Shown: piece by piece, positions 1 to 64,000 of the stretch
Layout: each line of letters opens with the position of its first letter
Position numbering within the stretch: the stretch's first letter is position 1
Assembly (NCBI GenBank): GCA_030650995.1
Contig: JAUSCY010000142.1
Span: forward strand, 1 to 64,000
Direction: 5' to 3'
Length of the DNA stretch: 64,000 nt
Source: Sheuella sp.
Lineage (GTDB): Bacteria > Pseudomonadota > Gammaproteobacteria > Burkholderiales > Burkholderiaceae_B
The notes under the pieces: generated by a model
Seen by the model: the letters and a program-made list of their open reading frames with translations, nothing else
What the model was told of the DNA's origin: nothing
Database searches by the model: none
Made by a program: the position numbers and the translations under genes

Positions 1-757
1 GGCTGAGGTTCTTGGCAGTAAAGTAGATTTTCTGCGTGGCCTGAAACGCGGCGATCAGTTTCGCGTGGTCTACGAGACACGTACAAATGAAGGACGCAAT
101 GTTGGTTCGGGACGCGTCCTCGCCCTTGAATTCGTCAACAATGGTCGTGCTTACAGCGCAATCTGGCACAGCCCCGATGGCAAGTCAGGCAGCTACTATG
201 ACGCGAACGGTGACAGTCTGCAGGGTGCGTTCCTGCGCAATGCGATAAAGTTTTCGCGTATCAGTTCGACCTTTGGTATGCGTACCATGGCAGGCCATCA
301 AGCCTGGTCCGGTCATCACCCCGGAGTTGATTATGCAGCCCCAACCGGCACCCCTATCCATGCCACAGCGGACGGCACAGTTGAGCATGTAGGCTGGAAA
401 AATGGTTATGGCAATACAGTTGTCATCAAGCATCACAGCAAAATCTCAACACTTTATGCACACCAAAGTCGTTTTGCAGAAAGTCTTAGCGTTGGCAATA
501 AAGTCTCTCAGGGACAGCTCATTGGTTATGTTGGATCTACAGGCTGGTCAACCGGTGCGCATCTGCATTACGAATTCCGCGTTGCAGACAAGCCAATCGA
601 TCCCCTGACAGCTGTTGCAATGCCACAATCAATGCCTATGAGCGCCGAACAGCGCGAACAGTTCTTTCTGGCTGTATCACCCTACAAACAGCAGCTCCAG
701 GTACTGGCTAAATTTCAGGAAGCTGTTCCTGAATCAAACAGCGTCGCCAGCCGCTAA
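1..757 (+). CDS. M23 family peptidoglycan endopeptidase, 3' part (MepM-like)
   Basis: C-terminal part of a secreted or membrane-anchored zinc metallopeptidase; the frame is open from base 2, so the 5' end lies left of the window. The linker before the catalytic domain (RGDQFRVVYE, then AFLRNAIKFSRISSTFG) is typical of MepM/YebA-type D,D-endopeptidases that cut peptidoglycan cross-links. The LytM core shows the zinc ligands HPGVD (around base 325) and GAHLHYE (around base 560). The stop is 15 bases before anmK, so the two wall genes are probably co-transcribed. In related genomes tyrS often sits on the far side of this gene. Family is sure; the exact cleavage specificity is inferred. Confidence 0.9.
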   Translation, partial: AEVLGSKVDFLRGLKRGDQFRVVYETRTNEGRNVGSGRVLALEFVNNGRAYSAIWHSPDGKSGSYYDANGDSLQGAFLRNAIKFSRISSTFGMRTMAGHQAWSGHHPGVDYAAPTGTPIHATADGTVEHVGWKNGYGNTVVIKHHSKISTLYAHQSRFAESLSVGNKVSQGQLIGYVGSTGWSTGAHLHYEFRVADKPIDPLTAVAMPQSMPMSAEQREQFFLAVSPYKQQLQVLAKFQEAVPESNSVASR

Positions 758-772
758 GCCCGGAGCAGCACG

Positions 773-1894
773 TTGGCAGACACTCTTTATATTGGTTTGA
801 TGTCAGGAACCAGTATGGATGGGGTGGATGCCGTGCTGGCTTCCTTTGACCCGCTCGGTAAGCCGCAAGTCGTTGAACGCAGCGATGCTCCATTTACGAG
901 GAGCTTGCGGGATGAGTTTTTAGCACTCAACCGCGCTGGGTCTGACGAACTCGCCAGAAGCGCGCTCGCTGCCAATACGCTTGCCGAAGTCTACGCACAA
1001 GCAGTCAAACAACTACTCGTAAAGTCTAAGGTGAACGCCTGCGAAATCCGTGCGATCGGCGCGCACGGACAAACTGTCAGGCACCAGCCTGATCAGGGCT
1101 ACACCATTCAGCTCAATGCTCCGGCATATCTGGCGGAGTTAACCGGAATCACGGTCATTGCAGACTTCCGTAGCCGCGACATTGCTGCGGGTGGACAGGG
1201 CGCACCACTTGTCCCGATGTTTCACGCTGGCGTGTTCGCATCAACAAACACGCGTGCAGTCCTTAATCTGGGTGGGATCGCTAACGTAACGGTACTGATA
1301 CCCGGAGATAATCCGATAGGTTTCGATACGGGCCCGGCCAATGTGCTGATGGATTTATGGTGTGAGATGCATACCGGTGCACCCTACGATCATGACGGAA
1401 AATGGGGAATGTCCGGAGAAATTCATGCAGAATTACTTGCACACCTGATTAATTCAGAACCCTGGTTTGCGCTCAACGCCCCCAAATCAACAGGTCGGGA
1501 TCTCTTTCACCGATCCTGGCTTGAAAGTCGTATTGATTACGTAAAAAACTTGCATGGCGGACAAACACCCTTCAGACCTCAGGACATACAAGCCACTCTG
1601 CGTGCCCTGACGGCTCAATCCGCTTCAGATGCAATTGCAAAATATGCAGCGGGTGCAGCTGACGTACTTATCTGTGGTGGTGGTGCGCGTAACGCAGCAC
1701 TGATGAATGAACTGCAACGACGCATCCCCTGCCCGGTGCAGCCGACCGACTTTGCAGGCATCGGCACACAAGACGTCGAAGCGCTCGCCTTCGCCTGGCT
1801 AGCCTGGGCCCATCAGCAGGGCATAGCGGTCGGCAACCCTTCGGTCACAGGCGCCCGCGGGGCGCGTATCCTTGGCGCCACCTGGCCTGCCTGA
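773..1894 (+). CDS. anmK: Anhydro-N-acetylmuramic acid kinase
   Basis: Cytoplasmic sugar kinase of peptidoglycan recycling: it opens the 1,6-anhydro ring of anhMurNAc and phosphorylates it to MurNAc-6-phosphate with ATP. The 373 residues match family length. MSGTSMDGVD (residues 10-19) is the family N-terminal phosphate loop and FDTGPANVLMD (from residue 184) a second conserved motif; CGGGARN near the C-terminus fits the actin-like kinase fold. The start is TTG at 773 with GGAG at 762-765; the first ATG (800) would cut into the conserved loop, so TTG is preferred. It follows the M23 peptidase by 15 bases. Confidence 0.95.
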   Translation: MADTLYIGLMSGTSMDGVDAVLASFDPLGKPQVVERSDAPFTRSLRDEFLALNRAGSDELARSALAANTLAEVYAQAVKQLLVKSKVNACEIRAIGAHGQTVRHQPDQGYTIQLNAPAYLAELTGITVIADFRSRDIAAGGQGAPLVPMFHAGVFASTNTRAVLNLGGIANVTVLIPGDNPIGFDTGPANVLMDLWCEMHTGAPYDHDGKWGMSGEIHAELLAHLINSEPWFALNAPKSTGRDLFHRSWLESRIDYVKNLHGGQTPFRPQDIQATLRALTAQSASDAIAKYAAGAADVLICGGGARNAALMNELQRRIPCPVQPTDFAGIGTQDVEALAFAWLAWAHQQGIAVGNPSVTGARGARILGATWPA

Positions 1895-1908
1895 GGCTTT
1901 AGGCCAGG
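1881..1908 (+). terminator. Possible stem-loop at the end of anmK
   Basis: Perfect 8-bp inverted repeat, CCTGGCCT at 1881-1888 and AGGCCAGG at 1901-1908, straddling the anmK stop. No T-run follows, so it may be only a 3'-end stabilising hairpin or a weak terminator. Confidence 0.3.
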
Positions 1909-1945
1909 GGTGGGGGTCCAGGGGTCAGAACGACCGGCTATCCAA

Positions 1946-1980
1946 TTAGAAACTTAGTTAGAAACTTAGTTAGAAACTTA
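1946..1980. repeat. Three tandem 12-bp repeats at the erpA stop codon
   Basis: The 12-bp unit TTAGAAACTTAG occurs at 1946-1957 and 1958-1969, and 11 bases of a third copy at 1970-1980. The last copy contains the erpA stop codon. On the erpA strand each unit contributes another TAA in the same frame, so the gene ends in a series of in-phase stops 12 bases apart. Confidence 0.8.
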
Positions 1981-2346
1981 TACAGAAAATGAAGACCCGC
2001 AGCCACAGGTTGTGGTGGCATTTGGATTGCGAATCACGAATTGCGAACCTTCGATATCTTCTTTGTAGTCGATCTCTGCGCCAACCAGATACTGAAAACT
2101 CATCGGATCAACCAGTAAAGCAACGCCATTTTTCTCAAGGGTCGTGTCGTCATCGTTGACGTCTTCGTCAAACGTGAATCCATACTGAAAACCCGAACAT
2201 CCACCACCCTGCACAAACACACGCAGCTTGAGGTTGTTGTTACCTTCTTCAATCAGCAGGTCTTTAACCTTAGCTGCCGCGGAGTCGGTAAAAATGATTG
2301 GCGTTGGTGGCGCCTGTAAATTAACTGTTTCTGTGACCGTATTCAT
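1978..2346 (-). CDS. erpA: Iron-sulfur cluster insertion protein ErpA
   Basis: A-type Fe-S carrier (HesB/IscA family) that takes clusters from the Isc scaffold and delivers them to apo-enzymes in the cytoplasm, including IspG/IspH and respiratory proteins in E. coli. The 122-residue protein carries the three ligand cysteines: C50 in GGGCSGF, and C114 and C116 in CGCGSSF. The N-terminal extension of about 15 residues is usual for this clade. Convergent with anmK. It has its own promoter with an IscR-like operator at 2406-2430 (separate entry) and a good ribosome site (CAGGAG) before the ATG. Membership is very safe; ErpA rather than IscA is supported by the argC/anmK neighbourhood. Confidence 0.95.
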
Positions 2347-2405
2347 GCGTTACTCCTGTTTCAGCGCGGTACCGGGCATTGCAACGCAATCGGTATTCCA
2401 GCGCC

Positions 2406-2430
2406 ATACTTGACTACATTGCTCAAGTAT
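2406..2430. promoter_or_regulatory. IscR type 1-like operator upstream of erpA
   Basis: A 25-bp dyad with perfect 8-bp arms, ATACTTGA at 2406-2413 and TCAAGTAT at 2423-2430. Against the published E. coli IscR type 1 consensus as I remember it (ATASYYGACT, five-base centre, AGTCRRSTAT), 22 of 25 positions agree. It covers the -10 element and expected start point of the erpA promoter, where [2Fe-2S]-IscR would repress, as it does at E. coli erpA. No iscR gene is in the window. Confidence 0.7.
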
Positions 2431-2454
2431 ATCGCAAACCCTAAGCTATATTAA
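2426..2454 (-). promoter_or_regulatory. erpA promoter
   Basis: On the minus strand TTAATA (2454-2449) is followed after 17 bases by TATACT (2431-2426), five of six matches to the -10 consensus. The -35 overlaps the stop codon of the upstream gene, which would let erpA be transcribed separately from argC. The -10 overlaps the left edge of the IscR-like dyad. Confidence 0.55.
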
Positions 2455-3194
2455 AGATCAACCCTTCGGGAAACAAGGACAATATCTGCCTCAAGCACCC
2501 TGACCGTTATGACCTCAGGCGCAAAACCAGCAGGCAAAGCCAATATGCCCTGACTGCGTTGAAACTGTTCAAAATCAAGCTTTAATGAGTCTGGTGCAGC
2601 ATCTGTAAGCAATGTTTTAGCTTGTGAGTCCTGGGTGAGCGAGGTGACAGGCGGCGCGGATTGCAAGGGGCTCAGAATATGCGTGGCCTCCTGCCCCAGC
2701 TCATCGAGCCCCTGGGCTTCAAACTCCAGCCTGCCACTGAAGCGCTCTCCAGGTTTACCGCTGCGCATTAAAAGTACGCGATACGTGAGTGCCCGTCCTT
2801 GCAGCGAAATATCCACTGCGCGCAGATCAATTGCCCCCTGCGGTCCAGGCGGCAGAAGCTGCTCGTAGAAAGCAAGCTGATCTTTTAGCCGGCCAAGATC
2901 CACCTGCGTAGCAGACAAGTTTTTTTCAAGCTCCGCACGGGCTGCGCGTTCAATCACAACTTCGTTCTGGGCCTGATCGATTCGGGACTGTGCGAGCTGC
3001 AGTTGCATCTCGAACTCGCTGCGGACAATTGCCTGCGCCACCCGATCAGAACGCAATTGCAGCGCGGCAGACTCGGCACCTGGACGCTGGGCAATAAACG
3101 CCCCCATTAACGCACCAACTCCCACCAGAAGCAGCGCTGCACCAAACCAAGCAATCAGCGTGCGACGAATGGACGCAGTCATTTTAAAACGCAA
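2451..3194 (-). CDS. Membrane-anchored coiled-coil protein of the argC-erpA cluster (DUF6776-like)
   Basis: Function not known. One N-terminal membrane helix (about residues 11-32, rich in Leu/Gly/Ala) is followed by a charged heptad-like stretch (about 65-115, with repeated Gln, Glu and Arg) that should form a coiled coil, then a mostly beta C-terminal half outside the membrane. A protein of this layout sits between argC and erpA in Pseudomonas and many betaproteobacteria, often with a bactofilin gene that is absent here. It lies 5 bases after argC. The start is TTG at 3194 or ATG at 3182; neither has a clear ribosome site. A role in envelope or cytoskeleton organisation is only inference from neighbours. 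Confidence 0.75.
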   Translation of the reverse strand: MRFKMTASIRRTLIAWFGAALLLVGVGALMGAFIAQRPGAESAALQLRSDRVAQAIVRSEFEMQLQLAQSRIDQAQNEVVIERAARAELEKNLSATQVDLGRLKDQLAFYEQLLPPGPQGAIDLRAVDISLQGRALTYRVLLMRSGKPGERFSGRLEFEAQGLDELGQEATHILSPLQSAPPVTSLTQDSQAKTLLTDAAPDSLKLDFEQFQRSQGILALPAGFAPEVITVRVLEADIVLVSRRVDL

Positions 3195-3199
3195 GGTGA

Positions 3200-4261
3200 T
3201 TAAGGAAGTATCGCAACTTGATTCAAACCCGTAGTTTCAGGCAAGCCGAACATCAGATTCATATTTTGAATCGCTTGCCCAGCCGCACCCTTGACCAGAT
3301 TATCTTGAACAACAAGAATAATCAGACGGTCACCATTACCCGGACGCTGCAGAGCAATGCGTAGGGTATTCGAAGCACGAACAGAGCGTGTCTCTGGCAG
3401 GCTGCCTGCAGGCATCACATCAACAAACGGCTCATTGGCATAACGCGCTTCGAAAAGCGCCTGGAAGTCGACATCCCGCGCCTCAGGAAGGATGCGCGTG
3501 TAAATGGTGCTGAACATGCCCCGAATCATCGGAACCAGATGGGGTACAAAGGTCAGACCAACATCGCTACCCGCTAACTGATCCAGCTGAGCTTTGATCT
3601 CCGGGTGATGGCGATGACCGGCCACGCCGTATGCCTTGAAGTTATCGCTCGCCTCTGAAAAAAGTGTTGAGACTTCAGCCTTGCGTCCCGCACCACTTAC
3701 GCCGGATTTAGCGTCGGCAATAATGTCTGTCGTGTCAATAAGTGGCGCCCCACCGAGTAAGGGGGCCAGGCCCAGCAATACTGTTGTGGGGTAGCAACCA
3801 GGATTGCCAACGACGCGGGCTTGCTCGATCGCGCGACGATTGAGCTCGACCAGTCCGTAGGCCGACGATGCCAGCACGTCGGGGCAGGTATGAGGAATTT
3901 TGTACCATTGCTCAAAGACACTGACATCCTGCAGACGAAAATCGGCAGCCAGGTCGATGATGCGCACATTCGCTGCAAGCAGCTCAGGCGCCTGCGCCAT
4001 CGCTACGCCATGAGGAGTCGCGAAAAAGACCACATCACAATCGGTCAGATTCGCACGATCAGGCGAAGAGAAAGCCAGATCAACATGACCACGCAAATTA
4101 GGAAACATTTCTGCGACAAGCATCCCGTCTTCTTTGCGGGAGGTGATGGAGGTCAATTGTGCATTAGGGTGCTGAGCCAGCATGCGCAGAAGCTCGACAC
4201 CGGTGTAACCGGTACCACCAACAATGCCGACCTTAATACGCTTGGAAGATGAATTTGTCAT
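3200..4261 (-). CDS. argC: N-acetyl-gamma-glutamyl-phosphate reductase
   Basis: Third step of arginine biosynthesis: NADPH-dependent reduction of N-acetyl-glutamyl phosphate to the semialdehyde, in the cytoplasm. The N-terminal Rossmann loop GGTGYTG and the catalytic cysteine C156 in GNPGCYPT are present, as is the conserved HRHHPE segment. Length 353 fits the long (type 1) ArgC class. ATG at 4261 is chosen because GAGGTG lies 9 bases upstream; a TTG at 4276 would add five residues. argJ of the same pathway is at 52.3 kb. A terminator separates it from rpsI. Confidence 0.96.
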
Positions 4262-4368
4262 GGATGAACACCTCAATGCATTGTCCCGCGTGAACCGGGT
4301 AAAAAGTAAATGATATTTGCGTGAATTATCCCACGCTGAAGGCTGCTATGCGAATACGGCCCAAAAAC

Positions 4369-4394
4369 AAAAAGACCGCTTGCGCGGCCTTTTT
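4369..4394 (-). terminator. Rho-independent terminator after rpsI
   Basis: An 11-bp stem (4369-4379 with 4384-4394, one mismatch) around a four-base loop. On the minus strand it is followed by a T-rich run, and it ends the rplM-rpsI transcript. The A/T symmetry could let it work in both directions. Confidence 0.8.
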
Positions 4395-4432
4395 GTGAGA
4401 AGCCCAAACTACAGGCCTCTGTCGAAAAACAA

Positions 4433-4825
4433 TTAACGCTTGCTGAACTGTTTCCGACGACGCGCCTTGTGGAAGCCGACTTTTTTACGTTCGACTTCAC
4501 GGGCATCACGCGTAACCAAGCCAGCTTTTGACAGCGAAGGCTTCAGTGTTGCGTCATAGTCGATCAGTGCACGTGTAATACCGTGACGCACTGCACCAGC
4601 CTGACCACTTTCGCCGCCACCGTGCACGTTGATATGAAAATCAAACGATGAGAGGTGACCGGTGAGTTCGAGCGGCTGACGCACGACCATACGACCTGTT
4701 TCGCGGGCAAAGTATTCGTCAACGGGCTTGCCGTTCACAACAATCTTGCCTGCGCCTTTTTTCATGAAAACACGTGCCACCGAAGTCTTGCGGCGGCCGG
4801 TTCCGTAATTCCAATTACCGATCAT
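4433..4825 (-). CDS. rpsI: 30S ribosomal protein S9
   Basis: Small-subunit head protein whose basic C-terminal tail reaches the P-site tRNA. The 130 residues start [14 protein letters not shown], contain HVHGGGxxGQ-type motif ([16 protein letters not shown]), and end in the conserved RRRKQFSKR tail. It starts 5 bases after rplM, the usual two-gene operon, and is followed by a strong terminator. Confidence 0.99.
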
Positions 4826-4830
4826 GGCGC

Positions 4831-5265
4831 CTATCCTTTGAGTTCGAGGGTCTGTGGCTGTTGAGCAGAATGTGGATGCTCAGCACCCGCATAGATCTTC
4901 AGCTTTTTAATCATGGCATAACCCAGGGGGCCTTTAGGCAACATGCCTTTAACGGCCTTCTGGAATGCACGACCCGGGAAACGCTCTTGCATCTTGATGA
5001 AATTGGTTTCACGAATACCGCCTGGATATGTCGTGTGACGGAAATATTTTTTGTCTTGCGACTTGTTTCCGGTAACGATGATATCGGCTGCATTGATGAT
5101 GACGATGTAATCGCCAGTATCAACGTGGGGCGTGAATTCTGGTTTGTGCTTACCGCGCAAACGGTGTGCGACTTCGCTGGCCACACGACCGAGGACTTTG
5201 CCCTTGACGTCAATCACGAACCAGTCACGTTTGACTTCATGCGGCTTGGCCACAAATGTCTTCAT
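4831..5265 (-). CDS. rplM: 50S ribosomal protein L13
   Basis: Early-assembly large-subunit protein. The 144 residues show the family start [14 protein letters not shown], the GRxAxxVAxxLRGKHKPxFTPHxDxGDYV block and the GMLPKGPLG motif. First gene of rplM-rpsI. In E. coli L13 controls this operon through its mRNA leader, and a hairpin at 5316-5336 may play that part here. Confidence 0.99.
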
Positions 5266-5315
5266 GATGGAATCCTAAAATTTGCTCATCAGGACTACCC
5301 CGACAAGCGTCTGAA

Positions 5316-5336
5316 TCACAGGGAACGCCCCTGTGA
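5316..5336 (-). promoter_or_regulatory. Hairpin in the rplM 5' leader
   Basis: A perfect 8-bp stem (TCACAGGG 5316-5323, CCCTGTGA 5329-5336) with a five-base loop, about 50 bases before the rplM ATG. The region from 5266 to 5471 has no plausible gene and would be leader plus promoter. The hairpin is a candidate L13 binding site, but this is inference from position only. Confidence 0.4.
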
Positions 5337-5471
5337 AATCTCCCCGCATAAACGATGATTTAACTTCCGCACCAAAATAAGCGTACGTCGGATGAAACAA
5401 ATGTGCCCTTGCCAAAGCGTTATTAACCGCCCGTGCTTGGAACTATTTATGCAGGAAAGCCCATGATTCTA

Positions 5472-5511
5472 CAATAAAAAACGGATGCAAGCCAAATTCG
5501 CTGCATCCGTT
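5472..5511 (-). terminator. Rho-independent terminator after the TRAP receptor gene
   Basis: A perfect 10-bp stem, AACGGATGCA at 5480-5489 with TGCATCCGTT at 5502-5511. On the minus strand it is followed by a run of six T and further A/T. It ends transcription of the leftward gene whose stop is at 5558. Confidence 0.85.
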
Positions 5512-5557
5512 CATTCCTCAATGCCCTGCCCAGACTGGGGCAGGAAGCATTTTCGGC

Positions 5558-6655
5558 TTACTTCTGGCGTGAAAGCGCGCTGCCCAGATACTGGTCATAA
5601 GCGGCTTCCGCTACGCGGAACCAAGGCACGAGCTGATCCCGGTAACCCATGTAGTTCTCGTAAATCACCTTGAAACGCGGGTTTTTAGCTGAAAACTCAG
5701 CATAAACCTTTTGTGATGCATCCCAGGAGGCATCCATCACGGCACGAGGGAAGGCACGCAACTGGGTGCCCTGACCGATCAGACGGCGCAACGCAAGCGA
5801 ATTCAGGTTGTCGTAGCGGGCAGTCATGGTGACAGTCGATGCACGCGTGGCTGCATCAATAATGACCTGATATGCCTTTGGCAACTTTTCATACTCACCC
5901 TGGTTCACGTAGAGTGACGTCTGGGCACCACCCTCCCACCAACCGGGGTAATAGTAAAACTTGGCGACTTTTGCAAAACCCAGCTTTTCGTCATCGTAGG
6001 GACCAACAAATTCAACTGCATCGAGCGTGCCCTTTTCAAGCGCAGGATAAATGTCACCGCCAGCGAGTTGCTGGGGAACCACGCCAAGACGCGACAGAAC
6101 TTCGCCGGCAAAACCAGCCGTACGCATTTTTAGACCTTTGAGATCGTCAAGTGTCTTGATTTCCTTACGGTACCAGCCGCCCATCTGCGCACCCGTGTTG
6201 CCCAGAGGAAAGTTCACGACGCTGTAATCCTTGTACAGATCACGCATCATTTTCATTCCATCGCCTTCCCACATCCAGGCATTCATCTGGCGGGCATTCA
6301 GTCCGAATGGAACGGCGGTATCAAAACACAGGGATGGATCTTTTCCATAGTAGTAGTAACCACTGGAATGACCCATTTCTACTGTGTTCTTTTGCACGGC
6401 GTCGAGCACCTGCAAAGGAGGCACAATTTCGCCACCAGGGAACAAACGGATATTGAACTTTCCGTTTGTGGCTTCGCTTACGTATTTAGCGAATTGCTCA
6501 CTGGTACCAAAAAGGGTATCGAGGCTGCGAGTAAAGCTCGAAGCAAGACGCCAATTCAGAGTTGGCATATCCTGCGCAAATACTGGGGCTGCTACCGCAG
6601 CACCGCCAGCAACTGCACCGATACTGGCTTTTTTGAGGAATGAACGACGTTGCAT
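5558..6655 (-). CDS. TRAP transporter substrate-binding protein (DctP family, TakP-like)
   Basis: Periplasmic receptor for a tripartite ATP-independent importer of organic acids. The N-terminus RRSFLKKAS followed by an Ala-rich core and AxA (VFAQ) is a twin-arginine (Tat) signal. The mature part has the DctP fold pattern, including the ligand-gripping region KMRTAGFAGEVLSRLG and later GTLDAVEFVGPYDDEKLG; the overall sequence is closest to the alpha-keto-acid binder TakP and relatives. The length, 365, fits. No DctQ or DctM membrane gene lies beside it, so the partner must be elsewhere. Monocistronic, with its own terminator. The ligand cannot be told from sequence. Confidence 0.88.
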   Translation of the reverse strand: MQRRSFLKKASIGAVAGGAAVAAPVFAQDMPTLNWRLASSFTRSLDTLFGTSEQFAKYVSEATNGKFNIRLFPGGEIVPPLQVLDAVQKNTVEMGHSSGYYYYGKDPSLCFDTAVPFGLNARQMNAWMWEGDGMKMMRDLYKDYSVVNFPLGNTGAQMGGWYRKEIKTLDDLKGLKMRTAGFAGEVLSRLGVVPQQLAGGDIYPALEKGTLDAVEFVGPYDDEKLGFAKVAKFYYYPGWWEGGAQTSLYVNQGEYEKLPKAYQVIIDAATRASTVTMTARYDNLNSLALRRLIGQGTQLRAFPRAVMDASWDASQKVYAEFSAKNPRFKVIYENYMGYRDQLVPWFRVAEAAYDQYLGSALSRQK

Positions 6656-6815
6656 TCGATGTCTCCAGACAAAATGATGCGGGCATCTGTGGCCCGATGG
6701 GGTGGATATTACACCCCTGAATATGAAATCCGGACGGTTTTAAACAGAATGGGATTCATGGTTTTCACCTAGTCGACCCCATTGTTCAAAGTGATTTCAC
6801 ACGCTCAAGTCACAC

Positions 6816-8183
6816 TCAAGTCCCCGCAATAGACATTTGTTCAATCAGGATTGAACCAGTGGTCTTACTGCCACGATTGATTGTGTCAGCACCGATCGCC
6901 ACGATCTGGCGGAACATGTCCTTGAGATTGCCCGCGATCGTAATTTCCTCGACTGCGTGTTTGATCTGCCCGTTTTCTACCCAGTAGCCAAAGGCACCGC
7001 GAGAGTAATCTCCAGTCAGGTAATTGACGCCCTGACCAATCAACTCCGTGACCAGCAGTCCAGTGCCCATCTTGCGCAGCATGGCCTGAAAATCGTCCGT
7101 ACGTTTAGTGCGGCGCGAGGTTAAAAATAAATTATGTGAGCCACCCGCATTACCTGTTGTCTGCATCCCGAGCTTGCGTGCCGTGTACGACGACAGAAAA
7201 TAGCCTTGCAGCACCCCACCGGTCACGAGTTCACGCGCACTGGTGCGAACGCCCTCTTCATCAAATGGCGAACTACCCATCGCACCTTTGATAAACGGAT
7301 TTTCTTTGACATCGACATGGGAAGGTAAGATTTCTTTGCCCAGTGCATCAACCAGGAAACTAGATTGGCGATAAATGGCGCCACCGCTAGTTGCTTGCGT
7401 TAAGGCACCAAGCAGGCCCAAAGCGAGCGGTGCCTCAAACAGGACAGGGAAATGCCCTGTCGGAATACGGCGTGCGGAGAGTCGGGATAGAGCCCGCTCT
7501 GCCGCATAACGCCCCACTGCGGCAGGGTCTGCCAGATGGTCTGCACGTCGGCTGCTGGTGTACCAGTCATCGCGTTGCATGGACTTGCCTCGACCGGCAA
7601 TAGGCGCCACGGATAAACCATGGCGCGAATAGGCGTACCCATCCAGAAAGCCGCGTGTATTGCCCAGAATAAAGTGCCCCTCGTGCGTATCGACCGAGGC
7701 ACCATCGGTATTCGTGATTCTTTTATCTGTATCGAGTGCGGCACGCTCGGCGCGGATCGCAAGCTGACTGGCCTCATCCGGGCTGACCGCCCAGGGATGG
7801 TGGAGTTGAAGATTATTTTTAACCCCTATCGCCAACAATTCAGGGTCTGGCAATCCTGCGGCAGGATCCTCCGCGGTATAGCGGGCGATATGCCAGGCAG
7901 CTTCAACTGTCTGCTTTAAAGCCTCGGAGGAGAAGTCAGAGGTTGAAGCCGAACCACGGCGCTGTCCGGCAAAAACGGTAATCGAAAGGGATCGGTCGCG
8001 CGTCTGCTCGACGGTTTCGACCTGTCCTTTACGAACAGAGACGGCCAGTCCTTGCGCTTCGGATACCTCGGAAGCCGCATCACTGGCCCCCAGTTTTTTA
8101 GCGTAAGAAAGGGCTTGAGTCACCAGATCTTCAAAAATCGGGCGGTTTTCTGCAATAGGGAGAGAAGAAATTGAGGTTGCCAT
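6816..8183 (-). CDS. pmbA: Metalloprotease PmbA/TldE
   Basis: Cytoplasmic TldD/TldE (PmbA) family protein; with TldD it forms a protease that matures small peptides such as microcin B17 and degrades CcdA in E. coli. Family blocks are seen, including [37 protein letters not shown] and [21 protein letters not shown] near the C-terminus. With ATG at 8183 it has 455 residues, close to E. coli PmbA. The frame opens further up to 8225, but that would run into the divergent gene, so the shorter form is chosen. The pmbA/darP head-to-head pair is the same as in E. coli. The TldD partner gene is not in the window. Confidence 0.94.
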
Positions 8184-8218
8184 TTGGGTCCATCCACGTG
8201 AGGCTTTATGATAGCCGT

Positions 8219-8773
8219 ATGACAAATGATTTACCTGAACTCGAAGACGACGATAAACCCGTCTATGACGGCCCCAGCAAATCCCAGGTTAAACGCGACA
8301 TGCTTGCGTTAACAGACCTGGGCAAAGAGCTGGTGGACCTGTCCCCCGAACGGCTCAAGCAGCTGCCCCTATCCGAACGCCTGTACGAGGCGATTCGGCT
8401 GGCTCAACGCACCACTAGCCGCGAGGGGCTTCGCCGTCAAGTCCATTTCGTCGGCAAACTGATGCGCGATGCGCCTGCCGAGGAAATCCGGATTCAGCTC
8501 GATACGTGGAAAAACGGATCAAAAGTCCAGACGCAGGCGATGCATCGCCTGGAAAATCTGCGCGATAAGCTGCTCAAAGACGACGAAACGCTGACCACGC
8601 TGCTGACAAAATTCCCAAATGCGGATATTCAGCATTTACGCACCCTGATTCGCGAAGGCCGCAAAGAACTCGCTGCTAACGCCGTGCTGCGCCAGGGACA
8701 GGAGCCACAGCGTAAACATTATCGTGCGCTTTTTCAGGCCATCAAAACACTGCATGATGCGGAAGAAACATAA
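8219..8773 (+). CDS. darP: Ribosome-associated protein DarP (YjgA, DUF615)
   Basis: Small acidic-to-basic helical protein that binds late 50S precursors and helps assembly of the peptidyl-transferase centre in E. coli. The sequence PSKSQxKRDxxALxxLGxELVxLS and the ENLRDKLL / [11 protein letters not shown] blocks are typical. ATG at 8219 gives 184 residues, as in E. coli (183); an upstream start at 8171 would overlap pmbA. It faces pmbA with only 35 bases between starts, so the two promoters must overlap or lie inside the genes. The esterase gene follows directly. Confidence 0.94.
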
Positions 8774-9448
8774 ATGAGTCAGGATAATTTGCTTCAGTGC
8801 ATTGAAATCCAAACCGCTCCCCACCCCACCCACAGCGTGGTCTGGCTGCACGGTCTGGGTGCGGACGGCAATGATTTTGCACCAATCGTTCCGGAGTTGC
8901 GCTTACGGGACTCGCTTGCAGTGCGTTTTGTATTTCCTCATGCGCCAGTCCAGCCCGTCACAATCAATGGTGGCATGGCGATGCGCTCCTGGTACGACAT
9001 TCTGGTGCCCAATCTGGTTCGCCTCGAAGACGAAAAAGGTATTCGTCAATCCGAACGGTCCGTTGACGCGCTGATTCAGCGTGAAGTCGCACGCGGCATA
9101 CCTACTGAAAAAATTGTCCTCGCAGGATTTTCACAAGGCTGTGCGATGACACTGCACACGGGTCTGCGTGCACCTTACAAATTAGCAGGCCTGATGGGGC
9201 TGTCCGGCTATCTGCCGCTCATTGACATGGCAGATACAGAGCATCATTCTGCCAACACCGACACGCCGATTTTCATGGCACACGGCACGCATGACCCGGT
9301 TGTAACGCTCGATCGCGCCGAAGCCTCGCATCAAAAACTCACCTCGCTTGGCTATCAGGTGCAATGGCATACCTACCCCATGCAGCACTCCGTTTGTCCA
9401 GAAGAGATCAGTGATATCTCAGCATTTTTAAATAAAGTTTTAACTTAA
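8774..9448 (+). CDS. Carboxylesterase/phospholipase-type alpha/beta hydrolase (EstB-like)
   Basis: Cytoplasmic serine esterase of the phospholipase/carboxylesterase family (Pseudomonas EstB, eukaryotic acyl-protein thioesterase). VVWLHGLGADGNDF forms the oxyanion-hole region; the nucleophile is in GFSQGCAM, the acid Asp in HGTHDPVV and the base His in MQHSVCPEE. 224 residues is usual. The ATG directly follows the darP stop, so translation is probably coupled. The natural substrate is unknown. Confidence 0.9.
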   Translation: MSQDNLLQCIEIQTAPHPTHSVVWLHGLGADGNDFAPIVPELRLRDSLAVRFVFPHAPVQPVTINGGMAMRSWYDILVPNLVRLEDEKGIRQSERSVDALIQREVARGIPTEKIVLAGFSQGCAMTLHTGLRAPYKLAGLMGLSGYLPLIDMADTEHHSANTDTPIFMAHGTHDPVVTLDRAEASHQKLTSLGYQVQWHTYPMQHSVCPEEISDISAFLNKVLT

Positions 9449-9470
9449 TTTAAATTGCAGCGCGGGAGTC

Positions 9471-11930
9471 CTAACTCACTGGTCGCGTAACCTGTAACTT
9501 CAGCCAGACGCGGCGCAGTGAAGGGTCCTCCGGATCAGGATCATTGGTAAATCCCAGACTGGTCATCAAGGCCAGCATGGGTTTGTTTTCCGAGAGCACC
9601 AGCCCATCTACATACTCCAGCCCCTGCTCAGTGGCGGCATCGATGAGTTTACGCATCAGCTTTGCCCCGAGGCCCTGGCGCTGCCAGTCATCACCGATCA
9701 CAAGCGCGTACTCTGCCCCTCTGCCATCGGCATGACGCAAATAATGCGCCAGGCCAATTACAGCGTCAGTTGGTAAACCGCGATTGGCAGGATTGGGGAC
9801 GCTCGTGGTGGCCACAAGTGCCAGCTCACGGTGATAGTCAATCTGCGTGTAGCGCGCCACCATGCGTGGCGTGAGCTCACGCATCATGGAGACGAAACGC
9901 ATATATCTGGACCGGTCAGACAAGCCTCGAATAAATTCCTGCAGTGCCTGGGCATCCTCTGGTCGAATCGGACGCAAGGTCCATTCTCGCGCATCGGAAA
10001 ACTGCAGGTGCTGCACCCACCGATAGGGATAAGGATGGATGGCCATATGCGGGTAGCCGCTGGATTGCGGATTCTGCGGTCTGGCTTGAAGATGCAATCC
10101 GACCGATACGCGTATGGCATACAGACCGTGAAGATTGGCGTATAGCGGATCGACCCGCAGTTCTTCAACATCAGGTAATTCTGAAATGAGTGTGGAAACT
10201 TTTTCCAGTGCCACGAGCAACGACTCGTGTACGTCTGGTGTGACATGCGAAGCAAGGCTGCGCTGCCAAAGCTGACTGCGCTTGACGAGCTGCCTGGCAA
10301 GATAGCGGTTCAGGGGAGGCAAATCCATCGCCTCATCTGGCCCCAACAGACTGGCCGCCGGACCACCAGCGGAAAAACGGATGACTGGACCAAATCGCCT
10401 GTCACACTCGACAATAATAGCCATTGGAACAAGATGCAACGCATCCTGCGACTCGGCCTCAGGCGAAAGCTTGATCGGAATATCAAATATCCCAAACAAG
10501 GTTTGTGCCTCCTGATCGGATAATTTGTAACGTCCTTCAGCTCGCACATCGGAGATCAATTTGCGGGCTGCCGATAAATCAGGCAAACGTCCTTCAGGCT
10601 CAGGCGGTTGCATTTGCTGCAACAACTGCTGGTTGTAGTGATAGCTCGCCAAAACACCAAAAGCATGTGCCGCAGACTCGGGCGTGCGAAAGGCAGGTGT
10701 ACCCGCCTCGTCTAACCTGCGTCGCAAAGGACGCATCCCGGCATCTCCCATGAAGCAAGTAATCACGGGTTTTCTCGCGTGCGGAGCGATGAGCGCAAGC
10801 TCCGTTGTCACGGCACCTAAATCTGCACGCGCATCAGGTGTCAACAATACCAGCACACCATCCACCGCAGGGTCTTCCAGCAATGAATCAAGCATCACCC
10901 GCGTCAACCCGGCGCTCATGGGCTGCTTGGTAATAACAGGATTCGTTGGCGAGGCGCCTGATTCAAGCAACTTGCCCAGTACTTTGCGCGTCGCAGCAGA
11001 TAATTCAGCCTTTAAAAACGGTACGCCTGTAGCAATCATGTCCAGTGCCATTTGAGCTGGACCACTGGCATTGGACATGATGGCCAGTCGCCGGCCTTTT
11101 GGGCGACGCGCATAACCAAGAACTTTCAGCGCGGAGAACAGCTGGAGAAAATAACGTACGCGTACAGCACCTGCCCGGCGCAATACAGCATCAAAAGTCG
11201 CATCTGCCAGCGCAGAGTCTTGAGCGCGTCCGACCTTAAGCACCACCACCGGCTTGACGCTGGCCGCAGCACGCAATGCGCTCATGAACGCACGCCCTAC
11301 ATCGATTTCTTCGAGATACAAAACAATACTATCGGTGCGAGGATCGGTTGCAAGATACTCCAGGATTTGCGGCAAGCGGGTGACGGCCTCCTCCCCGATT
11401 GCGACTGCAGTGGAAAACCCGAGATGCACATCCTCCGCCCAATCCATCAGTGCAGAGGCAATGCCGCGCGATTGCGCGACCAAAGCCAGACGGCCGCTGC
11501 GCGCAATATTCGGATATTGCGAGAGATTTAATCCTGCGTGTGGCCGTTGAAGACCAGCATTGGGACCAAGCAGCGCACAGTCGTGCAACAACGCCCATTC
11601 CCGGCAAAGCTCCCGGGTGCGCTCGGGGTAAGGGTCAACCACATCGTGAGGCAAAAGAATCATTGCGCGCGGCCGTGCGCGCACCAGTTGCATCAGCGTC
11701 TCTGACAGCCTCTGCGGCGCCATGCAGACCAGCGCAAGGTCGAGGCGTGCACCAGGCGCGACCCCCTCAAGCGCCTCAGGCACGATAATTGGCTGACCGT
11801 ATTGACACTCGACGCGCGTGAAATGACCGCGCAATCCTTCGGGTTGCGTGTGCGCAATCGGAATAGGTCTGTCCCCCACTACCAGCAGGGTACGAGGCTC
11901 GAACAATGGGTCAAAAGCATGGCGCAGCAT
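9471..11930 (-). CDS. CoA-binding/acyl-CoA synthetase (ADP-forming)-like protein fused to a GNAT acetyltransferase, with shortened ATP-grasp
   Basis: Pat/PatZ-type protein: in relatives the C-terminal GNAT domain acetylates lysines of enzymes such as acetyl-CoA synthetase, while the NDP-forming acyl-CoA synthetase-like part senses acetyl-CoA. Order seen: CoA-binding Rossmann domain (about 1-130), two succinyl-CoA-ligase-like domains (about 140-430), remnant ATP-grasp (about 450-630), GNAT (about 650-815, with the acetyl-CoA loop QRQGLG). At 819 residues it is shorter than E. coli PatZ. Only about ten residues lie between FDIPIKL and the FGPVIRFSAGG motif, where about 80 residues holding the ATP-binding lysine are normally found. 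The frame is intact, so this looks like a fixed architecture rather than decay. Confidence 0.87.
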   Translation of the reverse strand: MLRHAFDPLFEPRTLLVVGDRPIPIAHTQPEGLRGHFTRVECQYGQPIIVPEALEGVAPGARLDLALVCMAPQRLSETLMQLVRARPRAMILLPHDVVDPYPERTRELCREWALLHDCALLGPNAGLQRPHAGLNLSQYPNIARSGRLALVAQSRGIASALMDWAEDVHLGFSTAVAIGEEAVTRLPQILEYLATDPRTDSIVLYLEEIDVGRAFMSALRAAASVKPVVVLKVGRAQDSALADATFDAVLRRAGAVRVRYFLQLFSALKVLGYARRPKGRRLAIMSNASGPAQMALDMIATGVPFLKAELSAATRKVLGKLLESGASPTNPVITKQPMSAGLTRVMLDSLLEDPAVDGVLVLLTPDARADLGAVTTELALIAPHARKPVITCFMGDAGMRPLRRRLDEAGTPAFRTPESAAHAFGVLASYHYNQQLLQQMQPPEPEGRLPDLSAARKLISDVRAEGRYKLSDQEAQTLFGIFDIPIKLSPEAESQDALHLVPMAIIVECDRRFGPVIRFSAGGPAASLLGPDEAMDLPPLNRYLARQLVKRSQLWQRSLASHVTPDVHESLLVALEKVSTLISELPDVEELRVDPLYANLHGLYAIRVSVGLHLQARPQNPQSSGYPHMAIHPYPYRWVQHLQFSDAREWTLRPIRPEDAQALQEFIRGLSDRSRYMRFVSMMRELTPRMVARYTQIDYHRELALVATTSVPNPANRGLPTDAVIGLAHYLRHADGRGAEYALVIGDDWQRQGLGAKLMRKLIDAATEQGLEYVDGLVLSENKPMLALMTSLGFTNDPDPEDPSLRRVWLKLQVTRPVS

Positions 11931-11977
11931 AATAGTCGGCGCTCTCTACTAAAATAGACCCCATCTTAACAACTTAC

Positions 11978-12005
11978 GTTTGATGCGTAGTGATCTACAT
12001 CAAAC
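11978..12005. promoter_or_regulatory. Inverted repeat between the GNAT-fusion gene and gltX
   Basis: A perfect 8-bp inverted repeat, GTTTGATG at 11978-11985 and CATCAAAC at 11998-12005, with a 12-base centre that itself contains GTAG/CTAC. It lies in the 90-base divergent promoter region, just before gltX. It could be an operator for either gene or a leader hairpin of gltX. Confidence 0.35.
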
Positions 12006-12020
12006 AACTGGCCCTTTTCA

Positions 12021-13436
12021 ATGACCTTAGCAATGACAACTTCCTGCACACCCGTCCGTACCCGCTTTGCCCCATCTCCAACAGGTTTTTTACATCTGGG
12101 AGGGGCCCGCACGGCACTGTTTGCATGGGCCTTCGCCAGACATTTTGGCGGCACATTTATCCTGCGTATAGAAGACACTGATCTTGAGCGTTCGACTCCT
12201 CAGGCGGTCCAGGCGATACTCGATGGCATGCAATGGCTGGGCCTGTCGCCCGATGAAGGTCCCTTCTACCAGATGCAGCACATGGAACGCTATCGCGAAG
12301 TGGTGGCATCCATGCTGGCTGAAGGCACCGCCTATCATTGCTACAGCTCTCCTGAAGAAGTCGAGGCCATGCGGGAACGTGCCCGCGCGAAAGGCGAAAA
12401 ACCACGCTATGACGGCACCTGGCGTCCGGAACCTGGCAAATCACTGCCTGCCATTCCTGCAGACCGCAAACCTGTGGTGCGCTTTAAAAGCCCGCAGGGT
12501 GGCGCAACCTCGTGGGTGGACCTGGTCAAAGGACCAATCAGTTTTGACAACACAGAGCTCGACGATCTGGTGATTGCGCGTCCTGACGGCACACCGACCT
12601 ACAATTTTTGTGTGGTGGTCGATGACTGGGATATGCGCATTACCCACGTGCTGCGTGGTGATGATCACGTGAACAACACGCCGCGCCAGATTACGATCCT
12701 GCGTGCACTGGGTGCTCCTGTGCCAGAGTATGGTCATGTGCCAATGATCCTGGGACCGGACGGCGAAAAGCTCTCTAAACGCCACGGGGCAGTCAGTGTG
12801 ATGGAGTACGACCGCGACGGATATCTTCCAGAGGCCATGATTAACTACCTGGCCAGGTTAGGCTGGAGCCATGGTGATGACGAACTCTTCTCACGCGAAC
12901 AACTGGTCAGCTGGTTTGACCCGCAGCACTTATCCAAATCAGCTGCGCAGTGGGACCCAAAGAAACTTAACTGGGTGAGCGCGCATTACATCAAACACAG
13001 CGATGATGCAGCGCTGGTCCAGGCCATCGCTCACCGCATCGCATCCCGCGGGGGCGACACACAACGTGCAGACATGCTGCAAGTCGTCAAATTATTGAAA
13101 GACCGTGCGGAAACGCTAGAGCAACTGGCCGATGCAGCCATGCTTTTTTGCGGAGATTTCGCGCAACCGTCAGAAGAACTGGCGGCCCAGTACCTGACTG
13201 AAACCGCACGCAATGCGCTGCGCGACTTTGCTGTTCAGGCCGAAGATATTGTCTGGACGCGTGAAGCCATCTCAGTAGTGATCAAGAACATTCTGGCCAG
13301 TCACACCCTGAAAATGCCACAACTGGCCATACCTCTTCGCGTTGCGGTGGCTGGTACGACCCAGACGCCTGCCATTGATGCGGTATTGGAAATACTGGGC
13401 AAGCAAACCGTGCTTGCCCGACTGGCGGCAATATAA
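12021..13436 (+). CDS. gltX: Glutamyl-tRNA synthetase
   Basis: Class I synthetase charging tRNA-Glu. The HIGH-type motif appears as [10 protein letters not shown] just after RFAPSPTG, and the KMSKS-type motif as EKLSKRHG; the DxxNNTPRQ block ([11 protein letters not shown]) is also present. 471 residues is normal. Start taken at ATG 12021; an in-frame ATG four codons later is possible. Convergent with the following lipoprotein gene, six bases between stops. Confidence 0.97.
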
Positions 13437-13442
13437 GAGAAC

Positions 13443-13976
13443 TTAGAGCAGTCTGAAACTGTCCTGAACTTTTTTTGCAAAGGATGGCTTGCTGTCGGGA
13501 CGATCCAGGCGGTAAGTCAACCGGTTAGTGTCCACTTTATCAACGATGTAGGTTGACGAATAGATCGGATCTTTAAAGTCGACCAACTCACCGTTGGACC
13601 GACTGACTCGAGTTATGAATTTACCCGCGGGGGCTTCCCAGCAGCCGGTCTCACGCAGTTCGGAGCGGATATTGCGCCCCTGCTTGACGCGTGTCTGCTG
13701 CTTGAGTTTGCCATCTGCACTGAGCGTGAGCAGGGTCTGCATCTCACCAGCCACGCCAGCTTGCTTGCTGACCAGATACCAGGTTCCAATCAAAGGGTTG
13801 CCTGCATTGGGCGTTACACAAACAGGCTCGACAGCTCCGGCAGGCGCAGGAATCACAGGAGAATCCTGATGTCTGGGCAAACCACATGCGGTCAACAATC
13901 CGAATAATGTCAACATCAGGCTGGCGCGAACAAACCGCCTGCTTCCAACCATCCCGAACAAGACTGCTCCCGACAT
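13443..13976 (-). CDS. Hypothetical lipoprotein
   Basis: Not assigned to a known function. A hydrophobic stretch ending in the lipobox LTAC (LTLFGLLTACG) marks a lipoprotein signal peptide, so the product should be lipid-anchored in the envelope. The mature part is about 145 residues, with NPLIGTWYLVSKQAG near its start (lipocalin-like entry motif GTWYLV) and mainly alternating beta pattern afterwards, which suggests a small beta-barrel or sandwich. ATG at 13976 is chosen for GGAG five bases upstream; 13952 is also possible. The frame extends to 14051 without a better start. Confidence 0.7.
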   Translation of the reverse strand: MSGAVLFGMVGSRRFVRASLMLTLFGLLTACGLPRHQDSPVIPAPAGAVEPVCVTPNAGNPLIGTWYLVSKQAGVAGEMQTLLTLSADGKLKQQTRVKQGRNIRSELRETGCWEAPAGKFITRVSRSNGELVDFKDPIYSSTYIVDKVDTNRLTYRLDRPDSKPSFAKKVQDSFRLL

Positions 13977-14096
13977 TACAGCTCCATAAATTACGTTTGA
14001 ACTAAACCAGCGCGATATCGACATATTGCAGTAAATATGGAGGCGTGCCACGACAATTTTTATATCTATTTACTTAGCTGTACGCATTATTGGCTT

Positions 14097-14225
14097 TTAC
14101 ACCACACTCTGGCTTTCGCCCCCGAACTCAGGTGCGAGCGTTTGCAGGCGTACATGCACTCCAGAATGACTATGTTTTACCAGTGTCTGCGCAATGACTT
14201 CATCCAGGATCTTGTGAATGCGCAC
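14097..14225 (-). CDS. Possible small ORF divergent from nrdA (42 aa)
   Basis: Not recognised. On the minus strand GTG at 14225, preceded by GAGG six bases upstream, opens a 42-codon frame ending in TAA at 14099-14097; an earlier GTG at 14237 would give 46 residues. The product begins MRIHKILDEVIAQTL and ends GGESQSVV. Codon choice looks like the neighbours, and no longer frame competes. It could be a true small protein, a relic, or chance. Confidence 0.3.
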   Translation of the reverse strand: MRIHKILDEVIAQTLVKHSHSGVHVRLQTLAPEFGGESQSVV

Positions 14226-14275
14226 CCAGAACCTCACTAGGGATAACGATAGTCAAAAAATATTGGAAAAGACTA

Positions 14276-14304
14276 TTGCCGGGATAGCGCCAACCTACTA
14301 GAAT
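14276..14304 (+). promoter_or_regulatory. nrdAB promoter
   Basis: TTGCCG (14276-14281), a 17-base spacer and TAGAAT (14299-14304). This predicts a start near 14311 and a leader of about 150 bases. The NrdR-box-like pair overlaps the -10 and the start point. Apart from this and the small ORF candidate, I see nothing gene-like in the 486 bases between the lipoprotein gene and nrdA. Confidence 0.6.
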
Positions 14305-14341
14305 TGGTGTCAGTTGGATAGAAAAACACTACATGTAGTAG
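14295..14341. promoter_or_regulatory. Pair of NrdR-box-like palindromes
   Basis: Two 16-bp elements, CTACTAGAATTGGTGT (14295-14310) and ACACTACATGTAGTAG (14326-14341), separated by 15 bases so that their centres are 31 bp (three helical turns) apart. This is the arrangement described for NrdR boxes in front of ribonucleotide reductase operons. The second box has a perfect 10-bp core dyad; the first is weaker. NrdR, an ATP-cone repressor, would block RNA polymerase here. nrdR is not in the window. Confidence 0.6.
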
Positions 14342-14423
14342 CTGGGACAGGCCATTGCGATGTCTTGTGCATCGGCAATAAGCCAAAAAAAACCTTCGAA
14401 AACTATTCAAAACCATACTTCTT

Positions 14424-14441
14424 GCGAGGCACAGGCCTCGC
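14424..14441 (+). other. Short hairpin in the nrdA leader
   Basis: Perfect 7-bp stem GCGAGGC/GCCTCGC with a four-base loop, ending nine bases before the AGGAG ribosome site (14451-14455). It could affect mRNA stability or translation; no direct evidence. Confidence 0.4.
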
Positions 14442-14462
14442 TTAATTTGCAGGAGCGCTTTA

Positions 14463-17375
14463 ATGCAAACAACTTCCAGCACAGTGTCCAGATCAGATAC
14501 CGTCCCTCATTTCGCGCAATCAGATGCGCCTATTACCGAGGCGATCTGGAGCCAGTACCACATCATCAGGCGTAATGGCTCAGTCGTGAATTTTGAGCCG
14601 AGCAAAATTGGTATTGCCATGACCAAAGCCTTTCTGGCGGTCAATGGCGGCCAAGGCGCAGCCTCGGCACGTGTGCGAGAGATCGTTGAGTCCTTAACAC
14701 GCCAGGTCGTGTCTGCGCTGGTGCGCAGCCGTCCAAATGGCGGCACCTTCCATATTGAAGACGTGCAAGATGCCGTGGAGCTGTCCTTGATGCGCTCAGG
14801 CGAGCATGATGTCGCACGCTCTTACGTTCTGTATCGTGAGCGTCGCTCACAAGAGCGCGCTCAGGCTAATGCCGAGCAGGCTCCTGTTGCTGCGTCGACC
14901 ATGCACGTGACCGACAATGGCATCCGTAAACCGCTTGATCTGGCTAAGCTTCAAGCGACGATTGAATCTGCAGGCTTTGGTCTGGGTGATTTTGTCGATA
15001 CGGTATCAATCCAGAAAGAAACACTGAAAAACCTGTACGACGGCGTGCCGATCGAAGAAGTTTACAAATCAGCCATTCTTGCAGCACGTCAGATGGTTGA
15101 AAACGATCCTGCCTACACAAAAGTCACTGCGCGCCTGTTGCTGCACACGATCCGTAATGAAGTCCTGGGCGAAGAAGTCTCCCAGGAGGACATGAACACA
15201 CGCTACGCGACATATTTCCCTACCTTTATCAAGCGCGGCGTTGAGGGCGGCCTGCTCAACTCTGAGCTGTCGCGCTATGACCTGCCCCGTCTGGCCGCCG
15301 CACTCGATGCGAGCCGTGACATGCAGTTCGACTATCTCGGTCTGCAAACACTGTATGACCGATATTTCCTTCATATCCGTGGTCAGCGTATCGAACTGCC
15401 CCAGGTGTTCTTCATGCGCGTCGCGATGGGTCTGGCAATCGCCGAGATCGACCGCGAAGCCCGCGCCATCGAGTTCTACCAGATCCTGTCGTCTTTTGAC
15501 TTCATGAGCTCAACCCCGACGCTGTTCAATGCAGGCACGCTGCACTCGCAGCTCTCCTCCTGCTACCTCTCTACCGTTTCGGATAACCTGGATGGCATTT
15601 ACGAAGCCATTAAAGACAATGCGCTGCTTGCCAAATACGCGGGTGGTCTGGGCAATGACTGGACACCGGTGCGTGCGATGCGCAGTCACATCAAGGGTAC
15701 CAATGGCGAAAGTCAGGGCGTTGTGCCATTCCTGAAAGTCGTCAATGACACCGCAGTCGCAGTGAACCAGGGTGGCAAACGCAAAGGCGCAGTCTGCTGC
15801 TATCTCGAATCATGGCATCTCGATATCGAAGAATTCCTCGACCTGCGCAAGAACACCGGTGACGAGCGTCGCCGTACGCACGACATGAACACCGCTAACT
15901 GGATTCCCGACCTGTTCATGAAACGCGTCATCGAGGGTGGCGACTGGACGCTGTTCTCGCCATCAGACTGTCCTGACCTGCATGAGAAAGTCGGCGAAGC
16001 TTTTGAGAAAGCCTATACAGGCTACGAAGCAAAAACCGAGCGTGGCGAACTCACGCTGTTCAAGAAAATGCCCGCTATCAATCTGTGGCGCAAGATGCTC
16101 TCGATGCTGTTTGAAACCGGCCACCCATGGATCACATTCAAAGATCCCTGCAATATCCGTTCACCACAGCAACACGTCGGTGTCGTTCATAGTTCAAACC
16201 TCTGCACCGAGATCACGCTCAACACGAACGAATCCGAAATCGCAGTTTGCAACCTCGGTTCAGTGAACCTGCTAGCTCACCTCAAGCAAAACGCTGATGG
16301 TTCGCACGTACTCGATCAGGACAAGCTGCAGCGCACCATCAAAATCGCAATGCGCATGCTCGACAATGTGATCGACATCAACTATTACGCTGTCGACAAA
16401 GCGCGCAACTCCAACGTACGTCACCGTCCTGTCGGTATGGGCATCATGGGATTCCAGGACTGCCTGCATGTCATGCGCGTGCCTTACGCATCACAGCAAG
16501 CGATTGAGTTCGCAGATCGTTCGATGGAAGCAGTTTGCTATTACGCATACGGCGCATCAAGCGATCTGGCAGCAGAGCGTGGTCGTTACGCAAGCTTTGA
16601 TGGCTCGTTGTGGTCACAAGGAATCCTGCCGCACGACTCCGTTGCGTTGCTGCGCAAACATCGCGGTGGCTATGTTGAAGTTGATGATTCCATCACAATG
16701 GATTGGGATTCGTTGCGTGCACGCATCAAACAACAAGGTATGCGCAATTCGAATTGTGTTGCTATTGCCCCAACCGCAACAATATCGAATATTATCGGTG
16801 TGTCTGCGTGCATCGAACCAACATATCAAAACTTGTACGTTAAATCGAACCTCTCCGGCGAGTTCACTGTCGTTAACGAACACCTTGTTCGTGACCTCAA
16901 AAAACTCGGACTCTGGGATGAAGTCATGGTCGCCGATCTGAAATACTTTGACGGCAGCTTGTCCCGCATCGATCGCGTTCCCGCTGATCTGAGAGCCCTA
17001 TACGCTACCGCTTTTGAAGTCGAACCCAGCTGGATCGTCGAATGCGCATCACGTCGCCAGAAATGGATTGACCAGGCACAATCGCTCAATATCTATATGG
17101 CAGGCGCTTCGGGCAAAAAACTTGATGACACTTACAAGCTCGCCTGGCTGCGCGGTCTCAAAACAACCTACTATCTGCGCACGCTGGGTGCAACGAGCGC
17201 TGAAAAATCTACTGGCCGTGGTGGTGAACTCAATGCCGTCAATTCCTCAGGTGCAAGCTCCACAACAGGTACTTTCGCTTCCGCTCAGGTCATGCCTGAG
17301 CCGGAAATTCTCGGTGTTGCCTGCACGATGAGACCTGGCGATCCAGGTTTCGAAGAATGCGAAGCCTGCCAATAA
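14463..17375 (+). CDS. nrdA: Ribonucleoside-diphosphate reductase subunit alpha (class Ia)
   Basis: Catalytic subunit that makes dNDPs from NDPs using a radical from NrdB. At 970 residues it is much longer than E. coli NrdA (761) because of two N-terminal ATP-cones (about 35-135 and 145-245), the overall activity switch; the second starts without a full first strand and may be degenerate. Catalytic features: SQLSSCYL (active-site Cys), NLCTEI (Asn, thiyl-radical Cys and Glu), AVCNLGS (partner Cys), [10 protein letters not shown], and the C-terminal shuttle pair in ECEACQ. AGGAG lies seven bases before the ATG. nrdB follows after 19 bases. Confidence 0.98.
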
Positions 17376-17394
17376 CAATATCGAGAATATAAAA

Positions 17395-18573
17395 ATGCTT
17401 ACTTGGAACGACGAACCTCTCCAGTCAACCACACCACCTCCCGGTGCAACACCCGCTTCGGCCTCGCAGCCGATGCGTGGCGCAACGGGCGTGTTTGGAG
17501 ACTCTGCATTACCTACACCCGGTCTCACACAGAAACCCGTTGCGGCTGATCCCGCAACGCGTGTCAATGCTGCAGACAAACGCATCATCAACGGCAAGAC
17601 CGATGTCAACCAGCTCGTACCGTTCAAGTACAAATGGGCCTGGGAAAAATACATCGCGACCTGCGCGAATCACTGGATGCCCCAAGAGATCAACATGTCA
17701 CGCGACATCGCTCTCTGGAAAAATCCAAATGGCCTGACCGATGATGAGCGTCGCATCATCATGCGTAACCTCGGTTTCTTTGTGACAGCTGATTCGTTGG
17801 CTGCAAACAACATTGTGCTGGGTACCTATCGCCACATCACAGCACCCGAATGTCGCCAGTTTTTACTGCGTCAGGCATTCGAAGAAGCGATTCACACCCA
17901 TGCTTATCAATACATTGTTGAGAGTCTGGATCTGGACGAATCAGAAATTTTTAATGCTTACAACGAAGTTAAATCCATCCGCGATAAAGATGAATTTCTC
18001 ATTCCCTTTATCGATGCGATCGCGGATCCAAACTTTAAAACAGGTACTCCCGAGGCCGACCAGACACTGCTGAAGTCACTCATTGTTTTTGCCTGCCTGA
18101 TGGAAGGACTGTTCTTCTACGTAGGTTTCACGCAGATTCTTGCGTTGGGCCGTCAGAACAAAATGACAGGAGCCGCCGAACAATACATGTACATCCTGCG
18201 CGATGAATCCATGCATTGCAATTTCGGTATCGACCTGATCAACACCATCAAGCTTGAAAATCCACACCTCTGGACACCAGCGTTCCGTGAAGAGATTCGC
18301 GGTCTGTTTGCGAAAGCTGTTGACCTTGAATATGCATATGCTGAAGACACGATGCCGCGCGGTGTGTTGGGTTTGAATGCACCAATGTTCAAATCATATT
18401 TACGCTTTATTGCAAATCGTCGTTGCCAACAGATTGGAATTGAGCCATTATTCGCACAGGAAGAAAATCCGTTCCCTTGGATGGCTGAAATGATTGACTT
18501 AAAGAAGGAACGTAATTTCTTCGAAACACGTGTGATCGAGTATCAGACTGGCGGTGCCCTGAACTGGGAATAA
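17395..18573 (+). CDS. nrdB: Ribonucleoside-diphosphate reductase subunit beta (class Ia)
   Basis: Ferritin-like diiron subunit that holds the stable tyrosyl radical. The radical Tyr is Y171 in EAIHTHAYQ, with iron ligands E164 and H167 just before, and the second helix pair shows ESMHCNFG. A low-complexity Ser/Thr/Pro-rich N-terminal extension of about 45 residues precedes the fold. The C-terminus GGALNWE is the tail that docks on NrdA. Co-transcribed with nrdA. Confidence 0.98.
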
Positions 18574-18837
18574 TTCGCTTTGTCAGAGTCTTGACACACT
18601 GCAGTACTTTGTCGGCGGGAGTGCGGTTAACCCACCGATGCCATTTGAATTGGTTCGCGCAATAGGTGCGAGAGGCAGTTCAAATGGCTGTGCCGTATTC
18701 ATTAGCACAAACCGTTGTTCTACCGCAGGATGGGTAGTGGTTTGTTCCTATGAATAACTCGGGCGACATGAAATCCCATGGTGGGATGAGTCAAGCACGG
18801 GTTTAATGTTTGGGACCCTGAACTAAGGAGTATTACC
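18574..18837 (+). other. Structured non-coding stretch between nrdB and the H1-like gene
   Basis: No convincing gene in 264 bases, but three inverted repeats: 18640-18649 with 18679-18688 (perfect 10 bp GCCATTTGAA/TTCAAATGGC, with an inner TCGC/GCGA); 18707-18713 with 18739-18745 (ACAAACC/GGTTTGT, enclosing CTACC/GGTAG); and 18773-18778 with 18782-18787 (ATCCCA/TGGGAT). A perfect -35 hexamer TTGACA is at 18591-18596 without a good -10 at normal spacing. It may be a structured 5' leader of the H1-like gene, a small RNA, or the 3' end of nrdAB. Confidence 0.45.
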
Positions 18838-19056
18838 ATGGCAACAGCCAAAAAAGCAGTTAAGAAAGCAGCAGCAAAAAAGCCAGCAGCTAAAAAAGTT
18901 GTGGCTAAGAAGCCAGTTGTAGCAAAGAAGCCCGTTGCAGCTAAGAAAGTTGTAGCTAAGAAGCCAGCAGCCAAGAAAGTTGCAGCTAAAAAGCCAGCAG
19001 CCAAAAAAGTTGTAGCAAAAAAACCAGCAGCTAAACCAGTTGCAAAAAAAAAATAG
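18838..19056 (+). CDS. Histone H1-like Ala/Lys-repeat nucleoid protein (frame stops early)
   Basis: Highly basic DNA-binding protein of the bacterial H1-like class (as BpH1 of Bordetella), thought to coat and condense the nucleoid. The 72 readable residues are almost only Ala, Lys, Val and Pro in repeats such as AAKKP and AAKKVVAKKP. AGGAG at 18825-18829 supports the ATG. The frame ends in TAG directly after a run of ten A (19044-19053). The next frame continues the same composition to 19178 (separate entry), so the complete protein would be about 113 residues. Repeat number varies widely in this family. Confidence 0.85.
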   Translation: MATAKKAVKKAAAKKPAAKKVVAKKPVVAKKPVAAKKVVAKKPAAKKVAAKKPAAKKVVAKKPAAKPVAKKK

Positions 19057-19178
19057 TTAAAAAAGCTGCCGCTAAAAAACCGGCAGTAGCCGCCCCTTCG
19101 GTCGCAGCAGCTCCAGTGGCAAAAACTGCACTGAATCCAGCAGCATCATGGCCATTTCCTACGGGTGGCCGTCCTTAA
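19044..19178 (+). other. A10 tract and out-of-frame C-terminal part of the H1-like gene
   Basis: After the ten A at 19044-19053 the -1 frame reads VKKAAAKKPAVAAPSVAAAP and closes with NPAASWPFPTGGRP before TAA at 19176-19178. This tail has the composition and end motif expected of the family and is surely part of the gene. One more A (or three net -1 mechanisms: ribosomal slippage, transcript slippage, or a real indel) would join the parts. A 6-bp hairpin CTGCCG/CGGCAG (19066-19071, 19081-19086) lies 12 bases after the tract. Assembly error in the homopolymer cannot be excluded. Confidence 0.8.
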
Positions 19179-19205
19179 ACTTTTAGTTTAAAGACGCAAG
19201 CTTAG

Positions 19206-19232
19206 ACCGCCCGGCTCGCCGGGCGGTTTTTT
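19206..19232 (+). terminator. Rho-independent terminator after the H1-like gene
   Basis: A strong G/C stem ACCGCCCGG/CCGGGCGGT with a four-base loop, followed by six T. It lies 27 bases beyond the shifted-frame stop, which supports 19178 as the true gene end. Confidence 0.9.
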
Positions 19233-19319
19233 ATTTCAAGTTGTTGCAGCGATGATCCATGCATCTTGCTCACATGCGACAATGATCACCCATGTCAGGC
19301 TATCGGAGATCCCGTCCTC

Positions 19320-19883
19320 ATGCTTAGTGAAATTCTTCGTTTTTTACTCGAAATTGGCTCATCACTTTTCGGTGCATTGCTGTTGGCGCGCGCATGGATT
19401 TATGCGGTCAAACTGCATCCATTCAACCCAATGTCTCAGGCTATCCACCAGGCGACCAACTGGCTGGTTGTGCCTATGCGCAAAATTCTTCCTGGGGTGA
19501 AGTCATTTGACTGGGCAAGTCTGGTTGCAGCCTTGATAGTCGCTTTGGTCTATCTGCTGCTGATGTGGGTCGTCTCGACACGCACACTTCCTCCTCCAAC
19601 CTTACTGCCCGCCATGTTGCTTGCAGCCTTGATCGCCGTCGCGCGCTGGTCTCTGAGCCTGATAGTCTGGATGACCCTGATTCAGGCAGTGCTGTCCTGG
19701 GTCAATCCACTGGCAACCATCATGCCGGTTTTACGTACGCTGACTGAGCCCCTGCTTCTTCCCATCCGGCGCATCATGCCAAATTTCGGCTCACTGGATC
19801 TGTCGCCATTCGCTCTGCTCATCCTTGCACAAATCGCAATGATGGTACTCAACCGGATCAGCTTCACACTGTTGGGAGTTTGA
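19320..19883 (+). CDS. YggT family membrane protein
   Basis: Inner membrane protein with two YGGT repeats of about 85 residues; each has a pair of membrane helices and an Asn/Arg-containing motif (WLVVPMRKILPG near 60; LTEPLLLPIRRIMPNFG near 155). In E. coli YggT has been linked to resistance to osmotic shock; elsewhere the family is tied to cell division or envelope function. ATG at 19320 gives 187 residues, the family length; the frame opens upstream but would add an unusual soluble lead. Five bases before the MscS-type channel gene, so both may serve envelope/osmotic stress. Confidence 0.88.
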   Translation: MLSEILRFLLEIGSSLFGALLLARAWIYAVKLHPFNPMSQAIHQATNWLVVPMRKILPGVKSFDWASLVAALIVALVYLLLMWVVSTRTLPPPTLLPAMLLAALIAVARWSLSLIVWMTLIQAVLSWVNPLATIMPVLRTLTEPLLLPIRRIMPNFGSLDLSPFALLILAQIAMMVLNRISFTLLGV

Positions 19884-19888
19884 TTTAA

Positions 19889-22291
19889 ATGGTAAAAGTC
19901 ATGCGTGCGTCACTAGTCGTGTTGTTGCTCACTGCCAGCGCTCTGGTTATAGAGAGCAGACCCGCCCACTCCCAGGGCATCCCCAAAACGCCCATGACTA
20001 GTGCGCTGACGCAACAAGCCAAACCAGCGCCCAGTACCGCCATCAATGAGATATCTTTTTCTGCTGCGCAAACGCATGATGAAAAAGCGGCAGTCATCGA
20101 TACATATCAGGCGGATATGGAAAAACGCCGGGATACGATGCGTGCCGCGCTGATCAAACTACAAAATGAATTAAAAGAAATCAATGCTGGGGATGAAGCG
20201 CTGCGGCAGGCTGGAATTGAGCGCCAGAATTATTTACAGAAGCAATATGACGGCTATGCCCAAAGTGTCGATACGCTAAAGGACATGCGCCGGCTAAACG
20301 ACAAGCTGGCCTTAACTCAAAAGGAACGGGATACCTGGGCACCTCCACCTGGTTCTCCTCCATGGAAAATTTCAATTGCCGATGATTTGAGATTGTCGAT
20401 CCTGCAGGCTGAATTTCAGGGTCGCCACTTGGACCAGAGGCTGATTATTCTTGATCAGGAAGTAGAGGACTGGAGAAAGGACCGTACTAAAGCTGAAATT
20501 GATCTCAGACAAAGTACTGGTCGCAGCGATGCTGTTACAGCGCCAACACCTGGAGCGGCAGCGGGATCACAACATACTGAGGTGGCAAAACGTCATCTTG
20601 AATCAATCAATCTCTCGCTATCGAATGCATTACTCGATCGTGATCTCGTCTCAACCGAGCGGCAGATCACCACGCTTAAACTTTCGATCCTCAATAGAAC
20701 CTGGGCCTTTTATGACAATCAGTTTATCTATTCTGATGACGATCTTAAAAACACACTGAGTGAACTAGACAAGAAAATTGCTGGCCTGCGCACACAAGAA
20801 CAACAAGCAGGCACGAAGATCAATCGCACGCTTGATCAGGCCGCCACGGCAAGGGCAAAAATTGATCAGATTGAGCGAACGCCTAATGCCTCTGCAGAGT
20901 CACTCGCACAGGCCAAGCAAAACTGGCGCATGGCTGACACTATCGCGCAAGCAGCCAGAATTGAGCGTGAAAAATATCGGGCACTGATTGATCTGAATTC
21001 GATCCTGATTCAAATGTGGACTCTACGCCACCAGATATATGCCTCTGACAAAGAAAGCGTAGATTTCAACGAAATTAAAACCAAACAGCAAAATCTGATT
21101 CGTCGACTTGATCAGGGTTTGCAATATCTGACACAGATGATTGCCGAGAGATCACAATCATCTTTCGAACTTAGCGAACAACTCAAGTCGGCAAAAGATC
21201 CTGCTGAGCGCGAATACATTAAAAACCTGATGAAGCCTGTCGTCGAAGAAATCGACAATACACGGGAGGTCTATTCTGAAGTCGGACGTGTCCGACAAAT
21301 GCTTCAAATCACGGACGAGGAAATTACAGGGCATGAGTCCAGGCGCAGTTTGAGCCAGATACTGGGCACATTCAAAACGCAAGCCTGGTCCATAGGGAAA
21401 AGTATCTGGAACTATGAAATCATCGCGATCGATGATGTCATGCTCGTTGACGGACGCGAGGTCAAGATCAAGCGTAGTGTCACAATCGGCAAAAGCATCG
21501 GTGCACTCACCATCCTGATCGTCGGGTTCATGGTGATCACCAGAATTATTCGCCGTACGCTGGAACTTGCAGTGAGCAAGGGTAATTTAGGGGTTAGCAA
21601 ATCCGTCGTAATCGGACGCTGGATGGCGATCATTGCGGGTATATCCCTGATCATCACAGCCTTTAATCTGGTTGAGATTCCGCTCAGTGCGTTTGCTTTC
21701 TTCGGCGGTGCTTTGGCTATCGGCGTCGGCTTTGGCACACAGAATCTACTTAAAAACCTAATCAGTGGCGTGATGCTACTGATTGAAAAACCCATCCGTA
21801 TTGGTGATCTGGTCGAAGTAGACGGCGTAACGGGTACTGTCACATCGATTGGAATCCGATTCTCGACCATACACGGATCGCAGGGCACAGACACGCTGAT
21901 TCCAAACAGTTCGCTCGTCGAGCACAAACTTGTAAATTGGACCTACTCGACCCCCGATGTTCGTAAAGACATCAGAATCACAGTCGGCTACAACTCCGAT
22001 GCGAAGCAGGTCCAAGAACTTCTGCTCAAACTAAGCAATGCGCACCCAAGGGTCATCCGCACTCCCTCGCCGCTCGTCACGCTTGAAGACTTCGGTGACA
22101 ATGGGCTGGTATTTAATCTGCAGTGCTGGATGAAAGTCGAGGCTGGCTTGAACTCACTTGAGGTGCTCAGTGATTTGCGTTTGCAAATTCTGGAAGCCTT
22201 CAATGCAGCAGGAATTGAACTACCTTTTCCGCAGCGGATGATGCAATTCGATAAAAACGCATCCATTGAAGTCAGGATGGCACAACCTTAA
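19889..22291 (+). CDS. Large MscS-family mechanosensitive channel
   Basis: Inner membrane tension-gated channel for osmotic downshock. A cleaved signal peptide (about 1-28, ending AHSQ) leads into a long periplasmic, mostly helical and Gln/Lys/Glu-rich region (about 45-500) with coiled-coil character. The MscS core follows: membrane helices from about 530, pore helix GGALAIGVGFGTQNLLKNLISG (605-627), then the beta-domain with EKPIRIGDLVEVDG. At 800 residues it is shorter than MscK/MscM of E. coli (about 1100) and probably has fewer membrane helices. Its stop overlaps the convergent lipoprotein gene. Confidence 0.9.
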   Translation: MVKVMRASLVVLLLTASALVIESRPAHSQGIPKTPMTSALTQQAKPAPSTAINEISFSAAQTHDEKAAVIDTYQADMEKRRDTMRAALIKLQNELKEINAGDEALRQAGIERQNYLQKQYDGYAQSVDTLKDMRRLNDKLALTQKERDTWAPPPGSPPWKISIADDLRLSILQAEFQGRHLDQRLIILDQEVEDWRKDRTKAEIDLRQSTGRSDAVTAPTPGAAAGSQHTEVAKRHLESINLSLSNALLDRDLVSTERQITTLKLSILNRTWAFYDNQFIYSDDDLKNTLSELDKKIAGLRTQEQQAGTKINRTLDQAATARAKIDQIERTPNASAESLAQAKQNWRMADTIAQAARIEREKYRALIDLNSILIQMWTLRHQIYASDKESVDFNEIKTKQQNLIRRLDQGLQYLTQMIAERSQSSFELSEQLKSAKDPAEREYIKNLMKPVVEEIDNTREVYSEVGRVRQMLQITDEEITGHESRRSLSQILGTFKTQAWSIGKSIWNYEIIAIDDVMLVDGREVKIKRSVTIGKSIGALTILIVGFMVITRIIRRTLELAVSKGNLGVSKSVVIGRWMAIIAGISLIITAFNLVEIPLSAFAFFGGALAIGVGFGTQNLLKNLISGVMLLIEKPIRIGDLVEVDGVTGTVTSIGIRFSTIHGSQGTDTLIPNSSLVEHKLVNWTYSTPDVRKDIRITVGYNSDAKQVQELLLKLSNAHPRVIRTPSPLVTLEDFGDNGLVFNLQCWMKVEAGLNSLEVLSDLRLQILEAFNAAGIELPFPQRMMQFDKNASIEVRMAQP

Positions 22292-22304
22292 AATGGCACA
22301 ACCT
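22277..22304. repeat. 12-bp direct repeat across two convergent stop codons
   Basis: ATGGCACAACCT occurs at 22277-22288 and again at 22293-22304; between the copies lie the overlapping stops of the channel gene and the lipoprotein gene. It looks like a short local duplication that moved one of the stops. Confidence 0.7.
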
Positions 22305-22710
22305 GAGTGCTTTGCGTGGCGTTGACAACTTTCACGCGCTGATTCAACTGAAGCTTTTCAATGCCGGGTTGTGTCACCACTCTGATTGCCCCGTTATCAA
22401 AGCGAACAGTTATTTCCTGACTGTCAGCCCGAACGGTATGATCATCGGTTGATTCGTCAGTCATCGCACCCAGTATCGCCCCACCAACCTGCGCGAGTGA
22501 TCGTCCTTGTGTTTCGGTCCGGGTAACCAGGGGAGCGCGATCATCATGCAGACTGATTTGACGCAGCTTGATCACCACACCGCTCTGCACACTCTGAGTC
22601 GTCTGCAATGGTTGCGAGTTGCTTGCAGAAGTTGATTTCCCAGAGGTCGAACAGCCGGAAATGATCACAGCGCTCGCCACAACCATACCGAAACCGACAA
22701 AAATTTTCAC
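22288..22710 (-). CDS. Small outer-membrane-type lipoprotein
   Basis: Function unknown. A signal peptide ends in the lipobox ISGC (residues 17-20). After a Ser/Thr/Gln-rich spacer comes a beta-rich domain containing VGGAILGAM, a short glycine-zipper stretch that recalls SlyB/Pcp-type lipoproteins, and a C-terminal half reading ITVRFDNGAIRVVTQP. 140 residues. Overlaps the channel gene by three bases at the stops and follows the PfkB kinase gene by five bases, so it is the last gene of that leftward operon. Confidence 0.75.
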   Translation of the reverse strand: MKIFVGFGMVVASAVIISGCSTSGKSTSASNSQPLQTTQSVQSGVVIKLRQISLHDDRAPLVTRTETQGRSLAQVGGAILGAMTDESTDDHTVRADSQEITVRFDNGAIRVVTQPGIEKLQLNQRVKVVNATQSTQVVPF

Positions 22711-22715
22711 AAGAA

Positions 22716-23657
22716 TTATCCTGGTAAATTCAATCCGAACTGAGCATGTAAGTGCGCACTTATTTCGGCGCGGGAGGGTGCGTGATTCTGTGGCCCGCGC
22801 GATGCAATCTTGAGTGACCCCATCAAGTTACCCAGTTTACAAGCATCGCTCCAGGACCAGCCGATTGTCAGGCCATACAGCAGGCCTGCGCGATGTGCAT
22901 CGCCACAACCGGTTGGATCAATCACTGCAGCAGGGATAACAGCGTCTATATGCTCAGTACGCCCTGCTGTGTAGAGAGTCGCGCCCTCTGCACCACGCGT
23001 CACAATGACAGCCTGCAAACCCGCGGCCAGTTGCTCCACGGTCTGACCGGTACGCTGCTCAACAACGCTGGCCTCGTAATCATTGACACAAAGAACCTGA
23101 GCCAGGGCAATCATTTCTTTAATATCGTCGCCATCAAACAATGGCATAGCCTGACCCAAGTCAAATATGAAAGGGGTACCTTGCGCGTGCAGTCGTTTGG
23201 CGTGCGCGATCATGCCGGATTTGGCATCAGGCGCGACAATCGCCCAGGCAGCCTGATGACCTGTCAGGTCATTATCCGCCGCGTGTTCCATCGCCCCCGG
23301 ATGAAACGAAGCGATCTGATTATCATCAAGGTCTGTCGTAATGAAACACTGGGCAGTCAGTGTGCCCGCAACGGTACGGATCTTGCTGGTATCAATACCT
23401 AACTCTTTGAAACGCTTGATATAGTCCGCGGCATCGTCACCAACTGTGGCAACGGGGATCGGTTTGCCTCCCAGCAAATTCAAGTTGTAGGCAATATTGC
23501 CAGAACAACCACCAAACTCGCGCCGCATTGTCGGCACAAAAAACGATACGCTCAACGCGTGAATTCGATCAGGAAGGATATGATCTTTGAATCGACCCTC
23601 GAAAACCGCGATCGTATCAAATGCAACGGAACCACAAATCAGAACGGGAGCGCTCAT
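22716..23657 (-). CDS. PfkB-family kinase, probably adenosine kinase
   Basis: Ribokinase-fold sugar/nucleoside kinase. The N-terminal GGCSGNIAYNLNLLGG is the PfkB signature 1, and DPTGCGDAHRAGLLYGL is signature 2 with the catalytic Asp of GCGD; the His-Arg after it, in place of the usual Phe, is found in bacterial adenosine kinase-like members. The 313 residues fit. Adenosine as substrate is the best guess from overall similarity; other sugars or nucleosides remain possible. In a leftward operon with DUF3426 and prmA genes upstream and the lipoprotein downstream. Confidence 0.82.
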   Translation of the reverse strand: MSAPVLICGSVAFDTIAVFEGRFKDHILPDRIHALSVSFFVPTMRREFGGCSGNIAYNLNLLGGKPIPVATVGDDAADYIKRFKELGIDTSKIRTVAGTLTAQCFITTDLDDNQIASFHPGAMEHAADNDLTGHQAAWAIVAPDAKSGMIAHAKRLHAQGTPFIFDLGQAMPLFDGDDIKEMIALAQVLCVNDYEASVVEQRTGQTVEQLAAGLQAVIVTRGAEGATLYTAGRTEHIDAVIPAAVIDPTGCGDAHRAGLLYGLTIGWSWSDACKLGNLMGSLKIASRGPQNHAPSRAEISAHLHAQFGLNLPG

Positions 23658-23666
23658 GCTCTTGCC

Positions 23667-24641
23667 TCAAGGAAAAAATTTATCGAGTTGAAAACCATTA
23701 ATCTGTAATCCAGTAACCGTGACAGGTATTAACAGATTAACTTCCTGACCCGCAGCGAATGGCTGATCCACCAGAGTGGGGGGCAGATACTGATATGGAG
23801 CAATTGTTTTGCGCACCACGGTGGCGCCCGAGGCATCCTTTAGCTCAAGGCTTAAGTGTGGCCAGGGCTGATTCTTATCATAACGATTTCGCATCGTCAG
23901 ACGCAGCGACAGTTCGACAGGCTGACCTTCGGGCGTCTGACCCGCCGACTGTTGCAGCGAGGAAGCCTCAATCGAAATACGTTCAAGATGACGTGACAAA
24001 CTGACATCACAATTTAATTTTGCACAGAGTATTGTTAACACAGGCTGTAAAAATGGTGCCCGCGTAGCAATGTCATTACGGTAGATATAGACACCTTGGG
24101 CCAGCAACCCCAGCAGAACCAAAAGACTTAACGCGCCCCAGAAGAATCGCACCAGTGCGCCAGGTCCCTCTGCCTCTGTTAGGAAACCAGGTGGTCTGCG
24201 TCCAAAGCTTGTTGTATCTGCGCCTCGGCTACGTGACTCGCCGCGCAAGGATATGGAAGGCTCATCTAATACTGGCTGCGATACCATCGTGCTTTCGTGT
24301 GTGGGGGACGTTCGATGTCTCAGAACGGCAGGCTCAGGCTCAGGGTAATGAATAACAGGCTCTTGAAACTCTGGATGTCTCAGATTATCCGTGATGGTAT
24401 CAAACGCTGAGCCGTGGTCCGGATCAGTAGCTCCAGGTGCAGTGACATGTGCGGGCGTGACATGCTCAGCGGTATCACTTGCACGACGGGTCAGCGTAGG
24501 TAGTTCGGTTTCGAGATGCGAATAGGCATCGAATATGTTGGAACACGTGCCACAACGCACAAGCCCTTCGTGCATACGAAGCTGGTCGAGCGAAGCCAGA
24601 AAATCATTCTGACATTTTGGGCAACGTGTAATCAGGCTCAT
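23667..24641 (-). CDS. Zinc-ribbon and DUF3426 membrane protein
   Basis: An MJ0042-type zinc ribbon at the N-terminus (C7, C10, C30, C33 in CPKC and CGTC) faces the cytoplasm; a Pro/Thr/His-rich linker follows, then one membrane helix (about 168-190) and the DUF3426 domain in the periplasm, ending LQINGFQLDKFFP. Found next to prmA across betaproteobacteria. No biochemical function is known; the topology, metal knuckle inside and beta domain outside, suggests a sensor or envelope scaffold, which is inference. Nine bases after prmA. Confidence 0.85.
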   Translation of the reverse strand: MSLITRCPKCQNDFLASLDQLRMHEGLVRCGTCSNIFDAYSHLETELPTLTRRASDTAEHVTPAHVTAPGATDPDHGSAFDTITDNLRHPEFQEPVIHYPEPEPAVLRHRTSPTHESTMVSQPVLDEPSISLRGESRSRGADTTSFGRRPPGFLTEAEGPGALVRFFWGALSLLVLLGLLAQGVYIYRNDIATRAPFLQPVLTILCAKLNCDVSLSRHLERISIEASSLQQSAGQTPEGQPVELSLRLTMRNRYDKNQPWPHLSLELKDASGATVVRKTIAPYQYLPPTLVDQPFAAGQEVNLLIPVTVTGLQINGFQLDKFFP

Positions 24642-24650
24642 CGAGGCTGC

Positions 24651-25553
24651 TCAGGGCTTGGTGCCTGACAGGCACACCCATCCGTCTCGGGCCTGCCAAA
24701 CAGTCATAGGTAACCAGGGTGCGTAGGCAGCAGCGACCTCTTCTGCCTGCCTTTCCAGAACGCCGGATAGAATCAGCTGACCGCCCTTGCGCACCCGGCC
24801 TGCCAACATCGGTGCCAGCACCTTGAGCGGATTAGACAGGATATTGGCAACGACTACGTCAAACAAACCGTCCTTGAGCGCGTCAGGCAGCATCGAGTCC
24901 ACCTTGACGTGATTCGCCAGGGCATTGTCCCGCGTGGACTGCACAGCCTGCTCGTCAATATCAACACCAACAACTTGCGAAGCACCAAACATCGACGCAG
25001 CAATCGCCAGGATGCCAGATCCACAGCCATAATCCAGTACGGTTGCTTTGGCTGGCAAGCAATCTGCAAGCCATTCAAGACACAAATGCGTGGTGGGGTG
25101 ACTGCCTGTGCCAAAAGCCAGACCTGGATCCAATTGAATAGCAATACGGTTCGGTTCAGGTGAGGCAGGCATCTGATCGGCGTGCCAGCTCGGGATAATC
25201 AGAATTCTGTCACCCACAGCAATCGGACCAAACTGGGATTGCGTCAGACGGACCCAGTCCGCATCGGGAACATCACGCAGATGCCTGGGTAACTCGGGAA
25301 CAGACTCGAAATCCTGCAGCGCCGCAGCCAGTAATTGTTCCGGATCTGTGCCATCGGCAAGTAACACCACCAGATGATTGCGCATCCAGGCTTGCGTATT
25401 GGGCTCGCTTCCAGGTTCACCAAACAAGGGTTGTTCAGCATCCGTGTCCAGGTCGGCATCTTCAACAGATACCGACAGCGCACCCGCATCGAGCAAACTA
25501 TCAGACAGGGACTCAGCTAATCCGCCGGGACAAAGCAAAACCAGTTCACGCAT
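24651..25553 (-). CDS. prmA: Ribosomal protein L11 methyltransferase
   Basis: SAM-dependent enzyme that trimethylates L11 at several amino groups. N-terminal substrate-recognition domain (about 1-60), linker, then a class I methyltransferase with the SAM loop LDYGCGSGILAIAA and the acidic VVGVDID. The active-site region TGSHPTTHLCLEWL is conserved. 300 residues. Its position between accC and the DUF3426 gene is common in this group. Confidence 0.96.
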   Translation of the reverse strand: MRELVLLCPGGLAESLSDSLLDAGALSVSVEDADLDTDAEQPLFGEPGSEPNTQAWMRNHLVVLLADGTDPEQLLAAALQDFESVPELPRHLRDVPDADWVRLTQSQFGPIAVGDRILIIPSWHADQMPASPEPNRIAIQLDPGLAFGTGSHPTTHLCLEWLADCLPAKATVLDYGCGSGILAIAASMFGASQVVGVDIDEQAVQSTRDNALANHVKVDSMLPDALKDGLFDVVVANILSNPLKVLAPMLAGRVRKGGQLILSGVLERQAEEVAAAYAPWLPMTVWQARDGWVCLSGTKP

Positions 25554-25607
25554 GTAAATTTCCGATTACCGGACCATCACAGGTCCGGTGCGACAACTGC
25601 CCCGCAA

Positions 25608-26957
25608 TCAAGTGGGGCGAGCAGCCAGTTTATGTTCCAGATAGTGAATACTGGTGCCGCCTGCTGCAAACTTGGCATCCACCAACAATTCACGATGCAA
25701 GGCGATATTGGTCTTAATCCCTTCTACGACCATTTCCGACAACGCAATTGACATGCGCGCCAGTGCCTGGTCCCGCGTCTCACCGTAGGTAATCACCTTG
25801 GCAATCATCGAATCATAGTGAGGTGGTACGAAATATCCATTGAATACATGCGAATCAATCCGCACACCAGGACCGCCAGGTGTATGAAGGTTTGTAATTC
25901 GCCCCGGACTCGGCATAAAGGTAAAGGGATCTTCTGCATTAATACGGCATTCAAGTGCATGGCCTTTGAATACGATATCTTTCTGGCGCAGTGTGAATTT
26001 TTCACCTGCCGCCACAAGTATCTGCTGCTGAACCAGATCAATCCCGGTAATCAGCTCAGTCACGGGATGCTCAACCTGAATACGGGTGTTCATTTCGATG
26101 AAAAAGAACTCGCCGTTTTCAAACAGAAACTCAAATGTACCCGCACCACGATATCCAATTTTGCGACATGCCTCTGCGCAGCGCTCACCGATCCGTTCGA
26201 TCAGTTTGCGAGGGATTCCAGGAGCAGGCGCCTCTTCAATCACTTTCTGGTGACGACGCTGCATCGAGCAATCACGTTCACCTAACCAGACAGCATTACG
26301 CTCGCCGTCGGCCAACACCTGAATTTCAATGTGGCGTGGATTTTCGAGGAATTTCTCGAGGTAAACCTCAGGATTATTAAAAGCGGCACCGGCCTCAGCC
26401 TTGGTCATGGTCACGGCATTGAGCAAGGCTGCCTCAGTATGTACAACGCGCATGCCTCGACCACCGCCACCACCGGCAGCTTTAATAATGACCGGGTAAC
26501 CCACAACATTTGCGATACGCAGGATTTCTGCAGAATCGGCTGGCAATGCACCCTCAGAGCCTGGCACGACCGGCACACCGGCCTCAATCATGGCTCGCTT
26601 GGCGCTGACCTTATCACCCATCAGTCTGATTGATTCTGGACGAGGACCGATAAAGACAAACCCGCTTTTCTCGACACGGTCGGCAAAATCAGCGTTCTCA
26701 GAAAGAAAACCATAACCAGGATGAATGGCTTCTGCATCAGTAACTTCAGCCGCAGCAATAATTGCCGGCATATTCAGGTAGCTGTCGCGCGAAGCAGCAG
26801 GACCAATACAAACTGACTCATCAGCAAGACGAACGTACTTGGCGTCGCGATCGGCCTCTGAATGGACAACAACAGTTTTGATGCCCATTTCACGGCAGGC
26901 CCGCTGAATACGCAAGGCAATTTCGCCACGATTGGCGATCAGAATTTTTTCAAACAT
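25608..26957 (-). CDS. accC: Acetyl-CoA carboxylase, biotin carboxylase subunit
   Basis: ATP-dependent carboxylation of biotin on AccB, the first half-reaction of fatty acid synthesis. [16 protein letters not shown] opens the pre-ATP-grasp domain; the glycine-rich loop [14 protein letters not shown] and the catalytic [14 protein letters not shown] are present. ATG at 26957 starts one base after the accB stop; a TTG nine bases earlier would overlap accB. 449 residues as in E. coli. Confidence 0.97.
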
Positions 26958-26958
26958 A

Positions 26959-27402
26959 TCAGGCAATCACGAAAAGAGGTTGACCGTATTCAACGGGCTC
27001 ACCATTTTCGACAAGAATTGCCTGGATCACACCGGTCTTGTCTGCTTCGATTTCGTTGAGCAGCTTCATGGCCTCAATTATGCAAAGAGGCTCGCCTTCT
27101 TTGACGGCCTGGCCAACCTGAACAAAGGCAGGCACGCCCGGATTGGAGGCACGATAGAACGTACCAACCATGGGTGACTTTACCGTATGACCTGTCGGTG
27201 CGGCAGGTGCGGCAGCAGCAGGGGCGGCCTCTCCAGCGGCAACCGGGGCGGGAGCAACCGGGGCAGGTGCGTAAGCAACAGGCTGCACAGCCTGAGAAAA
27301 CTTGACGATACGAACCTTGCCCTCACCTTCGGTGATTTCAAGTTCGGCAATGCCAGACTCTGCAACCAGGTCGATCAAGGTTTTCAGTTTTCTGAGATCC
27401 AT
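26959..27402 (-). CDS. accB: Acetyl-CoA carboxylase biotin carboxyl carrier protein
   Basis: Swinging-arm carrier of acetyl-CoA carboxylase. N-terminal helical part (1-40), an Ala/Pro-rich hinge (about 48-75), then the biotinyl domain with the thumb region typical of AccB. The biotin lysine is K113 in EAMKLLNEI; Leu instead of Met after the lysine is common. 147 residues. accB-accC is the classical two-gene operon, here downstream of aroQ as in many proteobacteria. Confidence 0.97.
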
Positions 27403-27444
27403 AGTGGTTTTTCCGTAAAATGATGATTGACCAGCGCTTAACTA

Positions 27445-27891
27445 TCAGGCTGGCTGGACGTACTGCACGGCAAACCGCACAGCGGCCTCGTAGCCCTGAG
27501 GGCCAAGACCCGCCACCACACCTTGCGCCAAATCGGACAAATAGGAGTGATGACGAAAAGCTTCTCGCTTATATACGTTTGAAAGATGTACTTCAACAAA
27601 AGGTATGTTGATACCGGCCAGCGCATCACGCATGGCAACACTGGTGTGTGTATAAGCACCCGCATTAATCACTATGAAATCCGTACCGTCCAGAAGTGCC
27701 GCCTGAATCCTGTCTACCAGCTCACCCTCGTGGTTGCTCTGGAAGGCATCCAGACTCGCTCCAAGACTCGACGACAGACCGCTTAGCCGGGCATTAAGCT
27801 CTGGCAGCGTGGTGTAGCCATATAGATGAGGTTCGCGTGTACCCAGCAAATTCAAGTTGGGACCATGCAGAACAAGGATTCGTTGAGCCAT
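27445..27891 (-). CDS. aroQ: 3-dehydroquinate dehydratase, type II
   Basis: Third step of the shikimate pathway; a dodecameric cytoplasmic enzyme. [17 protein letters not shown] carries the catalytic Arg and the lid Tyr; [11 protein letters not shown] and [15 protein letters not shown] hold the remaining active-site residues. ATG at 27891 gives 148 residues, the family size; a TTG at 27915 would add eight without a better ribosome site. aroE, the next enzyme in the path, is at 32.9 kb. Confidence 0.95.
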
Positions 27892-27951
27892 TAAGCGATG
27901 TGTTTTATCTAACAAGAGCTCTTTTTAAGCTAAAAACCGTGATTTGTCCAT

Positions 27952-28524
27952 TTACGTCTTCGATTTGACAACGAGCGCATCGATCCGTGCACGCAAATCA
28001 GCAGATTGAACCTGACCGAGAATTGTGTCGATCATGTTGCCATTTGCATCAAACATGACGGTAAAAGGCAAGCCCCCTGTCGGATTGCCGAGCTCCCTCA
28101 AAAGCGAAATCCCAGCATGCCCCGCAACAAGCAATGGGTACGATACCGGTATTTTAACTACAAATTGACGGATTTTATCTGCCGTATCTATTCCGATACC
28201 AACAAACTGGATATCTGGCATGGATTCGGCCATTATATTGAGCTCTGGCATCTCTTCCACGCACGGCGCACACCAGGTTGCCCAGAAATTCACTACCACG
28301 GGCTTACCAAGATACTGCCTGAATAAGACTGCGCGGCCTTCCATATCCGGCAACGACGCATTAAGCAAAGCGTCAGGGTTGACGACTGGCTTGGTCTGCG
28401 CAGTAACGGAAACAGCGCGATTCGCACCCGGCGCCTTGCGAGATGACTGGTGCCATGCCAGCCAGCCCGTTGCTGCCATGGCACTCAAGCCTGCCGCCCC
28501 CAGTATCAATGTTCTTCTCTTCAT
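27952..28524 (-). CDS. TlpA-like thioredoxin-fold disulfide oxidoreductase
   Basis: Periplasmic or membrane-tethered reductant, exported by an N-terminal helix (about residues 5-24) and carrying the redox site WCAPC in NFWATWCAPCVEEMPEL, followed by the cis-Pro segment GLPFTVMFD. Members reduce apocytochromes or other exported thiols. ATG at 28524 gives 190 residues; an ATG four codons upstream is possible. Sits 60 bases before aroQ and is divergent from mpl, a known arrangement in this family. Confidence 0.88.
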   Translation of the reverse strand: MKRRTLILGAAGLSAMAATGWLAWHQSSRKAPGANRAVSVTAQTKPVVNPDALLNASLPDMEGRAVLFRQYLGKPVVVNFWATWCAPCVEEMPELNIMAESMPDIQFVGIGIDTADKIRQFVVKIPVSYPLLVAGHAGISLLRELGNPTGGLPFTVMFDANGNMIDTILGQVQSADLRARIDALVVKSKT

Positions 28525-28621
28525 AGTGACAATCATAACCCTGAGCGCTTTCCCTGCGGACGTATGAAAACAGGAACGAAGCCTTGTTATCTCCCTCTAC
28601 AATGTAGTCAGGAGATTGTTC

Positions 28622-29992
28622 ATGCACCTTCATATATTAGGTATCTGCGGCACGTTTATGGGCGGACTCGCGCTGATTGCGCGGGCGGCCGGACATCGTG
28701 TCACCGGATGCGACGCAGGCGTATACCCCCCGATGAGCACCCAGCTCACCGAGCAAGGCATAGAGCTCATAGAGGGATTCGATCCGGGACAGCTTGCCCT
28801 GAAGCCAGATCTTTTTGTGATCGGCAATGTCGTGTCACGTGGCAATCCCCTCATGGAAGCCATACTCAACGCAGGCCCGCCTTACATTTCTGGCCCCCAA
28901 TGGCTGGGCGAGCACGTTCTGCAAGGTCAGCACGTGCTCGCGGTAGCCGGCACGCATGGCAAAACAACGACCAGCTCCATGCTGGCCTGGATTCTGGAGT
29001 GTGCAGGTCTTAAGCCAAATTTCCTGATCGGTGGCGTGGCGCCAGGCCTGCAAGTCTCTGCACGTTTTGATGCGGCCTCAGCGCTGTTCGTCATTGAGGC
29101 CGATGAATACGACACCGCGTTTTTTGATAAACGCTCAAAATTTGTGCACTACCGCCCTCGCACCGCCATCCTGAACAATCTTGAATACGATCACGCCGAT
29201 ATTTTTCCGGATCTGAGTGCAATAGAAACCCAGTTTCATCACCTGATTCGCACAATCCCGAGCACAGGCTGTGTCATTGTGCCGTCACAGGATCAAGCCC
29301 TGGAACGCGTGCTCGCGCGTGGGTGCTGGTCGCAGATTGAGCGTACCGGACAAACTGACGGTTGGCATACCATTGAAAAAGACCCGCAGACGTTTGATAT
29401 CCATCTGGGCACACAGAATCTGGGCCAGATTCGCTGGGGTCAGACAGGTGCGCACAATCGACACAACGCACTTGTCGCGATCGTAGCGGCGCAACATGCC
29501 GGGGTCGATGCGGCAACGAGTATCAAAGCATTGTGTTCTTTTGCGGGCGTCAAGCGCCGCATGGAAATCAGCGGCACAGTCAACCAGATCACGGTCTATG
29601 ATGATTTTGCCCACCACCCCACCGCGATCCTCACCACCATCAATGGTCTGCGCGCACAAGTCGGTGCGCAGCGTATCCTGGCAGTGCTGGAGCCACGCTC
29701 CAACACCATGAAACTGGGTACGATGGCGGCTCGCCTGCCTCAAGCGCTTGCGCCAGCTGACCTCGTATTCTGCTTTGGTCAGCATGCGGGCAAACATGCT
29801 CTGGGCTGGGATCCGGCTGTCGTGCTGGCCGGTCTGGGTGACCGTATGCAGGCTTTCGACGAGATGGATCAGCTAGTGGATGCTATTGCACGGGCCGCCA
29901 GACCTGGGGACCACATTCTTGTCATGAGCAACGGCGGATTCGGCGGGATTCATCGCCGATTGCTGGCTGCGCTTGACACTGCCGCCGCCTGA
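28622..29992 (+). CDS. mpl: UDP-N-acetylmuramate:L-alanyl-gamma-D-glutamyl-meso-diaminopimelate ligase
   Basis: Mur-ligase-type enzyme of peptidoglycan recycling that reattaches the freed tripeptide to UDP-MurNAc. Begins MHLHILGICGTFMGGLA (nucleotide-sugar binding), has the ATP loop AGTHGKTTTSS and the EADEYDTAFFDKRSKF block that separates Mpl from MurC; VYDDFAHHPTAI is the central-domain motif. ATG at 28622 has AGGAG seven bases upstream. 456 residues. Together with anmK at 0.8 kb it completes much of the recycling route. Confidence 0.96.
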   Translation: MHLHILGICGTFMGGLALIARAAGHRVTGCDAGVYPPMSTQLTEQGIELIEGFDPGQLALKPDLFVIGNVVSRGNPLMEAILNAGPPYISGPQWLGEHVLQGQHVLAVAGTHGKTTTSSMLAWILECAGLKPNFLIGGVAPGLQVSARFDAASALFVIEADEYDTAFFDKRSKFVHYRPRTAILNNLEYDHADIFPDLSAIETQFHHLIRTIPSTGCVIVPSQDQALERVLARGCWSQIERTGQTDGWHTIEKDPQTFDIHLGTQNLGQIRWGQTGAHNRHNALVAIVAAQHAGVDAATSIKALCSFAGVKRRMEISGTVNQITVYDDFAHHPTAILTTINGLRAQVGAQRILAVLEPRSNTMKLGTMAARLPQALAPADLVFCFGQHAGKHALGWDPAVVLAGLGDRMQAFDEMDQLVDAIARAARPGDHILVMSNGGFGGIHRRLLAALDTAAA

Positions 29993-30022
29993 TGGCCGCT
30001 CACGATTTAACCGGAATGACGC

Positions 30023-31987
30023 ATGTTTGTTTTGTATGAAGAAGATGGCGCCTTTAAAACAGGTCACATCATGACTGAAACGGAAGCTGCGCTGCAAGTG
30101 GAGTCAGCCTCTGGCAAACGCAGCAAGATCAAACGCACGAACTGTCTGTTCACGTTTGCGAGCCCCGCGCCAGAACTGTTGCTCGCGCAAGCAGAAAAGC
30201 TTGCCGAAAGTATCGACGTTCCATTTCTGTGGGAGTTCGCGCCCAAGGAAGAGTCTGATGTTCAAGAGCTCGGCAACGAGTATTTTGGCCACGCCCCCGA
30301 TACGCTCGAAAAAACATCCCTGCTCCTGCGCCTGCATGCCTCGCCTGTCTACTTTCATCGTCGTGGCCGGGGTCGCTATCGCGCCGCGCCACCCGAAATC
30401 CTGACAGCGGCTTTGGCAGCACAGGAAAAGAAACAGCGCGCGGCGGCTGAAATTCAGGGCTGGGCTGACGAGATGATCGCAGGCCGATTGCCTCAAGGTA
30501 TCGCAGACATCGCAATGCAGTTAATTACCCGTCCGGATAAAAACTCACAAGCATGGAAAGCACTTGAGACGGCTTGTACGCAAACGCAAAAGACACCGGA
30601 GCGTCTGCTACTCGATCTCGGAGCCTGGCCGCATGCCCTGGCGCTGCATAAAGGTCGATTCCTGGCGACACACTTCCCGCGCGGCACCAGCTTTCCTGCG
30701 TGCGAGATCAGCGAACAAGGTCAAGAACTCCCTCTGGCAGATGTCCAGGCCTACTCGATTGATGATATTTCAACCACCGAGATCGACGACGCCCTCTCTG
30801 TCAGCATCTTGCCAGATGGAAATGTACGCGTCGGCATTCACATTGCAGCACCCGGACTCGCAGTCACACGCGACAGCGAGCTCGACAAACTCGCCCGCGT
30901 CCGCATGTCAACGGTCTACACACCGGGTGAGAAAATTCCAATGCAGCCGGACGACGTCATCAGCGCGTTCTCGCTGGACGCGGGCTGTGCCGTCCCGGCC
31001 TTGTCACTTTACGTGACCGCCAATGCGGATACGGGTGAAATTATTTCGCATGAAAGTAAGCTGGAACGTGTAGTGGTCGTTGAAAATCTACGCCACAATT
31101 TACTTGACGCCGACATTACTGAAAGCGCGCTAGATGATCCCGACCACGTCCTGCCTTATAACGACTGGATCCGGCCTTTGTGGAAGCTGGCACTGCAACT
31201 CGCCAAGCAGCGCGAAATCGTACGCGGCAAACCCGAAAACAACAATCGGGTTGAGTACAGTTTTTATCTGGATGGTCCTGCCGACAATCCTGACAGTCCT
31301 GTTCGGATTTTACCCAGACAGCGCAATGCACCACTGGATCGACTGGTCGCGGAATACATGATCCTGGCCAATAGCACGTGGGGAGGCTTACTCGCCTCGC
31401 TCGGTGTGCCCGGCATATATCGCTCGCAGCAGACAGGCCGGGTACGTATGAGTACGCACGCGCTCCCACACGAGGCAATTGGTGTTGCGCAATATGCATG
31501 GTGCACTTCACCTCTGCGCCGCTATGTTGATCTGGTCAATCAATGGCAATTGATTGCTGCAATCACCCACGGCGTGTCTGCACCACTGGTTGCCCCCTTC
31601 AAGCCGCGCGATGCGGATCTGTTTGCGATTATTGGCGGGTTCGAAGCGCAGTACACCGCGTGGAATGATTTTCAAAACAGCATGGAGCGTTACTGGTGCC
31701 TCAGGTGGCTCCAGCAGCAGGGTATTGATCAGTGCAACGCGACCGTTCTGAAAGAGGATTTGGTTCGTTTCAGTCATGCGCCACTGGTGACCCGGGTTTT
31801 GGGTTTGCCTGAGCTTGACCGCGGCCAGCAGATTCAATTAAAAATTATGGGATTTGATGAACTGGGACTTGAGCTCGACTGCACAATGATTGCGAGCATT
31901 GAGCCTGAGAGTGTTGAATCAGGGGAAGCAGCCCAGATTCAATCTGATAGCCCGGACACAACAGCAAGCACTGAAACTGAAAATTAA
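30023..31987 (+). CDS. RNB-domain exoribonuclease (RNase II family)
   Basis: A 3'-to-5' exoribonuclease-like protein. N-terminal beta region (1-50) unlike the usual cold-shock pair, a helical middle, then the RNB catalytic core from about 245: AYSIDDISTTEIDDALSV carries the metal-binding acidic residues, and MSTVYTPGEKIPMQPDDVISAFSL follows as in RNase II. The S1 end is short and ends in a Ser/Glu-rich tail. 654 residues. A lineage-specific RNB gene placed before the tonB-like and aroE genes is usual for Burkholderiales. It may differ in substrate from RNase II and RNase R. Confidence 0.88.
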   Translation: MFVLYEEDGAFKTGHIMTETEAALQVESASGKRSKIKRTNCLFTFASPAPELLLAQAEKLAESIDVPFLWEFAPKEESDVQELGNEYFGHAPDTLEKTSLLLRLHASPVYFHRRGRGRYRAAPPEILTAALAAQEKKQRAAAEIQGWADEMIAGRLPQGIADIAMQLITRPDKNSQAWKALETACTQTQKTPERLLLDLGAWPHALALHKGRFLATHFPRGTSFPACEISEQGQELPLADVQAYSIDDISTTEIDDALSVSILPDGNVRVGIHIAAPGLAVTRDSELDKLARVRMSTVYTPGEKIPMQPDDVISAFSLDAGCAVPALSLYVTANADTGEIISHESKLERVVVVENLRHNLLDADITESALDDPDHVLPYNDWIRPLWKLALQLAKQREIVRGKPENNNRVEYSFYLDGPADNPDSPVRILPRQRNAPLDRLVAEYMILANSTWGGLLASLGVPGIYRSQQTGRVRMSTHALPHEAIGVAQYAWCTSPLRRYVDLVNQWQLIAAITHGVSAPLVAPFKPRDADLFAIIGGFEAQYTAWNDFQNSMERYWCLRWLQQQGIDQCNATVLKEDLVRFSHAPLVTRVLGLPELDRGQQIQLKIMGFDELGLELDCTMIASIEPESVESGEAAQIQSDSPDTTASTETEN

Positions 31988-32003
31988 TATTGAGTCTGGA
32001 AGA

Positions 32004-32897
32004 GTGAATACGCCCAGCCTGCCTCCATCGTTGACGCCCAGCCAAATTTGGCGCCAGTCTGAACAGCGTTTTTTACGTTGGGCAATCGGTCTGTCGATTT
32101 TGTTTCATCTGGGGCTGTTGGCCTGGCATCGCCACATCCCCTCTAACGCGGCTGAAACTCCTCAGACCCTTGAGGTGGTGATGGTCAATGCTGCGACGGA
32201 GCTTTCACCCACTCAGGCCAAGCTACTCGCTCAAAACAATATGGATGGCGGCGGGCAGGCTGATCTTCTGAACGCATCACAAGCATTGCCTCGCACAGGT
32301 GACACAGGCGCACGCATAGAGATTGAGTCGCTCACAAAAAAACAGATGCAACTGGAGTCAGAACAACAAAACCTGCTCACGCGCATGCAATCATCCGAAT
32401 CTGTGTCGCTTGCACGGACAACGCCTTATTTCATGAAAGAGAGCAACGCACCTGGCATGGATGACAAGGACCGGATAAGCGTATTACAAAACGCCAAGCT
32501 TGCCATCCTTTCACAGCAAGTCCAGGACTACAACCAACGGCCACGCAAACATTTTGATGCCCCGTCAACACAGGCGATTCGTTATGCGCCTTACATTGAC
32601 CAGTGGCGCCAGCGCGTCGAACAAATCGGCGCACAGCACTATCCGCACAGTTCGGGCAAAACACTCTACGGCAAAGTTCAGGCCACGCTGACTATCCGCA
32701 GTAACGGCACGCTAAGCGATATCACGATCGATCGGCCGTCGGATCAACCTGTATTGAACCAGTCAGTATTACGCATCGCTCAGCTATCGGCGCCATTCGC
32801 TCCCTTTCCTCCGGACATGGCCAAAGAAATCGATCAACTGGTGCTCACCAGAACCTGGCACTTCGTCAACGGCATCCTGCAAACCCGAGAACCATGA
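32004..32897 (+). CDS. TonB-like energy transducer protein
   Basis: Single-pass inner membrane protein: one helix about 30 residues from the start (AIGLSILFHLGLLAW), then a variable Gln/Ser-rich periplasmic linker and a TonB-type C-terminal domain (GKVQATLTIRSNGTLSDITID, then SAPFAPFPPDM). No ExbB/ExbD is nearby and the linker lacks the Pro-Lys/Pro-Glu repeats of true TonB, so it may act differently. The frame is open back to 31890 inside the RNB gene; GTG at 32004 is the first start after that gene's stop, but its ribosome site is poorly spaced, so the start is uncertain. Overlaps aroE by four bases. Confidence 0.8.
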   Translation: MNTPSLPPSLTPSQIWRQSEQRFLRWAIGLSILFHLGLLAWHRHIPSNAAETPQTLEVVMVNAATELSPTQAKLLAQNNMDGGGQADLLNASQALPRTGDTGARIEIESLTKKQMQLESEQQNLLTRMQSSESVSLARTTPYFMKESNAPGMDDKDRISVLQNAKLAILSQQVQDYNQRPRKHFDAPSTQAIRYAPYIDQWRQRVEQIGAQHYPHSSGKTLYGKVQATLTIRSNGTLSDITIDRPSDQPVLNQSVLRIAQLSAPFAPFPPDMAKEIDQLVLTRTWHFVNGILQTREP

Positions 32898-33781
32898 CAA
32901 CATCTGACTTTCATATCGAACAAAAGATCCAGCTGACCCGTTTCGCAGTCATAGGGAATCCGGTCAGGCACAGTCGCTCGCCCTCTATTCATCAGCTGTT
33001 TGCGCAACAAACGGGAATAAGTCTTGTTTATGACAGACTCGAGGCACCTGTTGATCAGTTTGAATCAACGATGGTTAATTTTTTTGTACAAGGTGGCCGC
33101 GGGCTCAACGTAACAGTCCCCTTCAAACAACAGGCCTGGCAATTGGCCATCGCACACCTGAGTCCACGCGCAAGGCTGGCGCAAGCGGTCAACACGCTGT
33201 GGCTTGAAAATAATACCCTGCATGGCTGTAATACAGATGGCGTGGGTCTCGTTCGCGACCTCGAACGCCTGGGTGTGCATTGCAGGGAGGCTCGTATTCT
33301 TTTAATTGGTGCGGGGGGTGCTGCGCGCGGCGTAATGGGTCCGTTACTGGATACTGGCTGCGCACAATTAATGATTGTGAACCGTACCGCAGCGCGCGCA
33401 GACGAACTCATCAGTATTTGCCGCCAGGCTTATCCAGACACCCGGCAACATATTTCAGCTGGCGGCTTAGCCGACGCGAAAAAAACAGGCGGCTGGGATA
33501 TTGTGATCAACGCAAGCTCCAGCAGCCTGGGAGACAAGCCGCCAGAATTACCTGAAGGCCTTTACGCAAAGGGGGCGCAAGCCTACGACATGATGTATGG
33601 TGGACAGCCCACGCCATTTATGCACCAGGCTCACACAGATGGTGCGCAATCGACTTGCGATGGTCTGGGTATGCTGGTCGGTCAGGCTGCTGAAAGTTTT
33701 TATATCTGGCATGGCGTCAGGCCCGATATTGCGCCAGTGTTAAAAGCTATTCGCGCTGAACTCGATGCAAGCATCTCTTAA
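32894..33781 (+). CDS. aroE: Shikimate dehydrogenase
   Basis: NADPH-dependent reduction of 3-dehydroshikimate. GNPVRHSRSPSIHQ binds shikimate, NVTVPFKQ carries the catalytic Lys, GCNTDGVG the catalytic Asp, and LIGAGGAARGV the cofactor loop. 295 residues. The start overlaps the preceding stop as ATGA, so translation is coupled. In many Burkholderiales mtgA follows aroE; here lptG follows. Confidence 0.96.
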   Translation: MTTSDFHIEQKIQLTRFAVIGNPVRHSRSPSIHQLFAQQTGISLVYDRLEAPVDQFESTMVNFFVQGGRGLNVTVPFKQQAWQLAIAHLSPRARLAQAVNTLWLENNTLHGCNTDGVGLVRDLERLGVHCREARILLIGAGGAARGVMGPLLDTGCAQLMIVNRTAARADELISICRQAYPDTRQHISAGGLADAKKTGGWDIVINASSSSLGDKPPELPEGLYAKGAQAYDMMYGGQPTPFMHQAHTDGAQSTCDGLGMLVGQAAESFYIWHGVRPDIAPVLKAIRAELDASIS

Positions 33782-33810
33782 AGAGCAATGATGGCATTAC
33801 ACTGTTAACT

Positions 33811-34989
33811 ATGCGCACCGCCAGACGATACCTCGCCCGTGAAATTTTCCGCTCAACCTCTGTTGTAGTCATTGCATTGCTCGGGCTATTTACTTTTTTC
33901 ACGGTGGTCGACGAACTTGACACTGTCGGTGAAAAATTCCCCCTGACAGCGCTGTTTTATCTGCAAATGCTCGCTATGCCCACCAGGCTCTACGACTTGC
34001 TGCCGATTGGTTTGCTAATTGGTGCGATTCTGGCCCTGGCCGGTCTTGCCCAGCGTAATGAATTAGTGATTTTCCGTGTTTCGGGCATCAGCGGTATGGG
34101 CTTGATCAGAATGCTCTGGACGATTGCAATCCCGCTTATCGCGGGGGCCTTGTTGCTATCTGAAGTCCTCACCCCGTATGCCGAAACCAAAAGCAGCGAG
34201 GCCAATCTTTTGTTACGCGGCCGTGTCGAGGGCGGTATGCTCGCAACAGGCTACTGGTTTAAAGAACCCACCTCAACCGGTGGTATGCGTGTCATTAACA
34301 TTGGCAAACTTCAGTCCTCAGGCAATGTTGTGAACCTGCGCATATTTGAATATTCGGATGGAGTCACACTTGTCTCCATGTCCCAGGCCGATGCAGGTCG
34401 TTTTGTTGACGGCAAACTCGTCATGAAAAACGTCACTGAAAACAAAATCTCTCCAGCAGCCAAGAATGCGCTTGCCGATGCCAAAATAGATGACGAGCCA
34501 CTCATGGCCGTACAACGATTCCCAGAACGCACTGTCGAGACCACACTGACCGCCGAGCGTCTGGTTGCCAGGATCCTGACACCAGAGCGCATGTCATTGC
34601 TCGCGCTGCATGACTATATCGACTATCTGCATAAAAACCAGTTGCAATCAGACCGCCAGGTCGTTGCGGTCTGGCGAAAGCTCGCGTATCCATTCACGCT
34701 CATCGTCATGCTCACCATCGCGGCGCCCATCAGCTTTATGCAAACACGCCGCGGAGGCGTGGGTGCCAAAGTCTTTATTGGCATTCTGATGGGTACGGGC
34801 TTTTTCATGATTAATCAGCTGGCCCTGAATGTCGGTCTACTCTACAAATGGCCGCCCGTCGTCACGGCACTGATGCCGAACATCCTTGCCATGCTGATCG
34901 CCCTTGGGTGTGTCTGGCTGATGGAAAATCGCAATGCCCTTGCAGCGAGTAACAAAAACTTTCTGTTCTGGGGCAAATCCCCGATATGA
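33811..34989 (+). CDS. lptG: LPS export ABC transporter permease LptG (YjgP/YjgQ family)
   Basis: Inner membrane subunit of the LptB2FG machine that extracts lipopolysaccharide toward LptC. Three N-terminal helices ([16 protein letters not shown] and following), a periplasmic beta-jellyroll (about 130-265) and three C-terminal helices with the coupling region [25 protein letters not shown]. 392 residues is slightly long. Assigned as LptG rather than LptF by the [10 protein letters not shown] and Gln-containing linker segment; lptF is not adjacent, which is unusual. Overlaps apaH by four bases. Confidence 0.85.
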
Positions 34990-35825
34990 GTATGCCAAGC
35001 ATCTGGATGGTTGGTGACATACAGGGTTGCTGCGGGTCTCTGGATGAACTCCTCCAGCATCCGGAAATCGCTCAGGAACCCTACGCGCGCTTCTGGTTTG
35101 CCGGGGACCTTGTCAACAGGGGGCCGCAATCACTGACCACCCTGCGCCGTCTCATGGCACTGGAGGAGCGTAGCGTTGCGATTCTCGGCAATCACGACCT
35201 GCATCTGCTGGCCGTCGCAGCCGGTGTCAGACGACTTGGTAAAAATGACACGCTTCTCGAAGTGCTCGAAGCACCTGATGCCCGGGAAATTATCGACTGG
35301 TTACGCTGGCGGCCTCTGGCACATTATGAAGCGGGTCATCTGCTCGTTCATGCAGGGGTATTACCGAAATGGGACGTCACAAAAACTCTTGAGCTTGCCA
35401 ACGAGGTCGAAGTCGCATTGCGCGGTAATCACTGGCAAAAAGCACTCGAGAAGATGTATGGCAATGAGCCCGATCACTGGAAAGAAGATCACACAGGCGG
35501 CAAACGCTTTCGAGTCATTGTGAATGCGATGACGCGTATGCGCATGTGCACGACAAAAGGACGGATGGCATTACCTGTCAAGGGTGAGCCCGGTCTGCGC
35601 GATGACGGACTGATGCCCTGGTTTGACGTGCCAGAGCGGGCCACACGCGATGTGACCGTTGTTTTTGGTCACTGGTCGACCCTCGGACTCTTGATGCGCT
35701 CGGATGTTGTCTGCCTGGATACTGGATGCGTCTGGGGCGGTCACTTAACCGCTGTACGCATGCAGGATCGTCGCATCGTACAAATTGCCTGCAAACAAAG
35801 TCTTAATCCGTTTGAGCACGACTAA
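34986..35825 (+). CDS. apaH: Bis(5'-nucleosyl)-tetraphosphatase, symmetrical
   Basis: Cuts Ap4A to two ADP; also able to remove Np4 caps from RNA in E. coli. The metallophosphatase blocks are complete: [14 protein letters not shown] and LGNHD at the N-terminus, and FGHWS and DTGCVWGG toward the C-terminus. 279 residues. ATGA overlap with lptG couples the two. The 3' end overlaps the convergent hydrolase gene by 23 bases. Confidence 0.95.
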
Positions 35826-36654
35826 ACCATTCGATCAGCGTCTGGTTGATATTTTGCGCAGCCTCGTACTGCACCCAGTGTCCCGCACCAGCAATAATAT
35901 GGTGGCTCCTGTCAGGATGCGTCTGAACGAATGTCTGGGCGAGCACCTCCGGTGTAGCGGTGACGTCATGCTCACCCCAGCCAAATAAAACCTGCCCTTT
36001 GTACAGGTCCAGAGCCTGAGACAAATCGCCCTTGAATGAATGCCCTCGACTCCGGTAGCGAGTCTTGATGCAGGAGTCCGTATGGATCCCGACAGCCAGG
36101 GGATCGATCTGCTCATCGGCATACAACATATGCACCCAAAGATTGTGTCGCATCGCTTCGGTTATGCCGGTTTCAGACTGCTCAAGTTTCCAGTTGCGCA
36201 GTTTGCCGCGTGGTCGGCGCGGACCGCCATGTCCGCCCGGACCTAACAAAGCTAGTTTTTTGACAGCGGGACGTCTGGCGGCAAGGTTTGCAGCCACCAG
36301 ACCACCAAAAGAGAATCCCCCCAGATTGATCGCCGCTTCAGAGCCGAACAGCTGATCCATACTCGAAAGTGTGACATCAATCAGCGTTGGTAAATCATCA
36401 TATTCCGGAGTACTTGAGTCTCCGTAACCCGGCAGGTTAGGCAACCATAAAGAAAAGTGCTCGGATAAAGCGTCGATATTGCGTGCCCAGTGCATCCAGC
36501 TGCCGTGGCCACCATGGATGAGAACCAGAGGTTCTCCCTGACCGAACTGCCTCCAGACCACCTCATTTTCACCAACCTGGACGACATGGCGCCTGGTCCG
36601 GGACTCGTAGTCTGCGATCCAGTCGAGCGTCAAGACATTTAAATTGGGGTGCAT
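35803..36654 (-). CDS. Alpha/beta-fold hydrolase
   Basis: Cytoplasmic serine hydrolase of the meta-cleavage-product/haloperoxidase-like type. [14 protein letters not shown] gives the oxyanion hole, the nucleophile Ser is in GGFSFGG, the acid Asp in GWGEHDVT and the base His in GAGHWVQYE. The 283 residues hold a Arg/Gly-rich cap entry. The neighbouring LigJ-like and Bug genes make an aromatic ring-cleavage-product hydrolase thinkable, but no residue proves this. Confidence 0.82.
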
Positions 36655-36790
36655 GTCATCCTATTGGACAAAGATTGTTGTGACTCGGCACGATTGAGCA
36701 GTTTAGGCAACAAATCTCTGTGAAACAAATTTCAGAGCATGGCACAATTGGTTCAAAGAATGAATAATCACAATCACCCGTGGAGACGCA

Positions 36791-37771
36791 ATGGATCGCA
36801 GACAGGTTTTAACCTCTTTAGTAGCAGCCATCACGGCTGCAATGGCCCCGACAAGCTACGCGCAAAAATGGGCCGGTAAGCAATACCGCTTTGTAGTGGG
36901 ATATCCCGCTGGCGGAGTCGTCGACTTCGCAGCCCGCACCATCGCAGAAGGACTGGGTCAGGAAACTGGGGCCACCTTTATCGTAGAAAACAAGCCTGGC
37001 GCAGCCAGCAATATCGCTTGTGAATTTGTCGCTCGCCAACCTGGCGATTCAGGTGTTTTTGGTGTATTTGCCAATTCGACACTGACTACGAATCCCTTTG
37101 TACCCCAGCTATCGTCAAAGTCAGTCGATCCGCTGAAAGATCTTAAAACTGTGGTCGCCTTTGCCGACATGATTCTGGTGCTCGCCGTGACAGAGCAGTT
37201 AGGGGTCAAAACACTGGATGAATTTCTCGCCAAGGCCAAAGCGTCGCCCACGCCTTTACGCGTCGGACTCGCAGGGATTGGCAGCCCACATCATCTTGCT
37301 GCGCTTTTACTTGAGCGCTCTGCCCAGCTGAACCTGAATATGGTTCCTTACAAAGGTGGCGCACCAATGATTGCAGATGCCGCGGGCGGGCACCTCGATG
37401 CGGTGTTCACTACGGTTCCTGTAGGCGGGCCAATGGTCGCGAGCGGCAAACTGCGCTGGATCGCTATCGCGCAACCCAAAACGATTAGTAGTCTGCCGGG
37501 TGTACCTTCACTGGTCGAAGTATTCAAGGGCTCTTCCGTGCCCTCATGGATCGGCATTTTTGCGCAGGCAAGTACTTCAGACGAAATGGTCTTGAGCCTG
37601 CATGACAGCATTAACAAGGTCGTCAATAGCCCTGCGATTTCTGAAAAGCTACGGAAAAATGGTCTCGAACCGCTTAACTGGACGATTCCGCAAACGAATA
37701 AGTTCATCAGCGATGAAGCCGTATTCATGAAAAAATTCCTATCGGATTTCAAACTCGACTTTACAGCCTGA
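36791..37771 (+). CDS. Bug family (TctC) tripartite tricarboxylate solute-binding protein
   Basis: Periplasmic receptor of the very expanded Burkholderiales Bug family. Signal peptide 1-25 ending SYAQ; mature part begins KQYRFVVGYPAGGVVDFAAR, the typical first loop, and continues with VENKPGAASNIA and VPYKGGAPMIADAAGG, the ligand-water network. 326 residues. Ligands are usually carboxylates. It stands 101 bases before a LigJ-like gene on the same strand, which suggests an aromatic-derived or tricarboxylic acid ligand. No TctA/TctB membrane genes nearby. Confidence 0.9.
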   Translation: MDRRQVLTSLVAAITAAMAPTSYAQKWAGKQYRFVVGYPAGGVVDFAARTIAEGLGQETGATFIVENKPGAASNIACEFVARQPGDSGVFGVFANSTLTTNPFVPQLSSKSVDPLKDLKTVVAFADMILVLAVTEQLGVKTLDEFLAKAKASPTPLRVGLAGIGSPHHLAALLLERSAQLNLNMVPYKGGAPMIADAAGGHLDAVFTTVPVGGPMVASGKLRWIAIAQPKTISSLPGVPSLVEVFKGSSVPSWIGIFAQASTSDEMVLSLHDSINKVVNSPAISEKLRKNGLEPLNWTIPQTNKFISDEAVFMKKFLSDFKLDFTA

Positions 37772-37872
37772 GGGGTTCATCCTTATTTTGATTCCGTCTG
37801 GCTACCTTTGTATGTATCTTACCGATATAAATCTATCCGCTCATCCGATCAACTTCTCAAACACATCGCATC

Positions 37873-38910
37873 ATGATCATTGACTGTCACGGCCATTTCA
37901 CGACGACTCCTGCGCAGGTCGCTAAATTTCGCGCCGATCAGATTGCAGAATTCAACCGCACGGGCATCACACCGACCTTAGCGCCACCGCCAGTCAGCGA
38001 CGAGGAAATCCGTCAGGGGATCACTGACAACCAGCTGCGCATCATGCGTGAGCGCGGCATTGATCTGACAATTTTTTCACCTCGCGCTGTGGGCATGGAT
38101 CACCACACAGGAAACGAAGAAACAAACGTCATCTGGGCGCGTTACTGTAATGACCTGATTCATCGCGCAGTGTCTATGTTCCCGGATTCATTTGTGGGTG
38201 TTTGCCAGCTGCCTCAAGCGCCAGGTGTAGCGCCAGGCGCGCGTGTCTTTGAGGAACTGGATCGCTGCATCAATGAGTTTGGATTTATTGGTGCGAACCT
38301 CAACCCAGATCCCTCAGGCGGTCACTGGTCAGACCCGCCGCTCTGGGATAAAACCTGGTGGTATCCCCTCTACGAAAAAATGGTTGCGCTCGATATCCCC
38401 GCGATGATCCATGTCAGCGGCTCGTGCAATCCGCATTTCAATCCTGCGGTCGCAACGCACTATATCAATGGCGACACCACCGCCTTTGTTCAATTTCTGA
38501 CATCGGATATTTTCAAGGATTTTCCGACACTTAAATTCATCATTCCGCATGGCGGTGGCGCAGCACCCTATCACTGGGGTCGTTATCGCGGGATCGCTCT
38601 GGACATGGGCTTGCCGCCTCTTGAGGAAAAAATTCTCAATAACGTGTTCTTTGATACTTGCGTCTACCATCAGCCAGGTATTGATCTGCTGCTCAAAGTC
38701 GTTCCTTCGAAAAATGTTTTATTCGCCTCGGAAACAGTCGGTGCCGTGCAGGGAATCGACCCGCTGACGAATTTTTATTTTGACGACACGAAGCGTTATA
38801 TCGATGCATCGACCTCTGCGGATGCAGCACAAAAGAAACAGATCTATTCAAGCAATGCGCTTGGCGTCTATCCGCGTTTGCGTGCACACCCCAAGTGCCA
38901 GGGGTGCTAG
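37873..38910 (+). CDS. ligJ: Amidohydrolase-superfamily protein, 4-oxalomesaconate hydratase-like (LigJ)
   Basis: Likely hydrates 4-oxalomesaconate (or its keto/enol form) to 4-carboxy-4-hydroxy-2-oxoadipate, late in protocatechuate 4,5-cleavage or gallate degradation. MIIDCHGH gives the metal pair H6/H8; further zinc and catalytic residues known for LigJ are matched by H180 (MIHVSG), H226 (IIPHGGG) and E287 (ASETVGA). The segments GFIGANLNPDP and NNVFFDTCVYHQPGIDLL agree closely with the Sphingobium enzyme as I recall it, and the length (345) is near its 341. No other ring-cleavage gene (ligAB, ligC, ligI, ligK) is in view. A related acyl-lactone or decarboxylase role is the alternative. Confidence 0.8.
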   Translation: MIIDCHGHFTTTPAQVAKFRADQIAEFNRTGITPTLAPPPVSDEEIRQGITDNQLRIMRERGIDLTIFSPRAVGMDHHTGNEETNVIWARYCNDLIHRAVSMFPDSFVGVCQLPQAPGVAPGARVFEELDRCINEFGFIGANLNPDPSGGHWSDPPLWDKTWWYPLYEKMVALDIPAMIHVSGSCNPHFNPAVATHYINGDTTAFVQFLTSDIFKDFPTLKFIIPHGGGAAPYHWGRYRGIALDMGLPPLEEKILNNVFFDTCVYHQPGIDLLLKVVPSKNVLFASETVGAVQGIDPLTNFYFDDTKRYIDASTSADAAQKKQIYSSNALGVYPRLRAHPKCQGC

Positions 38911-38931
38911 GAAAACCTACCGGACCAGCAC

Positions 38932-39675
38932 TCAGGACAGCAGAATCTGATCCATCTGCTGGTGCGCCGAACGACTGAGTTCGGCGCGAACGGGCGGCTC
39001 GCCCTGACCGTCCCAGATGACAGGTACAAAAATCATTTCGATTGCTGTACCTGTCGATCCGAGTACACACCACATATTGTGCAAAAGAGTTTGCTCGCCC
39101 ACAAATGCTGCGAAATCACTGCGTCTGCCATGATGGTAGTACTTGAGGACAACAGGCTGAATCACCGCACCTGCCTTGCGCGCGGGTTCGAATAAGTTGG
39201 CATAAAAAGGCAATAACCTGTCGCCCCTGGAGGTTGTTCCCTCAGGGAACAACCCAACCGACTGACCGCGTTCGAAGTGTTCCTGCATCGCAACGCCGAC
39301 TTTATGTACGGCGTGCCTTGAGGCGCGTTCAATAAAAATGGTGTCGGCGCCATGCGCTAACCAACCGATCAAGGGCCAGTGGCGAATCTCGCTTTTCGCG
39401 ACAAAGGCTGTCGCACGCGCGAAATTCAGGATAAAAATATCAAGCCAGGAGACGTGATTGACTACGAATAAAACAGGTCCCTGCGTAACGGGAGTGCCCG
39501 ATTGCGTCACGCTTACGCCACAAATTCTGAGTAACACCACAGACCAGATTTTTTTTGAATACAGCCTGCCAGACAAGCGCATCCAGGGAAAAGCAAGTGC
39601 GATATGCAGCAGCCCTGCGATCACCCAGACGAGCGCCAGCAACGCCCGAATCAGAAAACGCAGGGCGTGGATCAT
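38932..39675 (-). CDS. plsC: 1-acyl-sn-glycerol-3-phosphate acyltransferase
   Basis: Inner membrane enzyme that adds the second acyl chain to make phosphatidic acid. N-terminal membrane helix (about 5-30), then NHVSWLD (the HX4D catalytic motif) and FPEGTTSRG (glycerol-phosphate binding). ATG at 39675 shares its A with the stop of the upstream pyrX, giving 247 residues; longer frames would overlap pyrX. Last gene of the leftward pyrimidine operon. Confidence 0.92.
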   Translation of the reverse strand: MIHALRFLIRALLALVWVIAGLLHIALAFPWMRLSGRLYSKKIWSVVLLRICGVSVTQSGTPVTQGPVLFVVNHVSWLDIFILNFARATAFVAKSEIRHWPLIGWLAHGADTIFIERASRHAVHKVGVAMQEHFERGQSVGLFPEGTTSRGDRLLPFYANLFEPARKAGAVIQPVVLKYYHHGRRSDFAAFVGEQTLLHNMWCVLGSTGTAIEMIFVPVIWDGQGEPPVRAELSRSAHQQMDQILLS

Positions 39676-40973
39676 CAGACAGAGGCTTCCCAAGCCACCC
39701 GTCCACGCACAATCGTGGCGATCACACAACCTGGCAATTCCATGTTGAGAAAAGGTGTGTGCTGACTCTGGCTGAGCAGTGCTTCACGCGTGACGTGCCA
39801 GCCTGCATCGGCATCAACAATACAAATATCCGCAGCATCTCCAATTCCCAACTGGCCACAAGGCGGCACGCTGGGCGAGGACGCGCATAAGATCCTGGCC
39901 GGGTCGCATGTCACGCGCGCCACAGCATCCATTAAGGGCACGCGAGCGTCTTGCGCCCACTTTAAAGTCAGAGAAAGCAGAAGCTCCAGACCTGTTGCAC
40001 CGGGCTGCGCTTCGGCAAACGGCATCATCTTGTCGTCATCATCGACTGGCGTGTGATCTGAACACACAGCGTCGATGGTGCCGTCCGCAAGCCCCATACG
40101 TATGGCATCACGATCGCGCTGGCCACGCAGCGGCGGATCGAGACGGAAATTACTATCGTAATACCCGATATCCACATCGGTCAGGTGCACATGATTAGCT
40201 GAAACATCGCAGGTCACGGGCAGACCTTCGCGCTTGGCGGCTCGCACCAGCTCGATTCCTGCCGCAGACGACAACCGGCACAAATGCAGACGTACGCCCG
40301 AAGTACGCTGTAACTCAAGCAAAGTGTGAATCGCAATCGTCTCGGCCTGTACCGGCACACCAGACAAACCCAGCCGCGATGCATAGGCACCACTCGCGGC
40401 AACGCCCCCACGCGACATCCACGGATCCTGAGCACGCAACCACAGCGTGTAATTAAAAGTACGGGCGTATTGCATGGCGCGCAACACAACATTTGTATCG
40501 AGTACAGGGGTATCGGCCTGAGAAAAAGCAATGCAACCCGCTTCGGTCAGCTCCGCCATTTCAGTGATGACTTCGCCTTTCAATCCTACCGTCATTGCAC
40601 CCAGGGGATAAAGATTAACCTGATCGATCTGACGGGCCCGATGCTTAAGCATTTCAACCAGCCCAGGCTCATCCAGAGTCGGATCCGTATCAGGCGGGAG
40701 CACAAGGCTGGTAATGCCGCCTGCGAGCGCCGCACGCAATTCAGATTCCAGCGTGCCACGATGCTCAAAACCTGGTTCGCGCAAACGTGCAGCCAGATCA
40801 ACCAGACCCGGAATCACCAGTTTGCCTGTTGCATCAATGGTGCGCGCAGCGTTAAACCCTTCGGGGGCATGATCGAATGCCGCGATTTTTCCGTCAGTCA
40901 CATAGACCGTTGCAATCCGGTCGACACCGTGCACAGGATCAATCAAACGACCATTTTTAATTTCCAGATTCAT
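39675..40973 (-). CDS. pyrX: Dihydroorotase-like protein PyrX (PyrC'), probably non-catalytic partner of PyrB
   Basis: Has the full type I dihydroorotase fold (432 residues), but the metal motif DxHxH after PGLVD reads D59-L-A61-A-R63, so both N-terminal zinc histidines are lost ([14 protein letters not shown]). A later SDHTPVD motif is kept. Such proteins in Pseudomonas and relatives are inactive and needed for assembly of the aspartate transcarbamoylase dodecamer with PyrB; the four-base overlap with pyrB fits this. A true dihydroorotase must be encoded elsewhere. Followed with one-base overlap by plsC. Confidence 0.88.
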
Positions 40974-41923
40974 GCTGAGGCCCCTGCAACAATACTCATC
41001 ACGGCCATTCGAACCGCAATACCGAAGGTCACCTGATTCAGGATCACTGACTGCTTGCCATCGGCAACCGAGGAGGCGATTTCAACACCGCGGTTCATCG
41101 GTCCCGGATGCATCACGATGCAGTCAGGTTTGGCGAGTGCGAGTTTTTCCTCTGTCAGGCCGTAGTGCTTGAAATACTCGTGCGATGAAGGCAGCAAAGC
41201 GCCACGCATCCGCTCATTCTGCAAGCGCAGCATGATGATGACATCGACATCCTTGAGTCCCTCGTTCATATCGGTAAAGACACGCACCCCCATTTGCTCA
41301 AGACCGCTTGGCAACAGCGTCAGCGGTGCAATCGCGCGCACCTCAGCGACACCCAGCGTCGTGAGTGCATGGATATTGGAGCGCGCAACGCGCGAGTGCA
41401 GGATGTCACCGACCACAGCAACGGTCAGATTTGAAAAATCTTTTTTGAAATGCCGGATCGTGTACATATCCAGCAACGCCTGTGTGGGGTGCGCGTGGCG
41501 CCCATCACCAGCATTAATCACATGCACATGCGGTGCGACATGCTGAGCAATCAGATAGGGTGCGCCACTTGCTTCGTGTCGCACGACAAACAGATCTGCC
41601 TGCATGGCAGAAAGATTGGCAATCGTATCGAGCAGACTTTCGCCTTTCGCAGCGGAAGACACATTGATATTCAGGTTAAACACATCGGCTGAAAGTCGCT
41701 TGGCTGCGATTTCAAAAGTCGTTCTCGTACGCGTTGAGTTTTCAAAAAACAGGTTGAATACGCTTTTCCCACGCAACAAGGGGACTTTCTTGACGTCGCG
41801 ATCGGCCAATGGAACAAAGGTTTCGGCTGTATCCAGAATATGCGTCAGGATGCTGCGTGGCAGCCCCTCGGTCGTAATCAGATGGATCAGCTCGCCGTTG
41901 CGGTTGAGTTGTGGATTGCGCAT
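40970..41923 (-). CDS. pyrB: Aspartate carbamoyltransferase catalytic subunit
   Basis: First committed step of pyrimidine synthesis: carbamoyl phosphate plus aspartate. [18 protein letters not shown] is the carbamoyl-phosphate loop; [12 protein letters not shown] and the C-terminal [11 protein letters not shown] aspartate site are present. The 317 residues are short of the long N-terminal extension of some class A enzymes. Lies between pyrR and pyrX with overlaps of one and four bases. Confidence 0.96.
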
Positions 41924-42465
41924 TAATTTTCCTCAGATTCAACGGTGAGAACCAAACCCCCGGCTTCTGTCTGCGACAGCACCAGGCTGCCTTTAGGTGC
42001 CGGCTCAACAAGACCGCCTACCGCTTGCGCACTGATCGGCAATTCACGACCACCACGATCCACCAGTACGGCCAGCCGGATCGAAGCGGGCCGACCATAA
42101 TCAAACAACTCATTCATTGCGGCACGAATCGTGCGCCCTGTGTAGAGGACATCATCGACAAGAATCAGATGTTTGTCAGCTACAGGGAAATTAATATCCG
42201 ACGGCATGACTTGAGCGTGCAGGCCGATCTTGTCAAAGTCATCCCGATAGAAACTGATATCCAGCGTTCCATAGGGTTGCACGAGCTTTAAGTCGCGATG
42301 CAATCTTTGCGCAAGCCAGGCGCCACCAGAGTGGATACCCACCAGGTGGACCTGCTGAATAGGCAAAGTCTGAATTTCATGACGAACCGCTGCCAGCAGA
42401 TTCGCGTAAAGTGTTTCTGCGTCTGGAAGCTGTTCTGGTGTGTAGGTAGGGGGAGATTGGGCCAT
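41923..42465 (-). CDS. pyrR: PyrR: pyrimidine regulatory protein / uracil phosphoribosyltransferase
   Basis: Type I phosphoribosyltransferase with the PRPP loop [15 protein letters not shown] and the flexible loop region around [11 protein letters not shown]. In Gram-positives PyrR binds pyr mRNA; in betaproteobacteria it precedes pyrB, and its regulatory role there is less clear. 180 residues. I see no attenuator-like hairpin series before or after the gene, so control at RNA level is not supported by this sequence. Confidence 0.92.
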
Positions 42466-42473
42466 AGCGCTCT

Positions 42474-42866
42474 TCAGGGTAAGGCATCAAAGTATCGTTG
42501 CAGAATAATAGCCGCTGCGTGTGCATCATCGGGGTTATTTCCAGTGAATTTCTGGGCCTCGACGCTTGTGCCCCGCTCATCGACCAGGACGACGGGAATA
42601 CCGAAGCGCCCCTCAATCTGCCGTGCAAACCTGCGGCAATGCCCAGCAGGATAGTGCTCTGAGCCATCAGATTCGAGGGCGAGCCCCACTACGATGCGCT
42701 CGGGCCTCCACGTCTCAATCAGCGCAGCAACCCGGGCAAAACGCCCTGAACGGGTGAGTTCGACAATGATGTCCAGCGGTCTGGATTGCTTCAGTAATGA
42801 ATTTCCGATTGCCACGCCAAGTTTTTTTTCGCCATAGTCAAAGGCGAGTAAGGTTTCCTCATGCAT
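42474..42866 (-). CDS. ruvX: Putative pre-16S rRNA nuclease / Holliday junction resolvase-like YqgF
   Basis: RNase H-fold protein. LLAFDYGEKKLGVAIGN holds the first catalytic Asp; VGLALESDGSEH and VDERGTSVEAQ the other acidic positions, and the last DAHAAAIILQRY fits. ATG at 42866 overlaps the yqgE stop by eight bases; GTG at 42878 is the longer alternative. 130 residues. yqgE-ruvX is a near-universal gene pair in proteobacteria. Confidence 0.93.
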   Translation of the reverse strand: MHEETLLAFDYGEKKLGVAIGNSLLKQSRPLDIIVELTRSGRFARVAALIETWRPERIVVGLALESDGSEHYPAGHCRRFARQIEGRFGIPVVLVDERGTSVEAQKFTGNNPDDAHAAAIILQRYFDALP

Positions 42867-43440
42867 GCCCGGCGTCACCCGTCAGCATCACAGGATCAAT
42901 CCCAAGCAGTTTCAGAGCGGCGTCGTAACGCTCTTCGGGAGGCGTGGCAAAAATAATATCGCTGTCAGAGGCAACGCTCAGCCAGGCATTCTGGGCCAGC
43001 TCGTTTTCAAGCTGACCTGCTCCCCAGCCGGCGTAACCCAGAGTGACCAGGATTTTTTCCGGGCCATGACCGCCCGCAACATCTTCAAGCACGTCTCGCG
43101 AGGTCGTCAGCGCCATGCCATCGAGTTTGATGCTTGAACTGTAATCGCGCGCGGGAGCGTGCAGCACAAATCCGCGATCTGTCTGAACCGGCCCACCAAA
43201 AAAAACCAAAGTTTCTTTTGCAGGCACTATTTCCAGTTTCAAATCGATTTGTTCGAGCAAGCCTTCGACAGTCAGATTGGTCGGCCGATTGATCACGAGT
43301 CCCAGAGCACCCTTCGAACTGTGCTCACAGACATAAATGACCGTTCCCGCCAGATTGCCGCCGACCATGCCGGGCATTGCCATCAAAAACTGATTGGACA
43401 GATCAATGGTGGTGTCAGGGCCTTTCGTGTCAGCGGTCAT
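42859..43440 (-). CDS. YqgE/AlgH family protein (DUF179)
   Basis: Cytoplasmic protein of unknown mechanism. FLMAMPGMxxxxxxGTVIYVCEHSSKGALGLVINRP is cut here by insertions but clear in two pieces (FLMAMPGMVGG, VIYVCEHSSKGALGLVINRP); FFGGPVQTDRGFVLH and GYAGWGAGQLENELAQNAWL follow. 193 residues. Named AlgH in Pseudomonas for an alginate phenotype. Second gene of the leftward operon, 25 bases after the rubredoxin gene. Confidence 0.93.
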   Translation of the reverse strand: MTADTKGPDTTIDLSNQFLMAMPGMVGGNLAGTVIYVCEHSSKGALGLVINRPTNLTVEGLLEQIDLKLEIVPAKETLVFFGGPVQTDRGFVLHAPARDYSSSIKLDGMALTTSRDVLEDVAGGHGPEKILVTLGYAGWGAGQLENELAQNAWLSVASDSDIIFATPPEERYDAALKLLGIDPVMLTGDAGHA

Positions 43441-43465
43441 GCGCAGTCCTTAGCAGCATAGGCAA

Positions 43466-43630
43466 TCAAATTTCCATCATCTCAAAATCTTCTTTACGTG
43501 CGCCACACTCAGGGCAGACCCAGTTTGGCGGGACGTCTTCCCATTTTGTACCAGGTGCAATGCCTTCCTCTGGCAAACCCAGTTCTTCTTCGTAAATCCA
43601 ACCGCAAATCAGACACATCCAGGTACGCAT
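43466..43630 (-). CDS. Rubredoxin
   Basis: A 54-residue one-iron electron carrier. Both knuckles are present: CLICGWIYEEELG near the N-terminus and CPECGARKEDFEMMEI at the C-terminus, with the aromatic core residues and APGTKWEDVPPNW between. It is the promoter-proximal gene of the leftward yqgE-ruvX-pyrRBX-plsC run and divergent from thiD, an arrangement known in betaproteobacteria. Electron partner unknown; alkane hydroxylase genes are not seen here. Confidence 0.95.
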   Translation of the reverse strand: MRTWMCLICGWIYEEELGLPEEGIAPGTKWEDVPPNWVCPECGARKEDFEMMEI

Positions 43631-43750
43631 AGCTCTCTCTTGGTTAAAACCCTTTTATCACCGCAATAGACGGATAAACTCAGGTCATCTCTTACAATGG
43701 GGTCAATGTTAACCAAACCAGCACTTGCATGCCGAAAGATCAGTGTTTTT

Positions 43751-43778
43751 TTGACATAGATCACTCTCAACCTGCAAT
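43751..43778 (+). promoter_or_regulatory. Putative thiD-thiE-hemL promoter
   Basis: A perfect TTGACA (43751-43756), 16-base spacer and TGCAAT (43773-43778; four of six matches to the -10) directly before thiD, leaving a leader of about 20 bases. TTGACATAGATCAC within it resembles an FNR/Anr site (8 of 10 key bases). No TPP riboswitch elements are visible. Confidence 0.4.
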
Positions 43779-43802
43779 TCACAGACAGCGGAACCCTATT
43801 CA

Positions 43803-44624
43803 GTGCCAAATTATTCTTTACCTATTACGCTGATTTTTGGCCCGTTTGACCCGACCGGGTCCGATGGATTGCCTGCGGACGCGATTACCTGTGCGGCCCT
43901 GGGTGGTCATGCACTTTCTGCGCTGACGGCCGTGACCATTCAGGACAGCGCGAAAACCGAGACAGTCAACCCCTGTTCCGGCGAACAAATCGACGATCAG
44001 GCGCGCTGTGTACTCGAAGACATGCCGGTTCAGGCCATCAAAATCGGCGCACTTTCCTCGACCGAGGCTGTCAGTGCGGTTGCACAGATCGCCGCGGATT
44101 ACAGCGATGTCCCACTGGTGTTGCACCTCGGACTGCTCGAGCTCGACTCCGAGAAAGATCCCGAAGAAGACCAGGCCGAAGACCTGGTCGGTGCCACGCT
44201 GGAGTTACTCGTACCGCAAGCCCATGTTGTGGTTGTACAAGCCAAACGTCTCACGCAATGGATTACCGAAGAAGTCCTGGAGGCAGCAGGTCAGACAGCT
44301 GGTCCACAGGCTTTACAGGCGATTGGCGCTAACTGGGTGCTCGTGACCGGCAGTCCACAGCGACCAGGGCATCTGGTTAATATTCTCGTGGGACCGGAGA
44401 ACGAAACGGCCTCCTGGCCCTCGCAGGCTCCTGCCGATCGCGTGCGCGACTCAGGCGGCCTGGTTGCCACCGCTCTGGCCACGCTGCTTGCCCGCGGCCT
44501 GTCGGTACCCGAGGCCGCAGAGCTTGCCTGCGCGCATGCTGAACAAGCACTCTCCCAATCGTTTCAACCAGGCATGGGACAACGCATCGCACGACGCATC
44601 CCCCTTGATGCAACCGAAAACTGA
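43803..44624 (+). CDS. Divergent hydroxymethylpyrimidine kinase-like protein (ThiD family)
   Basis: Ribokinase-fold protein in the place of ThiD, which makes HMP-PP for thiamine. The usual GSDPSGGAGIQAD opening appears only as FDPTGSDGLPAD and ITALTAQNT as LTAVTIQDS; the C-terminal anion-hole motif GTGCTLSAA is replaced by D216-S-G-G-LVATALA, without the Cys. It is also rich in acidic residues around 115-130 (SEKDPEEDQAEDL). Start is GTG at 43803. It is followed by thiE after one base, so a thiamine role is probable, but activity as a kinase is doubtful; a scaffold or regulatory role is possible. Confidence 0.72.
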   Translation: MPNYSLPITLIFGPFDPTGSDGLPADAITCAALGGHALSALTAVTIQDSAKTETVNPCSGEQIDDQARCVLEDMPVQAIKIGALSSTEAVSAVAQIAADYSDVPLVLHLGLLELDSEKDPEEDQAEDLVGATLELLVPQAHVVVVQAKRLTQWITEEVLEAAGQTAGPQALQAIGANWVLVTGSPQRPGHLVNILVGPENETASWPSQAPADRVRDSGGLVATALATLLARGLSVPEAAELACAHAEQALSQSFQPGMGQRIARRIPLDATEN

Positions 44625-44625
44625 A

Positions 44626-45279
44626 ATGTCTGCACACATGAAATTTCCTGCTGGCTTATACGGCGTTACACCCGAATGGAATGATGCATTACGTCTGGAG
44701 GATGCCGTGCGTGCTGCAGCAAGAGGCGGCATGCGCGCCCTGCAGTTACGCCACAAAACTGCCGACACCGCCCTGCGGCACAAGCTTGGCAGCCACATGC
44801 GCGATGTTTGCCAGGAATTAGGGGTTGTTTTTCTGATCAATGATGACTGGCGACTGGCAAAAGAAATTGGCGCGGATGGCGTTCATCTGGGCCGTGATGA
44901 CGAGACGCCCGCTATTGTGCGCAAAGAAATTGGTCCGGAGATGCTCATTGGCGTGTCCTGCTATGCCGATCCGTTACGCGCACAACGTTTTATCGAATCC
45001 GGGGTGGCCTATATCGCCTTCGGTGCGATGTTCGCCTCCAGAACCAAGCCGCTCGCGCCCCCTGCACCACTATCTGTTTTACAAACAGGGCGTGAAATAT
45101 GTCTTGCCCTGCCCCAACCCCGCCCTGCAGTAGTGGCAATAGGTGGTATTGACACGAGCAATGCCAAACAAATTTATCAAGCAGGCGCTGACGCCATCGC
45201 TGTTGTTGGCGGCTTATTTCTCGCCGACGACATTGAGGCAGCAGCACGCGCCTTATCGAATTCTTTTTCAATCGACTGA
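44626..45279 (+). CDS. thiE: Thiamine phosphate synthase
   Basis: Joins HMP-PP and thiazole phosphate to thiamine phosphate. TIM-barrel motifs: LQLRHK, FLINDDWRLAKEIGADGVHLGRDD, IGVSCYAD, IAFGAMFASRTKPLAP (substrate loop with TK) and VAIGGID. ATG at 44626 begins one base after the thiD-like stop, 217 residues; a second ATG is four codons on. The frame is open far upstream inside the previous gene, which is not used. A second ThiE-like domain is fused to MutT at 54.4 kb. Confidence 0.94.
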   Translation: MSAHMKFPAGLYGVTPEWNDALRLEDAVRAAARGGMRALQLRHKTADTALRHKLGSHMRDVCQELGVVFLINDDWRLAKEIGADGVHLGRDDETPAIVRKEIGPEMLIGVSCYADPLRAQRFIESGVAYIAFGAMFASRTKPLAPPAPLSVLQTGREICLALPQPRPAVVAIGGIDTSNAKQIYQAGADAIAVVGGLFLADDIEAAARALSNSFSID

Positions 45280-45305
45280 TTTTCCAGTCAAAACGGAGCT
45301 TCTGA

Positions 45306-46592
45306 ATGTCCCGTAACGTTGAGCTTTTTGCCCGTGCCAGCCGCAGTATTCCAGGCGGCGTCAACTCACCTGTTCGTGCCTTTCGCTCAGTAGGCGGCAC
45401 ACCTCGCTTTGTCGCGCGTGCGCAGGGGCCCTATTTCTGGGATGCCGATGACAAGCGGTATATTGACTACATCGGTTCTTGGGGTCCCGCCATTCTCGGA
45501 CACGCTCACCCTGAGGTTGTGCGTGCAGTGCAAGAGGCAGCTGTTCACGGTCTGTCCTACGGTGCGCCCACCGAAGCTGAGATCGTCATCGCGGAAATGC
45601 TGATCGAACGCTTGCCTTCGATCGAGCAGGTCCGACTAGTCAGCTCGGGCACCGAAGCGACAATGACAGCCATTCGCCTGGCGCGCGGTGCGACGGGACG
45701 CAACAAAATCATTAAATTCGAAGGCTGTTACCACGGTCATGCAGATAGCTTGCTGGTTAAAGCCGGTTCAGGTCTGCTGACCTTCGGCAACCCCACTTCA
45801 GCAGGCGTACCGCCTGAGTTTGTGGCGCACACCATCGTGCTCGACTACAACGACATCGAAGGTGTCAAGGCAGCTTTTGCTGAACATGGCAAGGAAATCG
45901 CCTGCATTATCGTTGAGCCTGTCGCAGGCAATATGAATCTGATTAAACCCATACCGGGTTTTCTTGAAGTGCTGCGCAGTGAATGCACGGCCCACGGCGC
46001 GTTACTGATTTTTGACGAAGTCATGACAGGATTTCGCGTCGGTCCACAAGGTGTTCAAGGGCTCTCAGGCATCAAACCCGACATCACTACGCTGGCTAAA
46101 GTCATTGGCGGAGGCATGCCGATCGGTGCGTTTGGCGGCAGTAAAGAAATCATGTCAAACATCGCCCCACTCGGCGGCGTCTATCAGGCCGGCACGCTTT
46201 CCGGTAACCCAGTCGCTGTTGCCGCCGGGATCACCACTCTTCAATTACTCTCCAAACCAGGTTTTTACGAGGACCTCGGTGCGCGCACACGCAAGCTCGT
46301 AGACGGGCTTGTCGCGGTCGCACACAAGCATGGTGTTGCATTCAGTGGTGACTGTGTGGGCGGAATGTTTGGGCTGTATTTTTCAAATACTATCCCTACG
46401 ACACTTGCTGAAGTTTCAGCCAGCAATATCGAAATGTTTAAAGTATTTTTCCATGCCATGCTCGATGAGGGTGTGTATTTTGCGCCCTCTGCATATGAAG
46501 CAGGGTTCGTCTCCGCAACGCATGATGACAGCGTTATCGCGGCAACCATCGAGGCAGCGGACCGGGTCTTTGCAAAACTGGCTAAAGCTTAA
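45306..46592 (+). CDS. hemL: Glutamate-1-semialdehyde 2,1-aminomutase
   Basis: PLP enzyme of the C5 pathway to 5-aminolevulinate for haem. [12 protein letters not shown] and the anchoring lysine K265 in [18 protein letters not shown] are diagnostic; [17 protein letters not shown] and [11 protein letters not shown] also match. 428 residues. Follows thiE by 26 bases. Ends convergently against livF, with a weak hairpin (46594-46612) between. Confidence 0.97.
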
Positions 46593-46625
46593 GCCGGCTC
46601 ATCACCTGCCGGTGCTGCACAACAC

Positions 46626-47354
46626 TTAAACCCCCAAATAGCGGGTCCAGAGCGATCGATCCTCATCGAGCGCTCTGGAGTGGCCTTGCCAGACAATGCG
46701 ACCACGTTCAAGAATAATATGCCGGTCAGCGAACCGGATCAGCCGATCAACATATTTGTCGATCACCAGAATCGTCTGACCGCACCTTTGCAGTCGCGAC
46801 AGACACTGCCAGATTTCTTCACGTACCAGCGGAGCAAGACCCTCTGTGGCCTCATCCAGAATTAACAAACGGGGATTCGTGACAAGCGCTCGCCCAATGG
46901 CCAGCATCTGTTGCTCACCTCCGGAGAGTTGATTGCCCATATTGCGGGCGCGTTCGCGCAAGCGTGGAAACAACTCGAATACCTTGTCCGCATCCCAAAG
47001 CTCTTGAGCACCAGGATTGCGCTGGTCAGCAAATGCAGTGAGGTGTTCGCGCACGGTCAGATTAGGAAAACACTGCCGCCCCTCTGGCACAATCGCCATG
47101 CCCGATCTGGCGATCCGGTCTGGCGTCCAGCCGGTCACGTTCTGGCCTGTAAAGTACAAGGCCCCTTCGGGCATATCAGCGTTGTGCTGTTTCAGCGGCA
47201 ACTCACCAAATAGTGTGCGTACAAGCGTGGTCTTACCCATGCCATTGCGACCTAGTAAAGTCACTACCTCACCCGCGGCAATTTCAAACGACACGTCAAA
47301 CAGTACCTGACTCATGTCATAACCACTGGACAGATGTTCTGCGCGCAACATCAT
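46626..47354 (-). CDS. livF: Branched-chain amino acid-type ABC transporter ATPase LivF
   Basis: One of two ATPases of a HAAT-family importer. Walker A GRNGMGKTTLVRT, the signature LSGGEQQMLAIGRAL and Walker B LLILDEATEGL are all seen; the GLAP sequence after it is the LivF mark. 242 residues. Last gene of the five-gene leftward operon, overlapping livG by four bases. Confidence 0.93.
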   Translation of the reverse strand: MMLRAEHLSSGYDMSQVLFDVSFEIAAGEVVTLLGRNGMGKTTLVRTLFGELPLKQHNADMPEGALYFTGQNVTGWTPDRIARSGMAIVPEGRQCFPNLTVREHLTAFADQRNPGAQELWDADKVFELFPRLRERARNMGNQLSGGEQQMLAIGRALVTNPRLLILDEATEGLAPLVREEIWQCLSRLQRCGQTILVIDKYVDRLIRFADRHIILERGRIVWQGHSRALDEDRSLWTRYLGV

Positions 47355-48100
47355 GTCTGCTCACCAAGATAGGCTTCACGCACAGCTGGGTCCATACGAA
47401 TTTCCTCAGGTGTGCCGGTGGCAATGATGCGACCATACACAAGTACAGAAATACGATCCGCGAGACGAAAAACCGCCTCCATATCGTGCTCCACCAGCAG
47501 CATGCTCATACGACCGCGCAGTGACTCAATCAATGCCGTCAGACGCAAGGTTTCGTCCGGCCCCATCCCCGCCATGGGCTCATCAAGTAACAACACCGAA
47601 GGCTTGGCGGCCAGAGCCAGTGCAAATTCAATTTTGCGCTGCTCACCGTGCGGCAACGTTCCAGCGGGACGATTCCATAAGGCTTGCTCAATCGCACATT
47701 GTTCTGCAAGTGCCTGCGCTTTTTGTAACAGCGCGCTGTCCTCGCTGCGAGGTGCCCAAAACCGAAAGCTACTCCCTGCGTGCGCTTGCACCGCGAGTAA
47801 CAGATTTTCCAGCACACTCATGTTTTTGAAAATATTCGTAATCTGATAAGAGCGCGATAAGCCTGCAGCTACGCGCTGGTGCGCCGACATTGCAGAAATA
47901 TCGCGACCATTGAGCTGGATCGAGCCACCATCACTTTGCATGGTCCCGGACAACAAATGGATCAAGGTCGATTTGCCTGCGCCATTCGGACCAATTAACG
48001 CGTGTATTTCTCCTGACCGGAGCTCCAGACAAACATGGTCTGAAGCGACCAGTGCACCAAAACGCTTAAACAGCTGATTCACGACAAGGACAGATTTCAT
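47351..48100 (-). CDS. livG: Branched-chain amino acid-type ABC transporter ATPase LivG
   Basis: Second ATPase. Walker A GPNGAGKSTLIHLL, a signature reduced to LPHGEQRKIEFALAL (PHGEQ in place of SGGQQ, usual in LivG), Walker B VLLLDEPMAGMGPDE and the switch His in LLVEHDMEAVF. ATG at 48100 overlaps the livM stop as ATGA; the frame extends to 48136 but that would overlap livM further. 249 residues. Confidence 0.93.
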   Translation of the reverse strand: MKSVLVVNQLFKRFGALVASDHVCLELRSGEIHALIGPNGAGKSTLIHLLSGTMQSDGGSIQLNGRDISAMSAHQRVAAGLSRSYQITNIFKNMSVLENLLLAVQAHAGSSFRFWAPRSEDSALLQKAQALAEQCAIEQALWNRPAGTLPHGEQRKIEFALALAAKPSVLLLDEPMAGMGPDETLRLTALIESLRGRMSMLLVEHDMEAVFRLADRISVLVYGRIIATGTPEEIRMDPAVREAYLGEQT

Positions 48101-49047
48101 TTGATCGTCCCGCTTTTGGCTGTGACTGAATTCCAAAATCCTGACACGCCGCGTGGAGCAAGCAGCACAATGACAAGCAGAAGCACGCCAAGCGGCATAT
48201 GCCAGTAATCGGTATAGAGACGCAAAAATTCTTCCAGCGTCAGCATGACTGCAGCCCCCACCAGCCCGCCATATCTCAAGCCCATACCACCTACGATCAC
48301 CATGATGATCAGATTGGCTGACTCGGTCCAGTGCATCAGACTGGGAGAAACAAACAGATTGTGATTAGCGAGCAATACCCCGGCCAGTGCAGCAAACGCC
48401 GCAGCGATGACAAAAGCCAGCAACTTGATCCGCAAAACAGGGTAGCCCAAAGCCTCCATACGCGATTCATTTTCACGTATTCCTTGCAGTGCCTGACCAA
48501 ATTTCGACTGAACCAGACGATTGATCAACCAGATCGACAGCAGCACCACGATCAGCACAAAATAATAAAAAACACTGTCTTGGGCCAGATCGATCCAGGG
48601 CAGTTTTGAATGGGCAGAAAGATTGACGCCATCCTCACCGCCATATTTGCGTAAGGAGATAAAGATGTAATAGACCATTTGCGCAAAGGCGAGTGTGATC
48701 ATGATGAAATACACACCGCGTGTGCGTAACGATACGATTCCGACCAGCAGTGCGAGCAGTGCCGTCACACCGATCGCCGCAGGCCATGCGATCAGCGCGT
48801 TCGATACCCCTTCGACAGAAAGCATGGCGACAACGTAGGCACCTGCACCGAAGAATGCCGCGTGCCCGAGGGCGACCATGCCGCCATAACCCAGGATCAG
48901 ATTCAGACTGCTTGCTGCCAGCGCAAAAATCAACACGCGCCTGACAAAAGATACGTAGAACGTCAGATCAAGTGCTGGCGCGATCAAGGGGAAAGCGACT
49001 AACCCCACCACGCACGCAGCAGTCAATATGGGTGTGATCCGCATCAT
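48097..49047 (-). CDS. livM: Branched-chain amino acid-type ABC transporter permease LivM
   Basis: Polytopic inner membrane permease with about nine to ten helices and the LivM-typical LGYGGMVALGHAAFFGAGAYVVAML and GIRENESRMEALGYPV segments, the latter forming the contact with the ATPases. ATG at 49047 shares its A with the livH stop; 316 residues. The open frame reaches 49278, but that part would overlap livH in another frame and has no permease character. Confidence 0.92.
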   Translation of the reverse strand: MMRITPILTAACVVGLVAFPLIAPALDLTFYVSFVRRVLIFALAASSLNLILGYGGMVALGHAAFFGAGAYVVAMLSVEGVSNALIAWPAAIGVTALLALLVGIVSLRTRGVYFIMITLAFAQMVYYIFISLRKYGGEDGVNLSAHSKLPWIDLAQDSVFYYFVLIVVLLSIWLINRLVQSKFGQALQGIRENESRMEALGYPVLRIKLLAFVIAAAFAALAGVLLANHNLFVSPSLMHWTESANLIIMVIVGGMGLRYGGLVGAAVMLTLEEFLRLYTDYWHMPLGVLLLVIVLLAPRGVSGFWNSVTAKSGTIK

Positions 49048-49967
49048 CAGCCGCGCGCCGGAAAAAGTCCGGCAGGCCTGAACACCAGTACCACAGCCAT
49101 CAGAATGTAGATGGAGATGGCCGCGAGCGTGGGGCCCACACTTGAAGCAACCGCTGGCGATAAGAAAGTTTTGAGCAGGGTCGGTAAAAACGCACGCCCC
49201 GCCGTGTCGACAAAACCAACCAGTAAGGCCCCGACAAAAGCACCCCGCATCGAACCAATGCCGCCAATCACGATACACACCAGCACAAGGATAAGGATTT
49301 GTTCGCCCATGCCTGCCTGAACGGCAGTGACGGGTCCGAGCAACGCTCCGGCAAGTGCCGCGAGCATTGCACCGAGCACAAACACACCGAGAAACAGCAA
49401 GGGTACCCGCACGCCCATCAGCGTTGCCATCTGACGATTCGAAGCACCTGCACGTACCAGAACACCCGCACGCGTGCGGGTCACAAAAAGGTAAAGACCC
49501 AGCGCAGTCGCCAGACCCACGGCAATGATCAGCAAACGATATGCCGGATAGAGCAGATCCGGCAGGAGACGAACAGGACCGGACAGACTTGCTGGCATAT
49601 TCATCATCATCGGGGCAGGTCCCCAGATCATTTTGACCAGATCATTGGCAATCAGAATCACCGCAAAGGTACCCAGCACCTGAGCCAAATGATCGCGCAA
49701 GACAAGTCTGCGAATCAGAACAAGTTCAATCACGAACCCGACAACACCCGTCACAAGAGCAGCCACAACAACCGAGGCGAGTAGTGAGCCCGTTAACTGC
49801 ATGGTCTGGGCTGCTACGTAAGCACCCGCCATGTAGAGCGAGCCATGGGCGACGTTCAGGATGTCCAGAATACCGAACACCAGCGTCAGCCCGGCTGCGA
49901 TCAAAAAAAGCATTAGGCCGAACTGCAGCCCGTTGAGGAGCTGCTCGGCGATCAGCGTGCTACTCAT
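49047..49967 (-). CDS. livH: Branched-chain amino acid-type ABC transporter permease LivH
   Basis: Inner membrane permease with GLTLVFGILDILNVAHGSLYMAGAY, the LivH signature, and the cytoplasmic coupling loop with RAGASNRQMATLMGVRV. 306 residues, eight or so helices. Six bases after the receptor gene. Confidence 0.93.
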   Translation of the reverse strand: MSSTLIAEQLLNGLQFGLMLFLIAAGLTLVFGILDILNVAHGSLYMAGAYVAAQTMQLTGSLLASVVVAALVTGVVGFVIELVLIRRLVLRDHLAQVLGTFAVILIANDLVKMIWGPAPMMMNMPASLSGPVRLLPDLLYPAYRLLIIAVGLATALGLYLFVTRTRAGVLVRAGASNRQMATLMGVRVPLLFLGVFVLGAMLAALAGALLGPVTAVQAGMGEQILILVLVCIVIGGIGSMRGAFVGALLVGFVDTAGRAFLPTLLKTFLSPAVASSVGPTLAAISIYILMAVVLVFRPAGLFPARG

Positions 49968-49973
49968 GCTGAC

Positions 49974-51140
49974 TTATTTTTTACACTCACCGACATAGAC
50001 ATCCTGATAGGCATCGAATACTTTACCGACCAGTTTGTTGGTGATGCGACCATCGGGAGATTTTTCAATCACGCGGGCGTAGTAAGCCTGGATTGGAAAG
50101 TTATTCACGCCATATTTGAATTCACCACGCACGGAAGAAAAGTCAGCTTTCTTAAGTGCTGCCAGAACGGCCGCACGATCACTGACCTTGCCTCCAGTCG
50201 CTTTTGCAGCGGCATCAATCGCCATCACGACGTCGTAGGCTTGCGCTGCGTAGACTGAGGGATTGCGATTGTTGTATTCCTTGCGGAAGGCTTCGACAAA
50301 TTTTTTGTTCTGGGCGTTATCAAGATCGAACGCCCACTGAGCGGTATTGAACATCCCGATCATTGGCTCGCCAACGGCCTGAATCACATCCTCGTCCGCA
50401 GAGAAGCCAGGGCCCACAAGCTTGATGCTTTGATTCAGACCAGCCGACACGAACTGTTTAATAAAGTTAATCCCCATGCCACCTGGCAAAAAGATGTAGA
50501 CCGCATCAGGCTTCGCTTCGCGCAACTGTGCGAGTTCGGCCGCGTAATCAATTTGGCCAAGCTTGGTGTAGAGCTCCTGATTCACGCTGGTTTTATAGCC
50601 GCGTTTAAAGCCATTCAGAGCGTCCTTTCCTGCCGGGTAATCTGGCGCCATGATGACCATTTTCTTGAATCCTCGGTCGGCCGCAACCTTTCCAGCCGCT
50701 TCATGGAACGCATCATTCTGATAGGAAACACCAAACCAGTAATCGTTACATTGCGCGCCGGCAAACTGGCTGGGCCCCGGATTATTCGAGAGGTAAGGAA
50801 TCTTGGCGGCAAATAAAGCAGGGCCGACCGCCAGCGCTACGTTTGAGCCGATCGGTCCGGTAAAGAAATCAATCTTGTCACGCTGGATATAACGCGTCAC
50901 CAGTTGCTTGGCCTGATCAGGATTACCGCCCATATCAGTCTGCAAAAACTCCGCAGGGTGACCACCCAGCTTATTACCAAGCTGTTTGATCGCGAGATTA
51001 AAGCCATCGCGCGCCTCGGCACCTAGGGCTGCGAAAGGACCTGACAAATCATTGGCGATACCCACTTTGATCGGGGTCTGCGCCAAGGCCAGGGCGGGCA
51101 ACATCAGTGCCGCAAGAAGCAAACGATGAAACACACGCAT
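49974..51140 (-). CDS. ABC transporter substrate-binding protein (LivJ/LivK type)
   Basis: Periplasmic receptor of the LivHMGF importer. Signal peptide 1-20 ending ALAQ; the mature protein starts PIKVGIANDLSGPFAALG, the type I periplasmic fold used for amino acids, amides and aromatic acids. FFTGPIGSNVALAVGPALF is the hinge strand. 388 residues. Family members with this sequence style often bind aromatic or dicarboxylic compounds, so leucine-type ligands should not be assumed. First gene of the operon and divergent from a Bug receptor gene. Confidence 0.9.
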   Translation of the reverse strand: MRVFHRLLLAALMLPALALAQTPIKVGIANDLSGPFAALGAEARDGFNLAIKQLGNKLGGHPAEFLQTDMGGNPDQAKQLVTRYIQRDKIDFFTGPIGSNVALAVGPALFAAKIPYLSNNPGPSQFAGAQCNDYWFGVSYQNDAFHEAAGKVAADRGFKKMVIMAPDYPAGKDALNGFKRGYKTSVNQELYTKLGQIDYAAELAQLREAKPDAVYIFLPGGMGINFIKQFVSAGLNQSIKLVGPGFSADEDVIQAVGEPMIGMFNTAQWAFDLDNAQNKKFVEAFRKEYNNRNPSVYAAQAYDVVMAIDAAAKATGGKVSDRAAVLAALKKADFSSVRGEFKYGVNNFPIQAYYARVIEKSPDGRITNKLVGKVFDAYQDVYVGECKK

Positions 51141-51251
51141 GAATACTCTCCAGAAAATTCAGTCATTGCAGACGATATCAGGCAAAATGCGCCTAATATT
51201 TGGTTTCAAATAGTAGCAGGTGGTTATAACTTTGTTGAAATGGAGTCACGC

Positions 51252-52223
51252 ATGAAAAGACGTCTCGTATTGGCCTGTGTCACGGGTTTAATGGCTTGTG
51301 CCGGCATGACTTGCGCGATGGCGCAGACTCAGTCCAAGACTATCCGCCTGGTGGTTCCCTTTCCTGCGGGCGGGTCTACTGACATTGCTGCGCGCGTGCT
51401 CGCCGAACCTCTGTCACGCATTCTGGGACAGACTGTCGTCGTTGAAAACCGTGGGGGTGCTGGTGGCTCTATCGGCATGATGGAAGTCGCTAAAGCCGCA
51501 CCGGATGGGACAACCTTTGGTGTGGCAACCGTTTCAACGCATGGGGTAAACCCTGCTGTTTATAAAAATCTGCCCTACGACCCGATCAAAAACTTTGCCC
51601 CAGTCACCGAGCTGGTTGAAGCTCCCGGCGTGTTATTGGTCAATGCGACGCTGCCGGTGCAAAACTTTGCCCAGTTCATGGATTACCTGAAAGCCAACCC
51701 CGACAAACTGAGCTACGCCTCGACGGGCAATGGTACGGTCAGCCATATGTGGGCCGAACTTTTCAAAACGACGACCAAAACATCCATGACGCATGTGCCC
51801 TACAAGGGCGCAGGCCCGGCACTCAATGACCTGGTAGGCGGGCAGGTGATGGTCTACTTTGATCAGGTCGCCTCCGCCATGCCGCACATCAAATCAGGCA
51901 AGCTGCGCCCGCTGGCCGTTTCCTGGCCCACGCGCCTTGAACCCTTACCAGACGTTCCGACCTACGCAGAACTGAATCTGGCCTCAAACAATGACCCCTC
52001 CTGGTTTGGACTGGTCGCGCCAATTGGCACACCTGAAAAAGATATCCAGCGTGTCCGGGATGCCGCAGCCAAAGCCTTGAGTGAGCCTGCAGTGCGTGAG
52101 CGCCTGGCAGGAATGGGGCTGTTTCCAACGGGATCGACGCCGGCTGAGTTTGGCGAAATCATCCGCAAAGAAATCCTGAAGATGCAAGGCCTCGCAAAAA
52201 CTACAGGTATCGCAATCGATTAG
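51252..52223 (+). CDS. Bug family (TctC) tripartite tricarboxylate solute-binding protein
   Basis: Second Bug-type receptor. Signal peptide about 1-25 ending AMAQ; then KTIRLVVPFPAGGSTDIAARVLAEPL, VVENRGGAGGSIG and VPYKGAGPALNDLVGGQV, all classical for the family. ATG at 51252 has GGAG six bases upstream and gives 323 residues; the open frame reaches back to 51126 across the divergent promoter region and is not used. No membrane partner genes nearby. Confidence 0.92.
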   Translation: MKRRLVLACVTGLMACAGMTCAMAQTQSKTIRLVVPFPAGGSTDIAARVLAEPLSRILGQTVVVENRGGAGGSIGMMEVAKAAPDGTTFGVATVSTHGVNPAVYKNLPYDPIKNFAPVTELVEAPGVLLVNATLPVQNFAQFMDYLKANPDKLSYASTGNGTVSHMWAELFKTTTKTSMTHVPYKGAGPALNDLVGGQVMVYFDQVASAMPHIKSGKLRPLAVSWPTRLEPLPDVPTYAELNLASNNDPSWFGLVAPIGTPEKDIQRVRDAAAKALSEPAVRERLAGMGLFPTGSTPAEFGEIIRKEILKMQGLAKTTGIAID

Positions 52224-52281
52224 GCTCATAAAAAAGCGATAATTGCGGATTCTTTCACCTCATTTACTTTTGTGACCAGCC

Positions 52282-53508
52282 ATGGCCGTTAATTTGTACA
52301 TCCCTCCTGATGATGCTGTTTTTCCAGTCCCAGGCGTTGAAATCGGTGTAACCGAAGCAGGTATCCGTAAAGCGGACCGTCGTGACCTCACGGTATTCCG
52401 TTTCAGCGCGGGTACAAATGTTGCGGGCGTATTTACGCGGAATCGTTTTTGTGCGGCGCCTGTGGTGGTGTGCCAGAAACATCTGGCAACAGGCAAAGCC
52501 ATCCGCGCGATGGTCATCAACACAGGCAATGCCAACGCCGGCACGGGCGAGCCCGGCATGCAGGCTGCAATACAGACCTGCGATGCACTCGCAGAACTGC
52601 TGGGTCTCGATGGCCAGCAAATTCTGCCTTTTTCAACAGGCGTGATTCTTGAGCCACTGCCTGTAGACCGGATCAAGGCCGGACTGCCTGCGGCAATTAA
52701 AAATCTCTCACCTGGTAACTGGGTCAGCGCTGCGCACGGCATTATGACCACCGATACCCTGCCAAAGATCCACTCCCAGCGCGTGACGGTTGGTGGCAAG
52801 TCCATCACCATTACGGGAATCAGTAAAGGTGCTGGCATGATCCGCCCCAACATGGCGACCATGCTGAGCTATCTGGCGACCGATGCGGGCATTGCACAAA
52901 CCCTGCTGACAGAACTGGCGCGTGAACTTGCGGACGTTTCTTTTAACCGCATCACGGTGGATGGCGACACCTCGACCAATGATTCCTTTATTGTGATCGC
53001 CACCGGTCAGAGCGACCTGACCATCGACAGTGCCTCACATCCGCACTATGCGCAGCTTAAAGCCGCGCTTGCTGCTGCGGCGACCGATCTCGCACAAAAA
53101 ATAGTGCGTGATGCAGAAGGTGCGACCAAGTTCATGACCATCCAAGTCGAGCAAGCTAAAACTTCTGAAGAAGCGCTTCTGGTTGCATACGCAGTCGCAC
53201 ACTCACCCCTGGTTAAAACAGCTTTTTTTGCCTCTGATCCAAACTTGGGACGTATTCTGGCAGCCATTGGCTACGCAGGCATCACCGACCTGGATGTTGC
53301 CGGCGTGAATCTATGGCTGGGTGATGTACTTGTTGCCAAAAATGGCGGGCGTAATCCTCAATACCAGGAGTCCGATGGACAGCGCGTCATGAAAGAGCCG
53401 GAAATTCTGGTGCGCATTGCGCTCGGTCGTGGCGATGTCACAGAAACCGTTTACACCTGCGACTTTTCGCATGAATATGTAAGTATCAACGCAGACTACA
53501 GATCCTGA
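52282..53508 (+). CDS. argJ: Bifunctional glutamate N-acetyltransferase / ornithine acetyltransferase
   Basis: Recycles the acetyl group between N-acetylornithine and glutamate in arginine synthesis. The precursor cuts itself before the Thr of [13 protein letters not shown] (about residues 180-192) to give alpha and beta chains; [10 protein letters not shown] and NTGNANAGTG are further family motifs. 408 residues. First gene of argJ-AAA-mutT/thiE, each overlapping the next. Pairs functionally with argC at 3.2 kb. Confidence 0.96.
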
Positions 53509-54395
53509 TGAATTCTACTGATAAAACTACAGCCCCCGAGATGGCTGAATTACTCGCGCGCGCAGTGCGCGTGCTGACTCAGCTTGAGGCCTGGCTCCCA
53601 CCAACTCCGCCAGCAGTGAACTGGAACGCGCACGCCTTTCGCTGGCGCAAACGCGGTGCCTCGCACGGATGGCTCGAAGCGATCGCCAACGTATCGCTGA
53701 TTAATACCGACGATCTTCAGCATATCGAGCGACAGAAAGAGATCATCAATCGCAACACCCTGCATTTTGTTGAGGGCAAGCCATCGAACAATGTGCTGAT
53801 GACCGGAGCACGCGGCACCGGCAAAAGCTCACTGGTCAAAGCAATGCTCGCAGCGTATGGGGATCGCGGTTTGCGACTAATTGAGGTTGATAAAGCCGAC
53901 ATGGCAGACCTGGCTGATATTGTTGACATGGTCGCAGCGCGTCCTGAAAAATTTATCGTGTTTTGTGACGACTTATCCTTCGAAGAAGGTGAAGCTGGCT
54001 ACAAAGCACTTAAATCAGTACTGGATGGCTCCGCTGCTTCGACTGGTAACAACGTACTGATTTACGCAACCTCGAATCGACGTCATCTGATGCCTGAGTA
54101 CATGAGCGAAAACCTCAGTTACAAGCATCAGTCCGATGGCGAGATTCACCCAGGTGAAACGGTCGAAGAAAAAATCTCTCTTTCCGAACGCTTTGGTCTG
54201 TGGATGTCTTTCTATCCTTTCCGTCAGGACGACTACCTGGATATCGTGGCGCACTGGCTGCGGACCCTGGGCTGCTCAGAGGCGGTGATCGCTGAATCCC
54301 GCACCGAGGCCCTGCAGTGGACACTTGAGCGCGGCTCACGCTCGGGACGTGTCGCCTTGCAATTCGCCCGTGACTGGGCGGCAAGGCATGCCTGA
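53508..54395 (+). CDS. AAA-type ATP-binding protein (DUF815)
   Basis: P-loop ATPase of unknown role. Walker A GARGTGKSSLVKAML (about residues 98-112), Walker B FIVFCDDLSFE, and a sensor-1-like ATSNRRHL. An N-terminal Trp-rich helical part of about 60 residues precedes. 295 residues, ending in a short helical lid. The start shares a base with the argJ stop, and this gene order is common in betaproteobacteria, but what connects it with arginine synthesis or nucleotide cleaning is not known. Confidence 0.85.
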   Translation: MNSTDKTTAPEMAELLARAVRVLTQLEAWLPPTPPAVNWNAHAFRWRKRGASHGWLEAIANVSLINTDDLQHIERQKEIINRNTLHFVEGKPSNNVLMTGARGTGKSSLVKAMLAAYGDRGLRLIEVDKADMADLADIVDMVAARPEKFIVFCDDLSFEEGEAGYKALKSVLDGSAASTGNNVLIYATSNRRHLMPEYMSENLSYKHQSDGEIHPGETVEEKISLSERFGLWMSFYPFRQDDYLDIVAHWLRTLGCSEAVIAESRTEALQWTLERGSRSGRVALQFARDWAARHA

Positions 54396-55353
54396 CAAAA
54401 TCATCGATGTCGCTGTCGGTGTCTTGCTGCGTGACGATGGCACCGTGCTGCTAGGCAATCGCCCGGCAGACAAGCCCTGGCCTGGCTGGTGGGAACTCCC
54501 AGGCGGTAAGCTTGAGCCGGGAGAGTCGGTCATGCAGGCACTCAAGCGGGAATTAAAAGAAGAGATCGATATTGAGATGACCGAGGCGACTCCCTGGGTC
54601 ACCTATGTACACAACTATCCGACGACCACCGTCAGGCTGGCATTTTGTCGTGTGACCGGATGGACAGGTGAGCCACGGGGGCTTGAAAACCAGCAGCTCC
54701 AATGGGTCGATCTCAAACACGCACACGAGACCCCTCTGCTACTGCCAGCAACCTATCCGCCGCTGCGTTGGCTACAACTACCCGAGTTGTACGCAATTTC
54801 CTCAGCAGGTTCGCCAGAGGGATTACCAGCCTTCCTGGACCGTCTGGATAAAGCGCTCGAAAACGGTTTGCGTCTACTGCAGTGGCGCGAGCCAGGCTGG
54901 CCAGGCGGCACGGCTGCGCCGGACCTCAAAGTAGCGCTAGAGACAGTCCTCGCGCGCTGTCATGCCAGGGGTGCACGCGTGCTGATCAATAGCGTACATC
55001 CAGAGTCCTGGGTCAGCCTCGCAGACGGTCTGCATTTGCGTGCCAACGATGCACAAGCCTGCATCAAACGTCCGGCACTGGAGAAACATCAATTACTCGG
55101 CGTCTCCACGCACAATCTTTCAGACCTGAATCAGGCGAGGAAACTTGAAGCGGATTTCGCCGTACTCAGTCCGGTTCTAGCCACACCCTCTCATCCCGAC
55201 GCTATCGGCATGGGCTGGGAACATTTTGCTGAGCTCAATCAGCAAGCGGGACTTCCTGTCTATGCCTTAGGGGGACAGTCAGGCTCGACACTTGCCAAGG
55301 CAAAATCAGTTGGTGGGCACGGTATTGCTGGGATTCGTGGTTGGATTGCCTGA
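54388..55353 (+). CDS. MutT-type Nudix hydrolase fused to a ThiE-like domain
   Basis: N-terminal Nudix domain (about 1-130) with the complete box GGKLEPGESVMQALKRELKEE, expected to hydrolyse 8-oxo-dGTP or a similar oxidised nucleotide. The C-terminal half (about 155-315) is a thiamine-phosphate-synthase/TenI-like barrel (LLQWRE, VLINSVHPE, ADGLHL, LLGVSTH, VYALGG), but the substrate loop with TK reads ATPSHPDA and the Asp/Asn after LIN is changed, so it probably does not make thiamine phosphate. ATG at 54388 overlaps the AAA stop by eight bases; 321 residues. The 3' end overlaps the convergent efflux gene by 48 bases. Confidence 0.88.
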   Translation: MPDKIIDVAVGVLLRDDGTVLLGNRPADKPWPGWWELPGGKLEPGESVMQALKRELKEEIDIEMTEATPWVTYVHNYPTTTVRLAFCRVTGWTGEPRGLENQQLQWVDLKHAHETPLLLPATYPPLRWLQLPELYAISSAGSPEGLPAFLDRLDKALENGLRLLQWREPGWPGGTAAPDLKVALETVLARCHARGARVLINSVHPESWVSLADGLHLRANDAQACIKRPALEKHQLLGVSTHNLSDLNQARKLEADFAVLSPVLATPSHPDAIGMGWEHFAELNQQAGLPVYALGGQSGSTLAKAKSVGGHGIAGIRGWIA

Positions 55354-56817
55354 GGCGTCGAGCTTTTTCAGATCTTCGGCTGACCAGCCTCCGCCCAGCG
55401 CAGTGATCAAACGTACACTCGCGCTAAGCCTATTACCCATGAGCGTGATGTAGGTACGTTCATTGTTCAGTGCTGCCGTCTCAAGCACCGCCACACTCAG
55501 ATAGTCAATTAACCCCTGGTCGTATTGATTACGCGCCAGTCTCAGTGCTTGCTGCGCGGCTTCGACCGCCAGGCGCTGAGCGACCTCCTCCTGTTCGAAC
55601 ACGCGCATCTGCACCATCGCATTTTCAACTTCCTGCAATGCAGTTAAAACAGTCTGGCGATAAAGAGCGACCTGGAGATCAAAACCTGCCCGGGCCTGAT
55701 CAATGGAAGCCTGTCTCGCGCCACCATCAAAAATCAGCATGGCGAGCTGCGGACCTAGCGCCCAGAACTGTGCCGGCGCAGAAAACCACTGCGTAAAGTC
55801 ATTACTGCGATAACCCGTGTTGGCATTCAACGTCAGACTCGGAAACCAAGCTGCGACCGCCACACCGATCAGGGCATTGGCCGATGCAGTACGGCGCTCT
55901 GCCGCAGACACATCTGGCCGGCGTTCAAGCAAAGCAGATGGCAAGCCAACTGGTGCGACAGGCGGCACGAGTACATTCGTTATGGGTTTGATAGAAAACG
56001 TCGAGGGTGGCTGCCCTAACAATACCGCCACCGCATTTTCAAAAATCGCGCGCTGTTGCTCCAGATCGATCATTTGCGCCCGTGCACTTTCGAGCTGCGT
56101 GCGGGCCACTGCAACATCGGCAAGACCCGACACCCCTGCTTCATAGCGGTTGGTCGTCAGGGTCAGCGAACGCTCGTACGCGACAACGGTCGCGACCAGC
56201 AGACGCTTTTGCTCATCGAGCATACGGACCTGTAAATAACTCAGCGTCATCGCGGATTGTGCGGTCAGTCTTGCACCTGCGACATCTGCCGCGAGCGCAA
56301 GTTCGCTGGCATCGGTAGACTCAATATTGCGGCGGATACTGCCCCAGATATCGAGTTGCCAGGCAGCTACTGCATTCGCACCATACGTTGTGATCGAATT
56401 GCTCGAGACTACACCGGCCGCGCTAGTGGCCGAACCACCCGCACGGTTCATATTACCCGTCGCATTCAAAGTGGGATAGAGCGGTGAACGTGAGCCCTGA
56501 GTCACTGCGACTGCCTGACGGAATCGCGCCTCAGCGGCAGCAATATTCTGGTTGGCGAGATTAAGCGACTGCATCAACTCGGAGAGCGTTTCATCCTGAT
56601 ACATTTCCCACCAGGGACCACGCGGCGCATCGGCAGCCGGCCGTGCAGGCTGCCAGCCCGCAGACTCCTTAAACGTGACACCGACCTCGGCGATTGGACG
56701 CACGTAGTCGGGACCCACCTTACAGGCGGACAGCACACTTATCAGACACAGACTAAGCACCCAACCTGTGGGGCGCACAATCCTGCGCGCAAATCGATTA
56801 CGCATTAAACCCATCAT
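55306..56817 (-). CDS. NodT-family outer membrane factor (RND efflux lipoprotein)
   Basis: TolC-like channel that lets the MdtABC-type pump export across the outer membrane. Lipobox LSAC (residues about 30-33) then KVGPDYVRP, the NodT start; long helical repeats follow (SLNLANQNIAAAEARFRQA; LARNQYDQGLIDYLSV). ATG at 56817 overlaps the permease stop as ATGA; 503 residues. Last gene of the efflux operon and 48-base overlap at its 3' end with the Nudix fusion gene. Confidence 0.93.
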   Translation of the reverse strand: MMGLMRNRFARRIVRPTGWVLSLCLISVLSACKVGPDYVRPIAEVGVTFKESAGWQPARPAADAPRGPWWEMYQDETLSELMQSLNLANQNIAAAEARFRQAVAVTQGSRSPLYPTLNATGNMNRAGGSATSAAGVVSSNSITTYGANAVAAWQLDIWGSIRRNIESTDASELALAADVAGARLTAQSAMTLSYLQVRMLDEQKRLLVATVVAYERSLTLTTNRYEAGVSGLADVAVARTQLESARAQMIDLEQQRAIFENAVAVLLGQPPSTFSIKPITNVLVPPVAPVGLPSALLERRPDVSAAERRTASANALIGVAVAAWFPSLTLNANTGYRSNDFTQWFSAPAQFWALGPQLAMLIFDGGARQASIDQARAGFDLQVALYRQTVLTALQEVENAMVQMRVFEQEEVAQRLAVEAAQQALRLARNQYDQGLIDYLSVAVLETAALNNERTYITLMGNRLSASVRLITALGGGWSAEDLKKLDASGNPTTNPSNTVPTN

Positions 56818-59800
56818 CTTGAACGATCCTGCATCCATAAACGGAAACGATCCAGGTACAAGTACACCACAGGTGTGGTGTAAAGCGTTAATAACTGGCT
56901 CACAATCAATCCTCCCAGAATGGTAATTCCGAGCGGACGTCTCATTTCAACACCTGCGCCTGCAGCAAACACTAAAGGAAATGCTCCAAAAATCGCAGCA
57001 CAGGTGGTCATCAAAATAGGGCGAAAACGCGTCATACAGGCCTGATAAATAGCGTCTCGTGGTGTCAGACCCAGACGCCTTTGCGCATCCAGCGCAAAAT
57101 CAACCATCATGATTGCATTTTTCTTCACGATACCAATCAGCAAAAACACACCGATCAGCGCGATCAGGCTGAATTCGGTCTTCATCAGCAATAAGGCGAG
57201 CAACGCGCCGATTCCTGCCGAAGGTAAAGTCGATAATATTGTCAGCGGATGGATGGTACTTTCGTACAACATACCCAGCACAAGATACATCGTAATCAGC
57301 GCTGCCAGAATCAGCCAGGGCTGGTTGGACAAAGCACTTTGCAACGCCTTGGCTGTCCCCTGAAAACTAGCCTGAACCTTTTCTGTCGGCAAGCTGATGC
57401 TTGCAACAGCTTGCTCAATCGCCAGAGTCGCCTCACCAAGCGAGACACCTGGCGCCACATCGAAAGAAATCGTGTCTGCTGCCTGTAAGCCCTGGTGACG
57501 AACACTTAGCGGAGCATTGGTCGTTTCGAATTTTGCAAAGGCCGACATGGGTACGCGCTGCCCGGTATCACTGAGTACATAGACATCTTTCAGAGAATCG
57601 ACATCCTGGGCATGGCGAGGTGCTACGCCCATCACAACCCGGTACTGATTGCGATCACCATACATCACTGAAATCTGACGCTGACTGAAGGAGTTATTCA
57701 AAACCGAGGAAATGCTCGACATGGGCACACCTAAACGCTGTGCAGCATCGCGGTCAATCACAATTGAAACCTGACGACCGCGATCCTCCACATCCGTATC
57801 CACATCGACTAGTTCAGGCAGTGCAGCAAGTGCCTGTTGAACTTTCGGCATCCATTCTTTAAGGTCAGCAAGCTCATTGGCCATCAGTGTGTACTGATAT
57901 TGAGCGCCACTTTGTCGCCCCCCTACCCGGATATCCTGCTGCGCCATGAGCGTCAGCCGCGCACCAGGGATGCCCGAGAGCTGAGGTCTTAGGCGGCCAA
58001 TCACCTCGCGCACATCGAGTTTGCGCTCATCGAAAGGTTTGAGCTGAACAGCCAGAAAACTACTGTTACTGCCGCCTCGCCCGCTGGCATAGGCCGTCAC
58101 AGTATTGACTGCAGGATCGCGCAACAGCACCTGCCTGAAACGATCAAGCTTAGGTTTCATTGACTCAAAGGAGGTGCCGTCATCGGTTGAAAAAAACCCG
58201 ATCATCATCCCGGTATCCTGCTGCGGAAAAAATCCTTTTGGAATTACTCCGTACAGATACACATTCAACCCAATCGTAGCAAGCAGCAGCAGCATCATGA
58301 TGCGACTATGGCGCAACGCCCACTGAAGCGACACGGCATAGGCTTGGACCACGGCCTGCATCGCGGACTGGCTCCATCGGGAGAAACGACCTGCCTGACT
58401 AAGGGCGAGCGCATCCGCTTGCGCATCATGCCTGCGCAACATCCGCGAAGCCATCATTGGAGTCAACGTCAGCGATACAAACATTGAGATCACGATTGCG
58501 ACCGAGAGTGTCACCGCAAACTCCCTGAACAAGCGCCCTGCCAGCCCACCCATTAACAATATCGGTATAAAAACAGCGATCAGCGAAATACTCATCGACA
58601 ATACGGTGAAGCCGACTTCCCGCGTTCCTGTCAGTGCTGCGCGCAAAGGTGAGACGCCTTTCTCGATGTGACGGGTGATATTTTCCAGCACCACAATCGC
58701 GTCATCCACCACAAATCCCGTCGCCACGATCAGTGCCATCAAAGACATGGTGTTGAGCGAATACCCGCACAGATAGATCACACCGAAGGTACCGACAAGT
58801 GAGACAGGAACCGCGATGGTGGGAATCAGCGAGGCACGCAGATTTCGCAAAAACACCAGCACCACCAGCATGACTAATCCGATTGCAATGATCAGCGTTT
58901 TTTCCGCTTCCATGACCGAAGCACGAATGCTCGGTGTGCGATCCTGCGCGACATCGACGGTCACATCAGCCGGTAACATCGCTCGCAGTACAGGAAGGTC
59001 AGCACGGATCTGATCAACCGTCTTGATAATATTCGCGTTCGCCTGACTTCGGACGAGTACCAGAACCGCTTGTTTGGAATTGAAATATCCAATGTTAAAC
59101 GTGTCCTCAACAGAGTCCTCGACGCGGGCCACATCAGTGAGTCTGACGGGAGCCTGGCCGCGCCAGGCAACGATCAGTGGTCGATAGTCCGCAGCTTTCC
59201 ATAACTGGTCATTCGCTTTGATCTGCCAGCTATGCGTATCATTTTCCAGCACGCCTTTAGGACGTGTTGAGTTTGCAGCGGCGATGGCGAGCCTGACCGT
59301 CTCAAGTGAAACGCCATATTGAGACAAGGCATCGGGATCGAGATCTATCCGGACTGCTGGCAACGTGCTTCCGCCAATGACAACCTCACCTACCCCCTGG
59401 ATCTGTGAAAGCTTTTGCTGCACAGTAGTCGATGCAATATCGTAGAGTTGGCCTTGAGACAAGGTGTCTGAGGTCAGCGCCAGCGTCATGATGGGTGCTG
59501 CCGATGGATTGACTTTCCGGTAGGAAGGGTTTGAACGCAAGCCGCTGGGCATCATGGCGCGCGCAGCATTAATGGCTCCCTGCACGTCCGTCGCCGCACT
59601 ATTGATATCGCGACTCAGATCGAACTGCAGCGTGATGCGAGTCTGACCCGTCGTGCTGCGCGAGGTCATTTCGGTCAGACCAGCGATCGTACCCAGTGAG
59701 CGTTCAAGCGGCGTGGCCACGGTCGCAGCCATCACTTCAGGACTTGCGCCCGCCATCTGCGCACTCACGGAGATAGAAGCCAGCTCAATCTGAGGCAATG

Positions 59801-59906
59801 GCGCGATTGGCAGCAGACTAAACGCCAGCCAGCCTGAAAGCACAACGCCAAGCCAGACGAGCGTGGTGGCAACAGGACGGACGATAAAAAGACCTGAGAG
59901 GTTCAT
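56814..59906 (-). CDS. mdtC: RND multidrug efflux permease, MdtC-like
   Basis: Proton-driven inner membrane transporter of the HAE1 RND family. [20 protein letters not shown] is helix 1; the helix 4 proton site is [16 protein letters not shown] with both Asp. Second-half helices repeat the pattern ([17 protein letters not shown]). 1030 residues, as MdtC (1025). In E. coli MdtB and MdtC form a mixed trimer (2 B : 1 C). Four-base overlap with the mdtB-like gene. Confidence 0.93.
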
Positions 59907-62900
59907 GATATCTGTGCTTGAACTTTACGGCGCGCACTACTACCGATACGATCAAAAAACAGATAAATGACTGGCGTCGTAAAAAGTGTCAGCACCTGAC
60001 TGACCATCAATCCTCCAACCATCACCAGGCCCAGAGGCTGACGCAACTCGGCGCCTGTTCCAGTGGACAACATTAATGGAATTGCGCCAAACAGCGCTGC
60101 GAGCGTTGTCATCAGAATCGGCCTGAACCGCAGCAAAGCTGCTTCGTGAATCGCTTCGCGTGGTGTGAGTCCGCGCAACCTTTCTGCGTCAAGCGCAAAG
60201 TCAATCATCATGATTGCATTTTTTTTCACAATCCCGATCAACAGGATGATGCCAATGATGCCAATCATATCCAGATCACGACCGCTGAGCATCAATGCCA
60301 GCAGCGCTCCAATCGCAGCCGAAGGAAGCGTCGACAGGATGGTCAACGGATGAATGAAGCTTTCATACAGAATGCCCAGCACGATATACATCGTGATCAC
60401 TGCAGCAAGTATCAGCAATAACGTACTGGATAGCGAGGACTCAAAGGCCTGTGCGGCACCCTGAAAACGTGCCTGCACGGCAATCGGCAGCGCGATTTCT
60501 TTCTGTGCAAGCGTCACAGCATCCACGGCGCTCGACAATGACTCACCGCGCGCCAGATTAAATGAGATTGTCACAGCAGGGAACTGATCCAGCCGATTAA
60601 TCACCAGGGAGGAGCGTCCTTCAGAAATTTTTGCCACGCTTGTGATCGGCACCGGCTTACCGTCACTTGTTTTGACGTAAACGGAACCCAGCGCAGAAGG
60701 ATCACGACGAAACTGAGGTGCGGTCTCAAGCACGACACGATACTGGTTAGATTGGGTAAAAACTGTAGAAATCTGACGCTGACCAAAGGCATCGTAGAGC
60801 GCATCGTCGATCATGGCTGCCGTAATGCCCAGACGCGCTGCCGCATCACGATCAATATCAACAAAAGTATTAATACCTTCGTTTTGCATGTCGTCGGTCA
60901 CATCAGCGAGCTCGGGCTTCTCTCTTAACCGATCAACCAGTTTAGGCACCCACTCGGCCAGCAACTTCGCATCAGCACTCTCTAGCGTCAGTTGGTATTG
61001 CGTCCGGCTGATGCGATCCTCGACAGTCAGATCCTGCACAGGCTGCAGATAAAATTGCAATCCCGTCATGCCTGTCAATACCTGCTGCAAACGCCGCATG
61101 ATTTGCGTTGCGTCAGACTTTCGCTCGGCGTTCGGACGCAAGGCAACCTGCAGACGGCCAGTATTGACGGTTTCATTCGTACCATCAATGCCGATGAATG
61201 ATGAAATCGTCGCCACATCCGGATCCTGCAACAACAGCTTGACGGCCTCCTGCTGACGCAGGGACATCGCACTGAAAGATACATTTTGCGGCGCCTGCGT
61301 CATGATCTGAATCAGACCTGTATCCTGTTGCGGAAAAAAACCTTTCGGTATCACCGTATACAGTCCTGCCGTCACCAGAAACGTAGCGAGCGCCACAAAA
61401 AGTGTGATGCGCTGATGTCCAAGCACCTTGATTAATAAACGATCATAGCCCGCGATCAACCCATCGATCAGCGCAGTACTGTGGCGAGACAACCACCCGG
61501 CATTTGAGTGATCGCCAGCCCGCAACAGTCGTGCGCACATCATCGGTGTCAGTGTCAGCGAGATGAGCAACGATAACAAAATAGAAACAGCGAGCGTCAC
61601 GGCAAACTCTCTGAACAATCGCCCCACAACCTCCGTCATGAACAACAAAGGAATCAGCACAGCAATCAGAGAGATCGTGAGCGAGACCAGCGTAAAACCG
61701 ATTTGCGATGCACCTTTCAGCGCGGCCTGCATCGGTGTTTCACCTTTCTCAAGATAGCGTGCAACGTTTTCAATCATTACGATTGCGTCATCCACTACAA
61801 AACCAGTGGCGATCGTCATAGCCATCAATGTTAGATTATTGATGCTGAAACCCGCCAGATACATCACACCAAATGTACCCACCAGGGAGAGTGGCACCAC
61901 CACACTCGGAATCAGGGTGGCAGTAAAGGTGCGTAAAAAAATGAATGTCACCAGCACGACAAGTCCAATCGCGATCAGCATTTCTATTTGCACATCACGC
62001 ACGGATTCACGAATCGTCTGCGTGCGGTCCGACATCACCGTTACATCCAGATTGGCTGGCATTGCAACGCGCAACTGAGGCAGCAGCTTTTGAATCCGGT
62101 CGACCACATCGATGACATTGGCTCCGGGTTGTCGCTGCACGTTAAGCAAGATAGCTGGCTGCGTGCCAGACCAGGCTGCCAGCCTTGCGTCCTCTGCATC
62201 GGTCACTGCGACAGCTACATCCGACAGACGCAGCGGGCCGTTGTTTCGGTAAGCAACAACCAGATTCATATATTCATCTGGATTTTTCAGCTGATCATTG
62301 GCGTTGATCGTTGTCGAGCGCATCGCGCCATCCAGCGTACCCTTGGGCTGATTCACATTGGCCCCAACGATCGCCGTACGCACATCAGCAAAGGTCAGGC
62401 CATAGGCAGCAAGCGACTGGGGATTGGCCTGGATACGCATTGAAGGGCGCTGACCACCCGCGACGGTCACCAGTCCTACGCCCGGAACCTGTGAGACTTT
62501 TTGTGCCATGCGCGTATCGACCAGGTCACGCACCTGAGGCAACGGTACAGTGGGTGAGGTAATCGCAAGCGTAAATACAGGCGCATCGGCCGGATTAACT
62601 TTGTTGTAAACCGGAGGTGCGGGTAGATCGCGTGGCAACAAATTACTGGCGGCGTTAATAGCGGCCTGCACCTGCTGCTCAGCGACATCCAGTGGCAAAG
62701 TCAGCGCGAATTGCAAAGTAATAATGGACGCGCCTGCAGAACTGCTCGAACTCATCTGCTTCAAACCAGGCATTTGTCCGAACTGCCGCTCAAGAGGCGA
62801 AGTCACGAGCGCGGCCATGACTTCTGGACTCGCGCCAGGATAGAAGGTTGAGGATTGAATCGTAGGGTAATCAACCTCAGGCAAAGATGAAACGGGCAAC

Positions 62901-62992
62901 CACTTATATGCAATCAGTCCGGATAACAGCAAAGCAATCATTGCCAGCGTCGTAGCAACCGGACGGATAATAAAGGGCTGTGAGAGATTCAC
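59903..62992 (-). CDS. mdtB: RND multidrug efflux permease, MdtB-like
   Basis: Second RND permease, 1029 residues (MdtB 1040). [39 protein letters not shown] is split over helix 1 and the first porter strand; helix 4 shows [16 protein letters not shown]. The two permeases are clearly paralogous (same [12 protein letters not shown] segment in both). Order adaptor-mdtB-mdtC-channel equals the E. coli mdtABC operon with NodT in place of the distant TolC. No baeSR-like regulator is in the window. Confidence 0.93.
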
Positions 62993-64000
62993 TTTGCGGG
63001 CTTTCCGGCAGGACCAGGAGCGCTGGTAGAAGCACTGGCAGGAGCACCCTGCGCGCCAATCACGCGAACCTTCGCACCTGCACGTAGACGATCTGTGCCT
63101 TCAAGCACTACGCGATCGCCCGCAGCAAGTCCGTCAAGGATTGCTACACGATCCGCGCTGCGCGCACCGACCTTGACCTGCCTGACTGCTGCGGTGTCAT
63201 CGGCAAGAATCACATACAGAAAAGCACCTTGATTACCCTGTTGCAAAGCACCTGCAGGCACCGTTAATACGTCTTTATCTGTGCGGACTTTCATACGGAC
63301 ATTGACAAACTGGTTAGGAAATAACGCATCGTTTTCATTCGAAAATTGTGCTTTTAATTTGATTGTCCCTGTCGTCACATCAATTTGATTATCAACCGTG
63401 ACCAGCGTGCCTTGCGCCAGCCGGATCTGATCGGCACGGTCATATGCATCGACCTGCAGAATCTGACCAGCGATCATCGGTTGGCGCACAGCAGGCAAAT
63501 CACTTTCGGCAAGTGTGAACACCACAGAGATGGGCTGCGTTTGCGTAATCACGACAACACCCTGAGGATCGTTTGCGACAACGAGATTACCGGCATCCAC
63601 CCGGCGCAATCCTAACCTTCCAGCGATAGGAGCCGTGATACGGGTGTGGTCGAGTTGCAAGCGCGCATTGTCGACTGCCGCCTGATCGCTTTTAATCAGC
63701 CCTTCAAACTTTTGAACCAACGCTTGCTGCGTATCAAGCAGTTGGGGTGCGATCGAATCCTGCTTACGCAGTTTTTTGTAGCGCTCGAGATCACGTTTGG
63801 CATTTTCGTATTGCGCCTGGTCCTGTTGCAACACCCCCTGGGCCTGGCTCAATGACACCTGGAAAGATCTTGGATCAATCTGCGCCAGCAAATCGCCGGC
63901 TTTGACCTGCTCGCCTTCTTTGAATTGCACGGCGACGATTTCACCCTGCACCCTGCTGCGCACCGTGACGGTATTGAATGCCGTCACGGTACCCAAACCC
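62989..64000 (-). CDS. mdtA: RND efflux periplasmic adaptor (MdtA-like), 5' end outside the window
   Basis: Membrane fusion protein that couples the permease pair to the outer membrane channel. The frame stays open to the right edge ([17 protein letters not shown]), so signal peptide and first residues are missing. Lipoyl halves ([17 protein letters not shown] and [20 protein letters not shown]) flank a long helical hairpin ([38 protein letters not shown]); beta-barrel and membrane-proximal parts follow, with an Ala/Pro/Ser-rich end. Overlaps mdtB by four bases. Confidence 0.92.

Follow-up and report, generated by a model that had tools for sequence, protein, structure and literature searches.

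A probable programmed -1 slippage site conserved in a histone H1-like gene of Zwartia-type bacteria and Polynucleobacter

The textbook bacterial frameshift genes are prfB, which is the +1 case, and dnaX, which in Escherichia coli undergoes -1 programmed ribosomal frameshifting; to our knowledge, few chromosomal, non-mobile bacterial genes carry a conserved -1 shift. Stimulators of frameshifting generally begin 5–8 nt downstream of the slip site (excerpt of PMC4066793), and ribosomes have been described to slide by -1 in vitro on successive AAA codons (excerpt of PMC9207662). In runs of A or T, single-base insertions prevail and deletions rarely arise (excerpt of PMC5574713), and nine is the length at which counterselection against such runs shows in many genomes (Baranov et al., PMC1088944, in part). 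A literature search found no paper on a frameshift in the H1-like family, where a listing in supplementary tables is possible; the word 'histone' is absent from the main text of PMC3711429, and the available part of PMC5009743 has a single, unrelated mention of it.

The gene described here lies in a window of 64,000 nucleotides, which is the whole stretch of DNA analysed, from Sheuella sp. (assembly GCA_030650995.1, contig JAUSCY010000142.1). Its relevant features are:

14463..17375, + strand: nrdA, large chain of ribonucleotide reductase, a neighbour on the upstream side
17395..18573, + strand: nrdB, ribonucleotide reductase small chain, directly upstream of the H1-like gene, an order that is the same in Polynucleobacter loci
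18838..19056, + strand: 0-frame open reading frame of the H1-like gene (short product), 72 aa, ending in AKKK and then TAG
19044..19053, + strand: A10 run, candidate slip site, in 0-frame phase A AAA AAA with TAG directly next
19053..19178, + strand: tail in the -1 frame, 41 residues and a stop codon, bearing a conserved WPFPTGGRP end
19054..19056, + strand: 0-frame stop TAG, directly 3' of A10
19065..19087, + strand: small hairpin starting 12 bases past A10, one of several folds, unconserved in the genus
19204..19229, + strand: terminator-like hairpin common to both frames, 11 pairs and a T tail, past the second stop

Read directly, the 0-frame ends in GCA AAA AAA AAA TAG, and the last residues of the -1 frame are NPAASWPFPTGGRP, with the stop at 19176–19178. 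The original prediction held that an Ala/Lys frame ends in TAG right after A10 while the -1 frame continues, that the two products have 72 and about 113 residues, and that the terminator comes only after the second stop; all of this was confirmed, the predicted shifted product being 72 + 41 = 113 aa long. The hairpin it placed 12 bases past the run is present, but it is not conserved in the genus, and a better placed one was found only in Polynucleobacter; the minimum-energy fold of 19054–19113 is another, longer pairing (z -1.57, with 15 of 200 shuffles equally good). On the 3' side of the H1-like gene lie genes for a YGGT family protein and a mechanosensitive channel. A10 is uncommon in this genome: across both strands of its 3.13 Mb there are 25 distinct runs of nine or more A's, five of which are A10 or longer.

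The region 5' of the gene has features of its own. A conserved leader at 18728–18837 reads GATGAATARCYCG, then CACGGGTTTAA, then TGGGACCCTGAACTAAGGAG; it is common to other genera of the family (L062, L077), and Polynucleobacter leaders of the H1-like gene retain GATGAATGGCTCG. Rfam gave no match at 18400–19400 at gathering cut-off, and none for the leader up to E = 1. The stretch separating nrdB from the H1-like gene contains an inverted repeat at about 18640–18690, GCCATTTGAA...TTCAAATGGC, and a similar pair, CCATTTGA...TCAAATGG, stands 5' of the gene in L087, L107, L116, L124, L085, and L088.

Like E. coli dnaX, this is a chromosomal cellular gene with an A-rich slippery site and a putative -1 shift, and in Polynucleobacter the likeness extends to an A AAA AAG site and a hairpin that begins 6 nt past it, within the 5–8 nt spacing given in the excerpt of PMC4066793. 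Unlike in E. coli dnaX, the shift here would give the longer, ancestral product, the 0-frame stop comes directly after the run, and there is neither an upstream Shine-Dalgarno-like stimulator nor, in Zwartia, a conserved hairpin. The site also resembles those of transcriptional slippage in Thermus thermophilus dnaX and Shigella mxiE in having about nine or more identical bases, and mxiE yields its longer product only with an extra base, as would hold here (PMC1088944, in part). Unlike T. thermophilus dnaX and mxiE, the splits include A8G and A6G sites.

The two pieces of the window gene match opposite ends of one NCBIfam model, NF038053, each below its whole-protein curated cut-off of 80 (0-frame piece: positions 1–75, 29.3 bits; tail: positions 154–195, 47.8 bits, E 2e-12), and an intact relative, L002, reaches 100.8 bits against the same model. 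The 0-frame open reading frame scores 33.8 bits against Pfam HC2 (cut-off 40), and the conserved C-terminal WPFPTG end of the NF038053 family is present in the window's -1 frame. We take the gene to encode a putative histone H1-like DNA-binding protein of this family, with DNA binding and a role as a lysine-rich nucleoid protein predicted from the name of the family. A pull-down with a DNA-mimic protein recovered an H1-like HctB in Burkholderia cenocepacia (excerpt of PMC9060813). By profile, chlamydial Hc2/HctB and the H1-like proteins of Burkholderiales (PF07382, NF038053) belong to the same protein family; chlamydial Hc2 is also variable in length, through in-frame repeats (excerpt of PMC2848022), whereas in the H1-like gene here a frameshift at one constant position close to the C-terminus would determine length.

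Zwartia and Sheuella are both placed in Alcaligenaceae in the NCBI taxonomy. The WPFPTG pattern, which occurs in 225 of 268 family genomes (some unrelated matches included), was found in 29 of the 32 genomes of the window's genus (Zwartia/Sheuella type), at 31 places, including a second one in G021 that is locus L179; two places were other genes with the same motif (L004, L021) and were dropped, leaving 29 genes. The script scored 21 of these as -1 splits and three as intact in a single frame (L002, L012, L019). L020 is split at a contig edge, with only 13 upstream codons on its contig, and was taken as split since A10-TAG is visible, while the contigs of the remaining four (L022–L025) begin past the site, which places them outside the 25 evaluable genes. 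Comparison with sister strains, which had been proposed as a check, found the -1 split to be common to 22 of the 25 evaluable members, as A10-TAG in 20 and as A9G-TAG in two (L031, L179). The 0-frame stop is TAG in all 21 script-scored split loci and likewise in L020. Among named species, Zwartia vadi, Z. panacis, and Z. hollandica are split and Sheuella amnicola is intact. A chance origin of the window's split is excluded, because the split is kept in these 22 members. It is not required, because intact genes occur in the same genera (3 of 25 here and at least 15 of 110 in Polynucleobacter).

The same counts bear on an assembly or sequencing error in the A-run, which the original prediction had allowed for. 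The window does come from a 151-contig assembly that is 91 percent complete, but independent assemblies carry the same split, with A10-TAG in 20 of 25 evaluable genus members and isolates among these; isolate coverages are 56 and 286 (Zwartia vadi and Z. panacis) and 191 (Polynucleobacter nymphae). Such an error is refuted for the genus, and we assign it a negligible probability. Phase variation, in which replication slippage in the run would toggle the tail between cells, had likewise been raised; homopolymer runs mutate readily, and relatives show states with other run lengths. A switch would nonetheless be expected to show up in mixed states, and the run is constant across species, with A10-TAG in 20 of 22 genus splits and A9G-TAA in 84 of 89 Polynucleobacter splits. 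Because of this constancy switching of the tail is unsupported, and we consider it very improbable.

Selection acts on the tail in the frame that a shift would open. Pairwise comparison of the tail frame gives a pN/pS of 0.07 in the window's genus (19 members; L020, L031, and L179 left out), versus 4.87 and 5.15 in the other frames, and 0.33 in Polynucleobacter (72 distinct tails), versus 1.37 and 1.25. By this measure, the tail is under purifying selection in the window's genus. An in-frame ATG, GTG, or TTG is missing from 19 of 21 genus tails and from 18 of 89 Polynucleobacter tails. The tail thus appears to be read as protein, and because 19 of 21 genus tails lack a start codon, it can hardly begin on its own in the genus and would have to be reached by a shift. 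The 0-frame open reading frame appears complete by itself, which could suggest a pseudogene in decay or a pair of distinct genes with an independent start for the tail, but the low tail pN/pS, the missing start codons, and the single terminator serving both frames all speak against this; either version is refuted for most genus members and is left with hardly any probability. The split, its conservation, and selection on the reading of the tail are direct observations on these genes.

We propose that programmed -1 slippage on the A-run probably produces a short and a long H1-like protein from one gene, since many related species have retained the same kind of interruption; that both the site and the tail are conserved lends strong support to the earlier suggestion of two proteins from a single gene by slippage. 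Most products would end at the TAG after the run, giving 72 aa that comprise the Ala/Lys arm alone, and a fraction would shift by -1 into the 41-residue tail with its WPFPTGGRP end, giving about 113 aa. From the patterns described, we infer shifting in cells, the product ratio, and the slipping agent. The shift most likely would set the ratio of the two protein forms, because the short product retains the Ala/Lys arm without the WPFPTG end.

The split extends to Polynucleobacter (Burkholderiaceae), in which 112 of 121 genomes have the motif. Of 111 places fetched (G702 left out), 110 have the expected end; L234, with a different end, was dropped by the script. The 110 loci were scored by script as 89 -1 splits, one +1 split, 15 intact, two cut, and, outside the 89, three unresolved (L201, L277, L283); L211 and L291 lie at a contig edge. 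By eye, L283 is another -1 split, L277 is a short intact gene without the run, and L201 has several indels. Among the 89 splits, 84 carry A9G-TAA, three A8G-TAA, one A10G-TAA, and one A6G-TAG. The sole +1 split among the 110 loci, L235, has A8G rather than A9G, with the run at -107 from the WPFPTG motif.

Elsewhere the gene is mostly in one frame. For the remainder of the family, the script scored 108 fetched loci, a few of them duplicates, as 92 intact, three split, two cut, and 11 unresolved. Of the 11, L132 is split by eye, L113 is intact but short, and nine belong to genus g23, with short open genes that lack a K-rich frame upstream. The three script-scored splits and L132 all belong to genus g40, which includes Pelistega suis and perhaps Taylorella; six of its seven genomes have the motif, with four split and two intact. 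In the other genera of the Polynucleobacter family, fetched genes are single-frame by script, save for locus L352, a Polynucleobacter locus. The same gene in a Limnohabitans sp. MAG (L171, minus strand) has A12 and its tail in the +1 frame; it remains a single-MAG lead, because none of 294 genomes gave a relative of this case. Along with L235, this +1 case weighs against the proposed -1 shift. A gapped order-level pattern search matched four of 399 genomes and missed the window's own genome, so that its negatives were set aside. Separately, the titles of L157, L160, L173, L176, and L186 (Bordetella parapertussis, Methylopumilus, Thermoflexus) misfit the placement of the loci, which look like mislabelled freshwater MAGs.

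Species counts overstate independence, because many species share few origins. On an NrdB tree of 53 rows, whose bootstrap is not fully settled, the split state needs six changes at fewest, and the well-supported branches force at least three. Sister pairs differ by a single base in the run, as with L012, intact (A10-GTAA), and L179, split (A9-GTAG). In another reading, the split would be only a tolerated one-base indel in the run, rescued by ordinary slipping of polymerase or ribosome that yields sufficient full-length protein, without regulation and without a role for the short form. This reading of adventitious rescue draws on the common occurrence of A-run slippage in bacteria (excerpts of PMC1088944 and PMC5574713), on the intact sisters, and on states that lie one A apart, such as A11 in intact L287 versus A10 in split Zwartia. 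Against it, split and run length persist in most species of two genera, with several separate origins within one gene, and the site itself shows a preference in composition. In Polynucleobacter, 86 of 89 splits have a codon ending in A just ahead of the last Lys run (all 89: GCA 72, GTA 13, GCT 3, GAA 1), whereas at other places in these genes GCA makes up 182 of 1361 Ala codons that precede KK; runs of at least eight A's outside the site number one in 24,219 nt in Polynucleobacter and none in 7,173 nt in the genus; and the three Lys codons at the genus site are AAA-AAA-AAA in 19 of 20, with AAA at 473 of 777 Lys codons in the body, all of these codon and run counts being not independent draws, because the species are related. 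The preference for nine or more A's matches the nine-base length of Baranov et al. (PMC1088944, in part). We therefore judge adventitious rescue unlikely.

Programmed -1 slippage could be the work of either machine, and a ribosomal -1 slip or slide on A AAA AAA or A AAA AAG and one A added by polymerase, which would lead to the same -1 tail, have about equal standing. The X XXY YYZ heptamer is in 0-frame phase, as A AAA AAA then TAG in the window and as A AAA AAG in the Polynucleobacter splits, followed by TAA in 88 of 89 and by TAG in L238. The Polynucleobacter hairpin begins 6 nt past AAG, has at most eight pairs (columns 11–18 with 27–34 of alignment A1), and has 89.2 percent of cells paired; over 48 nt downstream the fold beats codon shuffles at a mean z of -2.34 (40 loci), and covariation in two Polynucleobacter hairpins did not exceed shuffled controls. 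The position of this hairpin, 6 nt past A AAA AAG, favours the ribosome in Polynucleobacter. In Zwartia the two agents are evenly matched. No conserved stimulator structure was found in the Zwartia genus, where mean z against codon shuffles was 0.07, -0.41, 0.13, and -0.56 at 48, 60, 75, and 90 nt downstream. Repeat-length gaps made the automatic consensus fold of both groups uninformative, and an upstream Shine-Dalgarno-like tetramer was found in none of 21 genus splits and none of 89 Polynucleobacter splits. These negative results on structure, covariation, and the tetramer count against the proposed programmed shift, as do the intact genes in both genera.

Run length at the frame junction enters the same question. 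The window has A10, and 85 of 89 Polynucleobacter splits have A9 or longer directly at the stop, the shorter sites being A8G in three and A6G in one, the last with A10 upstream. On the ribosomal side, the tail of L133 homologous to intact L134 begins 5' of the 0-frame stop, close to an A AAA AAG site that has six A's only. The preference for nine or more A's, together with the lack of a conserved Zwartia stimulator, fits polymerase insertion or sliding on poly(A).

A more tentative extension of programmed slippage, which we find doubtful though conceivable, is that the A-run acts as a conserved device with two outputs whether the gene is split or intact. In split species a slip would be needed for the long protein, and in several intact relatives, where GTAG or TAGT comes next to A10–A11, slipping would truncate the protein at that same position. 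Nine of the 15 intact Polynucleobacter genes have the run (seven A10-GTAG, one A11-TAGT, one A9-GTAA). The intact-state part, which draws on these nine and on three genus members, is weak because GTAG after KK is also the common Val context in these genes. If the two-output device were real, regulation would act on the short-to-long ratio of a nucleoid protein, which might depend on the speed of translation or on lysyl-tRNA charging at the time when the neighbouring nrdAB supplies DNA precursors.

Automated annotation would overlook the C-terminus, or report a pseudogene, for the genes of well over a hundred species in this set. The H1-like gene is an easily tested system for ribosome versus polymerase slipping at A-runs, and it concerns a putative DNA-packaging protein of abundant freshwater bacteria, with several apparent origins of the split in the same gene.
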